56,521 nucleotides of DNA from an uncultured Leifsonia sp. Its GTDB lineage: Bacteria; Actinomycetota; Actinomycetes; Actinomycetales; Microbacteriaceae. The DNA lies in the NCBI RefSeq assembly GCF_945957465.1, contig NZ_CAMFLC010000025.1, positions 1 through 56,521 on the forward strand, given 5' to 3'. Numbering within the stretch: position 1 is the stretch's first letter; the number at the start of each line of letters is the position of its first letter. Under the pieces are notes generated by a model. That model did not search any database and was not told the DNA's origin. It was given only the letters and a program-made list of their open reading frames with translations. A program made the position numbers and the translations under genes. Positions 1 through 56,521 of the stretch are shown here, one piece after another.

Positions 1-239
1 CCACAGCCTGACTCAGCTCGTATACGCCCAACCTTGATACGCAGGGTTACCAGTAAAGCACGGCCCGGCGTTCCCCTACGTTTCGCTCTGTGCTGCGGCG
101 GCTCCGTTCCGGATGCTTCTGCGAGTCATGCACAGCCAGCTCAGATTGCCGCTCTGTCACGAACTTCGCCCTCTTCAGCACCCTGACAATGTGAGCGACG
201 GCACCGTGCTGTCCCGACTCGTTGAGGTGTTGGAGTCAA
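1..239. other. Left contig end without a recognisable gene
   Basis: No convincing coding region is visible. Short frames read through here are Arg-rich and resemble no family I know. The only structure noted is a 34-bp segment at 155-188 bounded by TGTCA and TGACA, which could be chance or the remnant of a transposon end. Confidence 0.4.
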
Positions 240-911
240 TCAGTCCTGGTGGCTGTCGCCACCGTGGTCGTCGTCGTCCTCGAGCAGCATGCCGACAGAG
301 GTGGCGCAAGCGTCGCCCTTCCATGCCTCGATACCTTCTCGGATCGCGAAGACGGCGATGACAAGGCCAGCGATTGCGTCCGCCCACCACCAGCCGAAGA
401 GCGTGTTGACCAACAGGCCGACCAGCACGGCGGCCGAGAGGTAGGTGCAGATCAGGGTCTGCTTGGAGTCAGCAACCGCGGACGCGGAACCGAGCTCGCG
501 GCCGGCACGGCGTTCAGCGAGCGAGAGGAACGGCATGACGACGACGCTGAGCGCCGTGAGTGCCATCCCGACCGGAGAGTGATGGACGTCCACGCGGGCC
601 AGCAGTGTTAGTAGGGAGCTGGCGGTGACGTACAGCGCCAGGGCGAAGAAGGCGATCGCGATCACTCGCAGCGTCGGCTTCTCCCAGCGGACGGGATCGC
701 GCCGGGTGAACTGCCAAGCCACCGCACCGGCAGAGAGAACTTCGATTGCGGAATCCAGACCGAAGCCGATGAGGGCGCCGGAGGATGCTGCGCTGCCGGC
801 GCTGATGGCGACGACGGCTTCGATGAGGTTGTAGCCGATGGTCGCGGCGACGATCCACCGGATGCGGCGCTGCAGGATGGTCGTGCGGTCGGCGGTGGAA
901 CTGACGCTCAT
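240..911 (-). CDS. CDF-family metal cation efflux transporter
   Basis: A 223-aa membrane protein of the cation diffusion facilitator type, expected to export divalent metal (Zn, Cd or similar) from the cytosol. Hydrophobic helices alternate with short charged loops, and the CDF-like acidic positions are visible in FGLDSAIEV in an early helix and WWWADAIAG in a late one. The C-terminus is short and Asp/His-rich (LLEDDDDHGGDSHQD), a possible metal-sensing tail in place of the usual cytosolic domain. The ATG start is preferred because it overlaps the stop of the upstream metal-sensing repressor (ATGA) and has a GGGGAGGAG stretch just upstream. A longer in-frame start would run into the repressor gene. 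Substrate is inferred from the CmtR-like partner. Confidence 0.85.
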   Translation of the reverse strand: MSVSSTADRTTILQRRIRWIVAATIGYNLIEAVVAISAGSAASSGALIGFGLDSAIEVLSAGAVAWQFTRRDPVRWEKPTLRVIAIAFFALALYVTASSLLTLLARVDVHHSPVGMALTALSVVVMPFLSLAERRAGRELGSASAVADSKQTLICTYLSAAVLVGLLVNTLFGWWWADAIAGLVIAVFAIREGIEAWKGDACATSVGMLLEDDDDHGGDSHQD

Positions 912-1252
912 GCGCAGCTGCACTCCTCCCCCTCGCAGCAGCCGGGTTCGACGAACAGTGTCACCCGCAGCAGCTCGTCGAGCGCGGGAGCGATGTGGCC
1001 GTCGGCGAGCCGATACCAGGTGCGCCGACCCTCCGGGATTGCTTCCACTAGTCCGCAGCCGCGCAGGCACGCGAGCTGGTTCGACATCACCTGGCGCGAG
1101 ACCCCCAGGGCGTCAGCCAGGTCGGACGGGAACGCGGGGGCCTCACGAAGCGAGAGGAGGATGCCGACGCGGGTGGGGTCGGACAGTGCGTGGCCGAACC
1201 GTGCCAGCGCGGCGGTGTGGGTGACCGTCGCGGCGGGAGCGATGTTCGTCAT
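908..1252 (-). CDS. cmtR: CmtR-like Cd(II)/Pb(II)-sensing ArsR/SmtB repressor
   Basis: A 114-aa winged-helix repressor. The recognition region carries ACLRGCGL (Cys62 and Cys66), which matches the Cys57/Cys61 metal site of mycobacterial CmtR from memory, and the following ADGHIAPALDELLRV is also CmtR-like. The tail ends GCCEGEECSCA, so it has four further cysteines (105, 106, 111, 113) where CmtR uses a single C-terminal Cys. Metal binding should release DNA and derepress this gene and the overlapping CDF exporter. The chosen ATG sits exactly 7 nt after a TACTAT -10 box, which suggests a leaderless transcript; a longer frame upstream would cross the promoter. Metal identity is inferred from homology. 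Confidence 0.85.
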   Translation of the reverse strand: MTNIAPAATVTHTAALARFGHALSDPTRVGILLSLREAPAFPSDLADALGVSRQVMSNQLACLRGCGLVEAIPEGRRTWYRLADGHIAPALDELLRVTLFVEPGCCEGEECSCA

Positions 1253-1259
1253 GTCATCG

Positions 1260-1277
1260 ATAGTACAGCGATCGCTG
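1260..1277 (-). promoter_or_regulatory. Leaderless promoter and palindromic operator of cmtR
   Basis: On the minus strand a TACTAT -10 box (1260-1265) lies 7 nt before the cmtR ATG. It abuts the perfect 12-bp palindrome CAGCGATCGCTG (1266-1277) in the spacer. A repressor bound there would block RNA polymerase, so it is the best candidate for the CmtR-like operator. No clear -35 box is visible. Confidence 0.55.
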
Positions 1278-1503
1278 AATCCTCCGTCCGGCAGAAGCAG
1301 CTGGAGTCGCCTGCGCCGCTGTGCACGTGGCCCCTCCTCCGTTACTCGGGTGTCTCCGCTCACGACTGACGAGTCGACCGTTCCGCCGGTGATGGTCGGG
1401 CATTCCCGAGGCGGTCTGCCGCTCGACGAAGGTGAAGGCCTGGATGAACCCCAGAGCTGTCATGCGACCGCGGCAAACCGCTTGCCGGCCAAACCGAACC
1501 GGA

Positions 1504-1526
1504 AAATAGCCGTTGACCGGCTATTT
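1504..1526. promoter_or_regulatory. 8-bp inverted repeat upstream of the adhesin gene
   Basis: AAATAGCC (1504-1511) and GGCTATTT (1519-1526) form a perfect inverted repeat around a 7-nt loop containing TTGACC. It lies in the 365-bp divergent region between cmtR and the adhesin (1253-1617), about 90 bp before the adhesin start. There is no U-tract, so a protein-binding operator or an untranslated-region hairpin is more likely than a terminator. Nothing else is recognisable in this gap apart from the cmtR promoter and the adhesin ribosome binding site. Confidence 0.45.
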
Positions 1527-1617
1527 CTATCGAATGCTCGCAGTGATGCCGCGGACGCCTTCCGAGGTCCGTCCCGACGTGCCGCTACCGTGCCACCACC
1601 ACGAAGCGGAGGCGACA

Positions 1618-4600
1618 GTGCGAACTTTCCCTGGGGCGAAGACGAACACACCTACGGCCGGACACGGACGTCGGCGTTACGTGCCGGAGCGCAGCGCCAC
1701 GGGGTGGCGGCGAGCGCTCGCAGCCCTCGTGGCCGTGCTCCTGGCGTTGGCCGGACTGGTTGCCACAACCCAGACGGCGAACGCCGCGACGACCCAGTCC
1801 TGCGGATACGCGACGGCGGGTACCGCGACGTACGCGCGAACGCTCTGCTGGTTCAACATGGCCGGCTACGATGCGGCCACCGCCAAGGATCCTGCCGGTC
1901 AGGACATGATCACGACCATACCGGGCACCGGCGGCTACAAGCTGTATTACACCATTCATCAGAACTCCAACCGACCTCCGGCGGCGACGTCGTTCCCCAC
2001 GTGGTCGGGCGCGTTCCTCGGGCGCGGCACGAACGGCAACTACACAGGAGTGCCCGGGCTGCCCGCCCTCTACCAGGTTGTCGGCGGCGGTGGCAGCGGC
2101 GGTGGCGACACCCTGCTCGAACTGGACAACATCAGAGTCACCGACGGTGCGGGCAACCCGGTGACGGCCTTCTCGATGGTGGGAGCCGACGCCGAGGCCA
2201 CGGACACCGGGGAGGCGATGCGATTCACCTCGGACAAACCACTGCGACAGATCGGTCCGCTCGGGAACGCCTGTCCTGGTGAGTTCTCCGGTGTGGGAAC
2301 CACGACGGTCTTCTGCTCGAGCGACGACGCTGTCGGCCGGTCCGGCACAGCCATGCTCGCCGCCGACAACCCGACACGGATCGGGATCGACATGCTCACG
2401 AAGCAGCGGCAGGGCGTCGCCTTCGGAATTCTGCTGTCGAAACTCCAGCTCAACAAGACCGTCGCCAGCCGGATGAATCCGTCGGATGCGTTCGGCATCA
2501 CCGTCGCCCGCGGAGACGGCACCGTGCTCCAGTCGCGCAACACCGGTACGGGCGCGACCGCGACCACCGGCGAGGTGACCACGATCGGGTCGGGGGCGGG
2601 CGCTCCCTTCACACTGTCGGAGACCGCGACATCAGGTTCGCTCGGCGATTACAACGAATCGTGGGCCTGTACGCGCAACGGGGCGGCTGATCCGGCGCTC
2701 CCGTCCGGCGCGGCCGGGTCTTCGGCTACGGTGACCGTCGCCATCGGCGATTTCGTCGACTGCCGCATCACCAACACGGCACTGCAGGGAAGCCTGAGCC
2801 TGCAGAAGATCGCCGGTCCGGTGACCGACGTGAACGGCAATGGTGTGCGCGACGCGGGCGACACCATCTCCTACACCTTCGTCGTCGAGAACACCGGAGC
2901 GGTGACGATGAACAACGTCGCGGTCAGCGATCCGCTGATCGGCGCTGTCACGTGCCCGACCACGACCCTGGCTCCCGGGGCCTCCACGACCTGCTCCTCC
3001 GTCACCCGCTACACCTTCACGGCGGCGAACGTGGCCGCCGGCCAGTTCACCAACACCGCCACGGCCGCGGGGACTCCCCAGGGCGCCACGTCACCGATCA
3101 ACTCGAACACCTCCGCCACCACGACCACGCTGGAAGCGCCGAAGGCCTCCTTGTCGCTGACCAAGTCGGTCGCCCCGACGGACGTCGGGGCGCCGGGCGA
3201 TGCGGTGACCTACACGTATCGGGTGACCAACACGGGCAACGTGGACATCAGCGCGCTGTCGATCGCGGAGACCTCGTTCTCGGGTTCGGGTCCCGCCCCC
3301 AGCCCGGTGTGCCGCGTGACATCGCTGGCGCCGGGCACGTCGACCGACTGCACCGCGGCCTACACGGTGACGCAGGCGGATTTCGACGCAGGATCGGTGT
3401 CCAACACGGCTCACGCGTCGGGCACCGACCCGTCGAGCGGGACGGTGGACTCCCCCGACTCGACCGCCAAACTCACCGCGACGCCGACGCCTCGACTCTC
3501 TCTCGAGAAGTCCGTCGCGCCCGATGACGCCGCATCGTTCGTCGTCGGACAGCAGCTCACGTATTCCTTCGTGCTCACCAACACGGGAAGCGTGACCCTG
3601 ACGAATCTCGACGTGAGCGAACAGAACTTCACCGGCACGGGAGGCGCCGTGAACCCGGTCTGCCCGGCGAGCGCGCCGGTGCCGCCGCAGGGTCAGGTCG
3701 TGTGCACCGCGACGTACACGCTGACCCAGGCTGACATCGATCGGGGCGAGGTGCTCAACTCCGCGACGGCGGTCGGCGCGGCTCCCGGCGGCGCTGCTGT
3801 CAACTCACCGCTGTCGTCCGTGAGCGCGCCGGGCAACCCGGCACCTGCTCTCACCGTCGTGAAGACCGCGTCGCCCGGCACGGTGTCCGCTGCGGGAGAC
3901 ACGGTCACCTACGACTTCGCCGTCGAGAACACCGGCAACGTGACGATGAAGAACGTCGTCGTCAACGAGACGGCGTTCTCCGGGAGCGGTCCGGCGCCGG
4001 TCGTCACCTGCCCCGCTGCGGCCGCGAGCATGCTCCCGGGCGAACGGGTCGTCTGCACGGCCATCTACACCCTCACGCAGACCGATGCCGATCAGTCGCA
4101 GCTGACGAACACGGCCACCGCCACGGGAACGCCCCCCTCGTCGGCGGGTGGCCCTGTGACCAGTCCCCCGTCGACCGCGACCGTCACCGTCGCCGAGAAC
4201 CCGGCCCTCGAACTTGTCAAGACGGCGAGCCCCTTGCAGACGACGGCTGCCGGCGAGACCATCACCTACTCGTTCGCGGTGAGGAACACCGGCGATGCGA
4301 CGGTCAGCGGAATCGGCATCGCAGAAGGCGCGTTCTCGGGCACGGGACCGGCACCGGTCGTGACGTGTCCCGCCGGCGCGGCCTCCCTCGCGCCGGGAGC
4401 CACGGTGACGTGTACGGGAACGTACACGGTGACGCAGGCCGACGCGGACGCCGGCCGGATCGACAACAGCGCAACCGCCGACGGCAGATCGCCCGCGGGC
4501 GCGTCGGTGGTGTCGGACGAGTCCTCGAACACCGTCCCGATCATCGCGTCGCCGGCGGTCACCCTCCAGAAGACCGCCTCCGTGGGGAACGTTACGGCAG

Positions 4601-6420
4601 CGGGCCAGATCATCACCTACAGCTTCCTGGTGACCAACACCGGCAACGTGACTCTGCACAGTTCCGACATCATCGAGACGCGCTTCACGGGTCGAACCGT
4701 GCTGAAGCCCGTCTGCCCTCCCGGTATCAGCTCGCTGGCACCCGGCGAGAATATCGTCTGCACCGCCGACTACACGGTGACGCAAGCGGACATGGACGCC
4801 GGCCACATCGTGAACAACGCCGCCGTTTCGGGTGAGACGCCGAGCGGTGTCCCGATCACCACGCCGGAGTCACGAATCGATGTCACAGCGCAGGCCGCTC
4901 CGGCGCTGACGGTGGAGAAGTCGGCTTCGCCCACATCGATCACGGCCGCCGGCCAGACGGTGACCTACTCTTACCTGATCACGAACACCGGAAACGTGAC
5001 CTTGACCGATGTGGACGCAGTTGAAGGCGCGTTCACGGGCACGGGACCGACGCCCGTCGTGACGTGCCCCGCGGGAGCCGCCTCACTCGCTCCCGGTGCC
5101 ACCGTGACCTGCACCTCGACCTACGTCGCGACCCAGGCCGACGTCGACACCAAGTACGTCACCAACACGGCCACCGCCCACGGCTCACCGCCCGGGGGCG
5201 GGTCGCCCGTCGACTCGGAGCCCTCGACCACGACGTTCACCGTCATCGCTTCGCCCGACCTGACCATCGTCAAGTCGGCCGACCCGTCGACGATCACGCG
5301 GTCAGGTGAGCTCGTGACGTACAGCTTCCTGGTCAGGAACACCGGGAATCTGACGATGTCGAACATCGAGGTGATCGAAGGAAGCTTCACCGGCACGGGC
5401 ACCGCGCCCGTGGTCGACTGCCCCGCCGGACCCATCCAGCTGGCGCCGAACGACACGGTCACGTGCACGGCGACGTACACCGCCACGCAAGAGGATGTGG
5501 ACGCCGGGAGGGTCGACAACACCGCCAGCGTGCAGGGCGCCCCTCTGAGCGCACCGGACACCCCCCTCCAGTTCGGACCGGCCGAGAACTCGGTCGATGC
5601 GCCGCCCCAGCCGGCGCTCCGCATCGTCAAGTCGGCCTCTCCGTCCGATCGGGCATCGTACGTCGCAGGCGCTGACATCACCTACACGTTCGTGGTGACC
5701 AACACCGGCAACGTGACGATCGACGACGTGCAGGTCGCGGATTCGGGCTTCACCGGCTCCGGCCCGGCGCCGACCGCCGACTGCTCCGGAGGCCCGACCA
5801 CGCTCGCTCCGGGCGATCAGCTCACGTGCACGGCCGCATACACCGTCACACAGGCCGACGCCGACGCGGGCGGGATCAGCAACACCGCCGCCGCCAGCGG
5901 CCTACCGCCGGCGGGAGGCGAACGCATCTCCAGCGAGCCTTCGACAGTGGTGCTCCCCCACGACAGCGCGCCGGCGCTCGAGCTGGTCAAGACCGCGGCC
6001 GTCTCCGAATCCTCCATCGCCTACCGGTTCGCGGTGACGAACACCGGCAACGTCACGGTCCGCAACGTGACCATCGCGGAGGGGGCCTTCACCGGCACCG
6101 GCGCCTTCCCGGGCATCGACTGCCCGTCGGGAGCGAGCGCACTTGCGCCGGGAGAAGCGATCGTGTGCACGGCGACCTACACCCTGACGGCTGCGGACCG
6201 CGGTGCGGGAGAGATCAGCAACACAGCGACAGCGGGAGGCGACAGCATCGGTGGAGCGGTGAACTCGTCACCATCGACGGCGCGAGTGACTCTCGCGGGC
6301 CTTCCCGCGCTCGCCCACACGGGTCTCGACATCGGCGACATCCTCTGGCTCGCGACCATCCTGGTCGGCATCGGCGGACTGATCGCGGGCGGCGCCTACC
6401 TCCGGCGACGCCGGACCTGA
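1618..6420 (+). CDS. Giant sortase-anchored repeat adhesin (CshA/CshB-related N-terminus, DUF7507/DUF11-type repeats)
   Basis: A 1600-aa secreted wall protein. The GTG start is chosen because GGAGG lies 5 nt upstream (1608-1612); an ATG 105 nt earlier lacks this. A signal peptide with an Arg-rich n-region and hydrophobic core ends near TANA|ATTQ. The N-terminal 300 or so residues resemble the heads of CshA/CshB-related actinobacterial adhesins, followed by a SpaA-like segment (LSETATSGS). Ten repeats of about 117 aa follow, each with a K(T/S)xxP entry, TYxFxVxNTGNV core, paired Cys, and CTAxYTxTQAD. The C-terminus is a cell-wall sorting signal: LAHTG, a hydrophobic helix and RRRRT. LAxTG is the signal of class E sortases; no sortase is in the window. 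Likely role: surface adhesion or an extended stalk, by inference. Confidence 0.85.
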   Translation: MRTFPGAKTNTPTAGHGRRRYVPERSATGWRRALAALVAVLLALAGLVATTQTANAATTQSCGYATAGTATYARTLCWFNMAGYDAATAKDPAGQDMITTIPGTGGYKLYYTIHQNSNRPPAATSFPTWSGAFLGRGTNGNYTGVPGLPALYQVVGGGGSGGGDTLLELDNIRVTDGAGNPVTAFSMVGADAEATDTGEAMRFTSDKPLRQIGPLGNACPGEFSGVGTTTVFCSSDDAVGRSGTAMLAADNPTRIGIDMLTKQRQGVAFGILLSKLQLNKTVASRMNPSDAFGITVARGDGTVLQSRNTGTGATATTGEVTTIGSGAGAPFTLSETATSGSLGDYNESWACTRNGAADPALPSGAAGSSATVTVAIGDFVDCRITNTALQGSLSLQKIAGPVTDVNGNGVRDAGDTISYTFVVENTGAVTMNNVAVSDPLIGAVTCPTTTLAPGASTTCSSVTRYTFTAANVAAGQFTNTATAAGTPQGATSPINSNTSATTTTLEAPKASLSLTKSVAPTDVGAPGDAVTYTYRVTNTGNVDISALSIAETSFSGSGPAPSPVCRVTSLAPGTSTDCTAAYTVTQADFDAGSVSNTAHASGTDPSSGTVDSPDSTAKLTATPTPRLSLEKSVAPDDAASFVVGQQLTYSFVLTNTGSVTLTNLDVSEQNFTGTGGAVNPVCPASAPVPPQGQVVCTATYTLTQADIDRGEVLNSATAVGAAPGGAAVNSPLSSVSAPGNPAPALTVVKTASPGTVSAAGDTVTYDFAVENTGNVTMKNVVVNETAFSGSGPAPVVTCPAAAASMLPGERVVCTAIYTLTQTDADQSQLTNTATATGTPPSSAGGPVTSPPSTATVTVAENPALELVKTASPLQTTAAGETITYSFAVRNTGDATVSGIGIAEGAFSGTGPAPVVTCPAGAASLAPGATVTCTGTYTVTQADADAGRIDNSATADGRSPAGASVVSDESSNTVPIIASPAVTLQKTASVGNVTAAGQIITYSFLVTNTGNVTLHSSDIIETRFTGRTVLKPVCPPGISSLAPGENIVCTADYTVTQADMDAGHIVNNAAVSGETPSGVPITTPESRIDVTAQAAPALTVEKSASPTSITAAGQTVTYSYLITNTGNVTLTDVDAVEGAFTGTGPTPVVTCPAGAASLAPGATVTCTSTYVATQADVDTKYVTNTATAHGSPPGGGSPVDSEPSTTTFTVIASPDLTIVKSADPSTITRSGELVTYSFLVRNTGNLTMSNIEVIEGSFTGTGTAPVVDCPAGPIQLAPNDTVTCTATYTATQEDVDAGRVDNTASVQGAPLSAPDTPLQFGPAENSVDAPPQPALRIVKSASPSDRASYVAGADITYTFVVTNTGNVTIDDVQVADSGFTGSGPAPTADCSGGPTTLAPGDQLTCTAAYTVTQADADAGGISNTAAASGLPPAGGERISSEPSTVVLPHDSAPALELVKTAAVSESSIAYRFAVTNTGNVTVRNVTIAEGAFTGTGAFPGIDCPSGASALAPGEAIVCTATYTLTAADRGAGEISNTATAGGDSIGGAVNSSPSTARVTLAGLPALAHTGLDIGDILWLATILVGIGGLIAGGAYLRRRRT
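2787..6300 (+). repeat. Ten tandem ~350-bp coding repeats in the adhesin
   Basis: Repeat entries begin near 2787, 3147, 3490, 3841, 4201, 4552, 4900, 5251, 5611 and 5971, giving units of about 345-360 bp. Each encodes an Ig-like module with a conserved NTGN motif and two cysteines. Repeat 1 is the most diverged and has an acidic DVNGNGVRDAGD insertion; repeat 10 is shortened at its entry. Recombination could change the copy number, and short-read assembly may collapse or expand it. Confidence 0.85.
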
Positions 6421-6434
6421 GGCACGCGGTACGG

Positions 6435-6464
6435 CGGCGGTCGCGACGTGACGTCGCGCCGCCG
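6435..6464 (+). terminator. GC-rich hairpin after the adhesin gene
   Basis: CGGCGGTCGCGAC pairs with GTCGCGCCGCCG with one bulged T, starting 15 nt after the adhesin stop. There is no U-tract, so it is a weak or U-less terminator candidate. The rest of the gap to 6561 holds nothing recognisable. Confidence 0.45.
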
Positions 6465-6561
6465 GCGCTCCGCGCTTCGAGAGCTCTTGGCCGCCGTAGC
6501 TGAGGAATGGAGCACTCTCGGCGTCGCCCGGCCCGACCCGGTCAGGCACGCCCAGCCCGTC

Positions 6562-7182
6562 TCACCGCTGCCGCACCCCGTACGTCACGTGCGTCGCCCG
6601 CTTCGTCGGCACGACTGTGCGCTGGTCGAGCGCGATGCGGGATGCGTCGATCCCGCCGAAGAGCTGAACGCCGGTGCCGAACAGCACCGGCGCGAGGGCG
6701 ATGGTGAACTCGTCGACGAGGCCGGCGTTCAGGTATTGCAGAATCGTCTCGCCTCCGCCGGCGATCCGCACGTCCCGCTCCCCCGCCGCCGCTCGCGCTT
6801 GATCGAGGGCGGATCGGATGCCGTCGTTCACGAATCGGAAGACCGTGCCGCCCGGGCGCTCCCAGGGGTCACGCTGCTCGTGGGTCAGGACGTATACGGG
6901 TGTGTGGAACGGCGCGTTCTCGGGCCACATCTGCTCCCCGGCGTCGAACATCCGTCTGCCCATGACGCTCGATCCGGTCCGTTCGAAGGTCGCTCGGGCG
7001 ATGTCGTTGTCGGGACCCTCCTCGCCGCCCGCGCCGAGCCCGAGATTCTCGCGGAAGAAGCGCGTGGGGAACACCCAGTGCTGCAGCTCCATCCACTGCC
7101 GCCCCATCAGCTCGTCCGGCGAGTCCGGCGCGATGTACCCGTCGAGGGACATCGACACGCTGAAATAGACGCGACCGCTCAT
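6562..7182 (-). CDS. Dihydrofolate reductase family (RibD C-terminal domain) protein
   Basis: A 206-aa cytosolic protein of the DHFR/RibD-reductase fold: it begins VYFSVSMSLDGYIA and has the family's SSVMGRRMFD helix entry, PVYVLTHEQ strand, DVRIAGGGETILQYLNAGLVDE nucleotide-binding region (glycine-rich, split here as RIAGGGET and LNAGLVDE) and FGTGVQLF near the end. Such stand-alone proteins are predicted NADPH-dependent reductases of unknown substrate and are not the housekeeping folA. Its ATG overlaps the stop of the SRPBCC gene (ATGA), so it is the third gene of the ArsR/SRPBCC operon and under ArsR control. This trio recurs in Actinobacteria. Confidence 0.8.
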   Translation of the reverse strand: MSGRVYFSVSMSLDGYIAPDSPDELMGRQWMELQHWVFPTRFFRENLGLGAGGEEGPDNDIARATFERTGSSVMGRRMFDAGEQMWPENAPFHTPVYVLTHEQRDPWERPGGTVFRFVNDGIRSALDQARAAAGERDVRIAGGGETILQYLNAGLVDEFTIALAPVLFGTGVQLFGGIDASRIALDQRTVVPTKRATHVTYGVRQR

Positions 7183-7688
7183 CGCTCCGCTGCTTCCCCG
7201 CGGAGGTACTGCGCGACGTAGGCGGCCAGGTGGGCGAGCGTCTGCCCGCCGGCCTCGACCGCGTGATACTTCTCGACCGCCTCGTCGCGCAGCTCGCGCG
7301 TGGGGAAGACCGTTCGCATCTCCAGCCGGGTGGCGCCGCCCTCCGGCTCGAAGGTCAGCACGGAGGTGAACGTTTCCGGGTCGTCGCGGTACGCGCCGTG
7401 GCGGAGGGCGATCCGCGCGGGCGGGTCGATCTCCGTCCACGAGATCCACTCCGTGTAGTCGGTCCCGTCCGGTCCGTGCATCACGAAGACCCACTCCCCG
7501 CTCACACGGAACTCGAACGCCTCCGTCGTCGTCGTGAACCCGTCGGGGCCCCACCAGTGCGAGAGGTGGCGCTCCTCGGTGAACGCCTCGAACACCAGCT
7601 CCCTCGGCGCATCGATCCGTCTGCTGATGACGATCTCCCGCTCGGCCGCGGCATGCCGCGCCGTCGAGGACTGATCCGTCGTGCTCAT
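7179..7688 (-). CDS. SRPBCC/AHSA1-type ligand-binding protein
   Basis: A 169-aa protein of the Activator of Hsp90 ATPase homologue 1-like (START/SRPBCC) fold. The diagnostic entry is seen as VISRRIDAPRELVFEAFTE followed by HWWGPDGFT, then alternating beta-strands (EWVFVMHGPDGTDY, RIALRHG, VLTFEPEGGATRLEM) and a C-terminal helix. The fold encloses a hydrophobic cavity and the ligand is unknown. It is the middle gene of a three-gene operon: 3 nt after the ArsR repressor and overlapping the DHFR-like gene by 4 nt. In such operons the SRPBCC partner is thought to work with the repressor or reductase, but that is inference. No export signal. Confidence 0.8.
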   Translation of the reverse strand: MSTTDQSSTARHAAAEREIVISRRIDAPRELVFEAFTEERHLSHWWGPDGFTTTTEAFEFRVSGEWVFVMHGPDGTDYTEWISWTEIDPPARIALRHGAYRDDPETFTSVLTFEPEGGATRLEMRTVFPTRELRDEAVEKYHAVEAGGQTLAHLAAYVAQYLRGEAAER

Positions 7689-7691
7689 GTC

Positions 7692-8036
7692 CTACTGCTC
7701 TCCCTGTCGTTCCCGCTTCAGTTCCTGTACATAGGCATCGAGCCGCTCGAAACTCTCGTTCCAGAACTGCTCGAACCCGCCGGTCCACTCGTGCACGGCA
7801 CGCAGGCCGCTTGCGTCGAGACCGTAGACCCGCTGTTTTCCCTCGCGGCGATCGCGCACGAGTCCCACCTCGCGCAGCACCCGCAGATGCTTGGATGCTC
7901 CCGGCTGCGGAAGTCCGAGTTCGAGCGCGAGCTGAGCGACCGGCCGCTCCCCCGTTCGAAGCAGCGACAGGATCTCCCGCCGCCGGGGCTCCGCGATCGC
8001 GTTGAAGACGTCGGAGGTCGTCGCCGCTCGTGCCAT
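7692..8036 (-). CDS. ArsR-family transcriptional repressor, self-regulated
   Basis: A 114-aa winged-helix regulator: FNAIAEPRRREILSLL opens the domain, GLPQPGASKHLRVLREVGLV is the recognition region, and RREGKQRVYGLD is the beta wing. It has no cysteine-based metal site, so it belongs to the non-metal ArsR group paired with SRPBCC proteins. The ATG at 8036 is chosen over a longer frame because an excellent promoter (TTGTTA, 16-bp spacer, TATGAT) ends 6 nt before it, implying a leaderless transcript. The spacer contains a 14-bp palindrome that is the probable autoregulatory operator. The gene leads the operon with the SRPBCC and DHFR-like genes. Confidence 0.85.
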   Translation of the reverse strand: MARAATTSDVFNAIAEPRRREILSLLRTGERPVAQLALELGLPQPGASKHLRVLREVGLVRDRREGKQRVYGLDASGLRAVHEWTGGFEQFWNESFERLDAYVQELKRERQGEQ

Positions 8037-8042
8037 GGTGCG

Positions 8043-8070
8043 ATCATATACCCATATGGGTAGATAACAA
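8043..8070 (-). promoter_or_regulatory. Leaderless promoter with operator in the -35/-10 spacer
   Basis: Reading the minus strand: TTGTTA at 8070-8065, a 16-bp spacer, TATGAT at 8048-8043, then 6 nt to the ArsR ATG. The spacer contains the perfect palindrome TACCCATATGGGTA (8049-8062), nearly symmetric out to 8046-8065. Repressor binding would occlude both promoter boxes. This is the clearest promoter and operator in the window. Confidence 0.75.
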
Positions 8071-8110
8071 GTCGCGTCCACTCTCAGGACGATCCGGGCG
8101 CTCCCGGACG

Positions 8111-8953
8111 TCAGTCGCCGTCGCTCAAGAAGTCCTCGTGGTGATATCCCTCGTCGTTCAGGATGGCGACCGTGGATTCCTCGACTTCGACGAACGCGCC
8201 GGGGAGGTCGTTGAGCGGTTCGGAGACCACGACTTTCGCCTTGTCGCCGAACATCTCGAGCCGCGCGGCGTCCGGATACATCTCGCGCAGTTCGGGAATG
8301 GCGACCGAGTGGTACAGGCTGCGGCTGCGGTGCGCGGTCGAATAGCGGAACGCCCACAGCGTCTCGCCGTCGGAGAGCGCGAGGGTCCCCTGCATCGGGA
8401 ACCGGATGCCTTTGGCTCTGCCGACGTCTTCGACGCGGCGCACCGCCTTCGCCATCGCGCCGATCGGGTCGTCCTGCAGTCCGAGGGTCAGTGCGAGATA
8501 GAACAGCACCTCGGAGTCGGTGGTGCCGTGGATGAGCGGATACAGCGACTCGTCGACCGAGAACGTCAGGTCGCGCTTCATCTGAACGAATCCGTCGAGG
8601 AACCCGTTGTGCATGAACATCCAGTTCTCGTACCGGAACGGGTGGCAGTTCGTCTGCTGGATGGGCGGTCCGCCGGCAGCGCGGACGTGCCCGAAGAACA
8701 GCGGGCTGGCGATCGAGTCGGTGAGTTCCCGGAGGTTCTCATCGTTCCACGCCGGCTCGATCGAGTGGAAGAGCGCTGGGACGCTCCCCTTCTTCGAGCC
8801 CTCGGGATACCAGCCGAAGCCGAATCCGTCGCCGTTCACCGTCTCCGCCCCCAGCGGCGAGTTGAGCGACTGAGCGACGAGCGAGTGCTGAGCGTCCAGG
8901 ATCAGGACGGCAGGCTTGAGCGCCTCCCCCGAGTATGCGAGCCATCGACACAT
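8111..8953 (-). CDS. Class II glutamine amidotransferase domain protein
   Basis: A 280-aa N-terminal-nucleophile amidotransferase. The start is fixed by the need for Cys at position 2 after Met removal (MCRWLAYSG); a frame extending 15 codons upstream would bury it. Further glutaminase-fold features are NGDGFGFGWYP, GHVRAAGG, and FMHNGFLDGF with the oxyanion Asn-Gly. The fold is that of EgtC/YafJ proteins, which hydrolyse a gamma-glutamyl amide, but no ergothioneine genes are nearby, so I do not call it egtC. The upstream GGAGAGGTGGAGG sequence serves as ribosome binding site. Function in vivo is unknown. Confidence 0.8.
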   Translation of the reverse strand: MCRWLAYSGEALKPAVLILDAQHSLVAQSLNSPLGAETVNGDGFGFGWYPEGSKKGSVPALFHSIEPAWNDENLRELTDSIASPLFFGHVRAAGGPPIQQTNCHPFRYENWMFMHNGFLDGFVQMKRDLTFSVDESLYPLIHGTTDSEVLFYLALTLGLQDDPIGAMAKAVRRVEDVGRAKGIRFPMQGTLALSDGETLWAFRYSTAHRSRSLYHSVAIPELREMYPDAARLEMFGDKAKVVVSEPLNDLPGAFVEVEESTVAILNDEGYHHEDFLSDGD

Positions 8954-9074
8954 GACCTCCACCTCTCCGGATCGAGCGGCTCGATCCGCGAGCACCATAA
9001 CGCGCCGACCCGATCCACGGGAATGCCCGCTGGGTCTCGTGGGCTCAGGGTTTGCTCAAACTGATATGTCACAC

Positions 9075-9104
9075 TTGTAGTGCGGAATACCCGTCCGCTA
9101 TAAC
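9075..9104 (+). promoter_or_regulatory. Promoter of the M23 peptidase gene
   Basis: TTGTAG (9075-9080) and TATAAC (9099-9104) are separated by 18 bp, predicting transcription from about 9111 and a leader of about 25 nt before the GTG start. The AT-rich stretch just upstream (9050-9075) contrasts with the surrounding GC-rich DNA. The remainder of the 8954-9135 gap shows nothing else. Confidence 0.55.
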
Positions 9105-9135
9105 CCGCTCCCCGAGACCGAGACGAGGCTCACCC

Positions 9136-9783
9136 GTGCTCCGATTCACGCCGTTCTCCCACAACCTGACCGCCACCGGCCTGATCCTCGGGCTTGTGGC
9201 CACCTCGACCCTGACCGTCACGGTGACCCCCGCCGCCGCCTCGAGCTCACGCGCCACGCACGAATCGTCCGCTCCCTCGGCGCAGGGCCTCGTCGTCGGT
9301 GCGGAGGGCGACACCTCGGTCTTCGGCATCACACGGGACCAGGCCGGAGTCCGTGTCCCTCCGACACTCGTCCGGCCCGTAGAGGGCGCAGCCGTCTCGG
9401 ACGGCTTCGGGCACCGCGAGGCCCCGACGGCCGGCGCGTCCGCCGATCACCCGGGCGTCGACTTCGCGGCGCGTGAGGGAACGACAGTGCGCGCCGCTGC
9501 GACAGGCGTCGTCAGCGCCGTGGTCGCGGAGGACCACGGCGGCTGCGGCGTGAACATCGCGATCGATCACGTGGTAGGCGGCCGGAGCGTCACCACGGTC
9601 TACTGCCACCTCGCCGAGGGCTCCGTGCGCGTTGCGCCCGGCCAGAGCGTTGTCGTCGGCGACCCGATCGCCGGCGTCGGCAACACCGGTATCTCCACTG
9701 GAGCGCACCTCCACTTCGAGGTGCGTCCTGGAGGCGGGGCGCCGATCGACCCGCTCGCCTGGTTCGCTGCGTTCGCGGCCTGA
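9136..9783 (+). CDS. Secreted M23 (LytM-type) peptidoglycan endopeptidase
   Basis: A 215-aa exported zinc metallopeptidase expected to cut peptide cross-links in the cell wall. A hydrophobic signal segment (TATGLILGLVATSTLTVTV) ends near PAAAS. The C-terminal LytM domain shows GFGHR, HPGVDFAA with the first two zinc ligands (H and D), YCHL, and AHLHFEV with the third ligand region. The GTG start is preferred because GAGG lies about 8 nt upstream and the promoter at 9075-9104 places the RNA start between it and earlier in-frame codons. It stands alone and is divergent from the amidotransferase gene. Confidence 0.85.
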   Translation: MLRFTPFSHNLTATGLILGLVATSTLTVTVTPAAASSSRATHESSAPSAQGLVVGAEGDTSVFGITRDQAGVRVPPTLVRPVEGAAVSDGFGHREAPTAGASADHPGVDFAAREGTTVRAAATGVVSAVVAEDHGGCGVNIAIDHVVGGRSVTTVYCHLAEGSVRVAPGQSVVVGDPIAGVGNTGISTGAHLHFEVRPGGGAPIDPLAWFAAFAA

Positions 9784-9805
9784 CGCGGCGGATCCGACCG
9801 GCGCC

Positions 9806-10357
9806 TCACCCCGGGCGCGCGAGCGTGTCGGCCCGCCCATTCTGCGCCGACCCCGGCCGTGTCGGCCCATCATGCGTGGGTACCACGACGACAGGACACG
9901 CCTGATCGTGCGCGAGATGGGCGGCGACCGAACCGCCGAGCCACTCCTCGAGCGCCCTCTCGACGCCTCGGCCCCGCGTGCCGACGACCAGGAGCCGAGC
10001 GCCGAGCTCGGCGGCGACGCGTCCCAGCGCTTTCGACGGATCACCGGCGAGGATGCGCAGGGTCCAGGGCGGCTCGACCCCGTCGGCGTGGGAGGACGTC
10101 AGCGCGGCCCCGATCGCCGCGGCCAGCTCCAGGGCGACGCGCTCGTCCTCCGAAGCGACGTCCGCGGGGTGCAGCGAAGCATCCTCGCGCATGTCGGCGC
10201 GATCCCACTCCGTGAGATAGCTGTCCTCGGTGACATAGGCGCACACCAGCGGACGGCCGAGGGCCACGGCGAGCCGCGCGGCCTCCTGCACCACGGCCAC
10301 GGACTGGTCGGGATGGACGCCGACGACGACCGCCCCGTGCGAATCTTCGACACTCAT
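9806..10357 (-). CDS. Universal stress protein (UspA family), paralogue 1
   Basis: A 183-aa single-domain Usp. The ATP-binding signature is intact: VVGTRGRG, nine residues, then GGSV, with CPVVVVP closing the last strand. The N-terminal strand AVVVGVHPDQS replaces the usual D-G-S loop with H-P-D, as in the second paralogue nearby. Binding of ATP or a related nucleotide is expected. It follows the VOC gene by 31 nt on the same strand, so the two may be cotranscribed. Fusion of a Pro/Arg-rich tail after the domain is the only oddity. Confidence 0.8.
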   Translation of the reverse strand: MSVEDSHGAVVVGVHPDQSVAVVQEAARLAVALGRPLVCAYVTEDSYLTEWDRADMREDASLHPADVASEDERVALELAAAIGAALTSSHADGVEPPWTLRILAGDPSKALGRVAAELGARLLVVGTRGRGVERALEEWLGGSVAAHLAHDQACPVVVVPTHDGPTRPGSAQNGRADTLARPG

Positions 10358-10388
10358 GGTCGGCGGCCTCCGCCGGGGAGGCGCCGGC

Positions 10389-10811
10389 TCAGGCCGCTGG
10401 CCCGGAGCCGGCGATGTTGACGAGCCATTGCACGCCGAACCGGTCGATCAGCATGCCGAAGCTGTCACCCCACGGCGCCTTGGAGAGCGGCTCGAGTACG
10501 GTTCCGCCTTCGGACAGCTTGTCGTAGTAGCCGGAGAGCTGGGCCTCGTCGTCGCCGCTCAACGACACCGAGATCTGTGACCCTTCCTTCAGTTCCATGT
10601 GCGCCGGCACGTCGGCGGCCATCAGCGTGAAGCCGGCGTCCGTCGTCAGCTGCGAATGCATGATCAGATCGGCGTCCGACGGGTCCTGGCTCATGCCGTA
10701 CTCCGCGAAGGTGCTCTGCTGGAGCGATCCTCCGAACACCGATCGGTAGAAGTCCATCGCCTCGCGGGCCTGGGTGCGGAAGTTGAGGTACGGGTTGAGG
10801 ATCGATGCCAT
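10389..10811 (-). CDS. VOC superfamily (PhnB-like glyoxalase/bleomycin-resistance fold) protein
   Basis: A 140-aa protein with the PhnB-like entry LNPYLNFRTQAREAMDFYRSVFGG, shown here in parts as LNPYLNF and AMDFYRSVFGG. It continues with a beta-alpha-beta-beta-beta repeat ending WGDSFGMLIDRFGVQWLVNI. The conserved YL-F opening and W-G-D-x-F-G close match the family often annotated as 3-demethylubiquinone methyltransferase-like, although enzymatic function is unproven. The start is supported by a very strong ribosome site, GAAGGAGGTC, 6 nt upstream. It lies between two universal stress protein genes on the same strand. Confidence 0.85.
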   Translation of the reverse strand: MASILNPYLNFRTQAREAMDFYRSVFGGSLQQSTFAEYGMSQDPSDADLIMHSQLTTDAGFTLMAADVPAHMELKEGSQISVSLSGDDEAQLSGYYDKLSEGGTVLEPLSKAPWGDSFGMLIDRFGVQWLVNIAGSGPAA

Positions 10812-10890
10812 CGTGGGACCTCCTTCGTGCGGCCGCTCGGCGCGCCCGCTCACGCACAGCGTACCCAGCGAGGCGGCGTGAGCGGGAGGG

Positions 10891-11505
10891 TCAGTCGCGG
10901 GCCTGAGGCCGGCCGGCAGGCAGCTCGAGGAGGCCGCAATCGGGTCCGTGATGGTGTCCCGGGTCGGGCACGACCAGCAACGGACGCAGCTGGTCGTGCG
11001 CGAGCCGCGATGACACGGAACCGCTCGTGAAGTGATCGAAGACGCGATCGATCCCGCGTCGCCTGCCGCCGACGACGATGAGACGGGCCTCGGTCGCGTC
11101 GGCGAGCCCGGCCAGCTCTCCGGCGACATCGCCGGAGAGGACGCGGATCCGCCAGTGCGGGCGCGTCTCGAGAGCATCCAGCGCGGACCGGAGCGCTGAG
11201 ATCAGGTCCGTCGCGAGGTCGTCCTCCGACGAACCGTCTTCGAAGTCGGCCGAGACCTCGAAATGCTCCGGGCGGTCCCACCCGGTCGAGACCACCTCGG
11301 CGGCCACGTACGCGCAGACGAGCTCACGGCCGAGCTCGACGGCGAGCCGGGCGCCGTGCAGGAGGACGTCGATCGGCTGGCCGAGGTGGACGCCGACGAT
11401 GACCGGACCGCCGTCGGGACGGGGTGGATGAGAGGCGTCGGACGGTGCAACGGATGGTTCGGGTTCGCGGTCGCGTTCCGGCTCGCTCGGGCGGGGATGG
11501 GACAC
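10891..11505 (-). CDS. Universal stress protein (UspA family), paralogue 2
   Basis: A 204-aa Usp with an extended disordered N-terminus rich in Pro, Glu and Ser (about 30 aa). The nucleotide loop is VVGGRRRG, nine residues, SGSV, and the last strand is RPLLVVP. The core aligns well with paralogue 1 (VIVGVH, GARLAVELGRELVCAYV), suggesting duplication on either side of the VOC gene. The tail is His/Pro-rich (PDPGHHHGPD). The GTG start has AGGAGG 6 nt upstream. The 105-bp gap upstream (11506-11610) holds nothing recognisable. Confidence 0.8.
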   Translation of the reverse strand: MSHPRPSEPERDREPEPSVAPSDASHPPRPDGGPVIVGVHLGQPIDVLLHGARLAVELGRELVCAYVAAEVVSTGWDRPEHFEVSADFEDGSSEDDLATDLISALRSALDALETRPHWRIRVLSGDVAGELAGLADATEARLIVVGGRRRGIDRVFDHFTSGSVSSRLAHDQLRPLLVVPDPGHHHGPDCGLLELPAGRPQARD

Positions 11506-11610
11506 GGCGTCCTCCTGCAGTTCGTTCGGGCACCCGTGGCGCCCCGGATCGATGCGGAAACAGTAGACCGTGCCGGGCGTGGGCGGCTCCCTGTGGCGTC
11601 TCCGGGACGC

Positions 11611-12678
11611 TCACCGCCGGTACGCGTCCACGATCAGTTCACCCCGGATCTCCCCCAGGGCGGACAGGATGCGGTCGACGACCGCGTCCGTCACGCCCGA
11701 GGCCTCCACATCGAACGGGCCGAGCGCCGAGAGCGGCCGGCAGCGCACGCGCACGACCTCCCACCCCACAGCGCGGAGCAGACGGTCCTTGCGGCGGTCG
11801 GATGCCTCACGCGGCCCGACGTGCTCCAGCCCGTGCCGGCCAATCGTGTCGTACTCGACTGCCACCCGCAGCTCGGGGATCACGATGTCGGGCCAGACCT
11901 CCAGGTGGTCGTAGAACGGTCGCGCCACCCGAACGGCATTGCATTCGAGGTCCACGGCCAGGCGCTCGGCGACGCGCCGTCGCAGCTCCGGTTCGGCTGC
12001 CGACGCCGGGCGCGGCGCCCGGTCGCTTCGGAACGCCTGCCCGACCGGCACTCCCGCGGCACCCCCGCGGGCGTTGCGGCACACCGGGCATCGGCGGCCG
12101 CCCAGGATCCGCTCCACAGTGGCCGCATAGGCCGGATGACCTTCCGGACACTGCCACGAGTAGCGGGCCGCGGTTCCGTTCTCACGCGACAGCGCGACGC
12201 GCGATGCCGGTGCCGCCAGTGCGACGAGCTCCTCGCGGCTCAGCGCGGTGCGGTCCAGACGCCGACACAGGTAGCAGCGGTCGTCGTCCGGATCGCTCTC
12301 GATCCTGCGCGGATCGCGCGCGTGCCCGCAGATATGGACACCGGCGTCGGGATCGGGCCGGCGGACCCGGCCGGGCGCGGCGAGCTCCGCGCACCACGGG
12401 CACCAGGCGGATCGCCTGCGCGTGCCTCCCGGGCGGGATCGCTGTTCCTGGGGTGTCGCGATGAATCGATGCCCCGCGTCGCACTCCCATTGCACGTAGA
12501 CGTCGGCCGCCGGCGGGATCTGGCTGAGGACCACCCCGGCGTTCAGCTCGGGATGGAACTGCCGCACGAGTGCGGGATAGCGCTGCCAGTCGGCGCGGTA
12601 GGTGCCCACCGCGTACGGGACGGCGGCTCCTTTGGACCACTGGCGGCGCGCCCACCACTGCGGGACGCTCTCGGTCAC
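11611..12678 (-). CDS. Zinc-ribbon repeats joined to a Vsr/DUF559-like nuclease domain
   Basis: A 355-aa protein. The N-terminal 200 aa carry several treble-clef/zinc-ribbon elements: WECDAGHRF with WCPWC, CGHARDP with CYLCRR, and WQCPEGHPA with CPVCRN. The C-terminal 130 aa look like a restriction-endonuclease fold: WPDIVIPELRVAVEYDT, RKDRLLRAVGWEVVRVRC. The D...E-x-D arrangement fits a PD-(D/E)xK active site. Members are common in Microbacteriaceae with unknown function; DNA cleavage or repair is inference. The GTG start has only a weak ribosome site, so the true start is uncertain. Confidence 0.65.
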   Translation of the reverse strand: MTESVPQWWARRQWSKGAAVPYAVGTYRADWQRYPALVRQFHPELNAGVVLSQIPPAADVYVQWECDAGHRFIATPQEQRSRPGGTRRRSAWCPWCAELAAPGRVRRPDPDAGVHICGHARDPRRIESDPDDDRCYLCRRLDRTALSREELVALAAPASRVALSRENGTAARYSWQCPEGHPAYAATVERILGGRRCPVCRNARGGAAGVPVGQAFRSDRAPRPASAAEPELRRRVAERLAVDLECNAVRVARPFYDHLEVWPDIVIPELRVAVEYDTIGRHGLEHVGPREASDRRKDRLLRAVGWEVVRVRCRPLSALGPFDVEASGVTDAVVDRILSALGEIRGELIVDAYRR

Positions 12679-12741
12679 GTCACCCCGTTCTTCACACGGA
12701 TACCGTACGAGCGGCCGCCGACACCCGGCCGGCGCGGCGGT

Positions 12742-13494
12742 TCAGAGCAGGAACGGGACGATCGCTCGACGATCGGCCGGATAGTCGCGGAAGGTCTCGC
12801 GGTACCAGCGGTGATTGGCCATGGCGCGCGGGGCCAGGTTCGCGGTGGTGTACAGCGCGAACGCGAGCCCGGCGAGGGACCAGGTCGCGATCGCCCAGCC
12901 GAACCACTCCACGATCTCGCCGAGGTAGTTCGGGCTGGAGACGAACCGGAAGCCGCCTCCGCGCGGGATGCTGTAGCCCGTCGATCCGCGCCGCAGCCGG
13001 CGCAGGATCCGATCGGAGCCGAGGTTGAGGGCGTAGCCGGCCGCGAACAGTGCGAGGCCGGTCCAGAAGCGCGGATCGACGAGCCAGCTGGTCGCGTAAT
13101 CTCCGTACTCGGACACCCAGCGGGCGTTGACCCACGCGTTGAGCAGGTTGAACAGGATGGCGAGCAGCATCACCAGCACCGGCATCCGCGAGCCCGACCG
13201 CATCACGAACGGGTAGACGAAGGCGCGCTGGACGTAATGAACCTGCCAGAGCAGCAGGAACAGCAGGGGCACGGTATCGGCGCGGTGGGAACCGAGCAGG
13301 TAGAAGCCGAGGAAGGCGAGACTGGCCGGGGCCTCCATGACGACCCAGCCGACCCGCGAAGGAACGGTCGGCCCCCAGCCGGAACGACCGTGCCGGCCTC
13401 CGTAGGGCGCCACGATGAACAGCAACGCAACGAAGGTGACCGCGGCCAGAACGAGCTCGGCCCCGACGAACCAGGCGTACGCACCCTCGGGCAT
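12742..13494 (-). CDS. Steroid 5-alpha-reductase/DUF1295-like integral membrane protein
   Basis: A 250-aa polytopic membrane protein with about six helices. The C-terminal part is the 3-oxo-5-alpha-steroid 4-dehydrogenase-like domain: SIPRGGGFRFVSSPNYLGEI, a final helix, then NHRWYRETFRDYPADRRAI. The family reduces a C=C bond with NADPH or methylates isoprenylcysteine-type substrates; the bacterial substrate is unknown. The ATG lies 6 nt after TAAACT on the minus strand, suggesting a leaderless transcript. It is flanked by tRNA-Val upstream and the zinc-ribbon gene downstream. Confidence 0.75.
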   Translation of the reverse strand: MPEGAYAWFVGAELVLAAVTFVALLFIVAPYGGRHGRSGWGPTVPSRVGWVVMEAPASLAFLGFYLLGSHRADTVPLLFLLLWQVHYVQRAFVYPFVMRSGSRMPVLVMLLAILFNLLNAWVNARWVSEYGDYATSWLVDPRFWTGLALFAAGYALNLGSDRILRRLRRGSTGYSIPRGGGFRFVSSPNYLGEIVEWFGWAIATWSLAGLAFALYTTANLAPRAMANHRWYRETFRDYPADRRAIVPFLL

Positions 13495-13542
13495 GGCGAC
13501 AGTTTAGAGGCGGAGCACGAGGAGCGTGGGCACTGACAGAGG

Positions 13543-13615
13543 TGGGCCCTGCCGGGATCGAACCGACGACATCCACGGTGTAAACGTGGCGCTCTACCAG
13601 CTGAGCTAAAGGCCC
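13543..13615 (-). tRNA. tRNA-Val (anticodon TAC)
   Basis: A 73-nt cloverleaf on the minus strand. The acceptor GGGCCTT pairs with AGGGCCC (one G-T), the D arm is AGCTCAG...GAGC, the anticodon stem CCACG/CGTGG encloses TTTACAC with TAC as anticodon, and the T arm is GTCGG-TTCGATC-CCGGC. The discriminator is A; CCA is not fully encoded. Confidence 0.95.
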
Positions 13616-13645
13616 GTGCGACTCAACCCTAGCGGGTGCGCCCGT

Positions 13646-14116
13646 TCAGACGCGTGCCGGCAACAGGTCGAGCGCGGCGCGGTACGCCTCGATCGAGCGG
13701 GCCTCCCCCGGTGCCGTGATGAACGACGCGCGGATGATGCCGGACTCGTCGATGAGGAAGGTCGCGCGGTTCGCGAAGCCCTTCTCCGGCAGGAAGACGC
13801 CGTACTCTTTGGCGGTCTCGCCGTGGGGCCAGAAGTCCGCGAGCAGGCTGAAGTCGTAGCCCTCCTGCTCGGCCCACGCACGCAGCGTGTACTTGGAGTC
13901 GACCGAGATCGCCAGGAGCTCGACGCGGTGGTCCTGGAACATCGACAGGTTGTCACGCAGGGCGCACAGCTCGCCGGTGCAGGTGCCGGAGAAGGCCAGC
14001 GGGAAGAAGACGAGCGCCACAGCCTTCGTGCCGCGGAAATCGCTCAGCCTGACCGATCGGCCGTGCTGGTCGAGCAGTTCGAAGTCGGGTGCCTGGGTGT
14101 CGTTCTCCAGAGCCAT
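13646..14116 (-). CDS. AhpE/BCP-type peroxiredoxin
   Basis: A 156-aa thiol peroxidase. The catalytic motif is PLAFSGTC with the peroxidatic Cys46 (PxxxTxxC type), in a context very similar to mycobacterial AhpE (FFPLAF, GELCALRD, LADFWPHG, YGVF, ANRATFLID). Unlike one-Cys AhpE from memory, a second Cys sits five residues later (Cys51), as in BCP/PrxQ enzymes that form an internal disulphide. It reduces hydroperoxides in the cytosol using a thiol donor. The ATG is chosen for the GAAAGGA site about 9 nt upstream and because family proteins begin here. It is divergent from the aceE operon. Confidence 0.88.
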   Translation of the reverse strand: MALENDTQAPDFELLDQHGRSVRLSDFRGTKAVALVFFPLAFSGTCTGELCALRDNLSMFQDHRVELLAISVDSKYTLRAWAEQEGYDFSLLADFWPHGETAKEYGVFLPEKGFANRATFLIDESGIIRASFITAPGEARSIEAYRAALDLLPARV

Positions 14117-14248
14117 GAGGCGGTGTCCTTTCAGCGCGACGGGCACGGTACTGCCGCCGGCGCACGAGGACACAGCATAGACCCGGTCGGCGACGGGTCC
14201 AACCGTGCCCTCGGCTCCCCGCGGTCACCCGCTGCCTCGACTTGCGGC

Positions 14249-14254
14249 TAGGCT
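14249..14254 (+). promoter_or_regulatory. Likely -10 box for aceE
   Basis: TAGGCT fits the TANNNT consensus and lies 85 bp before the aceE GTG. Transcription would begin near 14260, giving a leader of about 80 nt, or a leaderless upstream ORF. No convincing -35 box is seen. Confidence 0.45.
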
Positions 14255-14259
14255 GAACG

Positions 14260-14343
14260 ATGGTGCCCGCAATACGTCGTGACCCGACCAGCGGATGCGC
14301 GCCTTCCACGATCCGTCCGACACAAGAAAGAGGTCGAGGGTGA
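14260..14343 (+). CDS. Candidate 27-codon upstream ORF overlapping the aceE start
   Basis: An ATG 5 nt after the TAGGCT box opens a frame of 27 codons ([13 protein letters not shown], then [14 protein letters not shown]) whose TGA overlaps the aceE GTG as GTGA. Its position is that of a leaderless leader peptide translationally coupled to aceE. Five of the 27 residues are Arg, but there is no run that would mark an attenuator. It could be fortuitous; it matters as a hypothesis for aceE control. Confidence 0.35.
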
Positions 14344-17066
14344 CTGTAAACGACCAGGACCCGTACTCGGTGAATAACATCGATTCGGACCCCGAGGAGA
14401 CCGCCGAGTGGCGTGAATCCCTCGATGCACTGGTTGCGGCACACGGCCATGAGCGCGCTCGCGAGATCATGCTGAGCCTGCTGAAGCGTTCGAAGGAACT
14501 GCACCTCGGCGTGCCGATGGTGCCGACCACCGACTACATCAACACCATCTCCCCCGAGAACGAGCCGGAGTTCCCCGGCGACGAGGAGATCGAGCGCCGT
14601 TACCGGGCGTGGATCCGCTGGAACGCAGCCATCCTCGTGCACCGGGCACAGCGTCCCGGCATCGCCGTCGGCGGCCACATCTCGACGTACGCGTCGAGCG
14701 CCGCCCTCTACGAGGTCGGCTTCAACCACTTCTTCCGCGGCCAGGACCACCCCGGCGGCGGCGACCAGATCTTCGTGCAGGGGCACGCCTCCCCCGGCAC
14801 TTACGCCCGCGCCTTCCTCGAGGGCCGGCTCAGCGCCGACCAGCTCGACGGCTTCCGTCAGGAGAAGTCGCACGCCGGCGGCGGCCTCTCGTCGTACCCG
14901 CACCCTCGGCTCATGCCCGGATTCTGGCAGTTCCCGACGGTTTCGATGGGCCTCGGTCCGATCAATGCGATCTACCAGGCGCAGCTCAACAAGTACCTCA
15001 CCAACCGCGGCATCAAGGACGCCTCCGACCAGCACGTCTGGGCGTTCCTCGGCGACGGCGAGATGGACGAGGTCGAGTCGCGCGGTCAGCTGCAGGTCGC
15101 GGCGAACGAGAAGCTCGACAACCTGACCTTCGTCATCAACGCCAACCTGCAGCGCCTCGACGGCCCCGTCCGCGGCAACGGCAAGATCATCCAGGAGCTG
15201 GAGAGCTACTTCCGCGGCGCCGGCTGGAACGTCATCAAGGTGATCTGGGGCCGTGAGTGGGACGACCTGCTCGCCCGCGACACCGACGGCGCCCTGGTCA
15301 ACCTGATGAACCAGACGCCCGACGGCGACTACCAGACCTACAAGACCGAGAACGGCGCCTACGTGCGCGAGAACTTCTTCGGCCGCGACCCGCGCACGCT
15401 CGAACTGGTCAAGGACTACACCGACGACCAGGTCTGGAACCTGAAGCGCGGCGGCCACGACTACCGCAAGGTCTACGCGGCCTTCAAGGCGGCCGTGGAG
15501 CACAAGGGCCAGCCCACCGTCATCATCGCGAAGACCATCAAGGGCTACGGCCTCGGTCCGTCGTTCGAGGGCCGCAACGCGACCCACCAGATGAAGAAGA
15601 TGACGCTGGACAACCTCAAGACGTTCCGCGACGCGATGCGCATCCCGATCACCGACGCGCAGCTGGAGGAGAACCCGTACCTGCCCCCGTACTACAACCC
15701 GGGGCCGCAGGACGAGGCCATCCAGTACCTGCACGAGCGCCGCGCAGCGCTCGGCGGCTACGTGCCGGAGCGTCGTGTGAAGTACACGCAGCTCAACCTC
15801 CCGGACGACTCGGCCTACGCCATCGCGAAGAAGGGCTCCGGCACGCAGGAGATCGCCACCACGATGGCGTTCGTCCGCCTGCTGAAGGACCTGCTGCGCG
15901 CGAAGGACTTCGGCCACCGCATCGTCCCGATCATCCCGGACGAGGCCCGGACCTTCGGCATGGACGCGTTCTTCCCGAACGCGAAGATCTACAACCCGAA
16001 TGGCCAGCACTACACCTCGGTCGATCGGGAGCTCCTCCTGGCCTACAAGGAGAGCCCGCAGGGCCAGATCATCCACGTCGGCATCAACGAGGCGGGCGCT
16101 CTGGCGGCGTTCACCAACGTGGGTACGTCGTATTCGACGCAGGGCGAGCCGCTCATCCCGGTGTACGTCTTCTACTCGATGTTCGGCTTCCAGCGCACGG
16201 GCGATGCCATGTGGGCGGCCGGCGACCAGATGGCCCGCGGTTTCATGATCGGCGCGACGGCCGGGCGCACCACGCTCACGGGCGAGGGCCTCCAGCACGC
16301 CGACGGCCACTCCCTCGTGCTCTCGAACACCAACCCGGCCGTCGTCTCGTACGACCCCGCCTACGGCTACGAGATCGGCCACATCGTGCGCTCGGGCCTG
16401 GAGCGGATGTACGGCGAGTCGCACCCCGACCCCAACGTCATGTACTACCTCACGGTCTACAACGAGCCGATCGTGCAGCCGGCCGAGCCGGAGAACGTGG
16501 ATGTGGACGGCATCGTCCGCGGCATCTACAAGCTCCGCGACGGCGCCGGCGAGGGCCCCAAGGCCCAGCTGCTCGCGTCGGGCGTCTCGGTGCCGTGGGC
16601 GCTCGAGGCCCAGCACCTGCTCGCGCAGGACTGGGGCGTCTCGGCGGACGTCTGGAGCGTCACGTCGTGGGGCGAGCTGCGCCGCGACGGCCTCAAGGCG
16701 GAGGAGCACAACTTCCTCTACCCGCAGCAGGAGAAGCAGGTGCCGTACGTCACCCGCAAGCTGCAGGGCGCCGAGGGTCCGTTCGTCGCCGTGACCGACT
16801 ACATGCACGCTGTTCCCGACCAGATCCGCCAGTTCGTCCCGGGCGAGTACGCGACGCTCGGCGCCGACGACTTCGGCTTCTCGGACACCCGCGCCGCTGC
16901 CCGCCGGTACTTCAAGATCGACGGTCCGTCCATGGTCGTCCGCACCCTGGAGCTGCTCGCGGCTCAGGGCAAGGTGGACCCGAACGCCCCGGCGTGGGCC
17001 ATCGAGAAGTACCTGCTGCACGACGTGAACGCCGGCACCACCGGTACCGCGGGCGGCGAGTCCTAG
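14340..17066 (+). CDS. aceE: Pyruvate dehydrogenase E1 component, homodimeric
   Basis: A 908-aa cytosolic thiamine-diphosphate enzyme that decarboxylates pyruvate and acetylates the lipoyl E2 to feed acetyl-CoA synthesis. The ThDP/Mg site is seen as GDGEMDE near residue 240, followed by [34 protein letters not shown], split as GHISTYASS and [11 protein letters not shown], and [14 protein letters not shown] are typical AceE segments. Length matches the family. The GTG start fits AceE N-termini and follows AGAGG; an earlier in-frame ATG would add 15 unconserved residues. The next gene, fasR, begins 10 nt after the stop, so pyruvate oxidation and fatty-acid control may be transcriptionally linked. 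Confidence 0.95.
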
Positions 17067-17076
17067 ACCGCGGACC

Positions 17077-18285
17077 GTGCCGACGACACCGGAGAGGACG
17101 AAGTCCGAGACTCTTGCGTGGCTGCGCAAGATCTCGGGCGAACTCGCCACGACCACGCTGAAGCGGCTGGAGGACACGCTCCCCTGGTATCGGGACATGC
17201 CCCCCGGCCGTCGCAGCGCAGTCGGCCTGGTCGCCCAGGCGGGCATCTCCTCGTTCATCTCGTGGTTCGACGATCCGCGGTCGACTCCGTGGATCGCGGC
17301 CGACGTCTTCGGGGCGGCTCCACGTGAGCTGCTCCGGAGCGTCAGCCTGCAGCAGACCCTGCAGCTCATCAAGATCACCGTGGAGGTGGTCGAGGAGCGC
17401 GTGAAGAGCGGTGGCAACGAGGCGCTCAAGGAGGCCATCCTCCTCTACTCGCGCGAGATCGCGTTCGCCGCCGCCGATGTCTACGCGCGTGCCGCCGAGG
17501 CGCGCGGCCTGTGGGACGCCCGACTGGAGGCGCTGGTCGTCGACAGCATCCTCACCGGGGAGTACGACGACGAACTGCCGAGCCGGATCGCCGCGCTCGG
17601 CTGGCATGGCCACGGCGAGGTGAGCGTTCTCGTGGGGACGGCCCCCAAGATGCTCGACGTCGACCAGCTGCGCCGCACCGCGCGGCACATGTCGGCCGAC
17701 GTGCTGATCGGCGTGCAGGGCAGTCGGCTGGTCCTGGTCATCGGCCGCGCCATCCCGAGCGACAGTGCTCCGGAGGACGCCATCGGCACCGCACCGATCA
17801 TCAGCTTCCTGGAGATCGCGCAGCAGTTGGAGCCGGGTTTCGGCCCGGGGCACCTGGTTCTCGGCCACGAGGTCGCGAGCCTGGTGGACGCCTCCAAGAG
17901 CGCCAAGGCGGCTCTGGCCGGCTTCGCAGTGGCGAAGGCCTGGCGCAACTGCCCACGCCCGGTGCACGCCGACGACCTGCTGCCCGAACGGGCGCTGGCC
18001 GGCGACGGTCTCGCGCGGGCCACGCTCATCAGCCGGATCTACCGTCCCCTGCAGAGCTACTCCACGGAGCTCCTCACCACGCTGTGGTGCTATCTCGACA
18101 ACGGGCGGTCGCTGGAAGCGACAGCCCGCGAGCTGTTCGTGCACCCGAACACCGTGCGCTATCGGCTCAAGCGTGTGTCAGAGGTGATCGGCTGGGACGC
18201 CACCGGCGCTCGCGAAGCGCTCATCCTGCAGGCCGCGCTCATCGTCGGCTCGATCAACGAGCCCGACGCGCCTCGACGGCACTGA
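17077..18285 (+). CDS. fasR: FasR-like fatty-acid synthesis regulator (PucR/CdaR-type HTH)
   Basis: A 402-aa regulator. The C-terminus is the PucR/CdaR HTH_30 domain: LLTTLWCYLDNGRSLEATAR, then ELFVHPNTVRYRLKRVSEVIGW (read as HPNTVRYRLKRV). The N-terminal 300 aa form a GGDEF-like or ligand-sensing region with no catalytic motif. Its position directly upstream of fabD matches Streptomyces FasR, an activator of the fabD-fabH-acpP-fabF operon, so the name is assigned by synteny plus fold. Start is GTG, 10 nt after aceE, without a good ribosome site; coupling to aceE is likely. The 89-bp gap to fabD should contain its target. Confidence 0.8.
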   Translation: MPTTPERTKSETLAWLRKISGELATTTLKRLEDTLPWYRDMPPGRRSAVGLVAQAGISSFISWFDDPRSTPWIAADVFGAAPRELLRSVSLQQTLQLIKITVEVVEERVKSGGNEALKEAILLYSREIAFAAADVYARAAEARGLWDARLEALVVDSILTGEYDDELPSRIAALGWHGHGEVSVLVGTAPKMLDVDQLRRTARHMSADVLIGVQGSRLVLVIGRAIPSDSAPEDAIGTAPIISFLEIAQQLEPGFGPGHLVLGHEVASLVDASKSAKAALAGFAVAKAWRNCPRPVHADDLLPERALAGDGLARATLISRIYRPLQSYSTELLTTLWCYLDNGRSLEATARELFVHPNTVRYRLKRVSEVIGWDATGAREALILQAALIVGSINEPDAPRRH

Positions 18286-18374
18286 GCACCGCTGTAGACA
18301 TCCACAAAGCATCTGAGAATAGTTCGTACCCATCCGACACATCCGCTCGGCGGAAGATTGGCAGACTTGAACCC

Positions 18375-19295
18375 GTGATCGTCATCGTGTGCCCGGGACA
18401 GGGCTCCCAGACCCCCGGCTTCCTCGACCCGTGGCTCACCGAGCAGTCGTTCCGGGAGCAGCTCACCCGGATCTCCGACGCCGTCGGCATCGACCTCGTC
18501 GCGCACGGAACGGTGAGCGACGCCGACACGATCCGCGACACCGCGGTGGCCCAGCCGCTGATCGTCTCGGCCGGGCTGCTGACGCTCTCGGCCCTCTTCG
18601 CCGACGGCCGTCGTGACAGGATCGGCGGCATCGCCGGCCACTCGGTCGGCGAGCTGACGGCGGGAGCGGGCGCCGGTGTGCTGTCCGAGACCGACGCCGT
18701 CGCCTTCGTCCGCGAGCGCGGCGCCGCCATGGCCGCCGCCGCAGCGCAGGCTCGTACCGGCATGAGCGCCGTCATCGGCGCCGACGAGACCGAACTGCTC
18801 GCGACCCTGGAGTCGCTGGGCCTCTCCCCCGCCAACTACAACGGCGGCGGCCAGATCGTCGTCGCCGGCGATCTCGATGCTCTCGCCGCCCTCGCAGAGG
18901 CGCCGCCCGCGCGCGCACGGGTCATCCCGCTCGCGGTCGCCGGCGCCTTCCACACCCGCTACATGGCGCCCGCCGTTCCGGCCCTCGAGGCGTTCGCGGC
19001 CACGCTCACCACCAACGACCCCACGCTCCGGCTCTGGACCAACAAGGACGGTTCGGAGGTCGCCGACGGCGCCGAGTTCCTCCGCCTCCTCGTGGGCCAG
19101 GTGTCGTCGCCGGTCCGCTGGGACCTCGACATGCAGGCCTTCCAGGACGCCGGCGTCACCGGCATCATCGAGGTCGCTCCCGCCGGCGCGCTGGTCGGCC
19201 TCGCCAAGCGAGGACTGAAGGGCGTCCCCGCTGTCGCGGTCAAGACCCCCGACGACCTGCCCGCCGCTTTCGACCTCATCGACCAGGCCGCCTAG
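18375..19295 (+). CDS. fabD: Malonyl-CoA:ACP transacylase
   Basis: A 306-aa enzyme moving malonyl from CoA to acyl-carrier protein. Motifs: VCPGQGSQTPGF at the N-terminus, GHSVGELTAG with nucleophile Ser90, and GAFHTRYMAPA with catalytic His193. The open frame extends far upstream through fasR, but the GTG is the right start: the family begins at this point and a CAGACT -10 box lies exactly 7 nt before it, indicating a leaderless transcript. It leads the fab operon, with fabH 11 nt downstream. Confidence 0.93.
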   Translation: MIVIVCPGQGSQTPGFLDPWLTEQSFREQLTRISDAVGIDLVAHGTVSDADTIRDTAVAQPLIVSAGLLTLSALFADGRRDRIGGIAGHSVGELTAGAGAGVLSETDAVAFVRERGAAMAAAAAQARTGMSAVIGADETELLATLESLGLSPANYNGGGQIVVAGDLDALAALAEAPPARARVIPLAVAGAFHTRYMAPAVPALEAFAATLTTNDPTLRLWTNKDGSEVADGAEFLRLLVGQVSSPVRWDLDMQAFQDAGVTGIIEVAPAGALVGLAKRGLKGVPAVAVKTPDDLPAAFDLIDQAA

Positions 19296-19306
19296 GAGAG
19301 AACCCG

Positions 19307-20311
19307 ATGACCCACCCCACTCTGCAGCAGGCCCACGGTCCGCAGTACACCCGCATCCTCTCGATCGGCGCCGCTCGGGGCGACCTGGTCGTGCCGAACG
19401 ACGACCTCGTCGGCCCCATCGACTCGTCTGACGAGTGGATCCGGCAGCGCACCGGCATCATCACCCGCACCCGCGCGAGCCACGACGTCGGTGCCGTCGA
19501 CCTGGCGACGGAAGCTTCGAAGGAGGCCATCGAGAAGTCGGGCGTCGACCCGAAGCTCATCGACGCGGTCATCGTCGCCACGATCTCCAATCCGCAGCAG
19601 ACGCCGTCGCTGGCGGCCGTGCTGGCCGACCGGGTCGGCGCGAACCCCGCGGCGGCCTACGACATGAACGCCGCCTGCGCGGGCTACGCTTACGCGGTCG
19701 CCCAGGCCGACGCCCTGATCCGAACCGGCCAGGCCCACTATGCGCTGGTGGTCGGAGCCGAGAAGCTGTCCGACGTCGTCGACCCGACCGACCGCACGAT
19801 CTCGTTCCTGCTGGGCGACGGCGCGGGCGCCGTCGTGATCGGCCCGAGCGAGTTCCCCGGCATCGCGAAGACGGTCTGGGGATCCGACGGTTCGAAGGCC
19901 GGTGCCGTCGGCATGGGGAACACGCTCATCGAGTTCCGCGACGGCCAGGCACCCTGGCCGACACTCCGCCAGGACGGCCAGACGGTCTTCCGGTGGGCGG
20001 TATGGGAGATGGCCAAGGTCGCCAAGCAGGCGCTCGACGCCGCCGGCGTGACCCCGGACCAGCTCGCGGCCTTCATCCCCCACCAGGCCAACATGCGCAT
20101 CGTCGACGAGTTCGCGAAGCAGCTGAAGCTTCCCGAGACCGTGGCGATCGCCCGCGACATCGAGACCACCGGCAACACGTCGGCCGCCTCCATCCCGCTG
20201 GCGACCCACCGGCTCCTCGAAGAGCACCCCGAACTCTCCGGCGGCCTCGCTCTCCAGATCGGCTTCGGTGCCGGTCTGGTGTTCGGCGCGCAGGTCGTCG
20301 TGCTCCCCTAG
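19307..20311 (+). CDS. fabH: Beta-ketoacyl-ACP synthase III
   Basis: A 334-aa initiating condensing enzyme joining acyl-CoA to malonyl-ACP. Its triad is visible: Cys124 in NAACAGYAYA, His in IPHQANMRI and Asn in TTGNTSAASIPLA. In Actinobacteria the enzyme accepts branched-chain primers, which would give iso and anteiso lipids here (inference). AGGAGAG lies 6-8 nt before the ATG. It is second in the operon after fabD and 56 nt before acpP. Confidence 0.95.
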   Translation: MTHPTLQQAHGPQYTRILSIGAARGDLVVPNDDLVGPIDSSDEWIRQRTGIITRTRASHDVGAVDLATEASKEAIEKSGVDPKLIDAVIVATISNPQQTPSLAAVLADRVGANPAAAYDMNAACAGYAYAVAQADALIRTGQAHYALVVGAEKLSDVVDPTDRTISFLLGDGAGAVVIGPSEFPGIAKTVWGSDGSKAGAVGMGNTLIEFRDGQAPWPTLRQDGQTVFRWAVWEMAKVAKQALDAAGVTPDQLAAFIPHQANMRIVDEFAKQLKLPETVAIARDIETTGNTSAASIPLATHRLLEEHPELSGGLALQIGFGAGLVFGAQVVVLP

Positions 20312-20367
20312 GGCCTGCCCTAGACTGATCAACGGTCAAAACGACACCCCCTCAAGGAGAAAACACC

Positions 20368-20619
20368 ATGGCATTGTCCACCGAAGAAGTTCTTGCCGGC
20401 CTGGCCGAGCTCATCAACGACGAGACCGGCATCGCGACCGACACGGTTGAGCTGGACAAGTCGTTCACCGACGACCTCGACATCGACTCGATCTCGATGA
20501 TGACCATCGTGGTCAACGCCGAGGACAAGTTCGACGTCAAGATCCCGGACGAAGAGGTCAAGAACCTCAAGACCGTCGGCGACGCCGTCGAGTTCATCGT
20601 CAAGGCGCAGGACGCCTAA
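20368..20619 (+). CDS. acpP: Acyl carrier protein
   Basis: An 83-aa acidic helical carrier. Ser41 in DLDIDSISMMTIV is the phosphopantetheine attachment site, slightly unusual in having DSI rather than the common DSL. It carries acyl chains between FabD, FabH and FabF. AAGGAGAAAACACC directly upstream is a strong ribosome site, fitting the very high expression typical of this gene. A perfect hairpin follows the stop, before fabF. Confidence 0.95.
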   Translation: MALSTEEVLAGLAELINDETGIATDTVELDKSFTDDLDIDSISMMTIVVNAEDKFDVKIPDEEVKNLKTVGDAVEFIVKAQDA

Positions 20620-20642
20620 GCACCGCACGAAGAAACTTCCTA

Positions 20643-20676
20643 CGCGCGGGCGGTTCCCCCGGGTTCCGCCCGCGCG
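20643..20676 (+). promoter_or_regulatory. Perfect 11-bp stem-loop between acpP and fabF
   Basis: CGCGCGGGCGG (20643-20653) pairs perfectly with CCGCCCGCGCG (20666-20676) around a 12-nt loop that itself contains CCCGGG. There is no U-tract. It lies in the 111-bp acpP-fabF gap. Likely roles are partial termination, RNA processing or 3'-end protection that raises acpP mRNA over fabF; which one cannot be told from sequence. Confidence 0.6.
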
Positions 20677-20730
20677 GGCGGCAGCGCCGTGCGTGCTGAG
20701 CCGTTGTTCCTACTACCCGGAGTTGCCGTT

Positions 20731-21966
20731 ATGACCAAGAAGATCGTCGTCACCGGCGTGGGCGCGTCCTCCCCGCTCGGTGGCACCGCCCCGGAGAGCT
20801 GGGCCGGCCTGCTGGCCGGGAAGTCGGGCGCCCGCAGCCTCACCCATGACTGGGTGGCCGAGCTCGAGCTGCCCGTCACGTTCGCCGCGGAGGCGCTCGT
20901 GCGCCCCGACACCGTCCTGGAGCGGCCGGTCGCCAAGCGTCTCGACCCGTCCAGCCAGTTCGCTCTCGTCTCCGCGATGGAGGCCTGGTCCGACGCCGGA
21001 GCCCCGGAGGTCGCTCCCGAGCGTCTCGGCGTCGACTACGCGACCGGCATCGGCGGCGTCTGGACGCTGCTGGACGCCTGGGACACGCTGCGCGAGCGCG
21101 GCCCGCGTCGCGTCCTGCCCATGACCGTTCCGATGCTGATGCCCAACGCGGCGTCCGCCGCGGTCTCCATGCACTTCGAAGCCCGTGCCTTCGCGCGCAC
21201 CGTCGCGTCCGCGTGCGCGTCGAGCACCGAGTCGCTCGTGAACGCGTACGAGCACCTCCAGGCCGGTCTCGCCGACGTCGTGATCGCGGGCGGAACCGAG
21301 TCGGCGATCCACCCGATCACCATCGCCTCCTTCGCATCGATGCAGGCGCTGTCGCGTCGCAACGACGACCCGGCCACCGCATCGCGCCCGTACAGCGTCG
21401 ATCGCGACGGCTTCGTGATGGGCGAAGGCGCCGCCAGCCTGGTGCTGGAGACGGAAGAGCACGCCCTCGCCCGCGGCGCCCGCATCTATGCCGAGATCGT
21501 CGGCGGCGGCGTCACGGCCGACTCGTACCACATCACCGCCAACGACCCCGAGGGTCGTGGCGCCAGCCGCGCCGTGCGGCTCGCCCTCGAGCAGGCCGGC
21601 GCCTCCCCCGACGAGGTGACGCACATCAACGCGCACGCGACGAGCACGCCGGTCGGCGACCCGTCGGAGTACGTGGCCCTTCGCGAGGTCTTCGGTGACC
21701 GCGTGCACGACATCCCGGTCTCGGCCACCAAAGCGTCGACGGGCCACCTGCTCGGCGGCACGGGCGCGCTGGAGGCCGTCTTCACGATCTTCGCGCTGCG
21801 CGACCGCGTCGCACCCCCGACGATCAACATCAGCGAGATGGACCCGGCCATCCCGCTCAAGGTCTCGGGCGAACCGCAGCCGCTCGGCGACGGTCCGCAG
21901 CTCGCGATCAGCAACTCGTTCGGCTTCGGCGGCCACAACGCCGTCGTAGCGATCCGCTCCGTCTGA
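20731..21966 (+). CDS. fabF: Beta-ketoacyl-ACP synthase II
   Basis: A 411-aa elongating condensing enzyme. Catalytic residues are visible: Cys162 in SACASSTESL, His in NAHATSTPVGD and His in KASTGHLLGGTGALEA. FGFGGHNAVV closes the domain as usual. The ATG is chosen because the family begins MTKKIVVTGVG and a GGAG lies about 10 nt upstream; a longer frame would cross the intergenic region. It ends the fab operon, followed 16 nt later by a strong terminator. Confidence 0.95.
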   Translation: MTKKIVVTGVGASSPLGGTAPESWAGLLAGKSGARSLTHDWVAELELPVTFAAEALVRPDTVLERPVAKRLDPSSQFALVSAMEAWSDAGAPEVAPERLGVDYATGIGGVWTLLDAWDTLRERGPRRVLPMTVPMLMPNAASAAVSMHFEARAFARTVASACASSTESLVNAYEHLQAGLADVVIAGGTESAIHPITIASFASMQALSRRNDDPATASRPYSVDRDGFVMGEGAASLVLETEEHALARGARIYAEIVGGGVTADSYHITANDPEGRGASRAVRLALEQAGASPDEVTHINAHATSTPVGDPSEYVALREVFGDRVHDIPVSATKASTGHLLGGTGALEAVFTIFALRDRVAPPTINISEMDPAIPLKVSGEPQPLGDGPQLAISNSFGFGGHNAVVAIRSV

Positions 21967-21982
21967 GCCGCCTCGCCGGCGA

Positions 21983-22019
21983 GAAGGAGGCCCCGGTCGA
22001 ACCGACCGGGGCCTCCTTC
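21983..22019 (+). terminator. Strong hairpin terminator after fabF
   Basis: A perfect 17-bp stem (GAAGGAGGCCCCGGTCG at 21983-21999 with its complement at 22003-22019) closes a 3-nt loop. It lies between the convergent fabF and DUF3145 genes and can act in both directions; the flanking U-run is short. Confidence 0.8.
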
Positions 22020-22074
22020 GTTCACCGCGTGCGGGCGGCTGAGCCGGGCCCGCCGCGGGAGTCGATCGCCTGCG

Positions 22075-22578
22075 TCAGCCCACTTTGTGCAGCCAGATGA
22101 CGGACGTGTCGTCGTGCGCGTGCCGGAACGGCTCCAGCTCGTCGTCCCAGGCCTGGCCCAGCGCCAGCCGCAGTTCGCGCTGCAGTTCGAGCGGGTTTGG
22201 CCCGGCGACCTCCATCGCGTACCGGATGCGGTCCTCCGGCACGACGGTGTTGCCCGCGGTGTCGGTCTGCACGAAGAAGATCCCGAGGTCAGGGGTGTGC
22301 ATCCAGCGGCCGCCGTCGGTGCCGAGCCCGGCGTCCTCAGTGACCTCGAAACGCAGATGCTCCCAGCCGCGCAGTGCGGTGGCGAGACGCGCCCCTGTGC
22401 CCTGCGGCCCGTCCCAGAAGAACTCGGTGCGCTGCGCACCCTTCAGCACGGGTTGCGTCTCCCACGTGAAGTTGACGGCGCGACCGAGAGCGCGTCCTGC
22501 CGCCCACTCGATGTGAGGGCAGAGCGCGCTGGGAGAGGAGTGCACGTAGAGCACTCCTCGGGCTGCGTGACCCGTCAT
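22075..22578 (-). CDS. DUF3145 family protein
   Basis: A 167-aa actinobacterial protein of unknown function. Recognisable segments are GVLYVHSSPSALCPHIEWA, FTWETQPVLKGAQRTEFFW (read as TWETQPV and EFFWDGPQG), and VIWLHKVG at the C-terminus. It is regularly found beside the fab cluster in Actinobacteria, so a link to fatty-acid or envelope metabolism is suggested by synteny only. A GGAGGAAACC site precedes the ATG. No signal peptide or membrane segment. Confidence 0.85.
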   Translation of the reverse strand: MTGHAARGVLYVHSSPSALCPHIEWAAGRALGRAVNFTWETQPVLKGAQRTEFFWDGPQGTGARLATALRGWEHLRFEVTEDAGLGTDGGRWMHTPDLGIFFVQTDTAGNTVVPEDRIRYAMEVAGPNPLELQRELRLALGQAWDDELEPFRHAHDDTSVIWLHKVG

Positions 22579-22733
22579 GGTTTCCTCCGTTCATCGGTAC
22601 GTCTTCCCCTACGACCGCGAACGTGATCCATGACAGCTATGAAGTTGGCTACCGCGATTATGCCGGACAACGCGGCCGAGTTACAAGATTGTGATTCGGC
22701 GATTCGTGCGTGCCGCCCGGGGTCGGGCGCAAT

Positions 22734-22763
22734 ACCATACCGAGTATGTCGGTTCAGTATGGT
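22734..22763 (+). promoter_or_regulatory. padR promoter with three half-sites over the start codon
   Basis: TACCAT (22733-22738) is a -10 box 7 nt before the ATG at 22746, so the transcript looks leaderless. ACCATAC (22734-22740) and GTATGGT (22757-22763) form a 7-bp inverted repeat, and a third half-site GTATG (22744-22748) covers the start codon. These are candidate binding sites for autoregulation by PadR. Confidence 0.45.
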
Positions 22764-23312
22764 TTCCTGGCGGTGCTGACCCAGGGTCCCGCATACGGCT
22801 CGCAACTGCAGAACGAGTTCCTGCTTCGGGCAGCGAACCGACGCCAGCTCAACGCCGGGCAGGTGTATTCCACGCTGGACCGGATGAGTGAGCAGGGGCT
22901 CATCGAGTCGGCCGGCGAGACCGAGGACGGCCTCCCGCTGTACCGCCTCACCGCGACCGGCTCGCAGGAGGCGACGACGTGGCTGACCGCGGGCCCGGCC
23001 GACGCCCGGCCCGACTGGGACGAGATGCAGGATCAGGTGCTGATCGCCGCGTCGATCGACGGGGCCGACGCCCGTGCGGTCGTTGCGGATTACCGCGCCG
23101 CGTTCGAGGAGCGGATCCGCGAGCTCACCCATGACGCCGATTCGCGTGCCGTGCTGGCGGCGAACCGTGCGGCCGAGCTGGGCGCCCGCGCTGCGATCGA
23201 ATGGCTCGACGAGGTGTCGGCGGCGCTCGCGGCGCACCCCGCAGCCCTGGTGCAACCGCGCTGCCCCGAGCGCCCGCGCCGGGGGCGGAAGCCCGCCGCC
23301 GCCGTCGACTGA
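22746..23312 (+). CDS. PadR-family transcriptional regulator
   Basis: A 188-aa regulator. The N-terminal winged helix is typical: QYGFLAVLTQGPAYGSQLQN, LNAGQVYSTLDRMSEQGLIE, then a wing at YRLTATG. The C-terminal half is a long helical Vir-like dimerisation region with many Ala and Arg, ending in a basic tail. The start at 22746 follows the -10 box TACCAT by 7 nt; a longer frame would include the promoter. No obvious target gene or transporter is adjacent, so its regulon is unknown; autoregulation is suggested by half-sites around its start. Confidence 0.85.
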   Translation: MSVQYGFLAVLTQGPAYGSQLQNEFLLRAANRRQLNAGQVYSTLDRMSEQGLIESAGETEDGLPLYRLTATGSQEATTWLTAGPADARPDWDEMQDQVLIAASIDGADARAVVADYRAAFEERIRELTHDADSRAVLAANRAAELGARAAIEWLDEVSAALAAHPAALVQPRCPERPRRGRKPAAAVD

Positions 23313-23330
23313 GGCGCCCGAGGGGCGCGT

Positions 23331-23363
23331 AAAGGCCCCTAAAACGCAGTTTTAGGGGCCTTT
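23331..23363. terminator. Bidirectional terminator between padR and the DUF1684 gene
   Basis: A perfect 15-bp stem (AAAGGCCCCTAAAAC with its complement) encloses the loop GCA, with a T-run on the plus-strand 3' arm and an A-run on the other. It serves the convergent genes on both sides. Confidence 0.85.
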
Positions 23364-23376
23364 GGGTGCCCTTCGG

Positions 23377-24219
23377 TCAGTGGAGGAGGCTGCCGTCCTT
23401 GGCGAGCACGTTCTTCTCCCCCGCCGCGATCGGCACCGCGAAACGGTTCTGTGCAGGCGGCAGCGGGCAGTTGAAGTTGTAGCTGAACGCGCAGGGCGGA
23501 AGCACGGCGAGGTTGAAGTCGAGCGTGACGGTGCCGTCGTCGTTGGGGACCACGAAGAGGAAGCGGCCGACCGAGTAGGTGCTCTCGCCGTTCGTGCTGT
23601 CTGCGAAGACGAGCTGAAGCGCCCGGCCCGCCTTGAACGCGGCGAGGTTGTAGTCGACGCCGTCCTTGGTGAAGGTGATCTCACCGGGGATCACCATGTC
23701 GCGCGTGGCGCCGTCGTCTTTGAGGTGCTCGAAGCCGACTGTCCTGCCCCCTTCGATCGGCGTGAACGTCGCCGTGATGATCCACTCGGGGTTGAACGGG
23801 AACGCGTCGATCGAGCCGAAGCGCTGGATGTCGTCGGACTGGGCATCCCACACCCGCAGCGCATAATCCCCCTGTTCGCTCGCGATGACGAATCCCGAGA
23901 CCGTCTCACTGAAGCGGACCGCGGACGGATTCGGGTCGTCCTTGCCCCGTACGATCGCGGAGCCGTCGACCAGCACGTCGTCGACGAAGATGTTGTCGGT
24001 GGCGACGGCGGTGACCTTCAGCCCCGACTCCCCGGCGGGCAACGGAGACCACAGGCCGGGCACACCCCACACGGGTTGCTCCGAAGCCGGGTCGCCCGTG
24101 ATCCACTGCGTGTTGACCAGCGCGAGGTTGCCCTGCGGCGCGGTGACGGCCTGCTCGCGACGGGCGTGGTAGCGGGCGAGGACCGCGTCGGGATCGGCGG
24201 GGGCTGCGGTGTCGGTCAT
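23377..24219 (-). CDS. DUF1684 domain protein
   Basis: A 280-aa protein matching the DUF1684 family, whose members share a beta-rich core with the segments FFVVPNDD-like (here FLFVVPNDDGTVTLDFN), PPCAFSYNFNCPLPP and a final PIAAGEK. The Cys pair in CAFSYNFNC is conserved in the family from memory. No signal peptide; function unknown. Two ATGs nine bases apart are possible; the inner one is chosen because GGAG lies 4 nt before it. Confidence 0.8.
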   Translation of the reverse strand: MTDTAAPADPDAVLARYHARREQAVTAPQGNLALVNTQWITGDPASEQPVWGVPGLWSPLPAGESGLKVTAVATDNIFVDDVLVDGSAIVRGKDDPNPSAVRFSETVSGFVIASEQGDYALRVWDAQSDDIQRFGSIDAFPFNPEWIITATFTPIEGGRTVGFEHLKDDGATRDMVIPGEITFTKDGVDYNLAAFKAGRALQLVFADSTNGESTYSVGRFLFVVPNDDGTVTLDFNLAVLPPCAFSYNFNCPLPPAQNRFAVPIAAGEKNVLAKDGSLLH

Positions 24220-24319
24220 GGTCTCCATCCTCTGTCAGATCGGTAGCCACAACCAAGCGCGACACTCCCCCATTCCCGGCAGTGGTGCGAGCCAGCCGAC
24301 AGTGTCGCGCGACGATGGT

Positions 24320-25984
24320 TCACTTCGCATCCCCGTAGCTGTCCACGACCGCGGCCGTCACCGGGAAGTCCACCGGGAAGGCGCCGAAGAGCAGGCGCCC
24401 CGCGGCGGCTGCGGAGACCGTGACCGCCTCGGCGACGTCGTCCGCCAGCTCGGCGGGCGTGTGCACGATCACCTCGTCGTGCAAGAAGTAGACGAGGTGC
24501 GGCGCTGCCGTGAAGGGTGCGCCGCCCGGACCGAGTCTCGTGAGCCGGTTCCGCAGCTCCGCCATCCAGCACAGCGCCCACTCGGCAGCGCTCGCCTGCA
24601 CCACGAAGTTGCGCGTGAAGCGACCCCAGTCGCGTGCCCGACTGCGAGCCCGCCGCTCCTCGGCCTGCGTCGAGTCGGATCCTGAGGCGGCCTCCTGGAT
24701 GCTGCGCCAGCCGGGACCCGGCGGCGGTGAGCTGCGGCCCAGCCGAGAGGTCACGACGCCGCCGCTCTCACCGGTGCGCGCGGCATCCTCCACCAGGCGG
24801 ACGGCACGCGGGAACGCGCGCGCGAGTCGCGGCATGAGGCGCCCGCTGTCGCCGGTCGTCGCGCCGTACATGGCGCCGAGCATCGCCACTTTGGCTTGAG
24901 CGCGCTCCGCAACGGCCCCGGTCGCGACGATGCCCGCGTAGAGATCGGTGCCGCGGCCGGCCGCCGCCATCGCCGTGTCGGCCGAGAGCCCGGTCAGGAT
25001 GCGCGGCTCCAGTTGCGCGGCATCGGCGACCACCAGTTTCCAGCCCGGGTCGGCGACCACGGCTGCACGCACCTCCTTGGGCAGCTGGAGCGCGCCGCCG
25101 CCGCGCGTGGCCCAGCGGCCCGTCACGACCCCACCCGGGATGTAGTCGGGCCGGAACCTGCCGTCGGCCACCCAGGTGTCGAGCCAGGTCCAACCGTTCG
25201 CCGAGTGCAGGCGGGAGAGCTTCTTGTACCGCAGGAGCGGTGCGATCGCCGGGTGGTCGAGCTCGCGAAGCTCCCACGACCGGGTCGAGGTCGCCATGAG
25301 GCCGGCGCGTTGCAGGGCTTTGAGCACCTCCGGCGGGCTGTCGGGATTCAGGCCGGGCGTCTCCAGCGCCTCCCGCAGCTCCGCCGCCAGTTCCTCCATG
25401 ACCGCAGGGCGACCGAACCGCGGCCGCGGGCCGAGCAGCGCGGTGAGCAACTGGTCATGCCGTTCGACGCTGTACGGCAAGCCGGCGTGCTGCATCTCGG
25501 CGGCGATCAGCGCGCCGGCGGACTCGGCCGCCAGCAGCAGCCGGAGCCGGCCCGGCTCGGCGCTCGCGGCCACCGCCTCCTGCTGTGCAGCGAACTCCGC
25601 GGCGGCGGACGGCGGGGCTTCGGGTTCGGGGCCGTCGAGATCGAACAGGGCCGCCGAGCCCTCTTCCGGGAGCGCGTCCGGCTGAGCCGCCCCATCCCAC
25701 GGTCCCGGAACGGCGGACGCCAGGGCCGAGCCGGCCGTCAGTGTCGACGACCGCAGGATCGCGTGACTGAGCCGGAGGTCGACGCACCTCTCGACGCGTA
25801 CGCCCGACCGCAGCAGCGGCGGGTACCAGGTGCGGGTGTCGCTCCAGACCCAGCGCGGCCGCCGCTCCGCCTCTGCGGCACGCACGAGGTCCGCGAGCTC
25901 GGCGTCGGCCACCTCCGAGCGGTCGTCGTCGCCGCGGATGACGGCGACGCGACCCGGGGCGACGCGCTCGAGGAGGATGTGCAC
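24320..25984 (-). CDS. Family-A DNA polymerase-like protein (bifunctional 3'-5' exonuclease/polymerase type)
   Basis: A 554-aa actinobacterial relative of DNA polymerase I, shorter than PolA because it lacks the 5'-3' nuclease. Polymerase motif A is VVADAAQLEPRIL, motif B KVAMLGAMYGATTG, and motif C YFLHDEVIVHTP, so the catalytic aspartates of A and C are kept. The N-terminal 200 aa correspond to the exonuclease domain but show no DEDD residues that I can identify, so proofreading is doubtful. Motif A differs from PolA DYSQIELR at several sites. The GTG start has a CAGAAT box 6 nt upstream, consistent with a leaderless transcript. Likely an accessory polymerase; function unproven. Confidence 0.8.
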   Translation of the reverse strand: MHILLERVAPGRVAVIRGDDDRSEVADAELADLVRAAEAERRPRWVWSDTRTWYPPLLRSGVRVERCVDLRLSHAILRSSTLTAGSALASAVPGPWDGAAQPDALPEEGSAALFDLDGPEPEAPPSAAAEFAAQQEAVAASAEPGRLRLLLAAESAGALIAAEMQHAGLPYSVERHDQLLTALLGPRPRFGRPAVMEELAAELREALETPGLNPDSPPEVLKALQRAGLMATSTRSWELRELDHPAIAPLLRYKKLSRLHSANGWTWLDTWVADGRFRPDYIPGGVVTGRWATRGGGALQLPKEVRAAVVADPGWKLVVADAAQLEPRILTGLSADTAMAAAGRGTDLYAGIVATGAVAERAQAKVAMLGAMYGATTGDSGRLMPRLARAFPRAVRLVEDAARTGESGGVVTSRLGRSSPPPGPGWRSIQEAASGSDSTQAEERRARSRARDWGRFTRNFVVQASAAEWALCWMAELRNRLTRLGPGGAPFTAAPHLVYFLHDEVIVHTPAELADDVAEAVTVSAAAAGRLLFGAFPVDFPVTAAVVDSYGDAK

Positions 25985-26086
25985 CCGACAATTCTGCCCG
26001 CGACCGACGACACACCGTCGCAACCCGATCCGTTATAGTGAGCAACACTCAATTCGTGACGATGCCGACCCGAAAGGCGATTCGCG

Positions 26087-26422
26087 ATGACCGAATACCT
26101 GCACGACTCCCAAGGCGTCTGGATCGCCTTCCGGCCCGACCCCCGTGCGCGCTTCCTGTTCAACCCGGAAGGCGACTGGATCGGCTGGTTCCCGTGGGAC
26201 GACGACGTCGTCGTCACGCCGGGCGGCTCATACCTCGGTACCGTCCACGGCGACCGGCTCTTCACGGACGAGAGCCATCCCTATCGCGGCGAGCCCGGCT
26301 ATCCCGGTGCGCCGGGCTACCCGGGAAGCGCCCCGTACCCGGGCGCCGGCGCCTACGTCAGCCTGCCCGACGGGTCACAGGACGTCGCGCCGGCACTGCT
26401 CTGGCCGCGCATCGCCTCCTGA
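26087..26422 (+). CDS. Small 4-fold beta-flower-like protein
   Basis: A 111-aa protein whose first 65 residues show four short internal strand pairs with Trp and Gly (VWIAFRPD, FLFNPEGDWIGWFPW, GSYLGTVHGDRLF), matching the 4-fold beta-flower domain as I recall it. A Pro/Gly/Tyr repeat region follows (PGYPGAPGYPGSAPYPG). No signal peptide. Function is unknown. A TATAGT -10 box at 26034-26039 and AAAGGCG before the ATG suggest a leader of about 40 nt. It is divergent from the polymerase gene. Confidence 0.65.
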   Translation: MTEYLHDSQGVWIAFRPDPRARFLFNPEGDWIGWFPWDDDVVVTPGGSYLGTVHGDRLFTDESHPYRGEPGYPGAPGYPGSAPYPGAGAYVSLPDGSQDVAPALLWPRIAS

Positions 26423-26463
26423 CGGACACGATTCGAACGAGGGCCGTCGGCCCGCGAGCGCCG

Positions 26464-26922
26464 TCAGCCGGCCAGCGCCGTCAGCCGCGAGCGCAGCTCC
26501 GGCCACGCCGCGCCGAATCCCGGATGCAGGGGCAGCTCCGCGACCGCCGGCACCGACACCCAGCGCAGCTCGATGCTCTCGACATCGGCCATGTGCGGCT
26601 CGAACGCCCGCACGGCCTGGGCGACGACCGTCGTGTACGACCAGTACCCGAGGTCGAGCACACTCGTGAACAGCACCTCGACAGCGTCCGCCGGCACGGC
26701 GGCCTCCTCCGCCGCCTCGCGCAGCGCCCCCTCCACGGCGGTCTCGCCCTCGTGCCGTGCTCCACCCGGCAGTCCCCAGGTCCCCCCGAAGTGACTCCAA
26801 TCGGCACGGTGCTGCAGCAGCACCCCGCGCCGCAGATCGTGGACGAGCAGTCCGGCGGCGCCGAACCGGCCCCAGAACCGTTCGCCGTTCGGACCTTCCA
26901 CCCATGCGTCGCCGGAGTTCAC
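26464..26922 (-). CDS. NUDIX hydrolase 1
   Basis: A 152-aa hydrolase of nucleoside-diphosphate-linked substrates. The Nudix box reads GGARHEGETAVEGALREAAEEAAV: the Gly, Glu and REAAEE core that binds Mg are kept, but the final conserved Gly is Ala. GTWGLPGG precedes it. Substrate unknown. Start is GTG with TAACGT 6 nt upstream on the minus strand, so the gene may be leaderless, although GGAG is also present. It is convergent with the beta-flower gene and divergent from the channel gene. Confidence 0.8.
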   Translation of the reverse strand: MNSGDAWVEGPNGERFWGRFGAAGLLVHDLRRGVLLQHRADWSHFGGTWGLPGGARHEGETAVEGALREAAEEAAVPADAVEVLFTSVLDLGYWSYTTVVAQAVRAFEPHMADVESIELRWVSVPAVAELPLHPGFGAAWPELRSRLTALAG

Positions 26923-26983
26923 GTCTCCACGTTAGCCGTCCGGCGGGGATGCTGCCGCCGCAGAGCAGCCCTAGTGTGTGGGA

Positions 26984-27694
26984 ATGACACTCGAACGATG
27001 GCGCCACCTCACCGAGTGGCCGCTCACCGCCGCTGCCACGGTGTTCCTCCTCGCCTATGCCTGGGAGGTGATCGGCGATCTCCACGGGACGCCGCTCGTC
27101 GCAGCCGAAACCGTCATCTGGGTGACCTGGTGCGTGTTCCTCCTCGACTACATCGTCTGCCTCGCCCTGGCCCCGCACCGGTGGCGCTGGTTCTACACGC
27201 ACCTGTTCGACCTGGCGATCGTCGTGCTCCCGATGCTGCGGCCGCTGCGCCTGCTGCGGCTGGTCACCATCCTGGCGATCCTGCAGCGCAGCGCCGGCAC
27301 CGCGTTCCGTGGCCGCGTGATGGTCTACGTGGCCGGCGCGGGCACACTGCTGGTGTTCACCGCCGCACTGGCGGCACTCGACGCCGAGCGTGGAGCGCCG
27401 CACGCGCACATCGAGACCTTCCCGCAGGCGGTGTGGTGGGCGTTCGAGACGATCTCGACCGTCGGTTACGGCGACTACACGCCGGTCACCCAGGTCGGCA
27501 GGCTCGTGGCCGTCGGCCTGATGATCGGCGGGATCGCCACCCTCGGCATCGTGACGGCGACGCTCGCCTCCTGGATCGTCGACCGCGTCGCCCAGACCGA
27601 GATCGACACCCGGTCGGCGACGCGCGGTCAGATCAAGGAGCTGTCGGCACAGGTCGCCGAGCTCAAGACCCTCCTCGAGAAGAAGTCCGCCTGA
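26984..27694 (+). CDS. Voltage-gated-type potassium channel subunit
   Basis: A 236-aa membrane protein with about six helices. The pore filter is TVGYGDYTPVT, preceded by the pore helix VWWAFETIS. An S4-like segment with regularly spaced Arg (RPLRLLRLVTIL) suggests voltage sensing, and the C-terminus is a short coiled coil (IKELSAQVAELKTLLEKK) for tetramer assembly. The ATG is chosen because TAGTGT lies 6 nt upstream (leaderless); a GTG two codons earlier is possible. The stop overlaps the next NUDIX start by one base (TGATG), implying cotranscription. Confidence 0.9.
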   Translation: MTLERWRHLTEWPLTAAATVFLLAYAWEVIGDLHGTPLVAAETVIWVTWCVFLLDYIVCLALAPHRWRWFYTHLFDLAIVVLPMLRPLRLLRLVTILAILQRSAGTAFRGRVMVYVAGAGTLLVFTAALAALDAERGAPHAHIETFPQAVWWAFETISTVGYGDYTPVTQVGRLVAVGLMIGGIATLGIVTATLASWIVDRVAQTEIDTRSATRGQIKELSAQVAELKTLLEKKSA

Positions 27695-28170
27695 TGCCGC
27701 AGCGCAGCGCCGCCGTCCTCCTGCACCGCGATGTCGGCAACGGGCGGGAGGTGTGGATCGCGCACATGGGCGGGCCGTTCTGGGCGCGCAAGGACGAGGG
27801 CGCGTGGACGCTGCCGAAAGGGCTCGTCGAGGTCGGCGACACCGACGAGCTGGCGGCGGCGCGTCGCGAGTTCGCCGAGGAGATGGGAACCCCGCCCCCC
27901 GAGGCGGACTACGTCGCCCTGGGCGAGTTCCGCGCGTCGTCGAAGACGTTCGTCGTGTTCACCGCAGAGACCGACTTCGGCCCGATCGAAATCGCCAGCA
28001 ACGCCTTCGAGCTCGAGTGGCCGCCGCGATCCGGCATCGTGCGCTCGTTCCCCGAAGTCGACGCCGCCGGGTGGTTCCCCGTCGAAGAGGCGCTCACGAA
28101 GCTCGCGAAAGGCCAGCGGCCCATTCTGGACGCACTGCTGCGCCGGCTCGATCAGGCCGAAGATCGGTAG
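27694..28170 (+). CDS. NUDIX hydrolase 2
   Basis: A 158-aa NUDIX protein resembling the bacterial NUDIX proteins that begin SAAVLLHR and contain WTLPKGLVE. The Nudix box is GLVEVGDTDELAAARREFAEEMG: the RE and EE metal residues are intact, but the usual Glu after the first five residues is Asp. Possible substrates are diadenosine polyphosphates or similar, by analogy only. It overlaps the end of the channel gene by one base, so the two are likely cotranslated. No membrane segment. Confidence 0.8.
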   Translation: MPQRSAAVLLHRDVGNGREVWIAHMGGPFWARKDEGAWTLPKGLVEVGDTDELAAARREFAEEMGTPPPEADYVALGEFRASSKTFVVFTAETDFGPIEIASNAFELEWPPRSGIVRSFPEVDAAGWFPVEEALTKLAKGQRPILDALLRRLDQAEDR

Positions 28171-28229
28171 CGCGCACAGCACCCCCTCGGACGTATGGTT
28201 GGCTGCACGCCGGGACGAAGGAGGAGCAG

Positions 28230-28619
28230 GTGGCCACCAAGAAAAAGACAGAGAAAGAGGCCGAGAAGGCGTTGATCACCGCGCGGGCCGCTGTCGACGA
28301 GGCCCAGCGCCTGGTCAAGAAGCTCGACAAGAAGACCCGCAAGGAGGCCGACGAGCTGGAGGCGGCGCTCGCGCAGGCCGCGAGGGATGCCAAGAAGGCC
28401 GCGCAGCGAGCCCGCAAGACCGCCGACCAGGCGGCGAAGGACGCCAAGCAGAAGGCGCAGGCCGCGCGCGAGCACGCGAGCACCGCTGCTGCCGCACCCG
28501 CGGCCGGCACCGGGATCCCGACCTTCCGTGACCTGCGCGACCGGGCCAAGGCGCAGGGCATCCAGGGCTATTCGCGGATGAACAAGGCGCAGCTCTTGCA
28601 CGCCCTCGGCGAGGGGTAG
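28230..28619 (+). CDS. Lys/Ala-rich coiled-coil protein with Rho N-terminal-like domain
   Basis: A 129-aa basic protein. Residues 1-90 are a long Ala/Lys/Glu helix (KKKTEKEAEKALITAR, QKAQAAREHAS) reminiscent of histone-H1-like tails. Residues 95-129 (PTFRDLRDRAKAQGIQGYSR, then MNKAQLLHALGEG) resemble the Rho_N/SAP-like helix-loop-helix that binds nucleic acid. A nucleoid or RNA-binding role is inferred. AAGGAGGAGCA sits right before the GTG start and TATGGT at 28194-28199 is a candidate -10 box. The longer upstream frame overlaps NUDIX 2 and is not credible. Confidence 0.7.
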   Translation: MATKKKTEKEAEKALITARAAVDEAQRLVKKLDKKTRKEADELEAALAQAARDAKKAAQRARKTADQAAKDAKQKAQAAREHASTAAAAPAAGTGIPTFRDLRDRAKAQGIQGYSRMNKAQLLHALGEG

Positions 28620-28648
28620 GCCGTGCCGGCAGTCGACCTCCTGTTCAC

Positions 28649-28675
28649 CGGCCGGTAACCGGCCGATTCTACGGT
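28649..28675 (+). promoter_or_regulatory. Leaderless promoter and 17-nt palindromic operator of the Pls-like gene
   Basis: CGGCCGGT-A-ACCGGCCG (28649-28665) is a perfect palindrome occupying the expected -35 region. TACGGT (28670-28675) is a -10 box 7 nt before the GTG start at 28683. The overlap makes it a likely repressor site. No -35 consensus is visible. The gap 28620-28682 holds nothing else. Confidence 0.5.
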
Positions 28676-28682
28676 TGCGGCC

Positions 28683-31600
28683 GTGACAGACACCACCGCC
28701 CGGCCGGCGGTCCTCTCCGCTCTGGCTGCGGCCCCGGCGCCGCGGACCCTGATCGACATCCTCCGGGAGCAGGCGGCCCGCAACCCGCAGGCGTCGGCGA
28801 TCGAGGACGCGGCCGGCGCGCTCAGCTATAGGGAGCTCCTGGCCCGTGTCGTCGCCACCGCAGCCCGACTGCACGAGGCGGGAGTGCGCCGCGGCGACCG
28901 GGTCGGCGTGCGGATGACCTCGGGAAGTCGCGAACTCTATCTCGCGATCCTGGGCGTGCTCGCCGCCGGCGCCGCCTACGTTCCCGTCGACGCCGACGAT
29001 CCGCAGGAGCGCGCCGACCTCGTCTTCGGCGAGGCGGACGTCAGCGGTGTGATCACCGACGATGGATACCTGCCGACCGCGTCCGCCGGTGCGGTGGCCG
29101 TCGAGGCCGTGGCGACGGCCGCCCGCGGCGACGCTCCCCACGCCGTGCAGGCCGGCGAGCCCCACCCGAGCACCTCGGGCCTCCCGTTGATCGAACCTCC
29201 GTCACCGGAGGACGACGCCTGGATCATCTTCACCTCCGGGTCGACGGGGACCCCCAAGGGCGTCGCCGTACGGCACCGGTCGGCGGCCGCGTTCGTGGAT
29301 GCCGAAGCCCGGCTGTTCCTGCGCGACGAGCCGATCGGCCCGGGCGACCGTGTCCTGGCCGGGCTCTCCGTCGCATTCGACGCCTCCTGCGAGGAGATGT
29401 GGCTGGCGTGGGGTCACGGCGCGTGTCTGGTGCCCGCGCCGCGTTCGCTCGTGCGCACCGGGATGGACCTGGGGCCGTGGCTCGCGGCCCGCCGCATCAC
29501 CGTGGTGTCGACCGTGCCGACCCTCGCCGCGCTGTGGCCGACGGATGCCCTCGACACGGTCCGGCTGCTGATCTTCGGCGGCGAAGCGTGCCCGCCCGAA
29601 CTGGTCAACCGGCTCGCCGTCGAAGGCCGGGAGGTCTGGAACACCTATGGGCCAACCGAGGCGACGGTGGTGGCGTGCGCGAGCCTGCTGACGGCCGGCG
29701 AGCCGGTGCGCATCGGCCTCCCGCTGGACGGCTGGGATCTCGCCGTCGTCGGGGCCGACGGCGCGCCGGTCGCGGACGGGGAGAGCGGTGAGCTGATCAT
29801 CGGCGGCGTCGGGCTGGCGCGTTACCTCGACCCGGCCAAGGACGCCGAGAAGTACGCACCGCTGCCCTCGCTCGGCTGGCAGCGCGCCTACCGGAGCGGC
29901 GATCTGGTCCGATTCGATCCGGCCGGCCTGTTCTACCTGGGCCGCGCGGACGACCAGGTCAAGGTCGGCGGCCGCCGCATCGAGCTCGGCGAGGTGGAGG
30001 CCGCGCTCCAGCAGCTGCCCGGGGTCTCCGGCGCCGCCGCGGCCGTACGGCGCAGCTCCGCGGGCAACGATGTACTCGTGGGCTACCTCGCCGTCCCCGA
30101 CCGCTCGCTGTTCGACCGGCGGGCCGCCCTGGCCGAGCTTCGCGCGGAACTGCCCGCCGCACTCGTGCCCCTGCTAGCGGTCGTCGACGATCTCCCGGTC
30201 CGGACATCCGGCAAGGTCGACCGGGCAGCGCTCCCCTGGCCGCTGGAGGACACGGACGACGAAGACGCACCCGAGCTCGATCCGGTCTCAGAGGCGCTCG
30301 CCGCCGACTGGCGAAGCGTTCTCGGGCTGCCCGTCGGCGCCCTCGACGACAACTTCTTCGACCTCGGCGGCGGGTCGCTCGCCGCCGCCCAGCTCGTCTC
30401 GCTGCTGCGCAGACGCCATCCGGACATCACGGTCGCCGACGTCTACGCGCATCCCCGGTTCGGATCCCTCGCCGCGGCCCTCGCCGAGAGCTCGCCCTCG
30501 GCCTCCGCCGCCTCCACCCACGTCGTCCCACGGACGCCCCGGCGCATGCAGGTGCTGCAGACCATCCTCGGGGTGCCGCTCTTCATCCTCAACGGGATCC
30601 GCTGGCTGCTCTACCTGCTGACGGCGTCCGCCGTGCTCCGGCCGTTCGGCGGGTTCGGCTTCCTGCCCGAGGTGAATCCGGTCTGGCTCGTGGTCGGGCT
30701 GCTGATCTTCGTCACACCGTGGGGACGCATGGCGATCGCAGTCGTCGCGGCGCGCCTCCTGTTGCTGGGCGTGAAGGCCGGCGACTATCCCCGCGGCGGA
30801 GGGGTCCACCTGCGCTTGTGGCTCGCCGAGCAGGTCGCCCACCAGATCGGGGCCGCCAGCCTCGCCGGCGCTCCGTGGATCAGCTATTACGCCCGTCTGC
30901 TCGGCGCAACGGTCGACCGCGGTGTCGACTTGCACGCGCTGCCTCCGGTGACCGGCATGCTGAGGATCGGCGCCGGCGCCTCCGTCGAGCCGGAGGTCGA
31001 CCTGGCCGGGTACTGGATCGACGGCGACCTCGTGCGCATCGGCGAGATCCGGATCGGCGCGGGAAGCTCGGTCGGCGCGCGAAGCTCCCTCATGCCGGGC
31101 GCCAAGATCGGTCGGGGCGCCACGGTGGCCCCCGGCTCGGCTGTCTTCGGCCGGGTTCCGGCCGGGCAGAACTGGGCGGGATCCCCCGCCGTCCGCGTCG
31201 GGAAGGCCCGGGAATGGTGGCCGGCCGAACGACCGCCGCGGCACACCCGCTGGGTCGCCGCGTACGCGGCGGCCTCCCTGGTCGTGTCCCTGGTCCCGGT
31301 CGTCGCGTTCGCGGTCGGCGGTCTCGTCGTCGCCGCTTTCACCCGGGGCGCCACGACGCTGGCCGGCGCTGTTCCCGGCGCGCTCGCTGCCGTGATCCCG
31401 GCGACCCTCGCCGCCGGGGTGGTGCTCGCCGGTCTCGTCGTCGTCCTCGTGCGGCTGCTCGGCCTCCGCCTTCGCGAGGGTGTCTACCCGGTGCGCAGCC
31501 GGGTCGGCTGGCAGGTGTGGTCGACCGAACGCCTCCTCGACATGGCGCGCACGGTGCTCTTCCCGCTGTACTCGAGCCTGTTCACTCCGCTGTGGCTCCG

Positions 31601-32660
31601 GATGCTCGGCGCCCGCGTCGGGCACGACGTGGAGGCATCCACCGTCCTCCTGCTCCCCGCGATGACGAGGATCCGCGACGGAGCCTTCCTCGCGGACGAC
31701 ACCCTGGTGGCGTCGTACGAGCTCGGCGGCGGCTATGTGCGCGTGGCGGAGGCGGAGATCGGCGCCCGCGCCTTCCTCGGCAACTCCGGCATGGCCGGCG
31801 GGGGCAACCGGGTTCCGCGCGACGGGCTGGTCGCGGTGCTGTCGGTGGCGCCGCGCAAGGCGAAGGCGGGTTCGTCCTGGCTGGGCTCACCCCCCGTGAA
31901 GCTCCGCAGGCGTGCACAGGACGCCGACCTGTCGCGCACCTTCGAGCCGCCGGCCGCTCTGCGCGTCGCTCGCACCGCGTGGGAGCTGCTGCGCATCGTC
32001 CCGGTCTTCGTGACGTGCTCGATCGGTCTCGCCGTCCTCTGGGCACTGGGGGCGCTGACCCAAAGCCTCGGGGCCGGCTGGGCGATCATCCTCAGCGGCC
32101 CCGTGCTCCTGCTCGCCGGCGCGGTCGCCGCTGCGGTGAGCACGGCCGCGAAGTGGGTGCTCCTCGGGAGGCTGAAGCCCGGCGAGCACCCGCTCTGGTC
32201 GTCCTTCATCTGGCGCAGCGAGGTGTCGGACACTTTCACCGAGATGGTGGCCGCCCCCTGGTTCGCATGGTCGGCCGCCGGGACCCCCGCACTGGTCTGG
32301 TGGCTGCGGAGCCTCGGCGCCCGCATCGGCAGCGGCGTCTGGATCGACAGTTACTGGCTCCCGGAGGCCGATCTGGTCGAACTGGGCGACGCATCCACCG
32401 TGAACCGGGGCTGCGTCGTCCAGACGCACCTGTTCCATGATCGAATCATGAGCATGGACGAGGTGATCATCGAGCGCGGCGGAACACTGGGACCGCACAG
32501 CGTCATCCTTCCGGCCGCAGCGATCGGCTCCGACGCGACGGTGGGCCCTGCGTCGCTCGTCATGCGCGGTGAGACCGTGCCCGACCGCAGCCGGTGGAGC
32601 GGCAATCCGATCGGCCCGTGGCGAGACGTGGTGGTACGCGAGTACCGTGCGGTGCGATGA
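28683..32660 (+). CDS. Pls-like membrane NRPS: adenylation, carrier, six membrane helices and three tandem soluble domains
   Basis: A 1325-aa protein with the layout of epsilon-poly-L-lysine synthetase (about 1,300 aa). An adenylation domain spans residues 20-520: IFTSGSTGTPKG (A3), FDASCEEMW (A4), NTYGPTE (A5), YRSGDLV (A7), GRADDQVKVGGRRIELGE (A8) and TSGKVDR with Lys511. The carrier domain has DNFFDLGGGSL with Ser565 for phosphopantetheine. Hydrophobic pairs follow near 630-695, 860-925 and 1105-1165, separating three hexapeptide-repeat (left-handed beta-helix) domains at about 700-850, 930-1095 and 1170-1325. Aligned with GrsA by hand, the specificity residues are D233, A234, E237, S276, I297, G299, T321, V329, V330, K511. 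There is no condensation or thioesterase domain. Likely makes an amino-acid homopolymer or isopeptide; lysine is the predicted monomer. Confidence 0.85.
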   Translation: MTDTTARPAVLSALAAAPAPRTLIDILREQAARNPQASAIEDAAGALSYRELLARVVATAARLHEAGVRRGDRVGVRMTSGSRELYLAILGVLAAGAAYVPVDADDPQERADLVFGEADVSGVITDDGYLPTASAGAVAVEAVATAARGDAPHAVQAGEPHPSTSGLPLIEPPSPEDDAWIIFTSGSTGTPKGVAVRHRSAAAFVDAEARLFLRDEPIGPGDRVLAGLSVAFDASCEEMWLAWGHGACLVPAPRSLVRTGMDLGPWLAARRITVVSTVPTLAALWPTDALDTVRLLIFGGEACPPELVNRLAVEGREVWNTYGPTEATVVACASLLTAGEPVRIGLPLDGWDLAVVGADGAPVADGESGELIIGGVGLARYLDPAKDAEKYAPLPSLGWQRAYRSGDLVRFDPAGLFYLGRADDQVKVGGRRIELGEVEAALQQLPGVSGAAAAVRRSSAGNDVLVGYLAVPDRSLFDRRAALAELRAELPAALVPLLAVVDDLPVRTSGKVDRAALPWPLEDTDDEDAPELDPVSEALAADWRSVLGLPVGALDDNFFDLGGGSLAAAQLVSLLRRRHPDITVADVYAHPRFGSLAAALAESSPSASAASTHVVPRTPRRMQVLQTILGVPLFILNGIRWLLYLLTASAVLRPFGGFGFLPEVNPVWLVVGLLIFVTPWGRMAIAVVAARLLLLGVKAGDYPRGGGVHLRLWLAEQVAHQIGAASLAGAPWISYYARLLGATVDRGVDLHALPPVTGMLRIGAGASVEPEVDLAGYWIDGDLVRIGEIRIGAGSSVGARSSLMPGAKIGRGATVAPGSAVFGRVPAGQNWAGSPAVRVGKAREWWPAERPPRHTRWVAAYAAASLVVSLVPVVAFAVGGLVVAAFTRGATTLAGAVPGALAAVIPATLAAGVVLAGLVVVLVRLLGLRLREGVYPVRSRVGWQVWSTERLLDMARTVLFPLYSSLFTPLWLRMLGARVGHDVEASTVLLLPAMTRIRDGAFLADDTLVASYELGGGYVRVAEAEIGARAFLGNSGMAGGGNRVPRDGLVAVLSVAPRKAKAGSSWLGSPPVKLRRRAQDADLSRTFEPPAALRVARTAWELLRIVPVFVTCSIGLAVLWALGALTQSLGAGWAIILSGPVLLLAGAVAAAVSTAAKWVLLGRLKPGEHPLWSSFIWRSEVSDTFTEMVAAPWFAWSAAGTPALVWWLRSLGARIGSGVWIDSYWLPEADLVELGDASTVNRGCVVQTHLFHDRIMSMDEVIIERGGTLGPHSVILPAAAIGSDATVGPASLVMRGETVPDRSRWSGNPIGPWRDVVVREYRAVR

Positions 32661-33985
32661 CCTCGGCACCCAGCGGCGCTGACGCCGCGACCGCGGCCCA
32701 CGCGTACCTCCCGCGCTCGGGCACGGACGACTTCTCCGTGCTGTCGTACGACCTCGACCTCGACTACAGGGTCGCGACCAACCGGCTGGATGCGACGGCC
32801 GTGATCCGGGCCCGCGCCAACGTGCCCCTGACGGCTGTCGTGCTCGACCTGGTGCATCTGCGGGCCAAGCGGGTACGGCTGGACAGCGACAAGCGCGCCC
32901 GCTTCACGCAGTCGCCCACGCATGTCCGGGTGAAAGCAGCGAAGCCGATACCTGCCGGAACGGAGTTCACGGTCGAGATCGCCTACGACGGCTCCCCCGT
33001 GCCGCGTCGCACGCGCTGGGGCGCACTCGGCTGGGAGGAGCTGACCGACGGCGTCATCGTGGCGTCGCAGCCATCCGGCGCGCCGACGTGGTTCCCCTGC
33101 AACGACCGGCCGTCCGACAAGGCCGCCTACCGCATGACGGTCACGACCGAGCAGGCGTACACCGTGCTCGCCACCGGCGAACTGGTCGACCACAGCGTGA
33201 GCGGGGGTCGCGGCACCTGGACCTTCGAACGCACCGAGCCGACGGCCTCCTATCTCGCTGCCGTGCAGATCGGCCGCTACGTGCTGGAGCCCCGGCGCTC
33301 CGACGGGGTGGAGTGGGTGATCGCCTACCCGCCGGCCCTGGCGCGCCGAGTACTCGCCGACTTCGCACCCGTCGGCCGGATGATCGAGTGCTTCCAGGAG
33401 CGGTTCGGCCCGTACCCGTTCCCCTCCTACACCGTCGTGGTCACCGAGGACCCGCTCGAGATCCCCCTCGAATCGCAGGGTATGGCGACCTTCGGCTCCT
33501 CGCACGTCGACGGACGCGGCGGCTCCGAACGACTGATCGCGCACGAGCTGGCGCATCAGTGGTTCGGGAACAGCGTCGGCGTCGCCTCCTGGAGCGACAT
33601 CTGGCTCAACGAGGGTTTCGCGTGCTACGCCGAGTGGATCTGGTCGGAGTACGCCGGAGGCCCTTCCGCGAACACGCTCGCACGCACCCATCACGCCGCT
33701 CTGCGCCTGAAGCAGAAGGACCTGCAACTCGGCGACCCGGGGGTGGACAGGATCTTCGACGACCGCGTCTACAAACGCGGCGCCTGCTTGCTGCACGCCC
33801 TGCGCCGCCGGCTCGGCGACGACGGCTTCTTCGACCTGTTGCGCGGCTGGTCGGCCACGCGGCGCCACGGAACCGCTTCGTCGGAGGACTTCGAGGCGTT
33901 CGCGGCGGGCTATTCGGACGAGCCGCTGGACAGCTTCTTCCACGCGTGGCTGCGGGACACGGGACTGCCCCCGTTGAGTGCGTGA
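32657..33985 (+). CDS. M1-family zinc aminopeptidase coupled to the Pls-like gene
   Basis: A 442-aa cytosolic metallopeptidase, short for the family because it lacks the long C-terminal helical domain. Zinc ligands are His296 and His300 in HELAHQWFG and Glu319 in NEGFACYAEW. The canonical GxMEN exopeptidase motif is replaced by LESQGMATF, a variation seen in some actinobacterial M1 enzymes, where the Glu may bind the substrate N-terminus. ATGA overlap with the Pls-like gene implies translational coupling. Exo-acting zinc aminopeptidases are known epsilon-polylysine-degrading enzymes in producers, so trimming or self-protection against the polymer is the favoured role (inference). A hairpin terminator follows the stop. 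Confidence 0.88.
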   Translation: MTSAPSGADAATAAHAYLPRSGTDDFSVLSYDLDLDYRVATNRLDATAVIRARANVPLTAVVLDLVHLRAKRVRLDSDKRARFTQSPTHVRVKAAKPIPAGTEFTVEIAYDGSPVPRRTRWGALGWEELTDGVIVASQPSGAPTWFPCNDRPSDKAAYRMTVTTEQAYTVLATGELVDHSVSGGRGTWTFERTEPTASYLAAVQIGRYVLEPRRSDGVEWVIAYPPALARRVLADFAPVGRMIECFQERFGPYPFPSYTVVVTEDPLEIPLESQGMATFGSSHVDGRGGSERLIAHELAHQWFGNSVGVASWSDIWLNEGFACYAEWIWSEYAGGPSANTLARTHHAALRLKQKDLQLGDPGVDRIFDDRVYKRGACLLHALRRRLGDDGFFDLLRGWSATRRHGTASSEDFEAFAAGYSDEPLDSFFHAWLRDTGLPPLSA

Positions 33986-34015
33986 GCGGGAGCCCGGATG
34001 CCGGGCCCCGCTCAC
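33982..34015 (+). terminator. Hairpin terminator after the M1 peptidase gene
   Basis: GTGAGCGGG-A-GCCCGG pairs with CCGGGC-CCCGCTCAC around an ATG loop (9 + 6 bp with one bulged A). It begins at the stop codon and has no U-run. It closes the Pls-like/M1 operon. Confidence 0.65.
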
Positions 34016-34026
34016 AGCCCCTCCTG

Positions 34027-34536
34027 TCACGGGGTCGGGCGGTCCTCCGGGCGCCGTTCCTCGCCGGTGATCCCGTCGATGCGGGGCGCCGCGTGCGCGG
34101 GACCGCCGGCGTCGGCCGCGGCGCGCGGCGGCGCGGTGTCGGCCGTGCGGGTGTCGTCCACGACCTCCCGGTCGTTCTCGACACGGTTGCCGTGCCGGTC
34201 GGTTCGGACGTCGGGGTCCACCTCGTCGGCGCGACTCAGCTTCTGCTGCTGTTCGTCGCGCGCGGCGGCGGCGGCACGGTCTCGTTCCTCGGCCTCGCGG
34301 CGAAGTCGCTCGGCCTCCACCTCTGCCTGCTGGGCGTCGGCGGCGGCCCGTGCCGACTTGGCCTCGCGCTCACGCGCGGCGAGATCGGCGCGCGCGGCGT
34401 CCTCGCGCAGCTCTGCGGCCCTGCGGCGATCGGCTTCCACCTTGCGGCGCCGGCCGGCGGTCAGGGCGACGATGACGATCGCCACGACGATCACGACGAC
34501 GACGACGATCAACACGATCCATCCGGTTGCGTTCAT
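34027..34536 (-). CDS. Membrane-anchored coiled-coil protein of unknown function
   Basis: A 169-aa protein with one N-terminal membrane helix (WIVLIVVVVVIVVAIVIVAL), a basic RRRK stop, a charged Ala/Arg/Glu coiled coil of about 65 residues, and an acidic disordered tail rich in Asp, Arg and Pro. The topology suggests an inner-membrane anchor with a cytosolic rod. I recognise no family. It lies convergent with the M1 peptidase gene and upstream of no partner. Confidence 0.65.
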   Translation of the reverse strand: MNATGWIVLIVVVVVIVVAIVIVALTAGRRRKVEADRRRAAELREDAARADLAAREREAKSARAAADAQQAEVEAERLRREAEERDRAAAAARDEQQQKLSRADEVDPDVRTDRHGNRVENDREVVDDTRTADTAPPRAAADAGGPAHAAPRIDGITGEERRPEDRPTP

Positions 34537-34621
34537 GCCGGGCCACGGTACCCCGCTGCGCCCGCGAAACCAGGGCCTTGAACTCGCAAGCGGTCGGTGC
34601 AGGGGGGTCGCATCCGAACAG

Positions 34622-34695
34622 TAGGGCGGACGGGACTTGAACCCGTGACCGGCGGATTATGAGTCCGATGCTCTAACCAGCTGAGCTACCGCCCC
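34622..34695 (-). tRNA. tRNA-Met (anticodon CAT), elongator type
   Basis: A 74-nt cloverleaf on the minus strand. The acceptor GGGGCGG pairs with CCGCCCT, the D arm is AGCTCAGCTGGTTAGAGC, the anticodon loop CTCATAA carries CAT, and the T arm is CGGG-TTCAAGT-CCCG. The first anticodon-stem pair is a T-C mismatch. The body resembles elongator Met from other bacteria; a tRNA-Ile2 read through lysidine is the alternative. Confidence 0.9.
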
Positions 34696-34711
34696 GTGCG
34701 CTCGCCCCGGG

Positions 34712-35965
34712 TCACTCCGGGGTGGGCACGCCGGGGGCCGCCGCCGTGACGGGGTCGGCCACCGGCTCTCCACGATACAGGCTCTCGAAGGTGCTGATCG
34801 TGGTCTGGATGTCGTGCGTCGCCACGATGCGCAGCGACGCATTCTTGAGGACGTCGAGCTCCTCCTGCGGCAGGGTCAGCACGCTCTCGAGCTTGTCCGC
34901 CAGGTCCTTCGCATCTCCGGGGCGGAAGAGGTGGCCGTTCTCGCCGTCGTGCACCAGGTGAGGCAGCGCCATCGCGTCCGCGGCCACCACGGGGAGACCG
35001 GAGGCCATCGCCTCCATCGTCGCGATCGACTGCAACTCGGCGATGGACGGCATCGCGAACACGGTCGCCCGCGTGTACGCCTGCCGCAACTCCTCGTCGG
35101 TGACGTAGCCGAGGAAGTTCACCCTGTCGGCGATGCCGAGCGTCTCGGCCAGCACCTGCAGGTTCTTGAACTGATCGCCGCCTCCGACGATCTCGAGCTG
35201 CGCGTCCAAGGACGCCGGAAGGAGCTTCACGGCGTTCAGCAGCACATCGATCTGCTTCTCGCCGGTGACCCGGCCGACGAAGAGGATGCGGTTGCCCGTG
35301 CGCGGCGAGAAGTCCGGCGTGTAGTTGTGCGCCTCGATCCCGCACGAGATGGCGTGCACGCCGCGCAGCCCCGTCGCCTTCTCGAGGAACTCGGCCGCCC
35401 TCCGCGTCGGCGTCGTGATGGCCTCCGCCCGGTCGAAGCTCTTGCGGGCATCGCGCCACGCGCTCGTCACGAACGCGTGGTGCAGGAACTTCGGCAGCCG
35501 CGTGAACTCGATGATGTTCTCGGGCATCACGTGGTTCGTCGCGATGATCCGGATGCCGCGCTTCTGCGCCTCGTAGGCGAGCCCGCGGCCGATGACGATG
35601 TGCGACTGGAAGTGCACCACGTCGGGCTTGACCTCGTCGAGAATGCGTCGCGCGTTCGCCTTGCTCATCCACGGCAACGCGAAACGCAGCCAGTCGTGCG
35701 GATACCAGCGCCAGCTGCGCAGGCGGTGGGCCGTCATCTTCTGGCCCTCGTGCTCCTCGATCCAGGTGCCGTGCCGGCGGCTGGCGGCCGGAGCGACGAT
35801 GTGCATGTCGTGCCCGCGCTCGACGAGGCCCGCAGCGAGGCGCTCCGCGAAACGCGCGGCGCCGTTCACGTCGGGCGGGAAGGTGTCGCAGCCCATGAGG
35901 ATGGTCATCGGCCTGTGGTCGGCCGGGGCGGGCGGGATGTTGTGCGTTCCGCTCGTATCAGGCAC
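34712..35965 (-). CDS. GT4-family glycosyltransferase
   Basis: A 417-aa GT-B enzyme. The N-terminal acceptor domain includes MGCDTFPPDVNGAARFAERL and the DVVHFQSH strand; the C-terminal donor domain has FVGRVTGEKQIDVLL, GGGDQ and SIAELQSIATMEAMASGLPV, the E-x7-E motif that holds the nucleotide-sugar. It most resembles enzymes that glycosylate membrane lipids, such as phosphatidylinositol mannosyltransferases or diacylglycerol glucosyltransferases; acceptor unknown. GTG start with GAGGGA about 9 nt upstream. It precedes the DMT transporter region on the same strand. Confidence 0.82.
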   Translation of the reverse strand: MPDTSGTHNIPPAPADHRPMTILMGCDTFPPDVNGAARFAERLAAGLVERGHDMHIVAPAASRRHGTWIEEHEGQKMTAHRLRSWRWYPHDWLRFALPWMSKANARRILDEVKPDVVHFQSHIVIGRGLAYEAQKRGIRIIATNHVMPENIIEFTRLPKFLHHAFVTSAWRDARKSFDRAEAITTPTRRAAEFLEKATGLRGVHAISCGIEAHNYTPDFSPRTGNRILFVGRVTGEKQIDVLLNAVKLLPASLDAQLEIVGGGDQFKNLQVLAETLGIADRVNFLGYVTDEELRQAYTRATVFAMPSIAELQSIATMEAMASGLPVVAADAMALPHLVHDGENGHLFRPGDAKDLADKLESVLTLPQEELDVLKNASLRIVATHDIQTTISTFESLYRGEPVADPVTAAAPGVPTPE

Positions 35966-36054
35966 GTGGTGAGTCCCTCACGGTCGTTGGCCGGGTGGTT
36001 CGTCCCGGAGACGGTCTGAGTGCACCGGACGGGTCGGACCGGCGAGTCATCGAC

Positions 36055-37020
36055 TCAGTCTAGGCCGGATTCCGGGACGGAGTCGGCAAGCCGCTCCGAG
36101 ATCGGCGATTCGACGTTCGACTGCGGGTGGTGTTTGGCGAGCTGGAAGACGCCGAGGATCGCCACGGCACCGGTGACGGCGAAGCCCGCCATCGCCCACC
36201 ACGGCGCACCGGCGGCCTCGTCGAGCACGACGATGCCGATCGTCACCGCCACGAGAGGGTCGATCACCGTCAGGCCGGCGATCACGAGGTCGGGCGGTCC
36301 GGACGAGTAGGCGTTCTGCACGAAATAGGCGCCGAGGCCGGCCGCGGCCAGGAGCGCGACGATGCAGAGCACGAGCAGCCAGTCCCACTCCTGGTTGGAG
36401 ATGCGGTCGATGACGACCTTGGCGAGGGTCGCGACGAACCCGTACAGCACCCCGGCGCCGACGATGTAGATGATCGCCTTGAACCGGTGGCGGAGGAACC
36501 AGAACGCCAGCCCGAAGATGATGAGGACCACGGCCAGGATGATCAGGATGACGACCAGCGCGCGCGTCGTCACCGGTTCGTCGCGCGCGAAGATGGCCGC
36601 GATCACCACGAACGCACCGACGCCGCCGACGCAGAGGCAGACGGCGATCACCGACTGACGGTTGAGCTTGACGCCGCTCACCCGCGCGTTCAGCACGCTC
36701 GTGATCACGAGTCCCACGACGCCCAGCGGCTGCACCAGGATGATCGGCGACAGCTTCAGGCTCACGAGCTGGAAGACGATGGCGAGGCCGAGCAGCAGCG
36801 TGCCGATGACCCAGGAGGGCCGCGCGAGCAGCAGTCCGAGCTGGCGGGGGTTCAGTCCGCCCTTCGCGTCCTGCGTCTGGGCCTCGACTTTGGCGACCCC
36901 GTGGTGCTGCAGTTGGGCGCCGATCGACAGGAACACGGCGCCGACGAGTGCGACCGGGATGCCCAGGAGCTGACTGGGCTGATAAGCCAGGTCGAGCGCA
37001 TCCATCAGTTCCGTACCCAC
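36055..37020 (-). CDS. DMT-superfamily (NIPA/EamA-like) membrane transporter
   Basis: A 321-aa polytopic protein with about nine or ten helices, resembling actinobacterial DMT/NIPA-like proteins: IPVALVGAVFLSIGAQLQHHG at the first helix (read as GAVFLSIGAQLQHHG), LSPIILVQPLGVVGLVITS mid-protein, and TVIDPLVAVTIGIVVLDEA late. Substrate unknown; magnesium or a metabolite are possible. GTG start is supported by TAGGGT exactly 6 nt upstream on the minus strand, a leaderless arrangement; an ATG five codons in is the alternative. Divergent from def across 40 bp. Confidence 0.75.
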   Translation of the reverse strand: MGTELMDALDLAYQPSQLLGIPVALVGAVFLSIGAQLQHHGVAKVEAQTQDAKGGLNPRQLGLLLARPSWVIGTLLLGLAIVFQLVSLKLSPIILVQPLGVVGLVITSVLNARVSGVKLNRQSVIAVCLCVGGVGAFVVIAAIFARDEPVTTRALVVILIILAVVLIIFGLAFWFLRHRFKAIIYIVGAGVLYGFVATLAKVVIDRISNQEWDWLLVLCIVALLAAAGLGAYFVQNAYSSGPPDLVIAGLTVIDPLVAVTIGIVVLDEAAGAPWWAMAGFAVTGAVAILGVFQLAKHHPQSNVESPISERLADSVPESGLD

Positions 37021-37060
37021 GCCACGACCCTACCGAACATGATCCCGATAGTCTTGCCGA

Positions 37061-37627
37061 ATGGCCGTCCTCCCGATCCGGATCACCGGAGACCCCGTCC
37101 TCCACACGCGCGCCGCGGAGGTGACGGAGTTCGACGACGACCTCCGCACGCTGGTGGCCGACATGTTCGAGACGATGGACGAAGCGCCGGGCGTGGGCCT
37201 CGCCGGCCCGCAGGTCGGCGTGCCGCTGCGCCTGTTCGTGTACGGCTGGACGGACGACGACGATGTCGAGCACCGCGGCGTGGCGATCAACCCCGTGCTC
37301 TGGCTCAGCCCGTTGGAGGTCGGCGACCCCGACGAGGATTCCGAGTCGGAGGGCTGCCTGTCGTTCCCGGGTGAGCGCTTCCCGCTCCGGCGCGCCGCCC
37401 GGGTGATCCTCGAGGCGGTCGACCTCGAGGGCACGCCGTTCACCGTGCGCGCCGACGGCTGGCTCGCCCGCATCTTCCAGCACGAGTACGACCACCTCGA
37501 CGGCGTCCTCTACGTCGACAGGCTTGTCCACCCGTACGGCAAGCAGGCGCAGAAGGCGCAGCGCAAGAACTCCTGGGGCGTTCCGGGGCTCAGCTGGCTT
37601 CCCGGCCGCGACCACCTCGAGGATTAG
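37061..37627 (+). CDS. def: Peptide deformylase
   Basis: A 188-aa metalloenzyme removing the formyl group from nascent proteins. All three motifs are present: GVGLAGPQVG, EGCLSFPG with metal-ligand Cys, and HEYDHLDG with the HExxH-type ligands and catalytic Glu. The ATG lies 6 nt after TAGTCT (37049-37054), so the transcript looks leaderless. It is divergent from the DMT transporter and convergent, 6 bp apart, with the histidine-kinase-like gene. Confidence 0.93.
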   Translation: MAVLPIRITGDPVLHTRAAEVTEFDDDLRTLVADMFETMDEAPGVGLAGPQVGVPLRLFVYGWTDDDDVEHRGVAINPVLWLSPLEVGDPDEDSESEGCLSFPGERFPLRRAARVILEAVDLEGTPFTVRADGWLARIFQHEYDHLDGVLYVDRLVHPYGKQAQKAQRKNSWGVPGLSWLPGRDHLED

Positions 37628-37633
37628 CCGCGT

Positions 37634-38509
37634 CTAACGCAGCGGCACCCCGTGCACGCCGTTGTGATGACGGAGGGCGGGGAACACCACCGAGAGCGAG
37701 AAGCCGACGCCGGGTACGCTCCGGGCGTCGAGCACGCCGCCGTACAATGCGACGCGGTCGCGCAAGGCGTTCAGATCGGGACCCTCGACGAACTCGGTGA
37801 CGGCGCGCAGATCGTCCTCCGCACTGTATACCGTCGCCTTGTCCACGCCCTCGCGGTCGAGCCCGGCCCGGCGGGCGGCGGCGCGGATCCCGTCGTCTTC
37901 GACGGTGACGTGGAGGCCGTCGGCGGTCCACGCGAAAGCAACGGACGCCCGCGTGCCCCGGCCACCGTGATCGAGGGCGTTGCCGAGACTGGTCTGCAGA
38001 ATACGGAAGACCGCCAGCTCGGCGCCCTGGCGCAGCTCGTACCGCTCCCCGGTCTCGGTGAACGTCACCTCCAGGCCCGCCTCCCGCATCACCCGGAACA
38101 GGTCGCCGGCCGAGTGGAGACTGGGCACGGGTGCAGCGTCTCGCACGCCCTCCGCCGCCGCATTCTGCAGTCGGCGCAGATCGGCCAGCGCATCGCGTGC
38201 CGTCGTCTCGAGCGCAGCGGCGGACCGCGTCGCGGCCTCCGGGTCGCTGCCGGCCGCGTACCGCATGCCCTCGGCCTGCGACACCACGCGCGCGACCGAT
38301 GCGACGGCGACATCGCCCAGCTCCCCGATGATCCGGAACCGACCGGCCTGCTCGGCGACCTCGAGCTCGCGATCGATCCGGTCCCACTCCCGTTCCTCGC
38401 GCGCCTCCTGCGCACGGCGGCGGCGGGAGCGCTCGACGAGCCAGAGCACGGCGAACACGGCGGCCGCCGCCAGGAGCACGGCGGCGAGGGCGGTCGTGAC
38501 GGGGGTCAT
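37634..38509 (-). CDS. Degenerate NarL-type histidine-kinase-like protein lacking the acceptor His
   Basis: A 291-aa protein: one N-terminal membrane helix, an Arg/Glu-rich linker, a HisKA_3-like dimerisation segment and an HATPase-like domain. The phospho-acceptor motif that is normally ELHD reads ELGDVAVASVARVVSQAEG here, so the His is a Gly. The N-box is ILQTSLGNALDHG and the G1 box is VEDDGI, only partly conserved. Autophosphorylation by the usual route is impossible, so it may act as a phosphatase, scaffold or ATP sensor. No response regulator is adjacent, although a complete two-component pair lies 0.5 kb away. Confidence 0.7.
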   Translation of the reverse strand: MTPVTTALAAVLLAAAAVFAVLWLVERSRRRRAQEAREEREWDRIDRELEVAEQAGRFRIIGELGDVAVASVARVVSQAEGMRYAAGSDPEAATRSAAALETTARDALADLRRLQNAAAEGVRDAAPVPSLHSAGDLFRVMREAGLEVTFTETGERYELRQGAELAVFRILQTSLGNALDHGGRGTRASVAFAWTADGLHVTVEDDGIRAAARRAGLDREGVDKATVYSAEDDLRAVTEFVEGPDLNALRDRVALYGGVLDARSVPGVGFSLSVVFPALRHHNGVHGVPLR

Positions 38510-38594
38510 GCGGGTCCTTCCGTGGCCACGGGCGCGGCCCGGACGATCATATCCGGGCCGCGCTGAACCGTGCCGCGCGCCGGCGCTCGGGCGA

Positions 38595-38906
38595 TCAGGC
38601 CCGGTCGCCGCGGTTGGCGCGCAGCACCTCCAGCCGTGCGCGGTACTCCTTCTCGTCGATGTCGCCGTTGGCGTAGCGCTCGGCGAGCGTCTGCTCGGCG
38701 GCTCGACTGCCGGAGTGCGGCGCCCAGCCGTAGCCTTCGCGGGCGGCGGCGGCGCGGCGCCAGCGGCGTCCGGCGAGGCCGAAGATCAGGAAGAAGACCC
38801 CGATCCAGAACAGCGGGATCAGGAACCACCACCAGCCGAACCAGGGGCCGCCTCCCCAGGCGGCGACGACGCAGGGTGCCGCAGCAGCGGCGAGCGAACT
38901 GAACAT
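38595..38906 (-). CDS. SHOCT-domain membrane protein
   Basis: A 103-aa protein with one strongly hydrophobic segment (WFGWWWFLIPLFWIGVFFLI) after a Gly/Ala stretch, a basic stop-transfer RRWRR, and a C-terminal SHOCT domain (LAERYANGDIDEKEYRARLE). SHOCT domains form short oligomerising helices. Such proteins are often targets of nearby NarL-type systems; a palindrome shared with the HK/RR promoter lies about 100 bp upstream of this start, supporting co-regulation. Confidence 0.8.
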   Translation of the reverse strand: MFSSLAAAAAPCVVAAWGGGPWFGWWWFLIPLFWIGVFFLIFGLAGRRWRRAAAAREGYGWAPHSGSRAAEQTLAERYANGDIDEKEYRARLEVLRANRGDRA

Positions 38907-39006
38907 GGTGCATCCAATCGGTGAGCTGTCCGCGGCGTTCGCGGAACCACTCTCAGCCTCGCCGGACGTCCCGTGCGGCGAATCCCCCGGCGGGAGGCAA
39001 CTGCGC

Positions 39007-39022
39007 TACTCCCCCGGGAGCA
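39007..39022. promoter_or_regulatory. Palindrome copy 1, upstream of the SHOCT gene
   Basis: TACTCCC-CC-GGGAGCA, one mismatch from the perfect palindrome at 40937-40952. It lies just beyond the 3' end of the response-regulator gene and about 100 bp upstream of the SHOCT start (38906). Likely a binding site of the NarL-type regulator. Confidence 0.6.
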
Positions 39023-39028
39023 CCCCGA

Positions 39029-39691
39029 TCACTGCCGGCCGGGCTGCACCAGCCCGGTCTCGTAGGCCACCACGACGAGGTGCACGCGGTCGCGGGCGCC
39101 GAGCTTGGTCATGATCCGCGAGACATGCGTCTTGGCGGTGAGCGGGCTGAGGTACAACCGCTCCCCGATCTCGGTGTTCGTCAGGCCGTGCCCGACGAGT
39201 GCGAGCACCTCGCGCTCCCGCTCGGTGAGCTCGCGGAGGGCTTCCTGATCCGGTGCAGGACGCAGGCCGCTCGCGACCCGCTCGATGAGCCGGCGCGTGG
39301 CGCCGGGCGACAGCAGCGCGTCACCGGCCGCGACGACGCGCACGGCGCGCAGCAGTTCGACCGGCTCGGTGTCTTTGACCAGGAAGCCGCTCGCACCCGA
39401 GACGATGGCCTGCGCCACGTACTCGTCGAGTTCGAACGTGGTCACCATCACGATGCGTGTTCCGGTCAGCTCCGGGTCGGAGGCGAGCTCGCCGGTGGCC
39501 CAGAGGCCGTCGCCGTCGGGCATCCGGATGTCCATCAGCACCACATCGGGACGGCTGCGCCGGGCGAGCTCGACTGCTTCCCGGCCGGTGGCGGCCTCAC
39601 CCACGACCTCGAGGTCGTCCTCGGCCTCCAGCAGCGCCCGAAAGCCCGCGCGCACCAGATGCTGGTCGTCCGCGAGCAGCACGCGGATCAT
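39029..39691 (-). CDS. NarL/FixJ-family response regulator
   Basis: A 220-aa two-domain regulator. The receiver has the acidic pocket LLADDQ, the phospho-acceptor Asp in VVLMDIRMPDG, Thr in VTTFELDEYV and Lys in GFLVKDTEP. The C-terminal LuxR HTH is LTEREREVLALVGHGLTN, then EIGERLYLSPLTAKTHVSRI (read as LYLSPLTAKTHVSRIM). Its ATG overlaps the upstream kinase stop (ATGA), so kinase and regulator are made together. Two copies of a GGGAG palindrome, one before the kinase and one before the SHOCT gene, are candidate targets. Confidence 0.92.
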   Translation of the reverse strand: MIRVLLADDQHLVRAGFRALLEAEDDLEVVGEAATGREAVELARRSRPDVVLMDIRMPDGDGLWATGELASDPELTGTRIVMVTTFELDEYVAQAIVSGASGFLVKDTEPVELLRAVRVVAAGDALLSPGATRRLIERVASGLRPAPDQEALRELTEREREVLALVGHGLTNTEIGERLYLSPLTAKTHVSRIMTKLGARDRVHLVVVAYETGLVQPGRQ

Positions 39692-40878
39692 GCGGCGTCC
39701 GTCTTCTGGCGTGGAATGCGGGCCTCCACCGTCAGGCCGCCACCGGCGGTCTCGTGGGTGGAGAACGCTCCACCGAGCAGCTCGGCGCGCTCGCGCATCC
39801 CGATCATCCCCTTGCCTCCGTCGACGGGCGTGCCCGCGCTGTCGGCGCCCGGTATGCCGCGGCCGTCGTCGGCGACCGTGAGCACATACTCCTCACCGGT
39901 CTCGCGCAGCGCGATGGACACCGTGGCGGCCTGCGCATGGCGGCCGATGTTGGTGAGGGACTCCTGCACGATGCGGTAGAGCGCGAGCTGCGTCGCGGCG
40001 GGCGGCACCGACGTCATGCCGTCGTCGTAGCGCACGTCGAGCCCCGCGCGGCGGTACGTGTCGACGAGCACCGGGATGCGGGCCAGGTCGGGCTCGGGGG
40101 CGCGCGCCGCCGGGTAGCCCTCCGTGCGCAGGAAGCCGAGAACGCCACGCACCTCCTCGAGCGCCTGGCTGCTCACCGCTCTGATCGCCTCCAGGCTCTC
40201 CCGCGCCTTCTCCGGGCGGCTGTCGAACAGGTGGAGACCGACGCCGGCCTGCACGCTGATCTGCGAGAGCGAGTGGGCGAGCACGTCGTGCAGCTCGCGT
40301 GCGATACGGAGGCGCTCGGCCTCTGCGGCGGCCTCGCGTCGAGCCGCGATCTGGCGTGAGATGTCGCGGTAGCGTTCTCGGCGGCCGCGGATGGCCTCGC
40401 CGACGCCGACGAGCAGCGTGAGTACGAGCGCGATGATGAGGGGCCGGATGACCGCCTCCGGTCGGCCGACCAGGAGCAGCGCGCTCACCGGTCCGACGAC
40501 TGCGATTCCGGCGACGGTCCACCACGCCCAGACGCGCGCCGATCGCACGACCGCTCCGACGACGGCGAAGGCGAGTGGAATCGCAGCGAGGGGCGGCCCC
40601 GTCGTCAGCGCGATCGCCGGGACGCACAGCGCCGCGACGGCCACGACGACGACGCCAGGATGAGCCCGTCCGGCCAGCAGCAGGAACGAGGACGCCACCG
40701 CGACCAGGACGGCGGTCAGCGTCCACGGGTCCTCCGCGGCGGAATGCGCGGCGATGAGCACGCCGGGCAGCTGCACCAGCACCGACAGCACCACGGGAAA
40801 CCAGATGGCCCCGGCCGGCCGACGACGGCCGCCCTCCGGCCCGTGCGTGCGGGCGTCGGACGGTGCGGACCAGGGCAT
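39688..40878 (-). CDS. NarL-type sensor histidine kinase
   Basis: A 396-aa sensor with five or six N-terminal membrane helices and no large extracellular loop, suggesting an intramembrane sensor. The HisKA_3 motif RIARELHDVLAHSLSQI contains the acceptor His, and the HATPase has ALYRIVQESLTNIGRHA (N box), VADDGRGIPG (G1) and GKGMIGMRERAELLGG (G2). The start follows TAGCAT by 6 nt on the minus strand (leaderless). A perfect palindrome at 40937-40952 lies about 66 bp upstream of the start, a typical activator position. Signal unknown. Confidence 0.92.
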   Translation of the reverse strand: MPWSAPSDARTHGPEGGRRRPAGAIWFPVVLSVLVQLPGVLIAAHSAAEDPWTLTAVLVAVASSFLLLAGRAHPGVVVVAVAALCVPAIALTTGPPLAAIPLAFAVVGAVVRSARVWAWWTVAGIAVVGPVSALLLVGRPEAVIRPLIIALVLTLLVGVGEAIRGRRERYRDISRQIAARREAAAEAERLRIARELHDVLAHSLSQISVQAGVGLHLFDSRPEKARESLEAIRAVSSQALEEVRGVLGFLRTEGYPAARAPEPDLARIPVLVDTYRRAGLDVRYDDGMTSVPPAATQLALYRIVQESLTNIGRHAQAATVSIALRETGEEYVLTVADDGRGIPGADSAGTPVDGGKGMIGMRERAELLGGAFSTHETAGGGLTVEARIPRQKTDAA

Positions 40879-40936
40879 TCCCTCATGCTAATCAGGGCAC
40901 CGCCCCTCCGCCGTGCCTCCGCGGGAGTCTGTCGGC

Positions 40937-40952
40937 TACTCCCCCGGGAGTA
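40937..40952. promoter_or_regulatory. Palindrome copy 2, upstream of the kinase/regulator operon
   Basis: TACTCCC-CC-GGGAGTA is a perfect 7-2-7 palindrome centred about 66 bp upstream of the predicted leaderless kinase start; an extra GGGAGT half-site lies 23 bp further away at 40923-40928. It shares 15 of 16 bases with copy 1. Likely autoregulatory site of the response regulator. Confidence 0.65.
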
Positions 40953-41027
40953 CCCAGTCGGCGCGGCCTCGGCCGCCGGTTCGCACAGGTCCGCCACCGG
41001 GCGAGCGCCCACGCGGGCAGCCGGAGG

Positions 41028-41231
41028 TCACGGATTGTGCTGCGCGTCGAAGATCTCGCCGTCGTCGCCGTCGGGACGAGCGAACAGCGATCCGAACGCC
41101 GGGCCGCCGAAACTCGTCAGCCCCGCCTCCCGCTCCAGCGACGCACGCCGTTCGTCGTCGTTGTTCTCGTACTCCTCGACCGGCTCGTCGGGCTCCTCGG
41201 GCTCGTGGCGGTCCCGCTCGCTGTGGCTCAT
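41028..41231 (-). CDS. Small acidic protein of unknown function
   Basis: A 67-aa hydrophilic protein, strongly acidic in its first half (SERDRHEPEEPDEPVEEYEN) with a more ordered C-terminal part (EREAGLTSFGGPAFGSLFAR). No family recognised. The ATG has TATCAT exactly 6 nt upstream on the minus strand (leaderless), which supports it as a real gene despite its size. The gap to the kinase gene holds the palindrome at 40937. Confidence 0.6.
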   Translation of the reverse strand: MSHSERDRHEPEEPDEPVEEYENNDDERRASLEREAGLTSFGGPAFGSLFARPDGDDGEIFDAQHNP

Positions 41232-41304
41232 GGCCGAATGATACTCAGTTCCCGATCAATGGGGGTGTATTCCCCGAGCTGCATATGCGAGGGAGGATGC
41301 GAAG

Positions 41305-41332
41305 AGGCCCGGACGCTTGCACGTCCGGGCCT
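41305..41332 (-). terminator. Terminator of the tRNA-Asn transcript
   Basis: AGGCCCGGACG and CGTCCGGGCCT form a perfect 11-bp stem with a 6-nt loop, just downstream of the tRNA on the minus strand, followed by CTCTTC. Confidence 0.75.
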
Positions 41333-41338
41333 TCGTGG

Positions 41339-41411
41339 CTCCCCGACTTGGACTCGAACCAAGAACCTGCCGGTTAACAGCCGGCTGCTCTGCCAATTGA
41401 GCTATCGAGGA
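41339..41411 (-). tRNA. tRNA-Asn (anticodon GTT)
   Basis: A 73-nt cloverleaf on the minus strand. The acceptor TCCTCGA pairs with TCGGGGA (one T-G), the D arm is AGCTCAATTGGCAGAGC, the anticodon stem GCCGG/CCGGC encloses CTGTTAA with GTT, and the T arm is CTTGG-TTCGAGT-CCAAG. Discriminator G; CCA not encoded. Confidence 0.95.
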
Positions 41412-41489
41412 ATGCTTGATCAGCGAAGCTACTGTAGCAAGACTTCGACCATCGAGTGAAATCGACCCGGCATCCCGCGCGCGTCGCCG

Positions 41490-42491
41490 TCAGTAGCCCG
41501 CTTCGGGGTCGACCCGGCCGACGAAGTCGCCCGTTCCGAGGAAAGCGCGCACGTTCGCGCCGATGCGCTCGGCGAGAAGCGGGGCGACCATCGCCGAGGT
41601 GTCGGCCTGGTGCGGGGTGATCAGGCACGCCTCCTCCGTCCAGAGCGGATGCCCGTCGGGAAGCGGCTCCGGGTCCGTGACATCGAGGCCGGCGCCGGCG
41701 ATGGCGCCGGTGCGCAGCGCGCGCAACAGGGCGTCGGTGTCGACCAGACCTCCGCGGGCGATGTTCACCAGATAGGCCGTCGACTTCATCGCCGCGAACT
41801 CGGCGTCGGAGAAGAGGCGGCGCGTGCCTCCGGTGAGCGCCGCCGCGATCACCACGACGTCGGCGCCCGGGAGCACATCGAGAAGCCGTTCGGTCGTCAC
41901 CGTGCGATGCGCCCCCTCGACCGGGTCGGACGACCGGCGGACGATCGTCACCCGCACGCCGAACGGAGCCAGCAGCGCCATCAGTTCGAGCGCGATCCCG
42001 CCGGCTCCGACGATGACGACCTCCCGGCCGTAGAGCGAACGACCCTCCTCGACCGTCGACCACGACCTCGCGCGCACGCGCTTCGGGATCACCCGCATCA
42101 GGGCGAGCGTCAACACGAGCGCGTGCTCGGCGACCGGTTGAGCGTAGGCTCCCTTGGCGCTCGTCCACACCAGCCCCGGGCGCGCCTCGGACGCGATGAT
42201 GCCGGAGAAGGCGTCCACCCCGGCGAACGGCAACTGCACCCAGCCGATGCCGGGATGCGCCTCCAGGATCGGCGGAAACGACGCGGCGTCCTTGTTCGAG
42301 AGCCACACCACGCCCCTGGTCCGGTCGGAGAGCGGCTCGACTGTGCCGCCCGCGGCCTCCACTGCGGCGACGAACGACGGCTCGGCGGTCGGGAGCACGG
42401 CGATCGGACCGGGCTCCGGCCGGTCCTCCGGTGCGAGGGGTGCGCCGCCCGGAGTGAGTACGGCGCGGTGCTGCGGTGCGGGTTCGGCCAT
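41490..42491 (-). CDS. NAD-dependent D-2-hydroxyacid dehydrogenase
   Basis: A 333-aa oxidoreductase interconverting a 2-hydroxy acid and 2-oxo acid. The Rossmann motif is VVIVGAGGIALELM (GxGxxA/G type), and the catalytic triad positions are visible: Arg in NIARGGLVD, Glu in DVTDPEPLPDGHPLW and His in LITPHQAD. Substrate unknown; serine-pathway PGDH is unlikely because no ACT domain is present. AGGAGG lies 7 nt before the ATG. It follows the ABC importer's last ATPase gene by 55 bp on the same strand and could be cotranscribed. Confidence 0.85.
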   Translation of the reverse strand: MAEPAPQHRAVLTPGGAPLAPEDRPEPGPIAVLPTAEPSFVAAVEAAGGTVEPLSDRTRGVVWLSNKDAASFPPILEAHPGIGWVQLPFAGVDAFSGIIASEARPGLVWTSAKGAYAQPVAEHALVLTLALMRVIPKRVRARSWSTVEEGRSLYGREVVIVGAGGIALELMALLAPFGVRVTIVRRSSDPVEGAHRTVTTERLLDVLPGADVVVIAAALTGGTRRLFSDAEFAAMKSTAYLVNIARGGLVDTDALLRALRTGAIAGAGLDVTDPEPLPDGHPLWTEEACLITPHQADTSAMVAPLLAERIGANVRAFLGTGDFVGRVDPEAGY

Positions 42492-42546
42492 GACGGTCCT
42501 CCTGGGTGTGCTCGGTATGCCTTCGGTCGTCGGTGCGCGTCGGCGA

Positions 42547-43392
42547 TCAGCCCGCACGCTGCGGACGGCGCTCGGTACGGCGCTGCGGCGGTTTCAACGC
42601 GTCCGCCAGTCCGCGCACGAACGGATGCGCGGGATCGGCCAGCACGTCCTCGATCGGGCCGTAGCCGACGGGACGGCCGCCCTGGAGCACGAGCGAGACA
42701 TCGGTGGCGCGGCGCAGCACCGCGAGATCGTGGCTCACGATGACCGCCGAGAAGCCCTCATGACCGCGCAGCTGTGCCAGCAGATCGATGACGGCGTCGC
42801 GCACCGTCGCGTCGATCCCGGCCGTCGGCTCGTCGACGACGAGGATCTGCGGACCGAGAACCAGCGCCTTCGCGAGCGCGACGCGCTGGCGCTGGCCGGC
42901 GCTCAGCTCGTAGGGGTACTTGGCGAGCACGCTGAGCGGCAGGTGCACGGTATCGAGCATCAGCGCGGCGCGCTCCCCCGCAGCCCGACGGCTGTAGTGG
43001 TGGTCGCGCTCCACGATCGGCAGCGAGATGTTGTCCTGCACCGAGAGCGTGGGCTCCAGTGTGGCGGCGGCCTCCTGAGGCAGGTAGCCGACATGGAAGG
43101 TGACCTCCGCCAGGTCGCGCTTGCGCGCGTGACGCAGCGAATGCCCGAGAACGGTCGCCTCGCCCCCGCTGATCCGCGGGCCGGGCTCGCCGGAACGGAG
43201 GGGGATCCCGCGTCCGGCGAGCACCGACGCCAGCGTGCTCTTGCCCGACCCCGTCTCGCCCAGCACCCCGATCGACCGACCGGCCTCCAGGCGGAAGCTC
43301 ACCCCGCGGAGAGCGACGCACGACGGGCTCGCCCCCCGCGCGGGATATTCGACGGACAGGTCGCTGACGACGATCGCGGGGTCGGAAATCAC
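42547..43392 (-). CDS. Extra single-domain peptide-type ABC ATPase
   Basis: A 281-aa nucleotide-binding protein, complete in itself: Walker A GETGSGKST, Q-loop VGYLPQEA, signature LSAGQRQRVALAKAL, Walker B ILVVDEPTAG and the switch VSHD. It belongs to the Dpp/Opp group but comes after a fused ATPase that already carries two such domains. GTG start, 9 nt after the fused gene's stop, so it is in the operon. It may pair with either fused half or serve another permease; its extra presence is unexplained. Confidence 0.82.
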   Translation of the reverse strand: MISDPAIVVSDLSVEYPARGASPSCVALRGVSFRLEAGRSIGVLGETGSGKSTLASVLAGRGIPLRSGEPGPRISGGEATVLGHSLRHARKRDLAEVTFHVGYLPQEAAATLEPTLSVQDNISLPIVERDHHYSRRAAGERAALMLDTVHLPLSVLAKYPYELSAGQRQRVALAKALVLGPQILVVDEPTAGIDATVRDAVIDLLAQLRGHEGFSAVIVSHDLAVLRRATDVSLVLQGGRPVGYGPIEDVLADPAHPFVRGLADALKPPQRRTERRPQRAG

Positions 43393-43401
43393 ATGTCGAC
43401 C

Positions 43402-45086
<1,685 letters not shown>

Positions 45087-45090
<4 letters not shown>

Positions 45091-46160
45091 GGCTTGACCT
45101 CGATTCCGTGTTCGTCGAACGACTCTCCGCCCTCCAGGCCGTCGATGCCTCCCGGGCCCGCCTCGAGCGGGCCGCCCGGCACGACCGAGGTCTCCGCGAC
45201 CTCGCCGGACGCCTCCGCTGCGCGCCGTCGACCGCGCAGGCGCGGGTCCGCGAGGTCGTTCAGGCTCTCGCCGACCAGTGTGATGCCGAGCACCACCAGG
45301 ACGATCGCGAGACCCGGATAGATCGCCGTCCACCAGATGCCGCTCGTGACGTCGGAAAGCGCCTTGTTGAGGTCGTAGCCCCACTCGGCGGCTGCAGTGG
45401 GCTCGATGCCGAAGCCGAGGAAGCCCAGCGCGGCGAGGGTGAGGATCGCCTCCGACGAGTTGAGCGTGAAGATGAGCGGCAGGGTGCGGGTGGAGTTCCG
45501 CAGCACGTGACGGAACATGATCCGGCTGTTGCTCGCACCGACGACCTTCGCCGACTCGACGTAGGCCTCCGACTTGATCCGCACGACCTCCGACCGGATC
45601 ACCCGGAAGTACTGCGGGATGTACACGACGGTGATGGAGATCGCGGCCGCCAGGATGCCGCCCCAGAGGCTCGACTGGCCTCCCGAGATGACGATCGCCA
45701 TGACGATCGCCAGCAGCAGCGACGGGAACGCGTAGATCGCATCCGCGATCACGACGAGGACACGGTCGACCCAGCCGCCGAAGTAGCCGGAGATGAGGCC
45801 GAGCACCACGCCCGCGAAGATCGACAGGATGACCGCCACCACGATGACCAGGATCGCGGTCTGCGCACCCCAGATCACCCGGGAGAAGACGTCGTACCCA
45901 CCGACGGTCGTGCCCCAGATGTGCGCGGGGCTCGGCGGCTGCTGCGAGCCGAACTGGCCGTGGGCGTCCTTGAGCTGGGCGAAACCGTAGGGCGCGATGA
46001 GCGGGGCGAAGATCGCCGTCAGGATGAAGATGCCCGTGAGCACGAGCCCGACGACGAGCATCCCGCGCTGCAGTCCGACGGACTGCCGCAGCTGATGCAC
46101 GACCGGGAGCCTGCTCCAGATGGACCGCTTGGGGGCGGTGCTGTTCTTCTGCGAGGCCAT
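45087..46160 (-). CDS. DppC-type permease of a peptide ABC importer
   Basis: A 357-aa inner-membrane protein with six helices. The N-terminal OppC-type entry (GLVLTGIFILTAIFAPLIAPYG, read as FAPLIAPYG) is followed by WGTTVGGYDVFSRVIWGAQT; the cytosolic EAA loop for ATPase docking is YVESAKVVGASNSRIMFRHV. The C-terminus carries an unusual extra 50-residue acidic tail rich in Gly and Glu. It starts 1 nt after the DppB-type gene and overlaps the fused ATPase by 4 nt. Confidence 0.9.
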
Positions 46161-46161
46161 G

Positions 46162-47259
46162 TCAGTACCTCACTCTCGGGTCGATGAGCGCCGCGATGAT
46201 GTCGACGATGAAGTTCGTGACCGCGACGATGACGGCGAGCAGGACCACCATGCCCTGCACCGCGATGAAGTCGCGCGACTGCAGGTAGTGCGACAGCTGG
46301 AAACCGAGGCCCTTCCATTCGAAGGTCGTCTCGGTGAGGATGGCCCCGCCGAGCAGCAGCGCGATCTGCAGGCCGATGACCGTGATGATCGGGATGAGCG
46401 CCGGCCGGTAGGCGTGCTTTCGCACCAGCCGGCTCTCGCTGACACCGCGGGAACGGGCGGCGTCCACATAGTCGGTGGAGAGCGTGCCGATGACGTTGGT
46501 GCGCACCAGGCGCAGGAAGATCCCGGCGGTCAGCAGGCCGAGCGTGACGGCCGGCAGCACAGCGTGCAGCAGCACGTCTCCGACGACGGCCGGATCACCG
46601 GTCTGGAACGCGTCGATGAGGTAGATGCCGGTCCTGTTCGGCAGCGTCTGCATCTCGATCTCCGAGCTGGTGGAGGCGCGGCCCGCGACCGGGAGCACGT
46701 TCAGCCAGATCGAGAAGACGAGCTTGAGGACCATGCCGACGAAGAACACCGGGGTGGCGTAGCAGAGGATGGCGAAGATGCGCAGCGTCGCATCACCCCA
46801 GCGGTCGCGGAAGTACGCCGCCAGCAGGCCGAGCGGGATGCCGACGATGAACGCGACGATGAGGGCGTAGAACGCCAGCTCGAGCGTGGCGGCGCCGTAG
46901 GTGAGCAGCACCTGCGTCACCGGCTGGTGATCGGTGAAGGTGGTGCCGAAGTCGCCGCGGAGGATCTGTCCGAGGTACTCGAAGTACTGCACCAGCAGGG
47001 GCCGGTCGTAACCGGCCTCGTGGATGCGCTGCTGGAGCTGCGCGGGAGGCAGCTTGCCGCCGAGCGCCGCCGTGATCGGGTCGCCCGTCGACCGCATCAG
47101 GAAGAAGACGACTGTGACGAGGATGAAGATCGTCGGGATGATGAGAAGGGCGCGGATGAGGATGTAGCGGCCCAGGCCGCCTCCCGATCGTCGACGCGCC
47201 GTGGTTCGTTCGGGGCCGGACGCCGTGGGCGCCGCCTGGCCGCTGACCGTCGCTGTCAT
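46162..47259 (-). CDS. DppB-type permease of a peptide ABC importer
   Basis: A 365-aa inner-membrane protein. The OppB-type entry is GRYILIRALLIIPTIFILVT with a long cytosolic N-terminal tail, followed by GDPITAALGGKLPPAQ and DFGTTFTDHQPV typical of this subunit; the EAA loop is YVDAARSRGVSESRLVRKHA. With the DppC-type subunit it forms the channel. The ATG start is taken over an upstream TTG, which has no ribosome site. It is separated from the binding-protein gene by a strong hairpin. Confidence 0.9.
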   Translation of the reverse strand: MTATVSGQAAPTASGPERTTARRRSGGGLGRYILIRALLIIPTIFILVTVVFFLMRSTGDPITAALGGKLPPAQLQQRIHEAGYDRPLLVQYFEYLGQILRGDFGTTFTDHQPVTQVLLTYGAATLELAFYALIVAFIVGIPLGLLAAYFRDRWGDATLRIFAILCYATPVFFVGMVLKLVFSIWLNVLPVAGRASTSSEIEMQTLPNRTGIYLIDAFQTGDPAVVGDVLLHAVLPAVTLGLLTAGIFLRLVRTNVIGTLSTDYVDAARSRGVSESRLVRKHAYRPALIPIITVIGLQIALLLGGAILTETTFEWKGLGFQLSHYLQSRDFIAVQGMVVLLAVIVAVTNFIVDIIAALIDPRVRY

Positions 47260-47287
47260 GGAAGCCAATCGTGGGTGGTTCGTGGGA

Positions 47288-47317
47288 GGGGGCGGCCCGC
47301 AGATGCGAGCCGCCCCC
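47288..47317 (-). promoter_or_regulatory. Stem-loop between the binding-protein and permease genes
   Basis: GGGGGCGGC (47288-47296) pairs perfectly with GCCGCCCCC (47309-47317) around a 12-nt loop. It lies in the 78-bp gap and has no U-tract. Such hairpins commonly protect the binding-protein mRNA end so that it exceeds the permeases. Confidence 0.65.
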
Positions 47318-47337
47318 GTTCGGCCGTGGAGTGCGGC

Positions 47338-48972
47338 CTAGCTCTTCGAGAGAGCCGCGTAGCGGAACTTGAACGACGGGTCGAGCGTCTTGTCCGTGCC
47401 CGAGACGTTCTTGCCCACGACGGCGACCTGGGAGCCCTGCAGCAGCGGCAGGGTGGACAGGTCCGCACCCACCTTCGCCTGGATCTCCTCGATGAGCTTG
47501 GTGCGCTCGGCCTTGTCGGTGGTGCCGAGCTGCTGGGTGATCAGCTGCTGCACCTCCGGGTTGTCGTAGTGGTTCGCGAGGAAGTTGTCCTTGCTGAAGA
47601 ACGGCGACAGGTAGTTGTCCGCGTCGGAGTAGTCCGGGAACCAGCCCAGCTGGTACGCCGGGTAGAGGTCCTTGACGCGGTCCTTGGAGTACTGCACCCA
47701 CTCGGTCGACTGCAGGTTCACCTTGAACAGGCCGCCGTTCTCGAGCTGCTCCTTGACGAGGGCGTACTCGTCACCGGAGGACGGGCCGTAGTGGTCCGGG
47801 TTGTACTGCAGGTTGAGCGCGATCGGCGTGGTCACACCGGCCGCCTGGAGGACAGCCTTCGCCTTGTCGAGGCTCGGGCCTCCGTTCCCGTCGCCGTAGA
47901 GGTCCTTGAGCACCGTGGTGGCGCCGGTGAGGCCCTGCGGCACGTACGAGTACGCCGGGGTGTAGGTGTCCTTGTAGACCTGCTTCGCGATGGTCGCGCG
48001 GTCGACGAGGTCGGCAGCGGCCTGACGCACCGCGAGGGCCTTCTTGGCGTCCGCCTCCGGGGTCGTCGCGCCGTACGGCTGGGTGTTGAAGTTCCACACG
48101 ATGTAGCGCAGCTCACCACCCGGTCCCTTGACGACCTTGACGTTCTTGTCGGTGCCGAGGCTCTGGATGTCCGTCGCCGACAGGCTGCGGAACGCCACGT
48201 CGATGGCGCCCTTCTGGATGTCGAGCTTCAGGTTCGACGACTCGGCGTAGTACTTGACGTTCACCTTGTCGGTGGCCGGCTTGCCCAGCAGGCCCTCGTA
48301 GTTCGGGTTGGCCTTGTACGCGATGAGGTTGTTGAAGTCGTAGCTCGTGATGTCGTACTGACCGGCGAACGGGTGTCCCTTGACGATCGTGTTGTCGGGG
48401 GTGACCTTGTCGGCCGAGAAGACCTGGTGGTCCACGATCGGCCCGGCCGGGCTCGAGAGCACCTGCGGGAAGGTCTGGTCGTTCGGCACCTTGAGCTTGA
48501 ACACCGCGGTGGTCTTGTCGGGGGTGCTCACGCTGTCGAGGTTGCCCAGGAGCGACGCGGGACCGTTCGGGTCGTTGATCTTCAGCTGACGGTCGAAGGT
48601 GAACTTGACATCCTCCGAGGTCAGCGCGTGACCGTTCGCGAACTTCAGGTTCGGCTTCAGCTTCACGGTGTACTCGGTCGGCGACGTGAACGCGGCGCTG
48701 GCCGCGATGTCCGGCTTGACATCCGGGCTGCCGTAGGGCGAGTTCAGCAGGAACGGGTAGACCTGGTTCATCACGGCGAACGAGCCGTTGTCGTACGACC
48801 CGGCCGGGTCGATCGACGTGATCTTGTCCGTCGTGCCGATGGTCAGCGTGCCGCCGCTGGAGCCGCCGGAGCCGTTGTTGCTCCCGGAGCAGCCCGCGAG
48901 CACCAGCGCCGCGGCCGCGAAGGCCGCTGAGACGGCGAGCAGGCGCCGTCCGCCGATGTGAACGGATCTCAT
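47338..48972 (-). CDS. Peptide-binding lipoprotein (SBP family 5) of an ABC importer
   Basis: A 544-aa extracytoplasmic lipoprotein. The signal peptide ends in the lipobox VLAGC (Cys27), followed by a Ser/Gly/Asn linker. The SBP_bac_5 core has TDKITSIDPAGSYDNGS, ALTSEDVKFTFDRQL and LGWFPDYSDADNYLSPFF, typical of peptide-binding members. It delivers peptides to the downstream permeases. A 244-bp AT-richer gap (48973-49216) precedes it and should contain the operon promoter, but I could not place convincing boxes. Cargo specificity cannot be told. Confidence 0.92.
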   Translation of the reverse strand: MRSVHIGGRRLLAVSAAFAAAALVLAGCSGSNNGSGGSSGGTLTIGTTDKITSIDPAGSYDNGSFAVMNQVYPFLLNSPYGSPDVKPDIAASAAFTSPTEYTVKLKPNLKFANGHALTSEDVKFTFDRQLKINDPNGPASLLGNLDSVSTPDKTTAVFKLKVPNDQTFPQVLSSPAGPIVDHQVFSADKVTPDNTIVKGHPFAGQYDITSYDFNNLIAYKANPNYEGLLGKPATDKVNVKYYAESSNLKLDIQKGAIDVAFRSLSATDIQSLGTDKNVKVVKGPGGELRYIVWNFNTQPYGATTPEADAKKALAVRQAAADLVDRATIAKQVYKDTYTPAYSYVPQGLTGATTVLKDLYGDGNGGPSLDKAKAVLQAAGVTTPIALNLQYNPDHYGPSSGDEYALVKEQLENGGLFKVNLQSTEWVQYSKDRVKDLYPAYQLGWFPDYSDADNYLSPFFSKDNFLANHYDNPEVQQLITQQLGTTDKAERTKLIEEIQAKVGADLSTLPLLQGSQVAVVGKNVSGTDKTLDPSFKFRYAALSKS

Positions 48973-49216
48973 ATCCGATTACCTCTTCCTTGGTGGGGTC
49001 ACTGAGACGGCCGAGCGCACGCGAGCGCTTCGTCGCCGAATCGCGTAGCCACAGTCCTAGCACGAATGCCGCGTGGAGCGCGCATCCTGCCGCGGATCGC
49101 GGCGTAATCTTTACAACGACGCAACAATATCGCGCGCATTTGCGCAAGCTGACACGGATTCCGTCGTCGCAGCGCTCGGATACCTTATCCTGCGCGACGG
49201 CGTTCCGCGGGCCGGC

Positions 49217-51127
49217 TCACTCGTCGCGCAGGCGCATCCGCTCCTGGTCGATCGACGTCAGCGCCACCTGCAGGGAGCGACGCAGCTCGGCGTTCTGCGG
49301 GTCGGTCCGTGCCAGCCGGGAGGTGAGCTCGGCCTTCTCGCGCAGCAGATCGCGATCGATCAGCCCGTCCAGGATCGAGCGGGCGTACCGGCCGACGTCG
49401 GTGCCGGCCTGCGGCAGAGCCGCCACCGCGAGCGCATTGACCGTCGGCTCGTACGCTGTGGGAACCTCCGCCAGGATGCGGTCGACCCACCCCGGATCGG
49501 CGATCGACGGCAGCTGACTCGCGATCGCGTCGCGCACCACCGCGTGCGTCGGATTGACGAAAGGCACCTGAACGGCGCGCGCAGCGCGATCGGCTCCGAC
49601 CTCGGTGGGAAGCTGCAACAGCACCATCAGGCTCTCGCGCTCGGTGCGCTGCGTCGGGTCGGTGGGATCGGGCTCCCGGATCGGCGCGGGCACGGGCGCA
49701 TCGGTGGCCTGACCGGAGTGGGGGCCGGAGGCCGGCGGTCGGCTCGCGTTCGCACGGTAGCCGTCGCCGTCGCCGCGGGCATCCCTCCTGGGCTCTCCGC
49801 GGGTGCTCCGCTGCGCCGACCGCACGGCGCGCAACGCGTCGTCCAGGTCGGCACCGGAGAGGCGCGCGAGCTCGCGCGTGTAGCCGTTCTGCGACGCGGG
49901 GTCGCGAATGGAGGCCACGATGGGCGCTCCGGCGCGCAGGGCGGACGACCGCCCCTCGACCGAGTCCAGGTCGAACCGTTCGACGACCTGCCGGATCATG
50001 AACTCGAACATCGGCTTGCGGTTGTCGATCATCCGTCGGACGGCGTCGTCGCCTCCGGCCAGTCGCAGGTCGCAGGGGTCGAGGCCGTCGGGGCCGACGG
50101 CGACGTACGTCTGCGCCGCAAAGCGCTGCTCCTCTCCGAACGCCCGCGCTGCGGCCTTCTGGCCGGCCGAGTCCGGGTCGAACGTGAAGATCACGGAGCC
50201 GGTGCTGCTGTCGTCGCCCATCACCCGCCGGATCACCTTGATGTGGTCGACGCCGAACGCGGTTCCGCAGGTCGCCACCGCGGTCGTGATGCCCGCGAGG
50301 TGGCAGGCCATCACGTCGGTGTAGCCCTCGACCACGACCACCTCGTCGCGCCGTGAGATGTCGCGCTTGGCCAGATCGAGGCCGTACAGCACCTGGGTCT
50401 TCTTGTAGACCGCCGTCTCGGGCGTGTTGAGGTACTTGGGGCCATTGTCGTCGTCGAGCAGGCGGCGGGCTCCGAAACCGATGGTCTGGCCCGTCACATC
50501 GCGGATCGGCCAGACCAGCCGCCCGCGGAAGCGGTCGTAGACGCCGCGATCGCGCTGCGAGACGAGCCCGGCAGCCAGCAACTCGTCGGGCGTGAACCCC
50601 TTGGTGCGGAGGTGCTTGGTCAACTCGTCCCAGCTCTTCGGCGCGTATCCGACTCCGAAGTGCGCGGCGGCGGCCGCGTCGAAGCCGCGCTCACCGAGGA
50701 AGCGCCGGCCGGGATCGGCGTCGGGCGCCGCGAGCCGCTCGCGGAAGAACTCCTCCGCGGCGTTGTTGGCCGCGAGGATGCGGGCGCGATTGCCGCTGGA
50801 CTCGCTCGGCCCTCCCCCGCCCTCCTCGTAGTGCAGCTGGTAGCCGATGCGCCCGGCGAGGCGCTCGACGGCCTCGGTGAACGACACGTGGTCGAGCTTG
50901 ACCAGGAACGCGTACACGTCGCCGCCCTCGCCGCAGCCGAAGCAGTGGTACCGGCCCACGCCCGGGCGCACGTTGAAACTCGGGCTCTTCTCGTCGTGGA
51001 ACGGGCACAGCCCTTTGAGAGAGCCGACGCCGCCCGGCTTCAAGCTGACGTAGTCGCCGATGATGTCGGCGATGTTGGTGCGGGCCTTGACCTCGTCGAT
51101 GTCGCTCTGTCGTATCCGGCCGGCCAT
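49217..51127 (-). CDS. dnaG: DNA primase
   Basis: A 636-aa primase. The CHC2 zinc motif is Cys41, His44, Cys62, Cys65 (LCPFHDE and HCFGCGEGG). The catalytic core includes RFRGRLVWPIRDVTGQTIGF and the TOPRIM residues VVVEGYTDVMACHLAG, FDPDSAGQKAA. The C-terminal helicase-binding part is divergent after a Pro/Arg-rich linker. ATG start lies 6 nt after TAGAAT on the minus strand (leaderless), a good -10 box. It follows dgt and DUF4282 in the same direction but appears to have its own promoter. Confidence 0.95.
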   Translation of the reverse strand: MAGRIRQSDIDEVKARTNIADIIGDYVSLKPGGVGSLKGLCPFHDEKSPSFNVRPGVGRYHCFGCGEGGDVYAFLVKLDHVSFTEAVERLAGRIGYQLHYEEGGGGPSESSGNRARILAANNAAEEFFRERLAAPDADPGRRFLGERGFDAAAAAHFGVGYAPKSWDELTKHLRTKGFTPDELLAAGLVSQRDRGVYDRFRGRLVWPIRDVTGQTIGFGARRLLDDDNGPKYLNTPETAVYKKTQVLYGLDLAKRDISRRDEVVVVEGYTDVMACHLAGITTAVATCGTAFGVDHIKVIRRVMGDDSSTGSVIFTFDPDSAGQKAAARAFGEEQRFAAQTYVAVGPDGLDPCDLRLAGGDDAVRRMIDNRKPMFEFMIRQVVERFDLDSVEGRSSALRAGAPIVASIRDPASQNGYTRELARLSGADLDDALRAVRSAQRSTRGEPRRDARGDGDGYRANASRPPASGPHSGQATDAPVPAPIREPDPTDPTQRTERESLMVLLQLPTEVGADRAARAVQVPFVNPTHAVVRDAIASQLPSIADPGWVDRILAEVPTAYEPTVNALAVAALPQAGTDVGRYARSILDGLIDRDLLREKAELTSRLARTDPQNAELRRSLQVALTSIDQERMRLRDE

Positions 51128-51156
51128 GTTCCGATTCTAGAGTGCAGCCCCCGACG

Positions 51157-52302
51157 CTAGTCCCGGGGCGGCCGTCTGCGCCGCGTGTTCTGGGCGATCT
51201 CGATGATCGCGCAGAAGACCTCGATGGTGACCCGCAACAGCAGGACGGACAGGATCGCGGCCACGAGCGTCACCAGGACGCCGAGCAGGAAGACGAACGC
51301 GCCTCCCGGTGAGTTGGCGGCGATCGCGATGCCGAGACTGTTGGCGAAGCCCACGACGATCCCGAGCCCGATGAGCACCAGGCCGACCACGTACACGGGG
51401 CCGGCGAGCTTGCGGGTCACGTAGCTCGTGAAGGTGAAGTCGAACAGGGACGAGAAGAAGCGGGAGTCGTCGAGACGGTCGGCCAGCTCGTTGACGCTGC
51501 GCGCGGGTCGGGTCCCGTCGGCGCGCTCCGCTCCCGCCGCGTCCGGCGCGGGAGCCGTTCCCTCCGCCGGCGCGGTCGGGCCGTCGGGCCCGGGAGGGGT
51601 CGCATCGGTGGCCGGGGTCTCCCCGACCACCGGAGGCGTCGCGGTGTCGGACGACATCCCGTCCGCAGCGGGCGCCAGCACCTCGGTCTCGATCGTGGGC
51701 TCGCGATAGAAGTCGGCTGCCGAGGGCAGCGCCGCTGTCGCGGTCTCGGGCGGCTCCGGCGCGCCTGCCTGCGCGGTGCTCTCCGAGGGAACGGCTCGCC
51801 CGGGCTCGGCCGAGCCGGGCACGTCGTCGACGGCTTCGGATGCGACGGCTGCGGGCGCGACGGGCTCCGGCGCGACGGGCTCCGGCGCGACGGGCTCGGG
51901 CGCGACCGGCTCGGGCGCGACCGGCTCGGCCGGAGACGCCGACGTGTCGGCCGCCGGCGCGGGTGCCGACTTGCCGAGCATGGCGTCGAGGATCTCGGGA
52001 GCCTCGCCATTCGGCGAGATCGAGGTGGCGGTCGAGCGCTTCCGCGTCGACGGCGTGCGCTTGACCGGCGCTTCGAAGTCGCCCTGCTTGCGCGCAGCAG
52101 GGGTGCGGCGAGCGGTGGTCCGCTTCGGTGTCGTACGGGGCGCGCTCGGCGCCGCGGCATCGGGAGCAGCGGACTCGGAAGCAGCGCCCTCGGGAGCATC
52201 GCCCTCAGGAGTTGTGGCCTCGGTTCCGGCCGCCTCCGGGGGAGCGGCCTCCTGGCCCGCTGCGGGCCCGTCGCCGTCCGACGGTGGCTGTGCGCTGGTC
52301 AT
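51157..52302 (-). CDS. DUF4282 membrane protein with long disordered N-terminus
   Basis: A 381-aa protein: about 275 residues of Ala/Pro/Glu-rich, low-complexity sequence, then a DUF4282 domain with RFFSSLFDFTFTSYVTRKLA and two or three membrane helices, ending FCAIIEIAQNTRRRRP. The N-terminal part contains five exact-length APEPV-like repeats and Lys/Thr-rich RTTPKRTTARRTP. The domain family is membrane-bound with unknown function. GGAGGG lies 8 nt before the ATG. It sits between dgt and dnaG. Confidence 0.78.
   Translation of the reverse strand: MTSAQPPSDGDGPAAGQEAAPPEAAGTEATTPEGDAPEGAASESAAPDAAAPSAPRTTPKRTTARRTPAARKQGDFEAPVKRTPSTRKRSTATSISPNGEAPEILDAMLGKSAPAPAADTSASPAEPVAPEPVAPEPVAPEPVAPEPVAPAAVASEAVDDVPGSAEPGRAVPSESTAQAGAPEPPETATAALPSAADFYREPTIETEVLAPAADGMSSDTATPPVVGETPATDATPPGPDGPTAPAEGTAPAPDAAGAERADGTRPARSVNELADRLDDSRFFSSLFDFTFTSYVTRKLAGPVYVVGLVLIGLGIVVGFANSLGIAIAANSPGGAFVFLLGVLVTLVAAILSVLLLRVTIEVFCAIIEIAQNTRRRRPPRD
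51857..51931. repeat. Five 15-bp tandem repeats in the DUF4282 gene
   Basis: GCGACGGGCTCCGGC and its close variants repeat five times without gaps, encoding APEPV units on the minus strand. In-frame slippage would change the linker length without breaking the gene. Confidence 0.85.
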
Positions 52303-52377
52303 TCGTTTCCCTCCGATGCCGTTCCTCAAGCATTCTGCACACAGGCCGCCGTTTCAAGCCCGCACGCGGCGCGCCGG

Positions 52378-53676
52378 TCAGTGCTGCACGAGACGTTCGT
52401 ACCAGCTCAGCGCGGACTGGTCGGTCAGGCTCGCGACCTGGTCGACGACCACCCGCTTGCGCTCACGATCGTTCGCGGCCTGGCGCCAATCCTCCTGGAA
52501 TCCCGGGTCGAGCTCCTGCGGACCGCGCGCCAGGAGGATATCGGCCAGCGTGGAGAGGATCTGCCGCTGCTGGGCGTAGATGGGCTGGCGCGTGTTACGG
52601 GACATCACGAACGTGGCGACGATGCCTTTCAGCACGGCGATCTCGGCGCGGATCGAGTCGGGCACGACGACGTCGGCACCGAACCGGGGCAACTCCACGC
52701 CGCCGGCCGTCAGCTTCGTCTCGTGGACAGCAGCATGCGCGAACCGGCCGATCAGCTGGCTTGTGAGGTTCTTCAAGTGCGCCTGCGCCCGCCGACTGCC
52801 GTTCCAGCCCTCGAGCCAGATGTCGAGGCTGTCGAGCCGGTCGAACGCCGCGATGAGTTCGTCGTGGCTGAACTCGCCGCCCACCCACTCGTACATCGAG
52901 CGCACGAGGTCGTCGTGGTCGACGCGGCTGCTCAGCGCCGCCACGTCGATGTAGCCGTTGACGACGGCGTCCTCGAAGTCGTGCACCGAGTATGCGATGT
53001 CGTCGGAGAGGTCCATCACCTGGGCCTCGATGCAGCGGGTGCGCTCCGGAGCGCCGTCGCGCATCCACTCGAAGACGGCGTGGTCGTCGGCGTAGAAGCC
53101 GAACTTGGCACGGCCGCTCGGGTCGGCGACGGAGTGCGACTCCGGCCACGGGTACTTGCAGCTGGCGTCGAGGCTGGCGCGCGTCAGGTTGAGGCCGTAG
53201 GCCCGCCCGTCGCGGCCGAAGACCTTCGGTTCGAGGCGCGTCAACAGGCGCAGCGTCTGTGCGTTGCCCTCGAAGCCGCCGATGTCCTCCGCCCACGCGT
53301 TCAGGGCGCGCTCGCCGTTGTGGCCGAACGGCGGGTGACCGATGTCGTGCGCGAGGCATGCGGTGTCGACGATGTCCGGGTCGAGGCCGAGACTGGTCGC
53401 GAGTTCGCGGCCGACCTGGGCGACCTCCAGCGAGTGCGTGAGGCGGTTGCGGGCGAAGTCGAGGCCCGCCGTCGGGCTGAGCACCTGCGTCTTCGCGGCG
53501 AGCCGGCGCAGGGCGCTCGAGTGCAGCAGCCGCGCGCGGTCGCGCGCGAAGTCGCTGCGTCGGCTGGAGTGGTGCTCGGGCAGCCAGCGCTCGCGGTCCC
53601 GTTCGCTGTAGCCCGCGGCGGGAGTCGCGCCCGCACCGGTCTGAGCCGAGGTCGACCGCGTCGCGCTATCCGCCAC
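52378..53676 (-). CDS. dgt: Deoxyguanosinetriphosphate triphosphohydrolase-like protein
   Basis: A 432-aa HD-domain hydrolase that removes triphosphate from dGTP or other dNTPs. Metal-binding residues are seen in RLTHSLEVAQVGRE and LAHDIGHPPFGHNGERAL, followed by a further Asp in LSDDIAYSVHDFED. The GTG start lies inside the last 11 bases of dus, with GGAGGTG 8-10 nt before it, so the two are translationally coupled. A longer frame would overlap dus extensively and is unlikely. dNTP-pool control near dnaG is functionally coherent. Confidence 0.9.
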   Translation of the reverse strand: MADSATRSTSAQTGAGATPAAGYSERDRERWLPEHHSSRRSDFARDRARLLHSSALRRLAAKTQVLSPTAGLDFARNRLTHSLEVAQVGRELATSLGLDPDIVDTACLAHDIGHPPFGHNGERALNAWAEDIGGFEGNAQTLRLLTRLEPKVFGRDGRAYGLNLTRASLDASCKYPWPESHSVADPSGRAKFGFYADDHAVFEWMRDGAPERTRCIEAQVMDLSDDIAYSVHDFEDAVVNGYIDVAALSSRVDHDDLVRSMYEWVGGEFSHDELIAAFDRLDSLDIWLEGWNGSRRAQAHLKNLTSQLIGRFAHAAVHETKLTAGGVELPRFGADVVVPDSIRAEIAVLKGIVATFVMSRNTRQPIYAQQRQILSTLADILLARGPQELDPGFQEDWRQAANDRERKRVVVDQVASLTDQSALSWYERLVQH

Positions 53677-54895
53677 TGTTGTGCACCTCCGCCTCGGCGA
53701 TCTCGGCCCGGGCGCTCCCGGCGAGCTCCCGGCTGTCCAGCCAGCCCTCGGGGAGGGCGGGGCGCTTGGGCGAACCGGCGCGCCCGCGCTGGCCCTCCGC
53801 CGCCTCGCCCGGATACTCCTGGCTCCAGTCGAGCGTGGCGAGCAGGTCGTCCAGGTGCGCCAGCGTGTCGACGGTCGCCAGGCTCGCGCGCAGGTCGCCG
53901 CCGACCGGGTAGCCCTTGAAGTACCAGGCGACATGCTTGCGGATGTCGCGGCAGCCGCGCTCTTCGCTCTCGAAGAACTCCACGAGGAGCTCCGCGTGAC
54001 GGCGGAACGTCGCGGCCACCTGCCCGAGGGTGGGATGTGCCTGCGCCCGTGCGGCTTCCTCGGCCGTCAGCTCTCCGGCCCTGGCGCGGAACGCCGCGGC
54101 GAGATCGCCGAACAGCCAGGGGCGACCGAGGCATCCTCGCCCCACCACCACACCGTCGCAACCGGTCTCCTCGACCATGCGGATCGCATCGGCGGCCGAC
54201 CAGATGTCGCCGTTGCCGAGCACGGGCGTTGCGGTGATCGTCTCTTTGAGCTTCGCGATCGCGGCCCAGTCGGCGTGGCCCGAGTAGAACTCGGCAGCCG
54301 TGCGGGCGTGCAGCGCGATCGACGCCACACCGGCGCCCTCGGCCGCCTTGCCCGCCTCGAGATAGGTGAGGTGGTCGCCGTCGATACCCGTGCGCATCTT
54401 GACCGTCAGCGGGATGTCGCCCGCCGCCGCGACGGCGCCTTCCACGATCTCTCGGAAGTGGTTCAGCTTCCAGGGGAGGGCGGCTCCGCCGCCCTTGCGC
54501 GTGACCTTGGGCACGGGGCAGCCGAAGTTGAGGTCGATGTGGTCGGCGCGATCCTCAGCCACGAGCATCGTGACGGCCTCGCGGACGGTCTTGGGGTCGA
54601 CGCCGTAGAGCTGGATGCTGCGTGGCGTCTCCGACTCGTGGTGGGTGATCAGGCGCAGGGACTCCGGCGTGCGCTCGACGAGCGCGCGAGAGGTGATCAT
54701 CTCGCTCACGTACAGACCCGCCCCGAACTCGCGGCAGAGCCGACGGAAGGCGGTGTTCGTGATCCCCGCCATGGGCGCGAGCACGACCGGCACGTCGAGC
54801 GTCAGTGGGCCGATGGTCAGGCGAGAACCCGGATCGGCAGGGCGGGAGCTCGGATCCGTGCGGGAGGCTAGGGTTGCGGTAGTAGACATCTGCAT
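53666..54895 (-). CDS. dus: tRNA-dihydrouridine synthase (DusB-like)
   Basis: A 409-aa FMN enzyme reducing uridines in tRNA. The TIM-barrel shows LAPMAGITNTAFRRL, NFGCPVPKVTRKGGGAAL with catalytic Cys, VKMRTGID, IALHARTAAEFY and VVGRGCLGRPWLF for phosphate binding. A longer C-terminal tail than usual carries Gly/Arg/Pro. ATG start has GGGAGAATCG immediately upstream. Divergent from the ybaK-like gene with only 27 bp between starts, so the two promoters must overlap coding DNA or each other. Confidence 0.92.
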   Translation of the reverse strand: MQMSTTATLASRTDPSSRPADPGSRLTIGPLTLDVPVVLAPMAGITNTAFRRLCREFGAGLYVSEMITSRALVERTPESLRLITHHESETPRSIQLYGVDPKTVREAVTMLVAEDRADHIDLNFGCPVPKVTRKGGGAALPWKLNHFREIVEGAVAAAGDIPLTVKMRTGIDGDHLTYLEAGKAAEGAGVASIALHARTAAEFYSGHADWAAIAKLKETITATPVLGNGDIWSAADAIRMVEETGCDGVVVGRGCLGRPWLFGDLAAAFRARAGELTAEEAARAQAHPTLGQVAATFRRHAELLVEFFESEERGCRDIRKHVAWYFKGYPVGGDLRASLATVDTLAHLDDLLATLDWSQEYPGEAAEGQRGRAGSPKRPALPEGWLDSRELAGSARAEIAEAEVHNSGG

Positions 54896-54922
54896 CGATT
54901 CTCCCAGAAAGCGCGCTGACAC

Positions 54923-55420
54923 ATGGCCGAGAGCCCGGAAGTTGTGGAACCTCGCGCCGGACGTCGGCGTGTGGAGGACGATGCCGCCGCCCGCGGCATC
55001 CCGATTCGCATCGTCGAGCGGCCCGCCGCCCGCAGCCTGGAGGAGGCGGCCGAACTGCTCGGCATCCAACCTGGCGACATCGTGAAGACCCTCGTGGTGA
55101 AGCGCAGCGACGACACCTTCGTGTTCGCGCTGGTCCCGGGCGGCCGCAAGATCTCCTGGCCCAAGCTGCGGGCGGTACTGCACGTCAACAAGCTGCAGCT
55201 GCCGGACGCATCGGTCGCGCTCGCGGCGACCGGCTACGAGCGCGGCACGATCACGCCGTTCGGCAGCACGACCGCGTGGCCCGTGATCGCCGACGAGACC
55301 GTCGCAGGCCGCACCGTCTCGATGGGCGCCGGCGAGCACGGCTACTCGCTCTTCGTCGATGCCGACGTCCTCCTCGCCGGCTTCTCCGCCACCGTCGCAG
55401 ACATCACCGATCCCGAGTAG
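54923..55420 (+). CDS. YbaK/ProX-type aminoacyl-tRNA deacylase
   Basis: A 165-aa editing-domain protein expected to hydrolyse mischarged aminoacyl-tRNAs. The YbaK signature is seen as GDIVKTLVVKRSDD with the conserved Lys, FVFALVPGGRKISWPKLRAV and GERGTITPFGS-like (here YERGTITPFGS). Length is right for the free-standing family. Specificity (Cys-tRNA-Pro or other) cannot be assigned. Divergent from dus with a 27-bp intergenic space. Confidence 0.85.
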   Translation: MAESPEVVEPRAGRRRVEDDAAARGIPIRIVERPAARSLEEAAELLGIQPGDIVKTLVVKRSDDTFVFALVPGGRKISWPKLRAVLHVNKLQLPDASVALAATGYERGTITPFGSTTAWPVIADETVAGRTVSMGAGEHGYSLFVDADVLLAGFSATVADITDPE

Positions 55421-55450
55421 CCGCGACTCCGGGCAAGCGGGGACTCGACA

Positions 55451-55466
55451 CGCCGCTATCGCGGCG
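55451..55466 (+). terminator. Small hairpin after the YbaK-like gene
   Basis: CGCCGC-TATC-GCGGCG, a 6-bp stem with a 4-nt loop about 30 bp after the stop; no U-tract. Weak evidence for termination. Confidence 0.4.
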
Positions 55467-55551
55467 CCTCGGCGGCATGTCGTGACCCCTCTTCGAATCT
55501 CAGCCTGTGGACAACGTCGATCGACGTGCGTCGGGTCGGCAGGCTGAGGGT

Positions 55552-56472
55552 ATGCGCTCCCTTGAACCGCTTCCGCCCATCCATCGCTCGCCGGCGTTCT
55601 CCGTCTCGGCGGCTGCGGCGGCAGGCGTGTCGAGTTCTCGACTCCGCAGATCCGACCTCGTGGCGCCGTTCCACGGTTCGCGAATCCCGGCCGCGAGCTT
55701 CGACGGCGGCTTCCGCTCACGCTGCGTCGCGTACCGCGCGGTCATGCATCCGGAACACTGCTTCAGCCACGCCACCGCTGCGATCATCTACGGGCTCTCC
55801 GTGCCGCGGCGGATGCAGGAGGAGGCCGAGCTTCACGTCTGTGCGCTGAACAGCGGCCGGGCGCCGCGAAGCACGGGCGTTATCGGGCACAAGTCGAAGC
55901 TCATCGCTGACGACGTGCGAGTCCACGCGGGGCTGCGCGTCCCGGGAGTCGAACATGTGCTCTGCCAGCTCGCCGCATCACTGACCGTGGAAGAGCTGGT
56001 CATCGCGGGCGATTCGTGCGTCCGGCGCACGAATCCCCTCTCGTCCCCGTCTCGTCTCCGCGCCACCGCCGAATCCGCACGCAATCGACCGGGTGCGGGC
56101 GCTCTTCGCTCTGCGCTGGAGCGCGTGCGCATCGACACGGATTCCGCGATGGAGACCGTCCTCCGACTGGCTCTGGTAGACGGGGGGCTTCCGGAACCTG
56201 TCGTGAATCGTCCCATCCAGGTGGGTTCCGGGGTCGAACTGCACGGCGACCTCGTCTACGTCGAGAAGCGTGTCGTCGTCGAGTATGACGGTGACCACCA
56301 TCGCACGGAGCAACGGCAATACGACCTCGACGTCGACCGGATCTGGGCGCTCGAGGCCTCCGGCTGGCGCGTCATCCGGGTCAACCGTTCGCATCTCGCC
56401 AATCGAGCGTCGCTCGCCGTAGCGCGAGTACGCGCTGCGCTTGCCGAGCGGGGACGCAACACGCCGTATTGA
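55552..56472 (+). CDS. DUF559/AbiEi-like protein with C-terminal nuclease-type domain
   Basis: A 306-aa protein common in Micrococcales. An N-terminal winged-helix-like part (SVSAAAAAGVSSSRLRRSDL) resembles the AbiEi antitoxin family as I recall it; the C-terminal 100 aa form an endonuclease-like fold with VELHGDLVYVEKRVVVEYDG and WALEASGWRVIRVNRSHL, giving D...E-x-D. A toxin partner is not visible because the contig ends here. ATG with GAGGGT upstream is taken; a GTG 15 codons earlier is possible. The TGA at 56470-56472 is two bases before the adapter, so the true end is probably genomic. Confidence 0.65.
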   Translation: MRSLEPLPPIHRSPAFSVSAAAAAGVSSSRLRRSDLVAPFHGSRIPAASFDGGFRSRCVAYRAVMHPEHCFSHATAAIIYGLSVPRRMQEEAELHVCALNSGRAPRSTGVIGHKSKLIADDVRVHAGLRVPGVEHVLCQLAASLTVEELVIAGDSCVRRTNPLSSPSRLRATAESARNRPGAGALRSALERVRIDTDSAMETVLRLALVDGGLPEPVVNRPIQVGSGVELHGDLVYVEKRVVVEYDGDHHRTEQRQYDLDVDRIWALEASGWRVIRVNRSHLANRASLAVARVRAALAERGRNTPY

Positions 56473-56474
56473 CG

Positions 56475-56521
56475 CTGTCTCTTATACACATCTGACGCTG
56501 CCGACGATCGCATAAGTGTAG
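56475..56521. other. Illumina Nextera adapter read-through at the contig end
   Basis: CTGTCTCTTATACACATCTG (56475-56494) and GACGCTGCCGACGA (to 56507) are the reverse complement of the Nextera read-1 adapter. TCGCATAA (56508-56515) fits an i5 index and GTGTAG (56516-56521) the start of P5. This is a sequencing artefact and carries no biological information. Confidence 0.98.

Follow-up and report, generated by a model that had tools for sequence, protein, structure and literature searches.

Three described systems bear most closely on the locus studied here, and a fourth is known from its own genus. The Pls/PldII system of Streptomyces albulus is treated in PMC9223678, which describes PldII as an endo-type, self-protection enzyme located outside the cell membrane and distinguishes it from the exo-acting zinc enzyme, Pld. 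An operon of pls and a peptidase gene is described for Streptomyces and for Corynebacterium variabile in PMC8117764, which also places Pls homologues in coryneforms, including Microbacterium. The C. variabile synthetase, the gene of which has an adjacent peptidase gene, gave epsilon-polylysine on expression in S. coelicolor, and no polymer was detectable in C. variabile itself (PMC8117764). PosA of Acinetobacter baumannii belongs to the same family; it has an ornithine code, its beta-helices have been modeled as a pseudo-trimer, and its gene is described as a single-gene operon with no obvious co-transcribed neighbors (PMC10522769), whereas the pls gene examined here has a peptidase partner. 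In Leifsonia, epsilon-polylysine clusters of the NAPAA type with a 100% antiSMASH match are given for L. virtsii and L. williamsii (PMC10628120), and L. virtsii appears in the legend of a cluster figure (Fig. 6) for the epsilon-polylysine cluster (PMC12067966). The Leifsonia examples are known from clusters, and the word “peptidase” does not occur in the cluster text of PMC12067966.

The window, i.e. the whole stretch of DNA that was analyzed, comprises 56,521 nucleotides from a Leifsonia genome of 4.06 Mb. The locus within it (Table 1) is very probably a two-gene operon for the antimicrobial polymer epsilon-poly-L-lysine, a product predicted from sequence, in which the peptidase would hydrolyze the polymer and protect the producer. 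It shares its domain order, its lysine pocket and an adjacent, coupled peptidase with S. albulus Pls/PldII (PMC9223678, PMC8117764; PDB 7wew). Its architecture and peptidase neighbor are those of C. variabile Pls, a likeness drawn by description from a system whose product was established by heterologous expression (PMC8117764). The NAPAA clusters noted above share its genus and cluster type. Among the matches listed, the named synthetases nearest to that of the window came from Leifsonia sp. TF02-11 (94% over the best segment) and from L. shinshuensis (93%), which puts the host in Leifsonia or very close to it. Two phosphopantetheinyl-transferase-family matches were present in the genome. A lysine- and alanine-rich small protein (28230-28619) stops 63 bases upstream of pls; its Rho_N match was weak and below the cut-off.

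Table 1. Features of the pls-peptidase locus; positions are those of the window.
Feature	Position	Strand	Basis
pls: epsilon-polylysine-type homopolymer synthetase, 1325 aa, GTG start	28683..32660	+	TIGR02353, Pfam
Adenylation domain, residues ca. 22-520	28746..30242	+	Pfam AMP-binding, pocket reading
Carrier (PP-binding) domain, residues 538-600	30294..30482	+	Pfam
C-terminal polymerizing half: membrane helices and strand-rich C1, C2 and C3	30552..32612	+	TIGR02353, AlphaFold, Foldseek
H1249 codon (Q1247-T-H1249-L-F-H1252-D1253 loop, C3), proposed general base	32427..32429	+	Conservation; function putative
M1 zinc peptidase of 442 aa, resembling PldII in position and relatives	32657..33985	+	Peptidase_M1 / Peptidase_M1_N
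Peptidase HELAH (M1 residues 296-300) to E319, zinc and catalytic motif	33542..33613	+	Invariant columns, 33 aligned sequences

The synthetase matched TIGR02353 (the Pls/PosA family) over residues 624-1310 at 712 bits, compared to a curated cut-off of 423; the E-value of 7e-214 means that this match is not due to chance. Pfam returned AMP-binding (residues 27-380), PP-binding (538-600) and, at 789-821, a single hexapeptide stretch; it detected neither a condensation nor a thioesterase domain in the 1325-aa protein. The best match to a PDB chain was 7wew, the A domain of the S. albulus epsilon-poly-L-lysine synthase (2e-184). For the C-terminal half, the best Foldseek matches in the PDB were hexapeptide acyltransferases, serine acetyltransferase among them (E ca. 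6e-5), the matches being local and of low TM-score. An AlphaFold model of residues 606-1325 (pLDDT 85.5, pTM 0.88) contained three groups of long helices (ca. 620-693, 856-927 and 1091-1160), with a strand-rich segment after each group. By itself, hydropathy gave eight overlapping hydrophobic stretches in this half and was noisier than the model.

These results bear out most of what the preliminary description had said of the synthetase. The coordinates, the length and the ATGA overlap joining the two genes were all as described. The Pfam matches and TIGR02353 agree with the proposed order of adenylation and carrier domains before a Pls-type C-terminal half, with the homology of residues 600-1325 to Pls, and with the lack of condensation and thioesterase domains. 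The central claim, that of a Pls-family synthetase for a cationic homopolymer coupled to an M1 peptidase, is supported by TIGR02353, the lysine-type pocket and the overlap, the product being predicted. Two architectural details fared less evenly. The six transmembrane helices between three domains accord with the model and with the family, the hydropathy count being the noisier measure; of the three hexapeptide-repeat domains, C1 was recovered by Pfam, and the beta-helices of C2 and C3 come from the model only.

TIGR02353 was matched at E 1e-80 or better in 26/28 genomes of the genus, 80/199 of the family and 73/296 of the class, and above the family cut-off in 14/296 genomes drawn across the phylum, with the genome of the window included in each case. 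The pls domain is an ordinary possession of the genus. Two genus genomes of 2.6-2.7 Mb (G298 and G322) had no TIGR02353 match. In a third (locus L209 of G321), pls was broken into several frames beside an M1 gene whose product was 79% identical to the M1 of the window. Corynebacterium glutamicum was the sole one of 14 control genomes with TIGR02353 over the cut-off.

Pairing was scored when a same-strand M1 match started no more than 2.5 kb downstream of pls; relatedness was uncorrected, and the M1 profile was trained on matches within the compared loci themselves. A downstream M1 was found in all 80 named loci, the top-ranking 80 from a total of at least 580, a choice that leans to near relatives (75 of them, with the window, formed the named-relative alignment). 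The class set comprised 82 of 85 rows, the row of the window itself and two partial ones of G008 being omitted; in it, M1 followed 60/63 lysine-code, 4/4 DFEY and 0/1 DFECLS synthetases and 0/14 genes without an A domain. In twelve more loci from the genus and the family, the counts were 7/7 for the lysine code, 0/3 for DFECLS and 2/2 for broken or partial copies. Where a lysine-code locus had an M1, the match started at most 142 bp from the pls stop codon in 141/147 cases; in the remaining six the distance was 367 to 2169 bp, and other genes may intervene. No downstream M1 was found in the lysine-code class loci L176 (2.5 kb covered), L194 and L243 (ca. 6.4 kb covered).

The short M1 protein matched both Peptidase_M1 and Peptidase_M1_N, and its structure model had a pLDDT of 92.8 and a pTM of 0.90. 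HExxH and E319 were invariant among 33 aligned M1 sequences (the window and 32 of the 80 named loci); the zinc motif is intact, and the earlier designation of the downstream protein as an M1 zinc peptidase holds. The pls neighbor in Kitasatospora sp. NBC_00039, annotated as M1, was 49% identical to it, and the placing of PldII in M1 rests on relatives rather than on the sequence of the S. albulus peptidase. The preliminary description had likened the neighbor to an exo-acting zinc aminopeptidase and the pair to a synthesis/trimming module. By position, the neighbor corresponds instead to the endo-type PldII; because the enzyme in that position is described as endo-type and self-protective, and the exo enzyme is Pld, trimming is less likely than protection (PMC9223678).

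A 19-residue hydropathy scan detected no TM-like stretch in the M1 of the window or in 13/13 lysine-type M1 proteins inspected, nine of these being from one class-level genus with genomes of 8-11 Mb; start codons were assigned mechanically, and the export reading is one of hydropathy. The result favors an intracellular role for the lysine-type M1, contrary to the outside location reported for PldII in S. albulus, a different genus. Since an export signal is absent by hydropathy, the overlapping peptidase would most simply act on intracellular polymer, hydrolyzing it and so protecting the producer. A peptidase that trims secreted polymer outside the cell, thereby setting chain length, is unlikely. 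The description of PldII as lying outside the membrane speaks for it, as does the mention, in the conclusion of PMC9223678, of MALDI-TOF analysis of polymerization in repressed strains, but the window and lysine-type proteins lack the TM-like stretch that the same scan located at residues 5-24 of the M1 beside a DFEY-code synthetase (L202). The M1 of another DFEY-code locus (L200) had a similar N-terminus by eye, below the hydropathy threshold.

It is improbable that the M1 is a general aminopeptidase, adjoining pls by an accident of operon structure, and not a polylysine hydrolase. M1 enzymes are common, and 3/63 lysine-code class loci had none in the downstream DNA covered; against this, the genome holds only two M1 genes (the other an 866-aa frame on a separate contig), a downstream M1 recurred in the named and lysine-code class loci (80/80 and 60/63) across many genera, degradation of epsilon-polylysine by the Streptomyces peptidase has been demonstrated (PMC8117764), and translational coupling of pldII with pls is described (PMC9223678). 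A chance neighbor was rejected on the scarcity of M1 genes in the genome and their recurrence downstream of pls among relatives.

The substrate pocket was read by motif position, using a mapping of motifs to code positions taken from GrsA PheA. The residues D233, A234, E237, S276, I297, G299, T321, V329, V330 and K511 give the code DAESIGTVVK; the same motifs of 7wew, in its alignment, give the identical ten letters. As a control for the reading, the A. baumannii homologue (L250) yielded DMEHNGTVSK, the published PosA code. In PMC10522769, the residue at code position 2 is linked to the substrate: Ala to lysine, Met to ornithine, and Phe to diaminopropionate (DAP) or diaminobutyrate (DAB); the window has Ala234 at this position, not Phe, and its code differs from that of PosA. 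Among eight A domains compared, five with the lysine code were 61-75% identical to that of the window, and three with a DFE code were 38-40% identical. A homopolymer of ornithine, diaminobutyrate, diaminopropionate or beta-lysine is very improbable and was rejected on the pocket code and the A. baumannii control: one architecture makes all of these polymers (PMC10522769) and A-domain codes are imperfect predictors, but DAESIGTVVK is neither the ornithine code nor that for beta-lysine (DGESISVVNK; PMC10522769), it lacks the Phe of the DAP/DAB types, and the A domain is closer to lysine-code than to DFE-code domains.

With epsilon-poly-L-lysine as the predicted product, the A domain would activate L-lysine, as the identical pocket code indicates; the activated lysine would be loaded on the carrier domain by established NRPS chemistry; and the membrane-bound C-terminal half, by analogy with characterized Pls, would link lysines via the side-chain amine. 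The locus may be silent, because C. variabile itself gave no detectable polymer.

The condensing step was considered in an alignment of 172 C-terminal halves (the window and 171/174 loci, forming 143 clusters at 90% identity; the broken or partial L209, L210 and L199 were omitted). H1249 was the sole histidine invariant in all 172 (150/150 lysine-code, 22/22 others). D1005 and Q1247 were present in 172/172 rows, and N1034 and D1253 in 171/172, the exception being L176, which aligns with different letters at 1034, 1252 and 1253. All five residues were conserved in 26/26 members of a hand-chosen mixed set that included four added proteobacterial sequences and did not include L176; their equivalents are also retained in L250, the A. 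baumannii homologue that has the PosA code. H709 and H751 were each present in 148/150 lysine-code proteins, so the lysine type offers other candidate bases besides H1249; they occurred in 0/22 and 3/22 of the other proteins, respectively, and hence are not common to the whole family. Residue 1252 was His in 149/150 lysine-code proteins and Glu in 22/22 others. It is not claimed as a determinant of polymer specificity: under the cut-off used, 46 C-terminal positions, this one among them, tell the two groups apart, so the contrast may reflect ancestry alone.

Hexapeptide acyltransferases use a histidine base, situated in a cleft between neighboring subunits. Together with the conservation of H1249, the only histidine found in all 172 sequences, this arrangement suggests one composite condensing site, to which C3 would contribute H1249, Q1247 and D1253, and C2 would contribute D1005 and N1034. 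The published PosA model has three beta-helices packed as a pseudo-trimer with pseudo-threefold symmetry (PMC10522769), and similar elements are seen in the AlphaFold model of the window protein; the three beta-helix segments would thus work as one pseudo-trimeric acyltransferase, not as three enzymes. A residue-level proposal for the condensing site was not found in the literature searched, including the text available of the PosA paper (PMC10522769). Tentatively, and as a possibility that goes further, the three domains of every TIGR02353 synthetase might make up a fused, pseudo-trimeric acyltransferase with two of its three active sites lost and only that between C3 and C2 retained, and the lysine-type M1 might be a cytoplasmic antidote to unexported polymer.

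Several loci among the relatives depart from the common arrangement. In L176 (4557-8633), the A domain has the lysine code and is 61% identical to that of the window, but the C-terminal halves share only 24% identity, and a phosphopantetheinyl transferase adjoins the locus; its sequence has the look of a naturally arisen chimera. Presence of the peptidase may depend on the type of C-terminal half and not on the code of the A domain. In all four DFEY-code class loci (L200-L203), the M1 lay ca. 0.8-0.95 kb downstream; in L200, a frame with a BPL_N match stands between synthetase and M1, and on a Rhodococcus plasmid a BPL-N gene (6489-7229 of L253) likewise comes after the DFEY-code synthetase. 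On a Skermanella plasmid (L251, 845-8275), ectB, encoding diaminobutyrate transaminase, precedes a DFECLS-code synthetase and an S41 peptidase; both the polymer and its peptidase may be of another kind here. Terminal domains that lack a fused A domain were found in 14 class loci, L157 among them; in L157, the one such locus scanned, a same-strand frame reaching downstream past the terminal-domain gene holds an A and a carrier domain. The A. baumannii record NZ_CP104448.1, labeled “plasmid unnamed1” in PLSDB, is chromosome-sized at 4.09 Mb.

The lineage had been put forward as one not known as a producer. Clusters are already in print for Leifsonia (PMC10628120, PMC12067966), and a novel lineage for the system was rejected on their account. 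The gene pair is a further Leifsonia copy of a widespread, already described actinobacterial two-gene unit; its use lies mainly in the selection of producers of epsilon-polylysine from outside Streptomyces. Some of the peptidases have a signal-like N-terminus and others do not, a contrast relevant to the question of whether they protect inside the cell or trim outside it. As one histidine is invariant, a single point mutant could put the unsolved condensation step of the family to the test.
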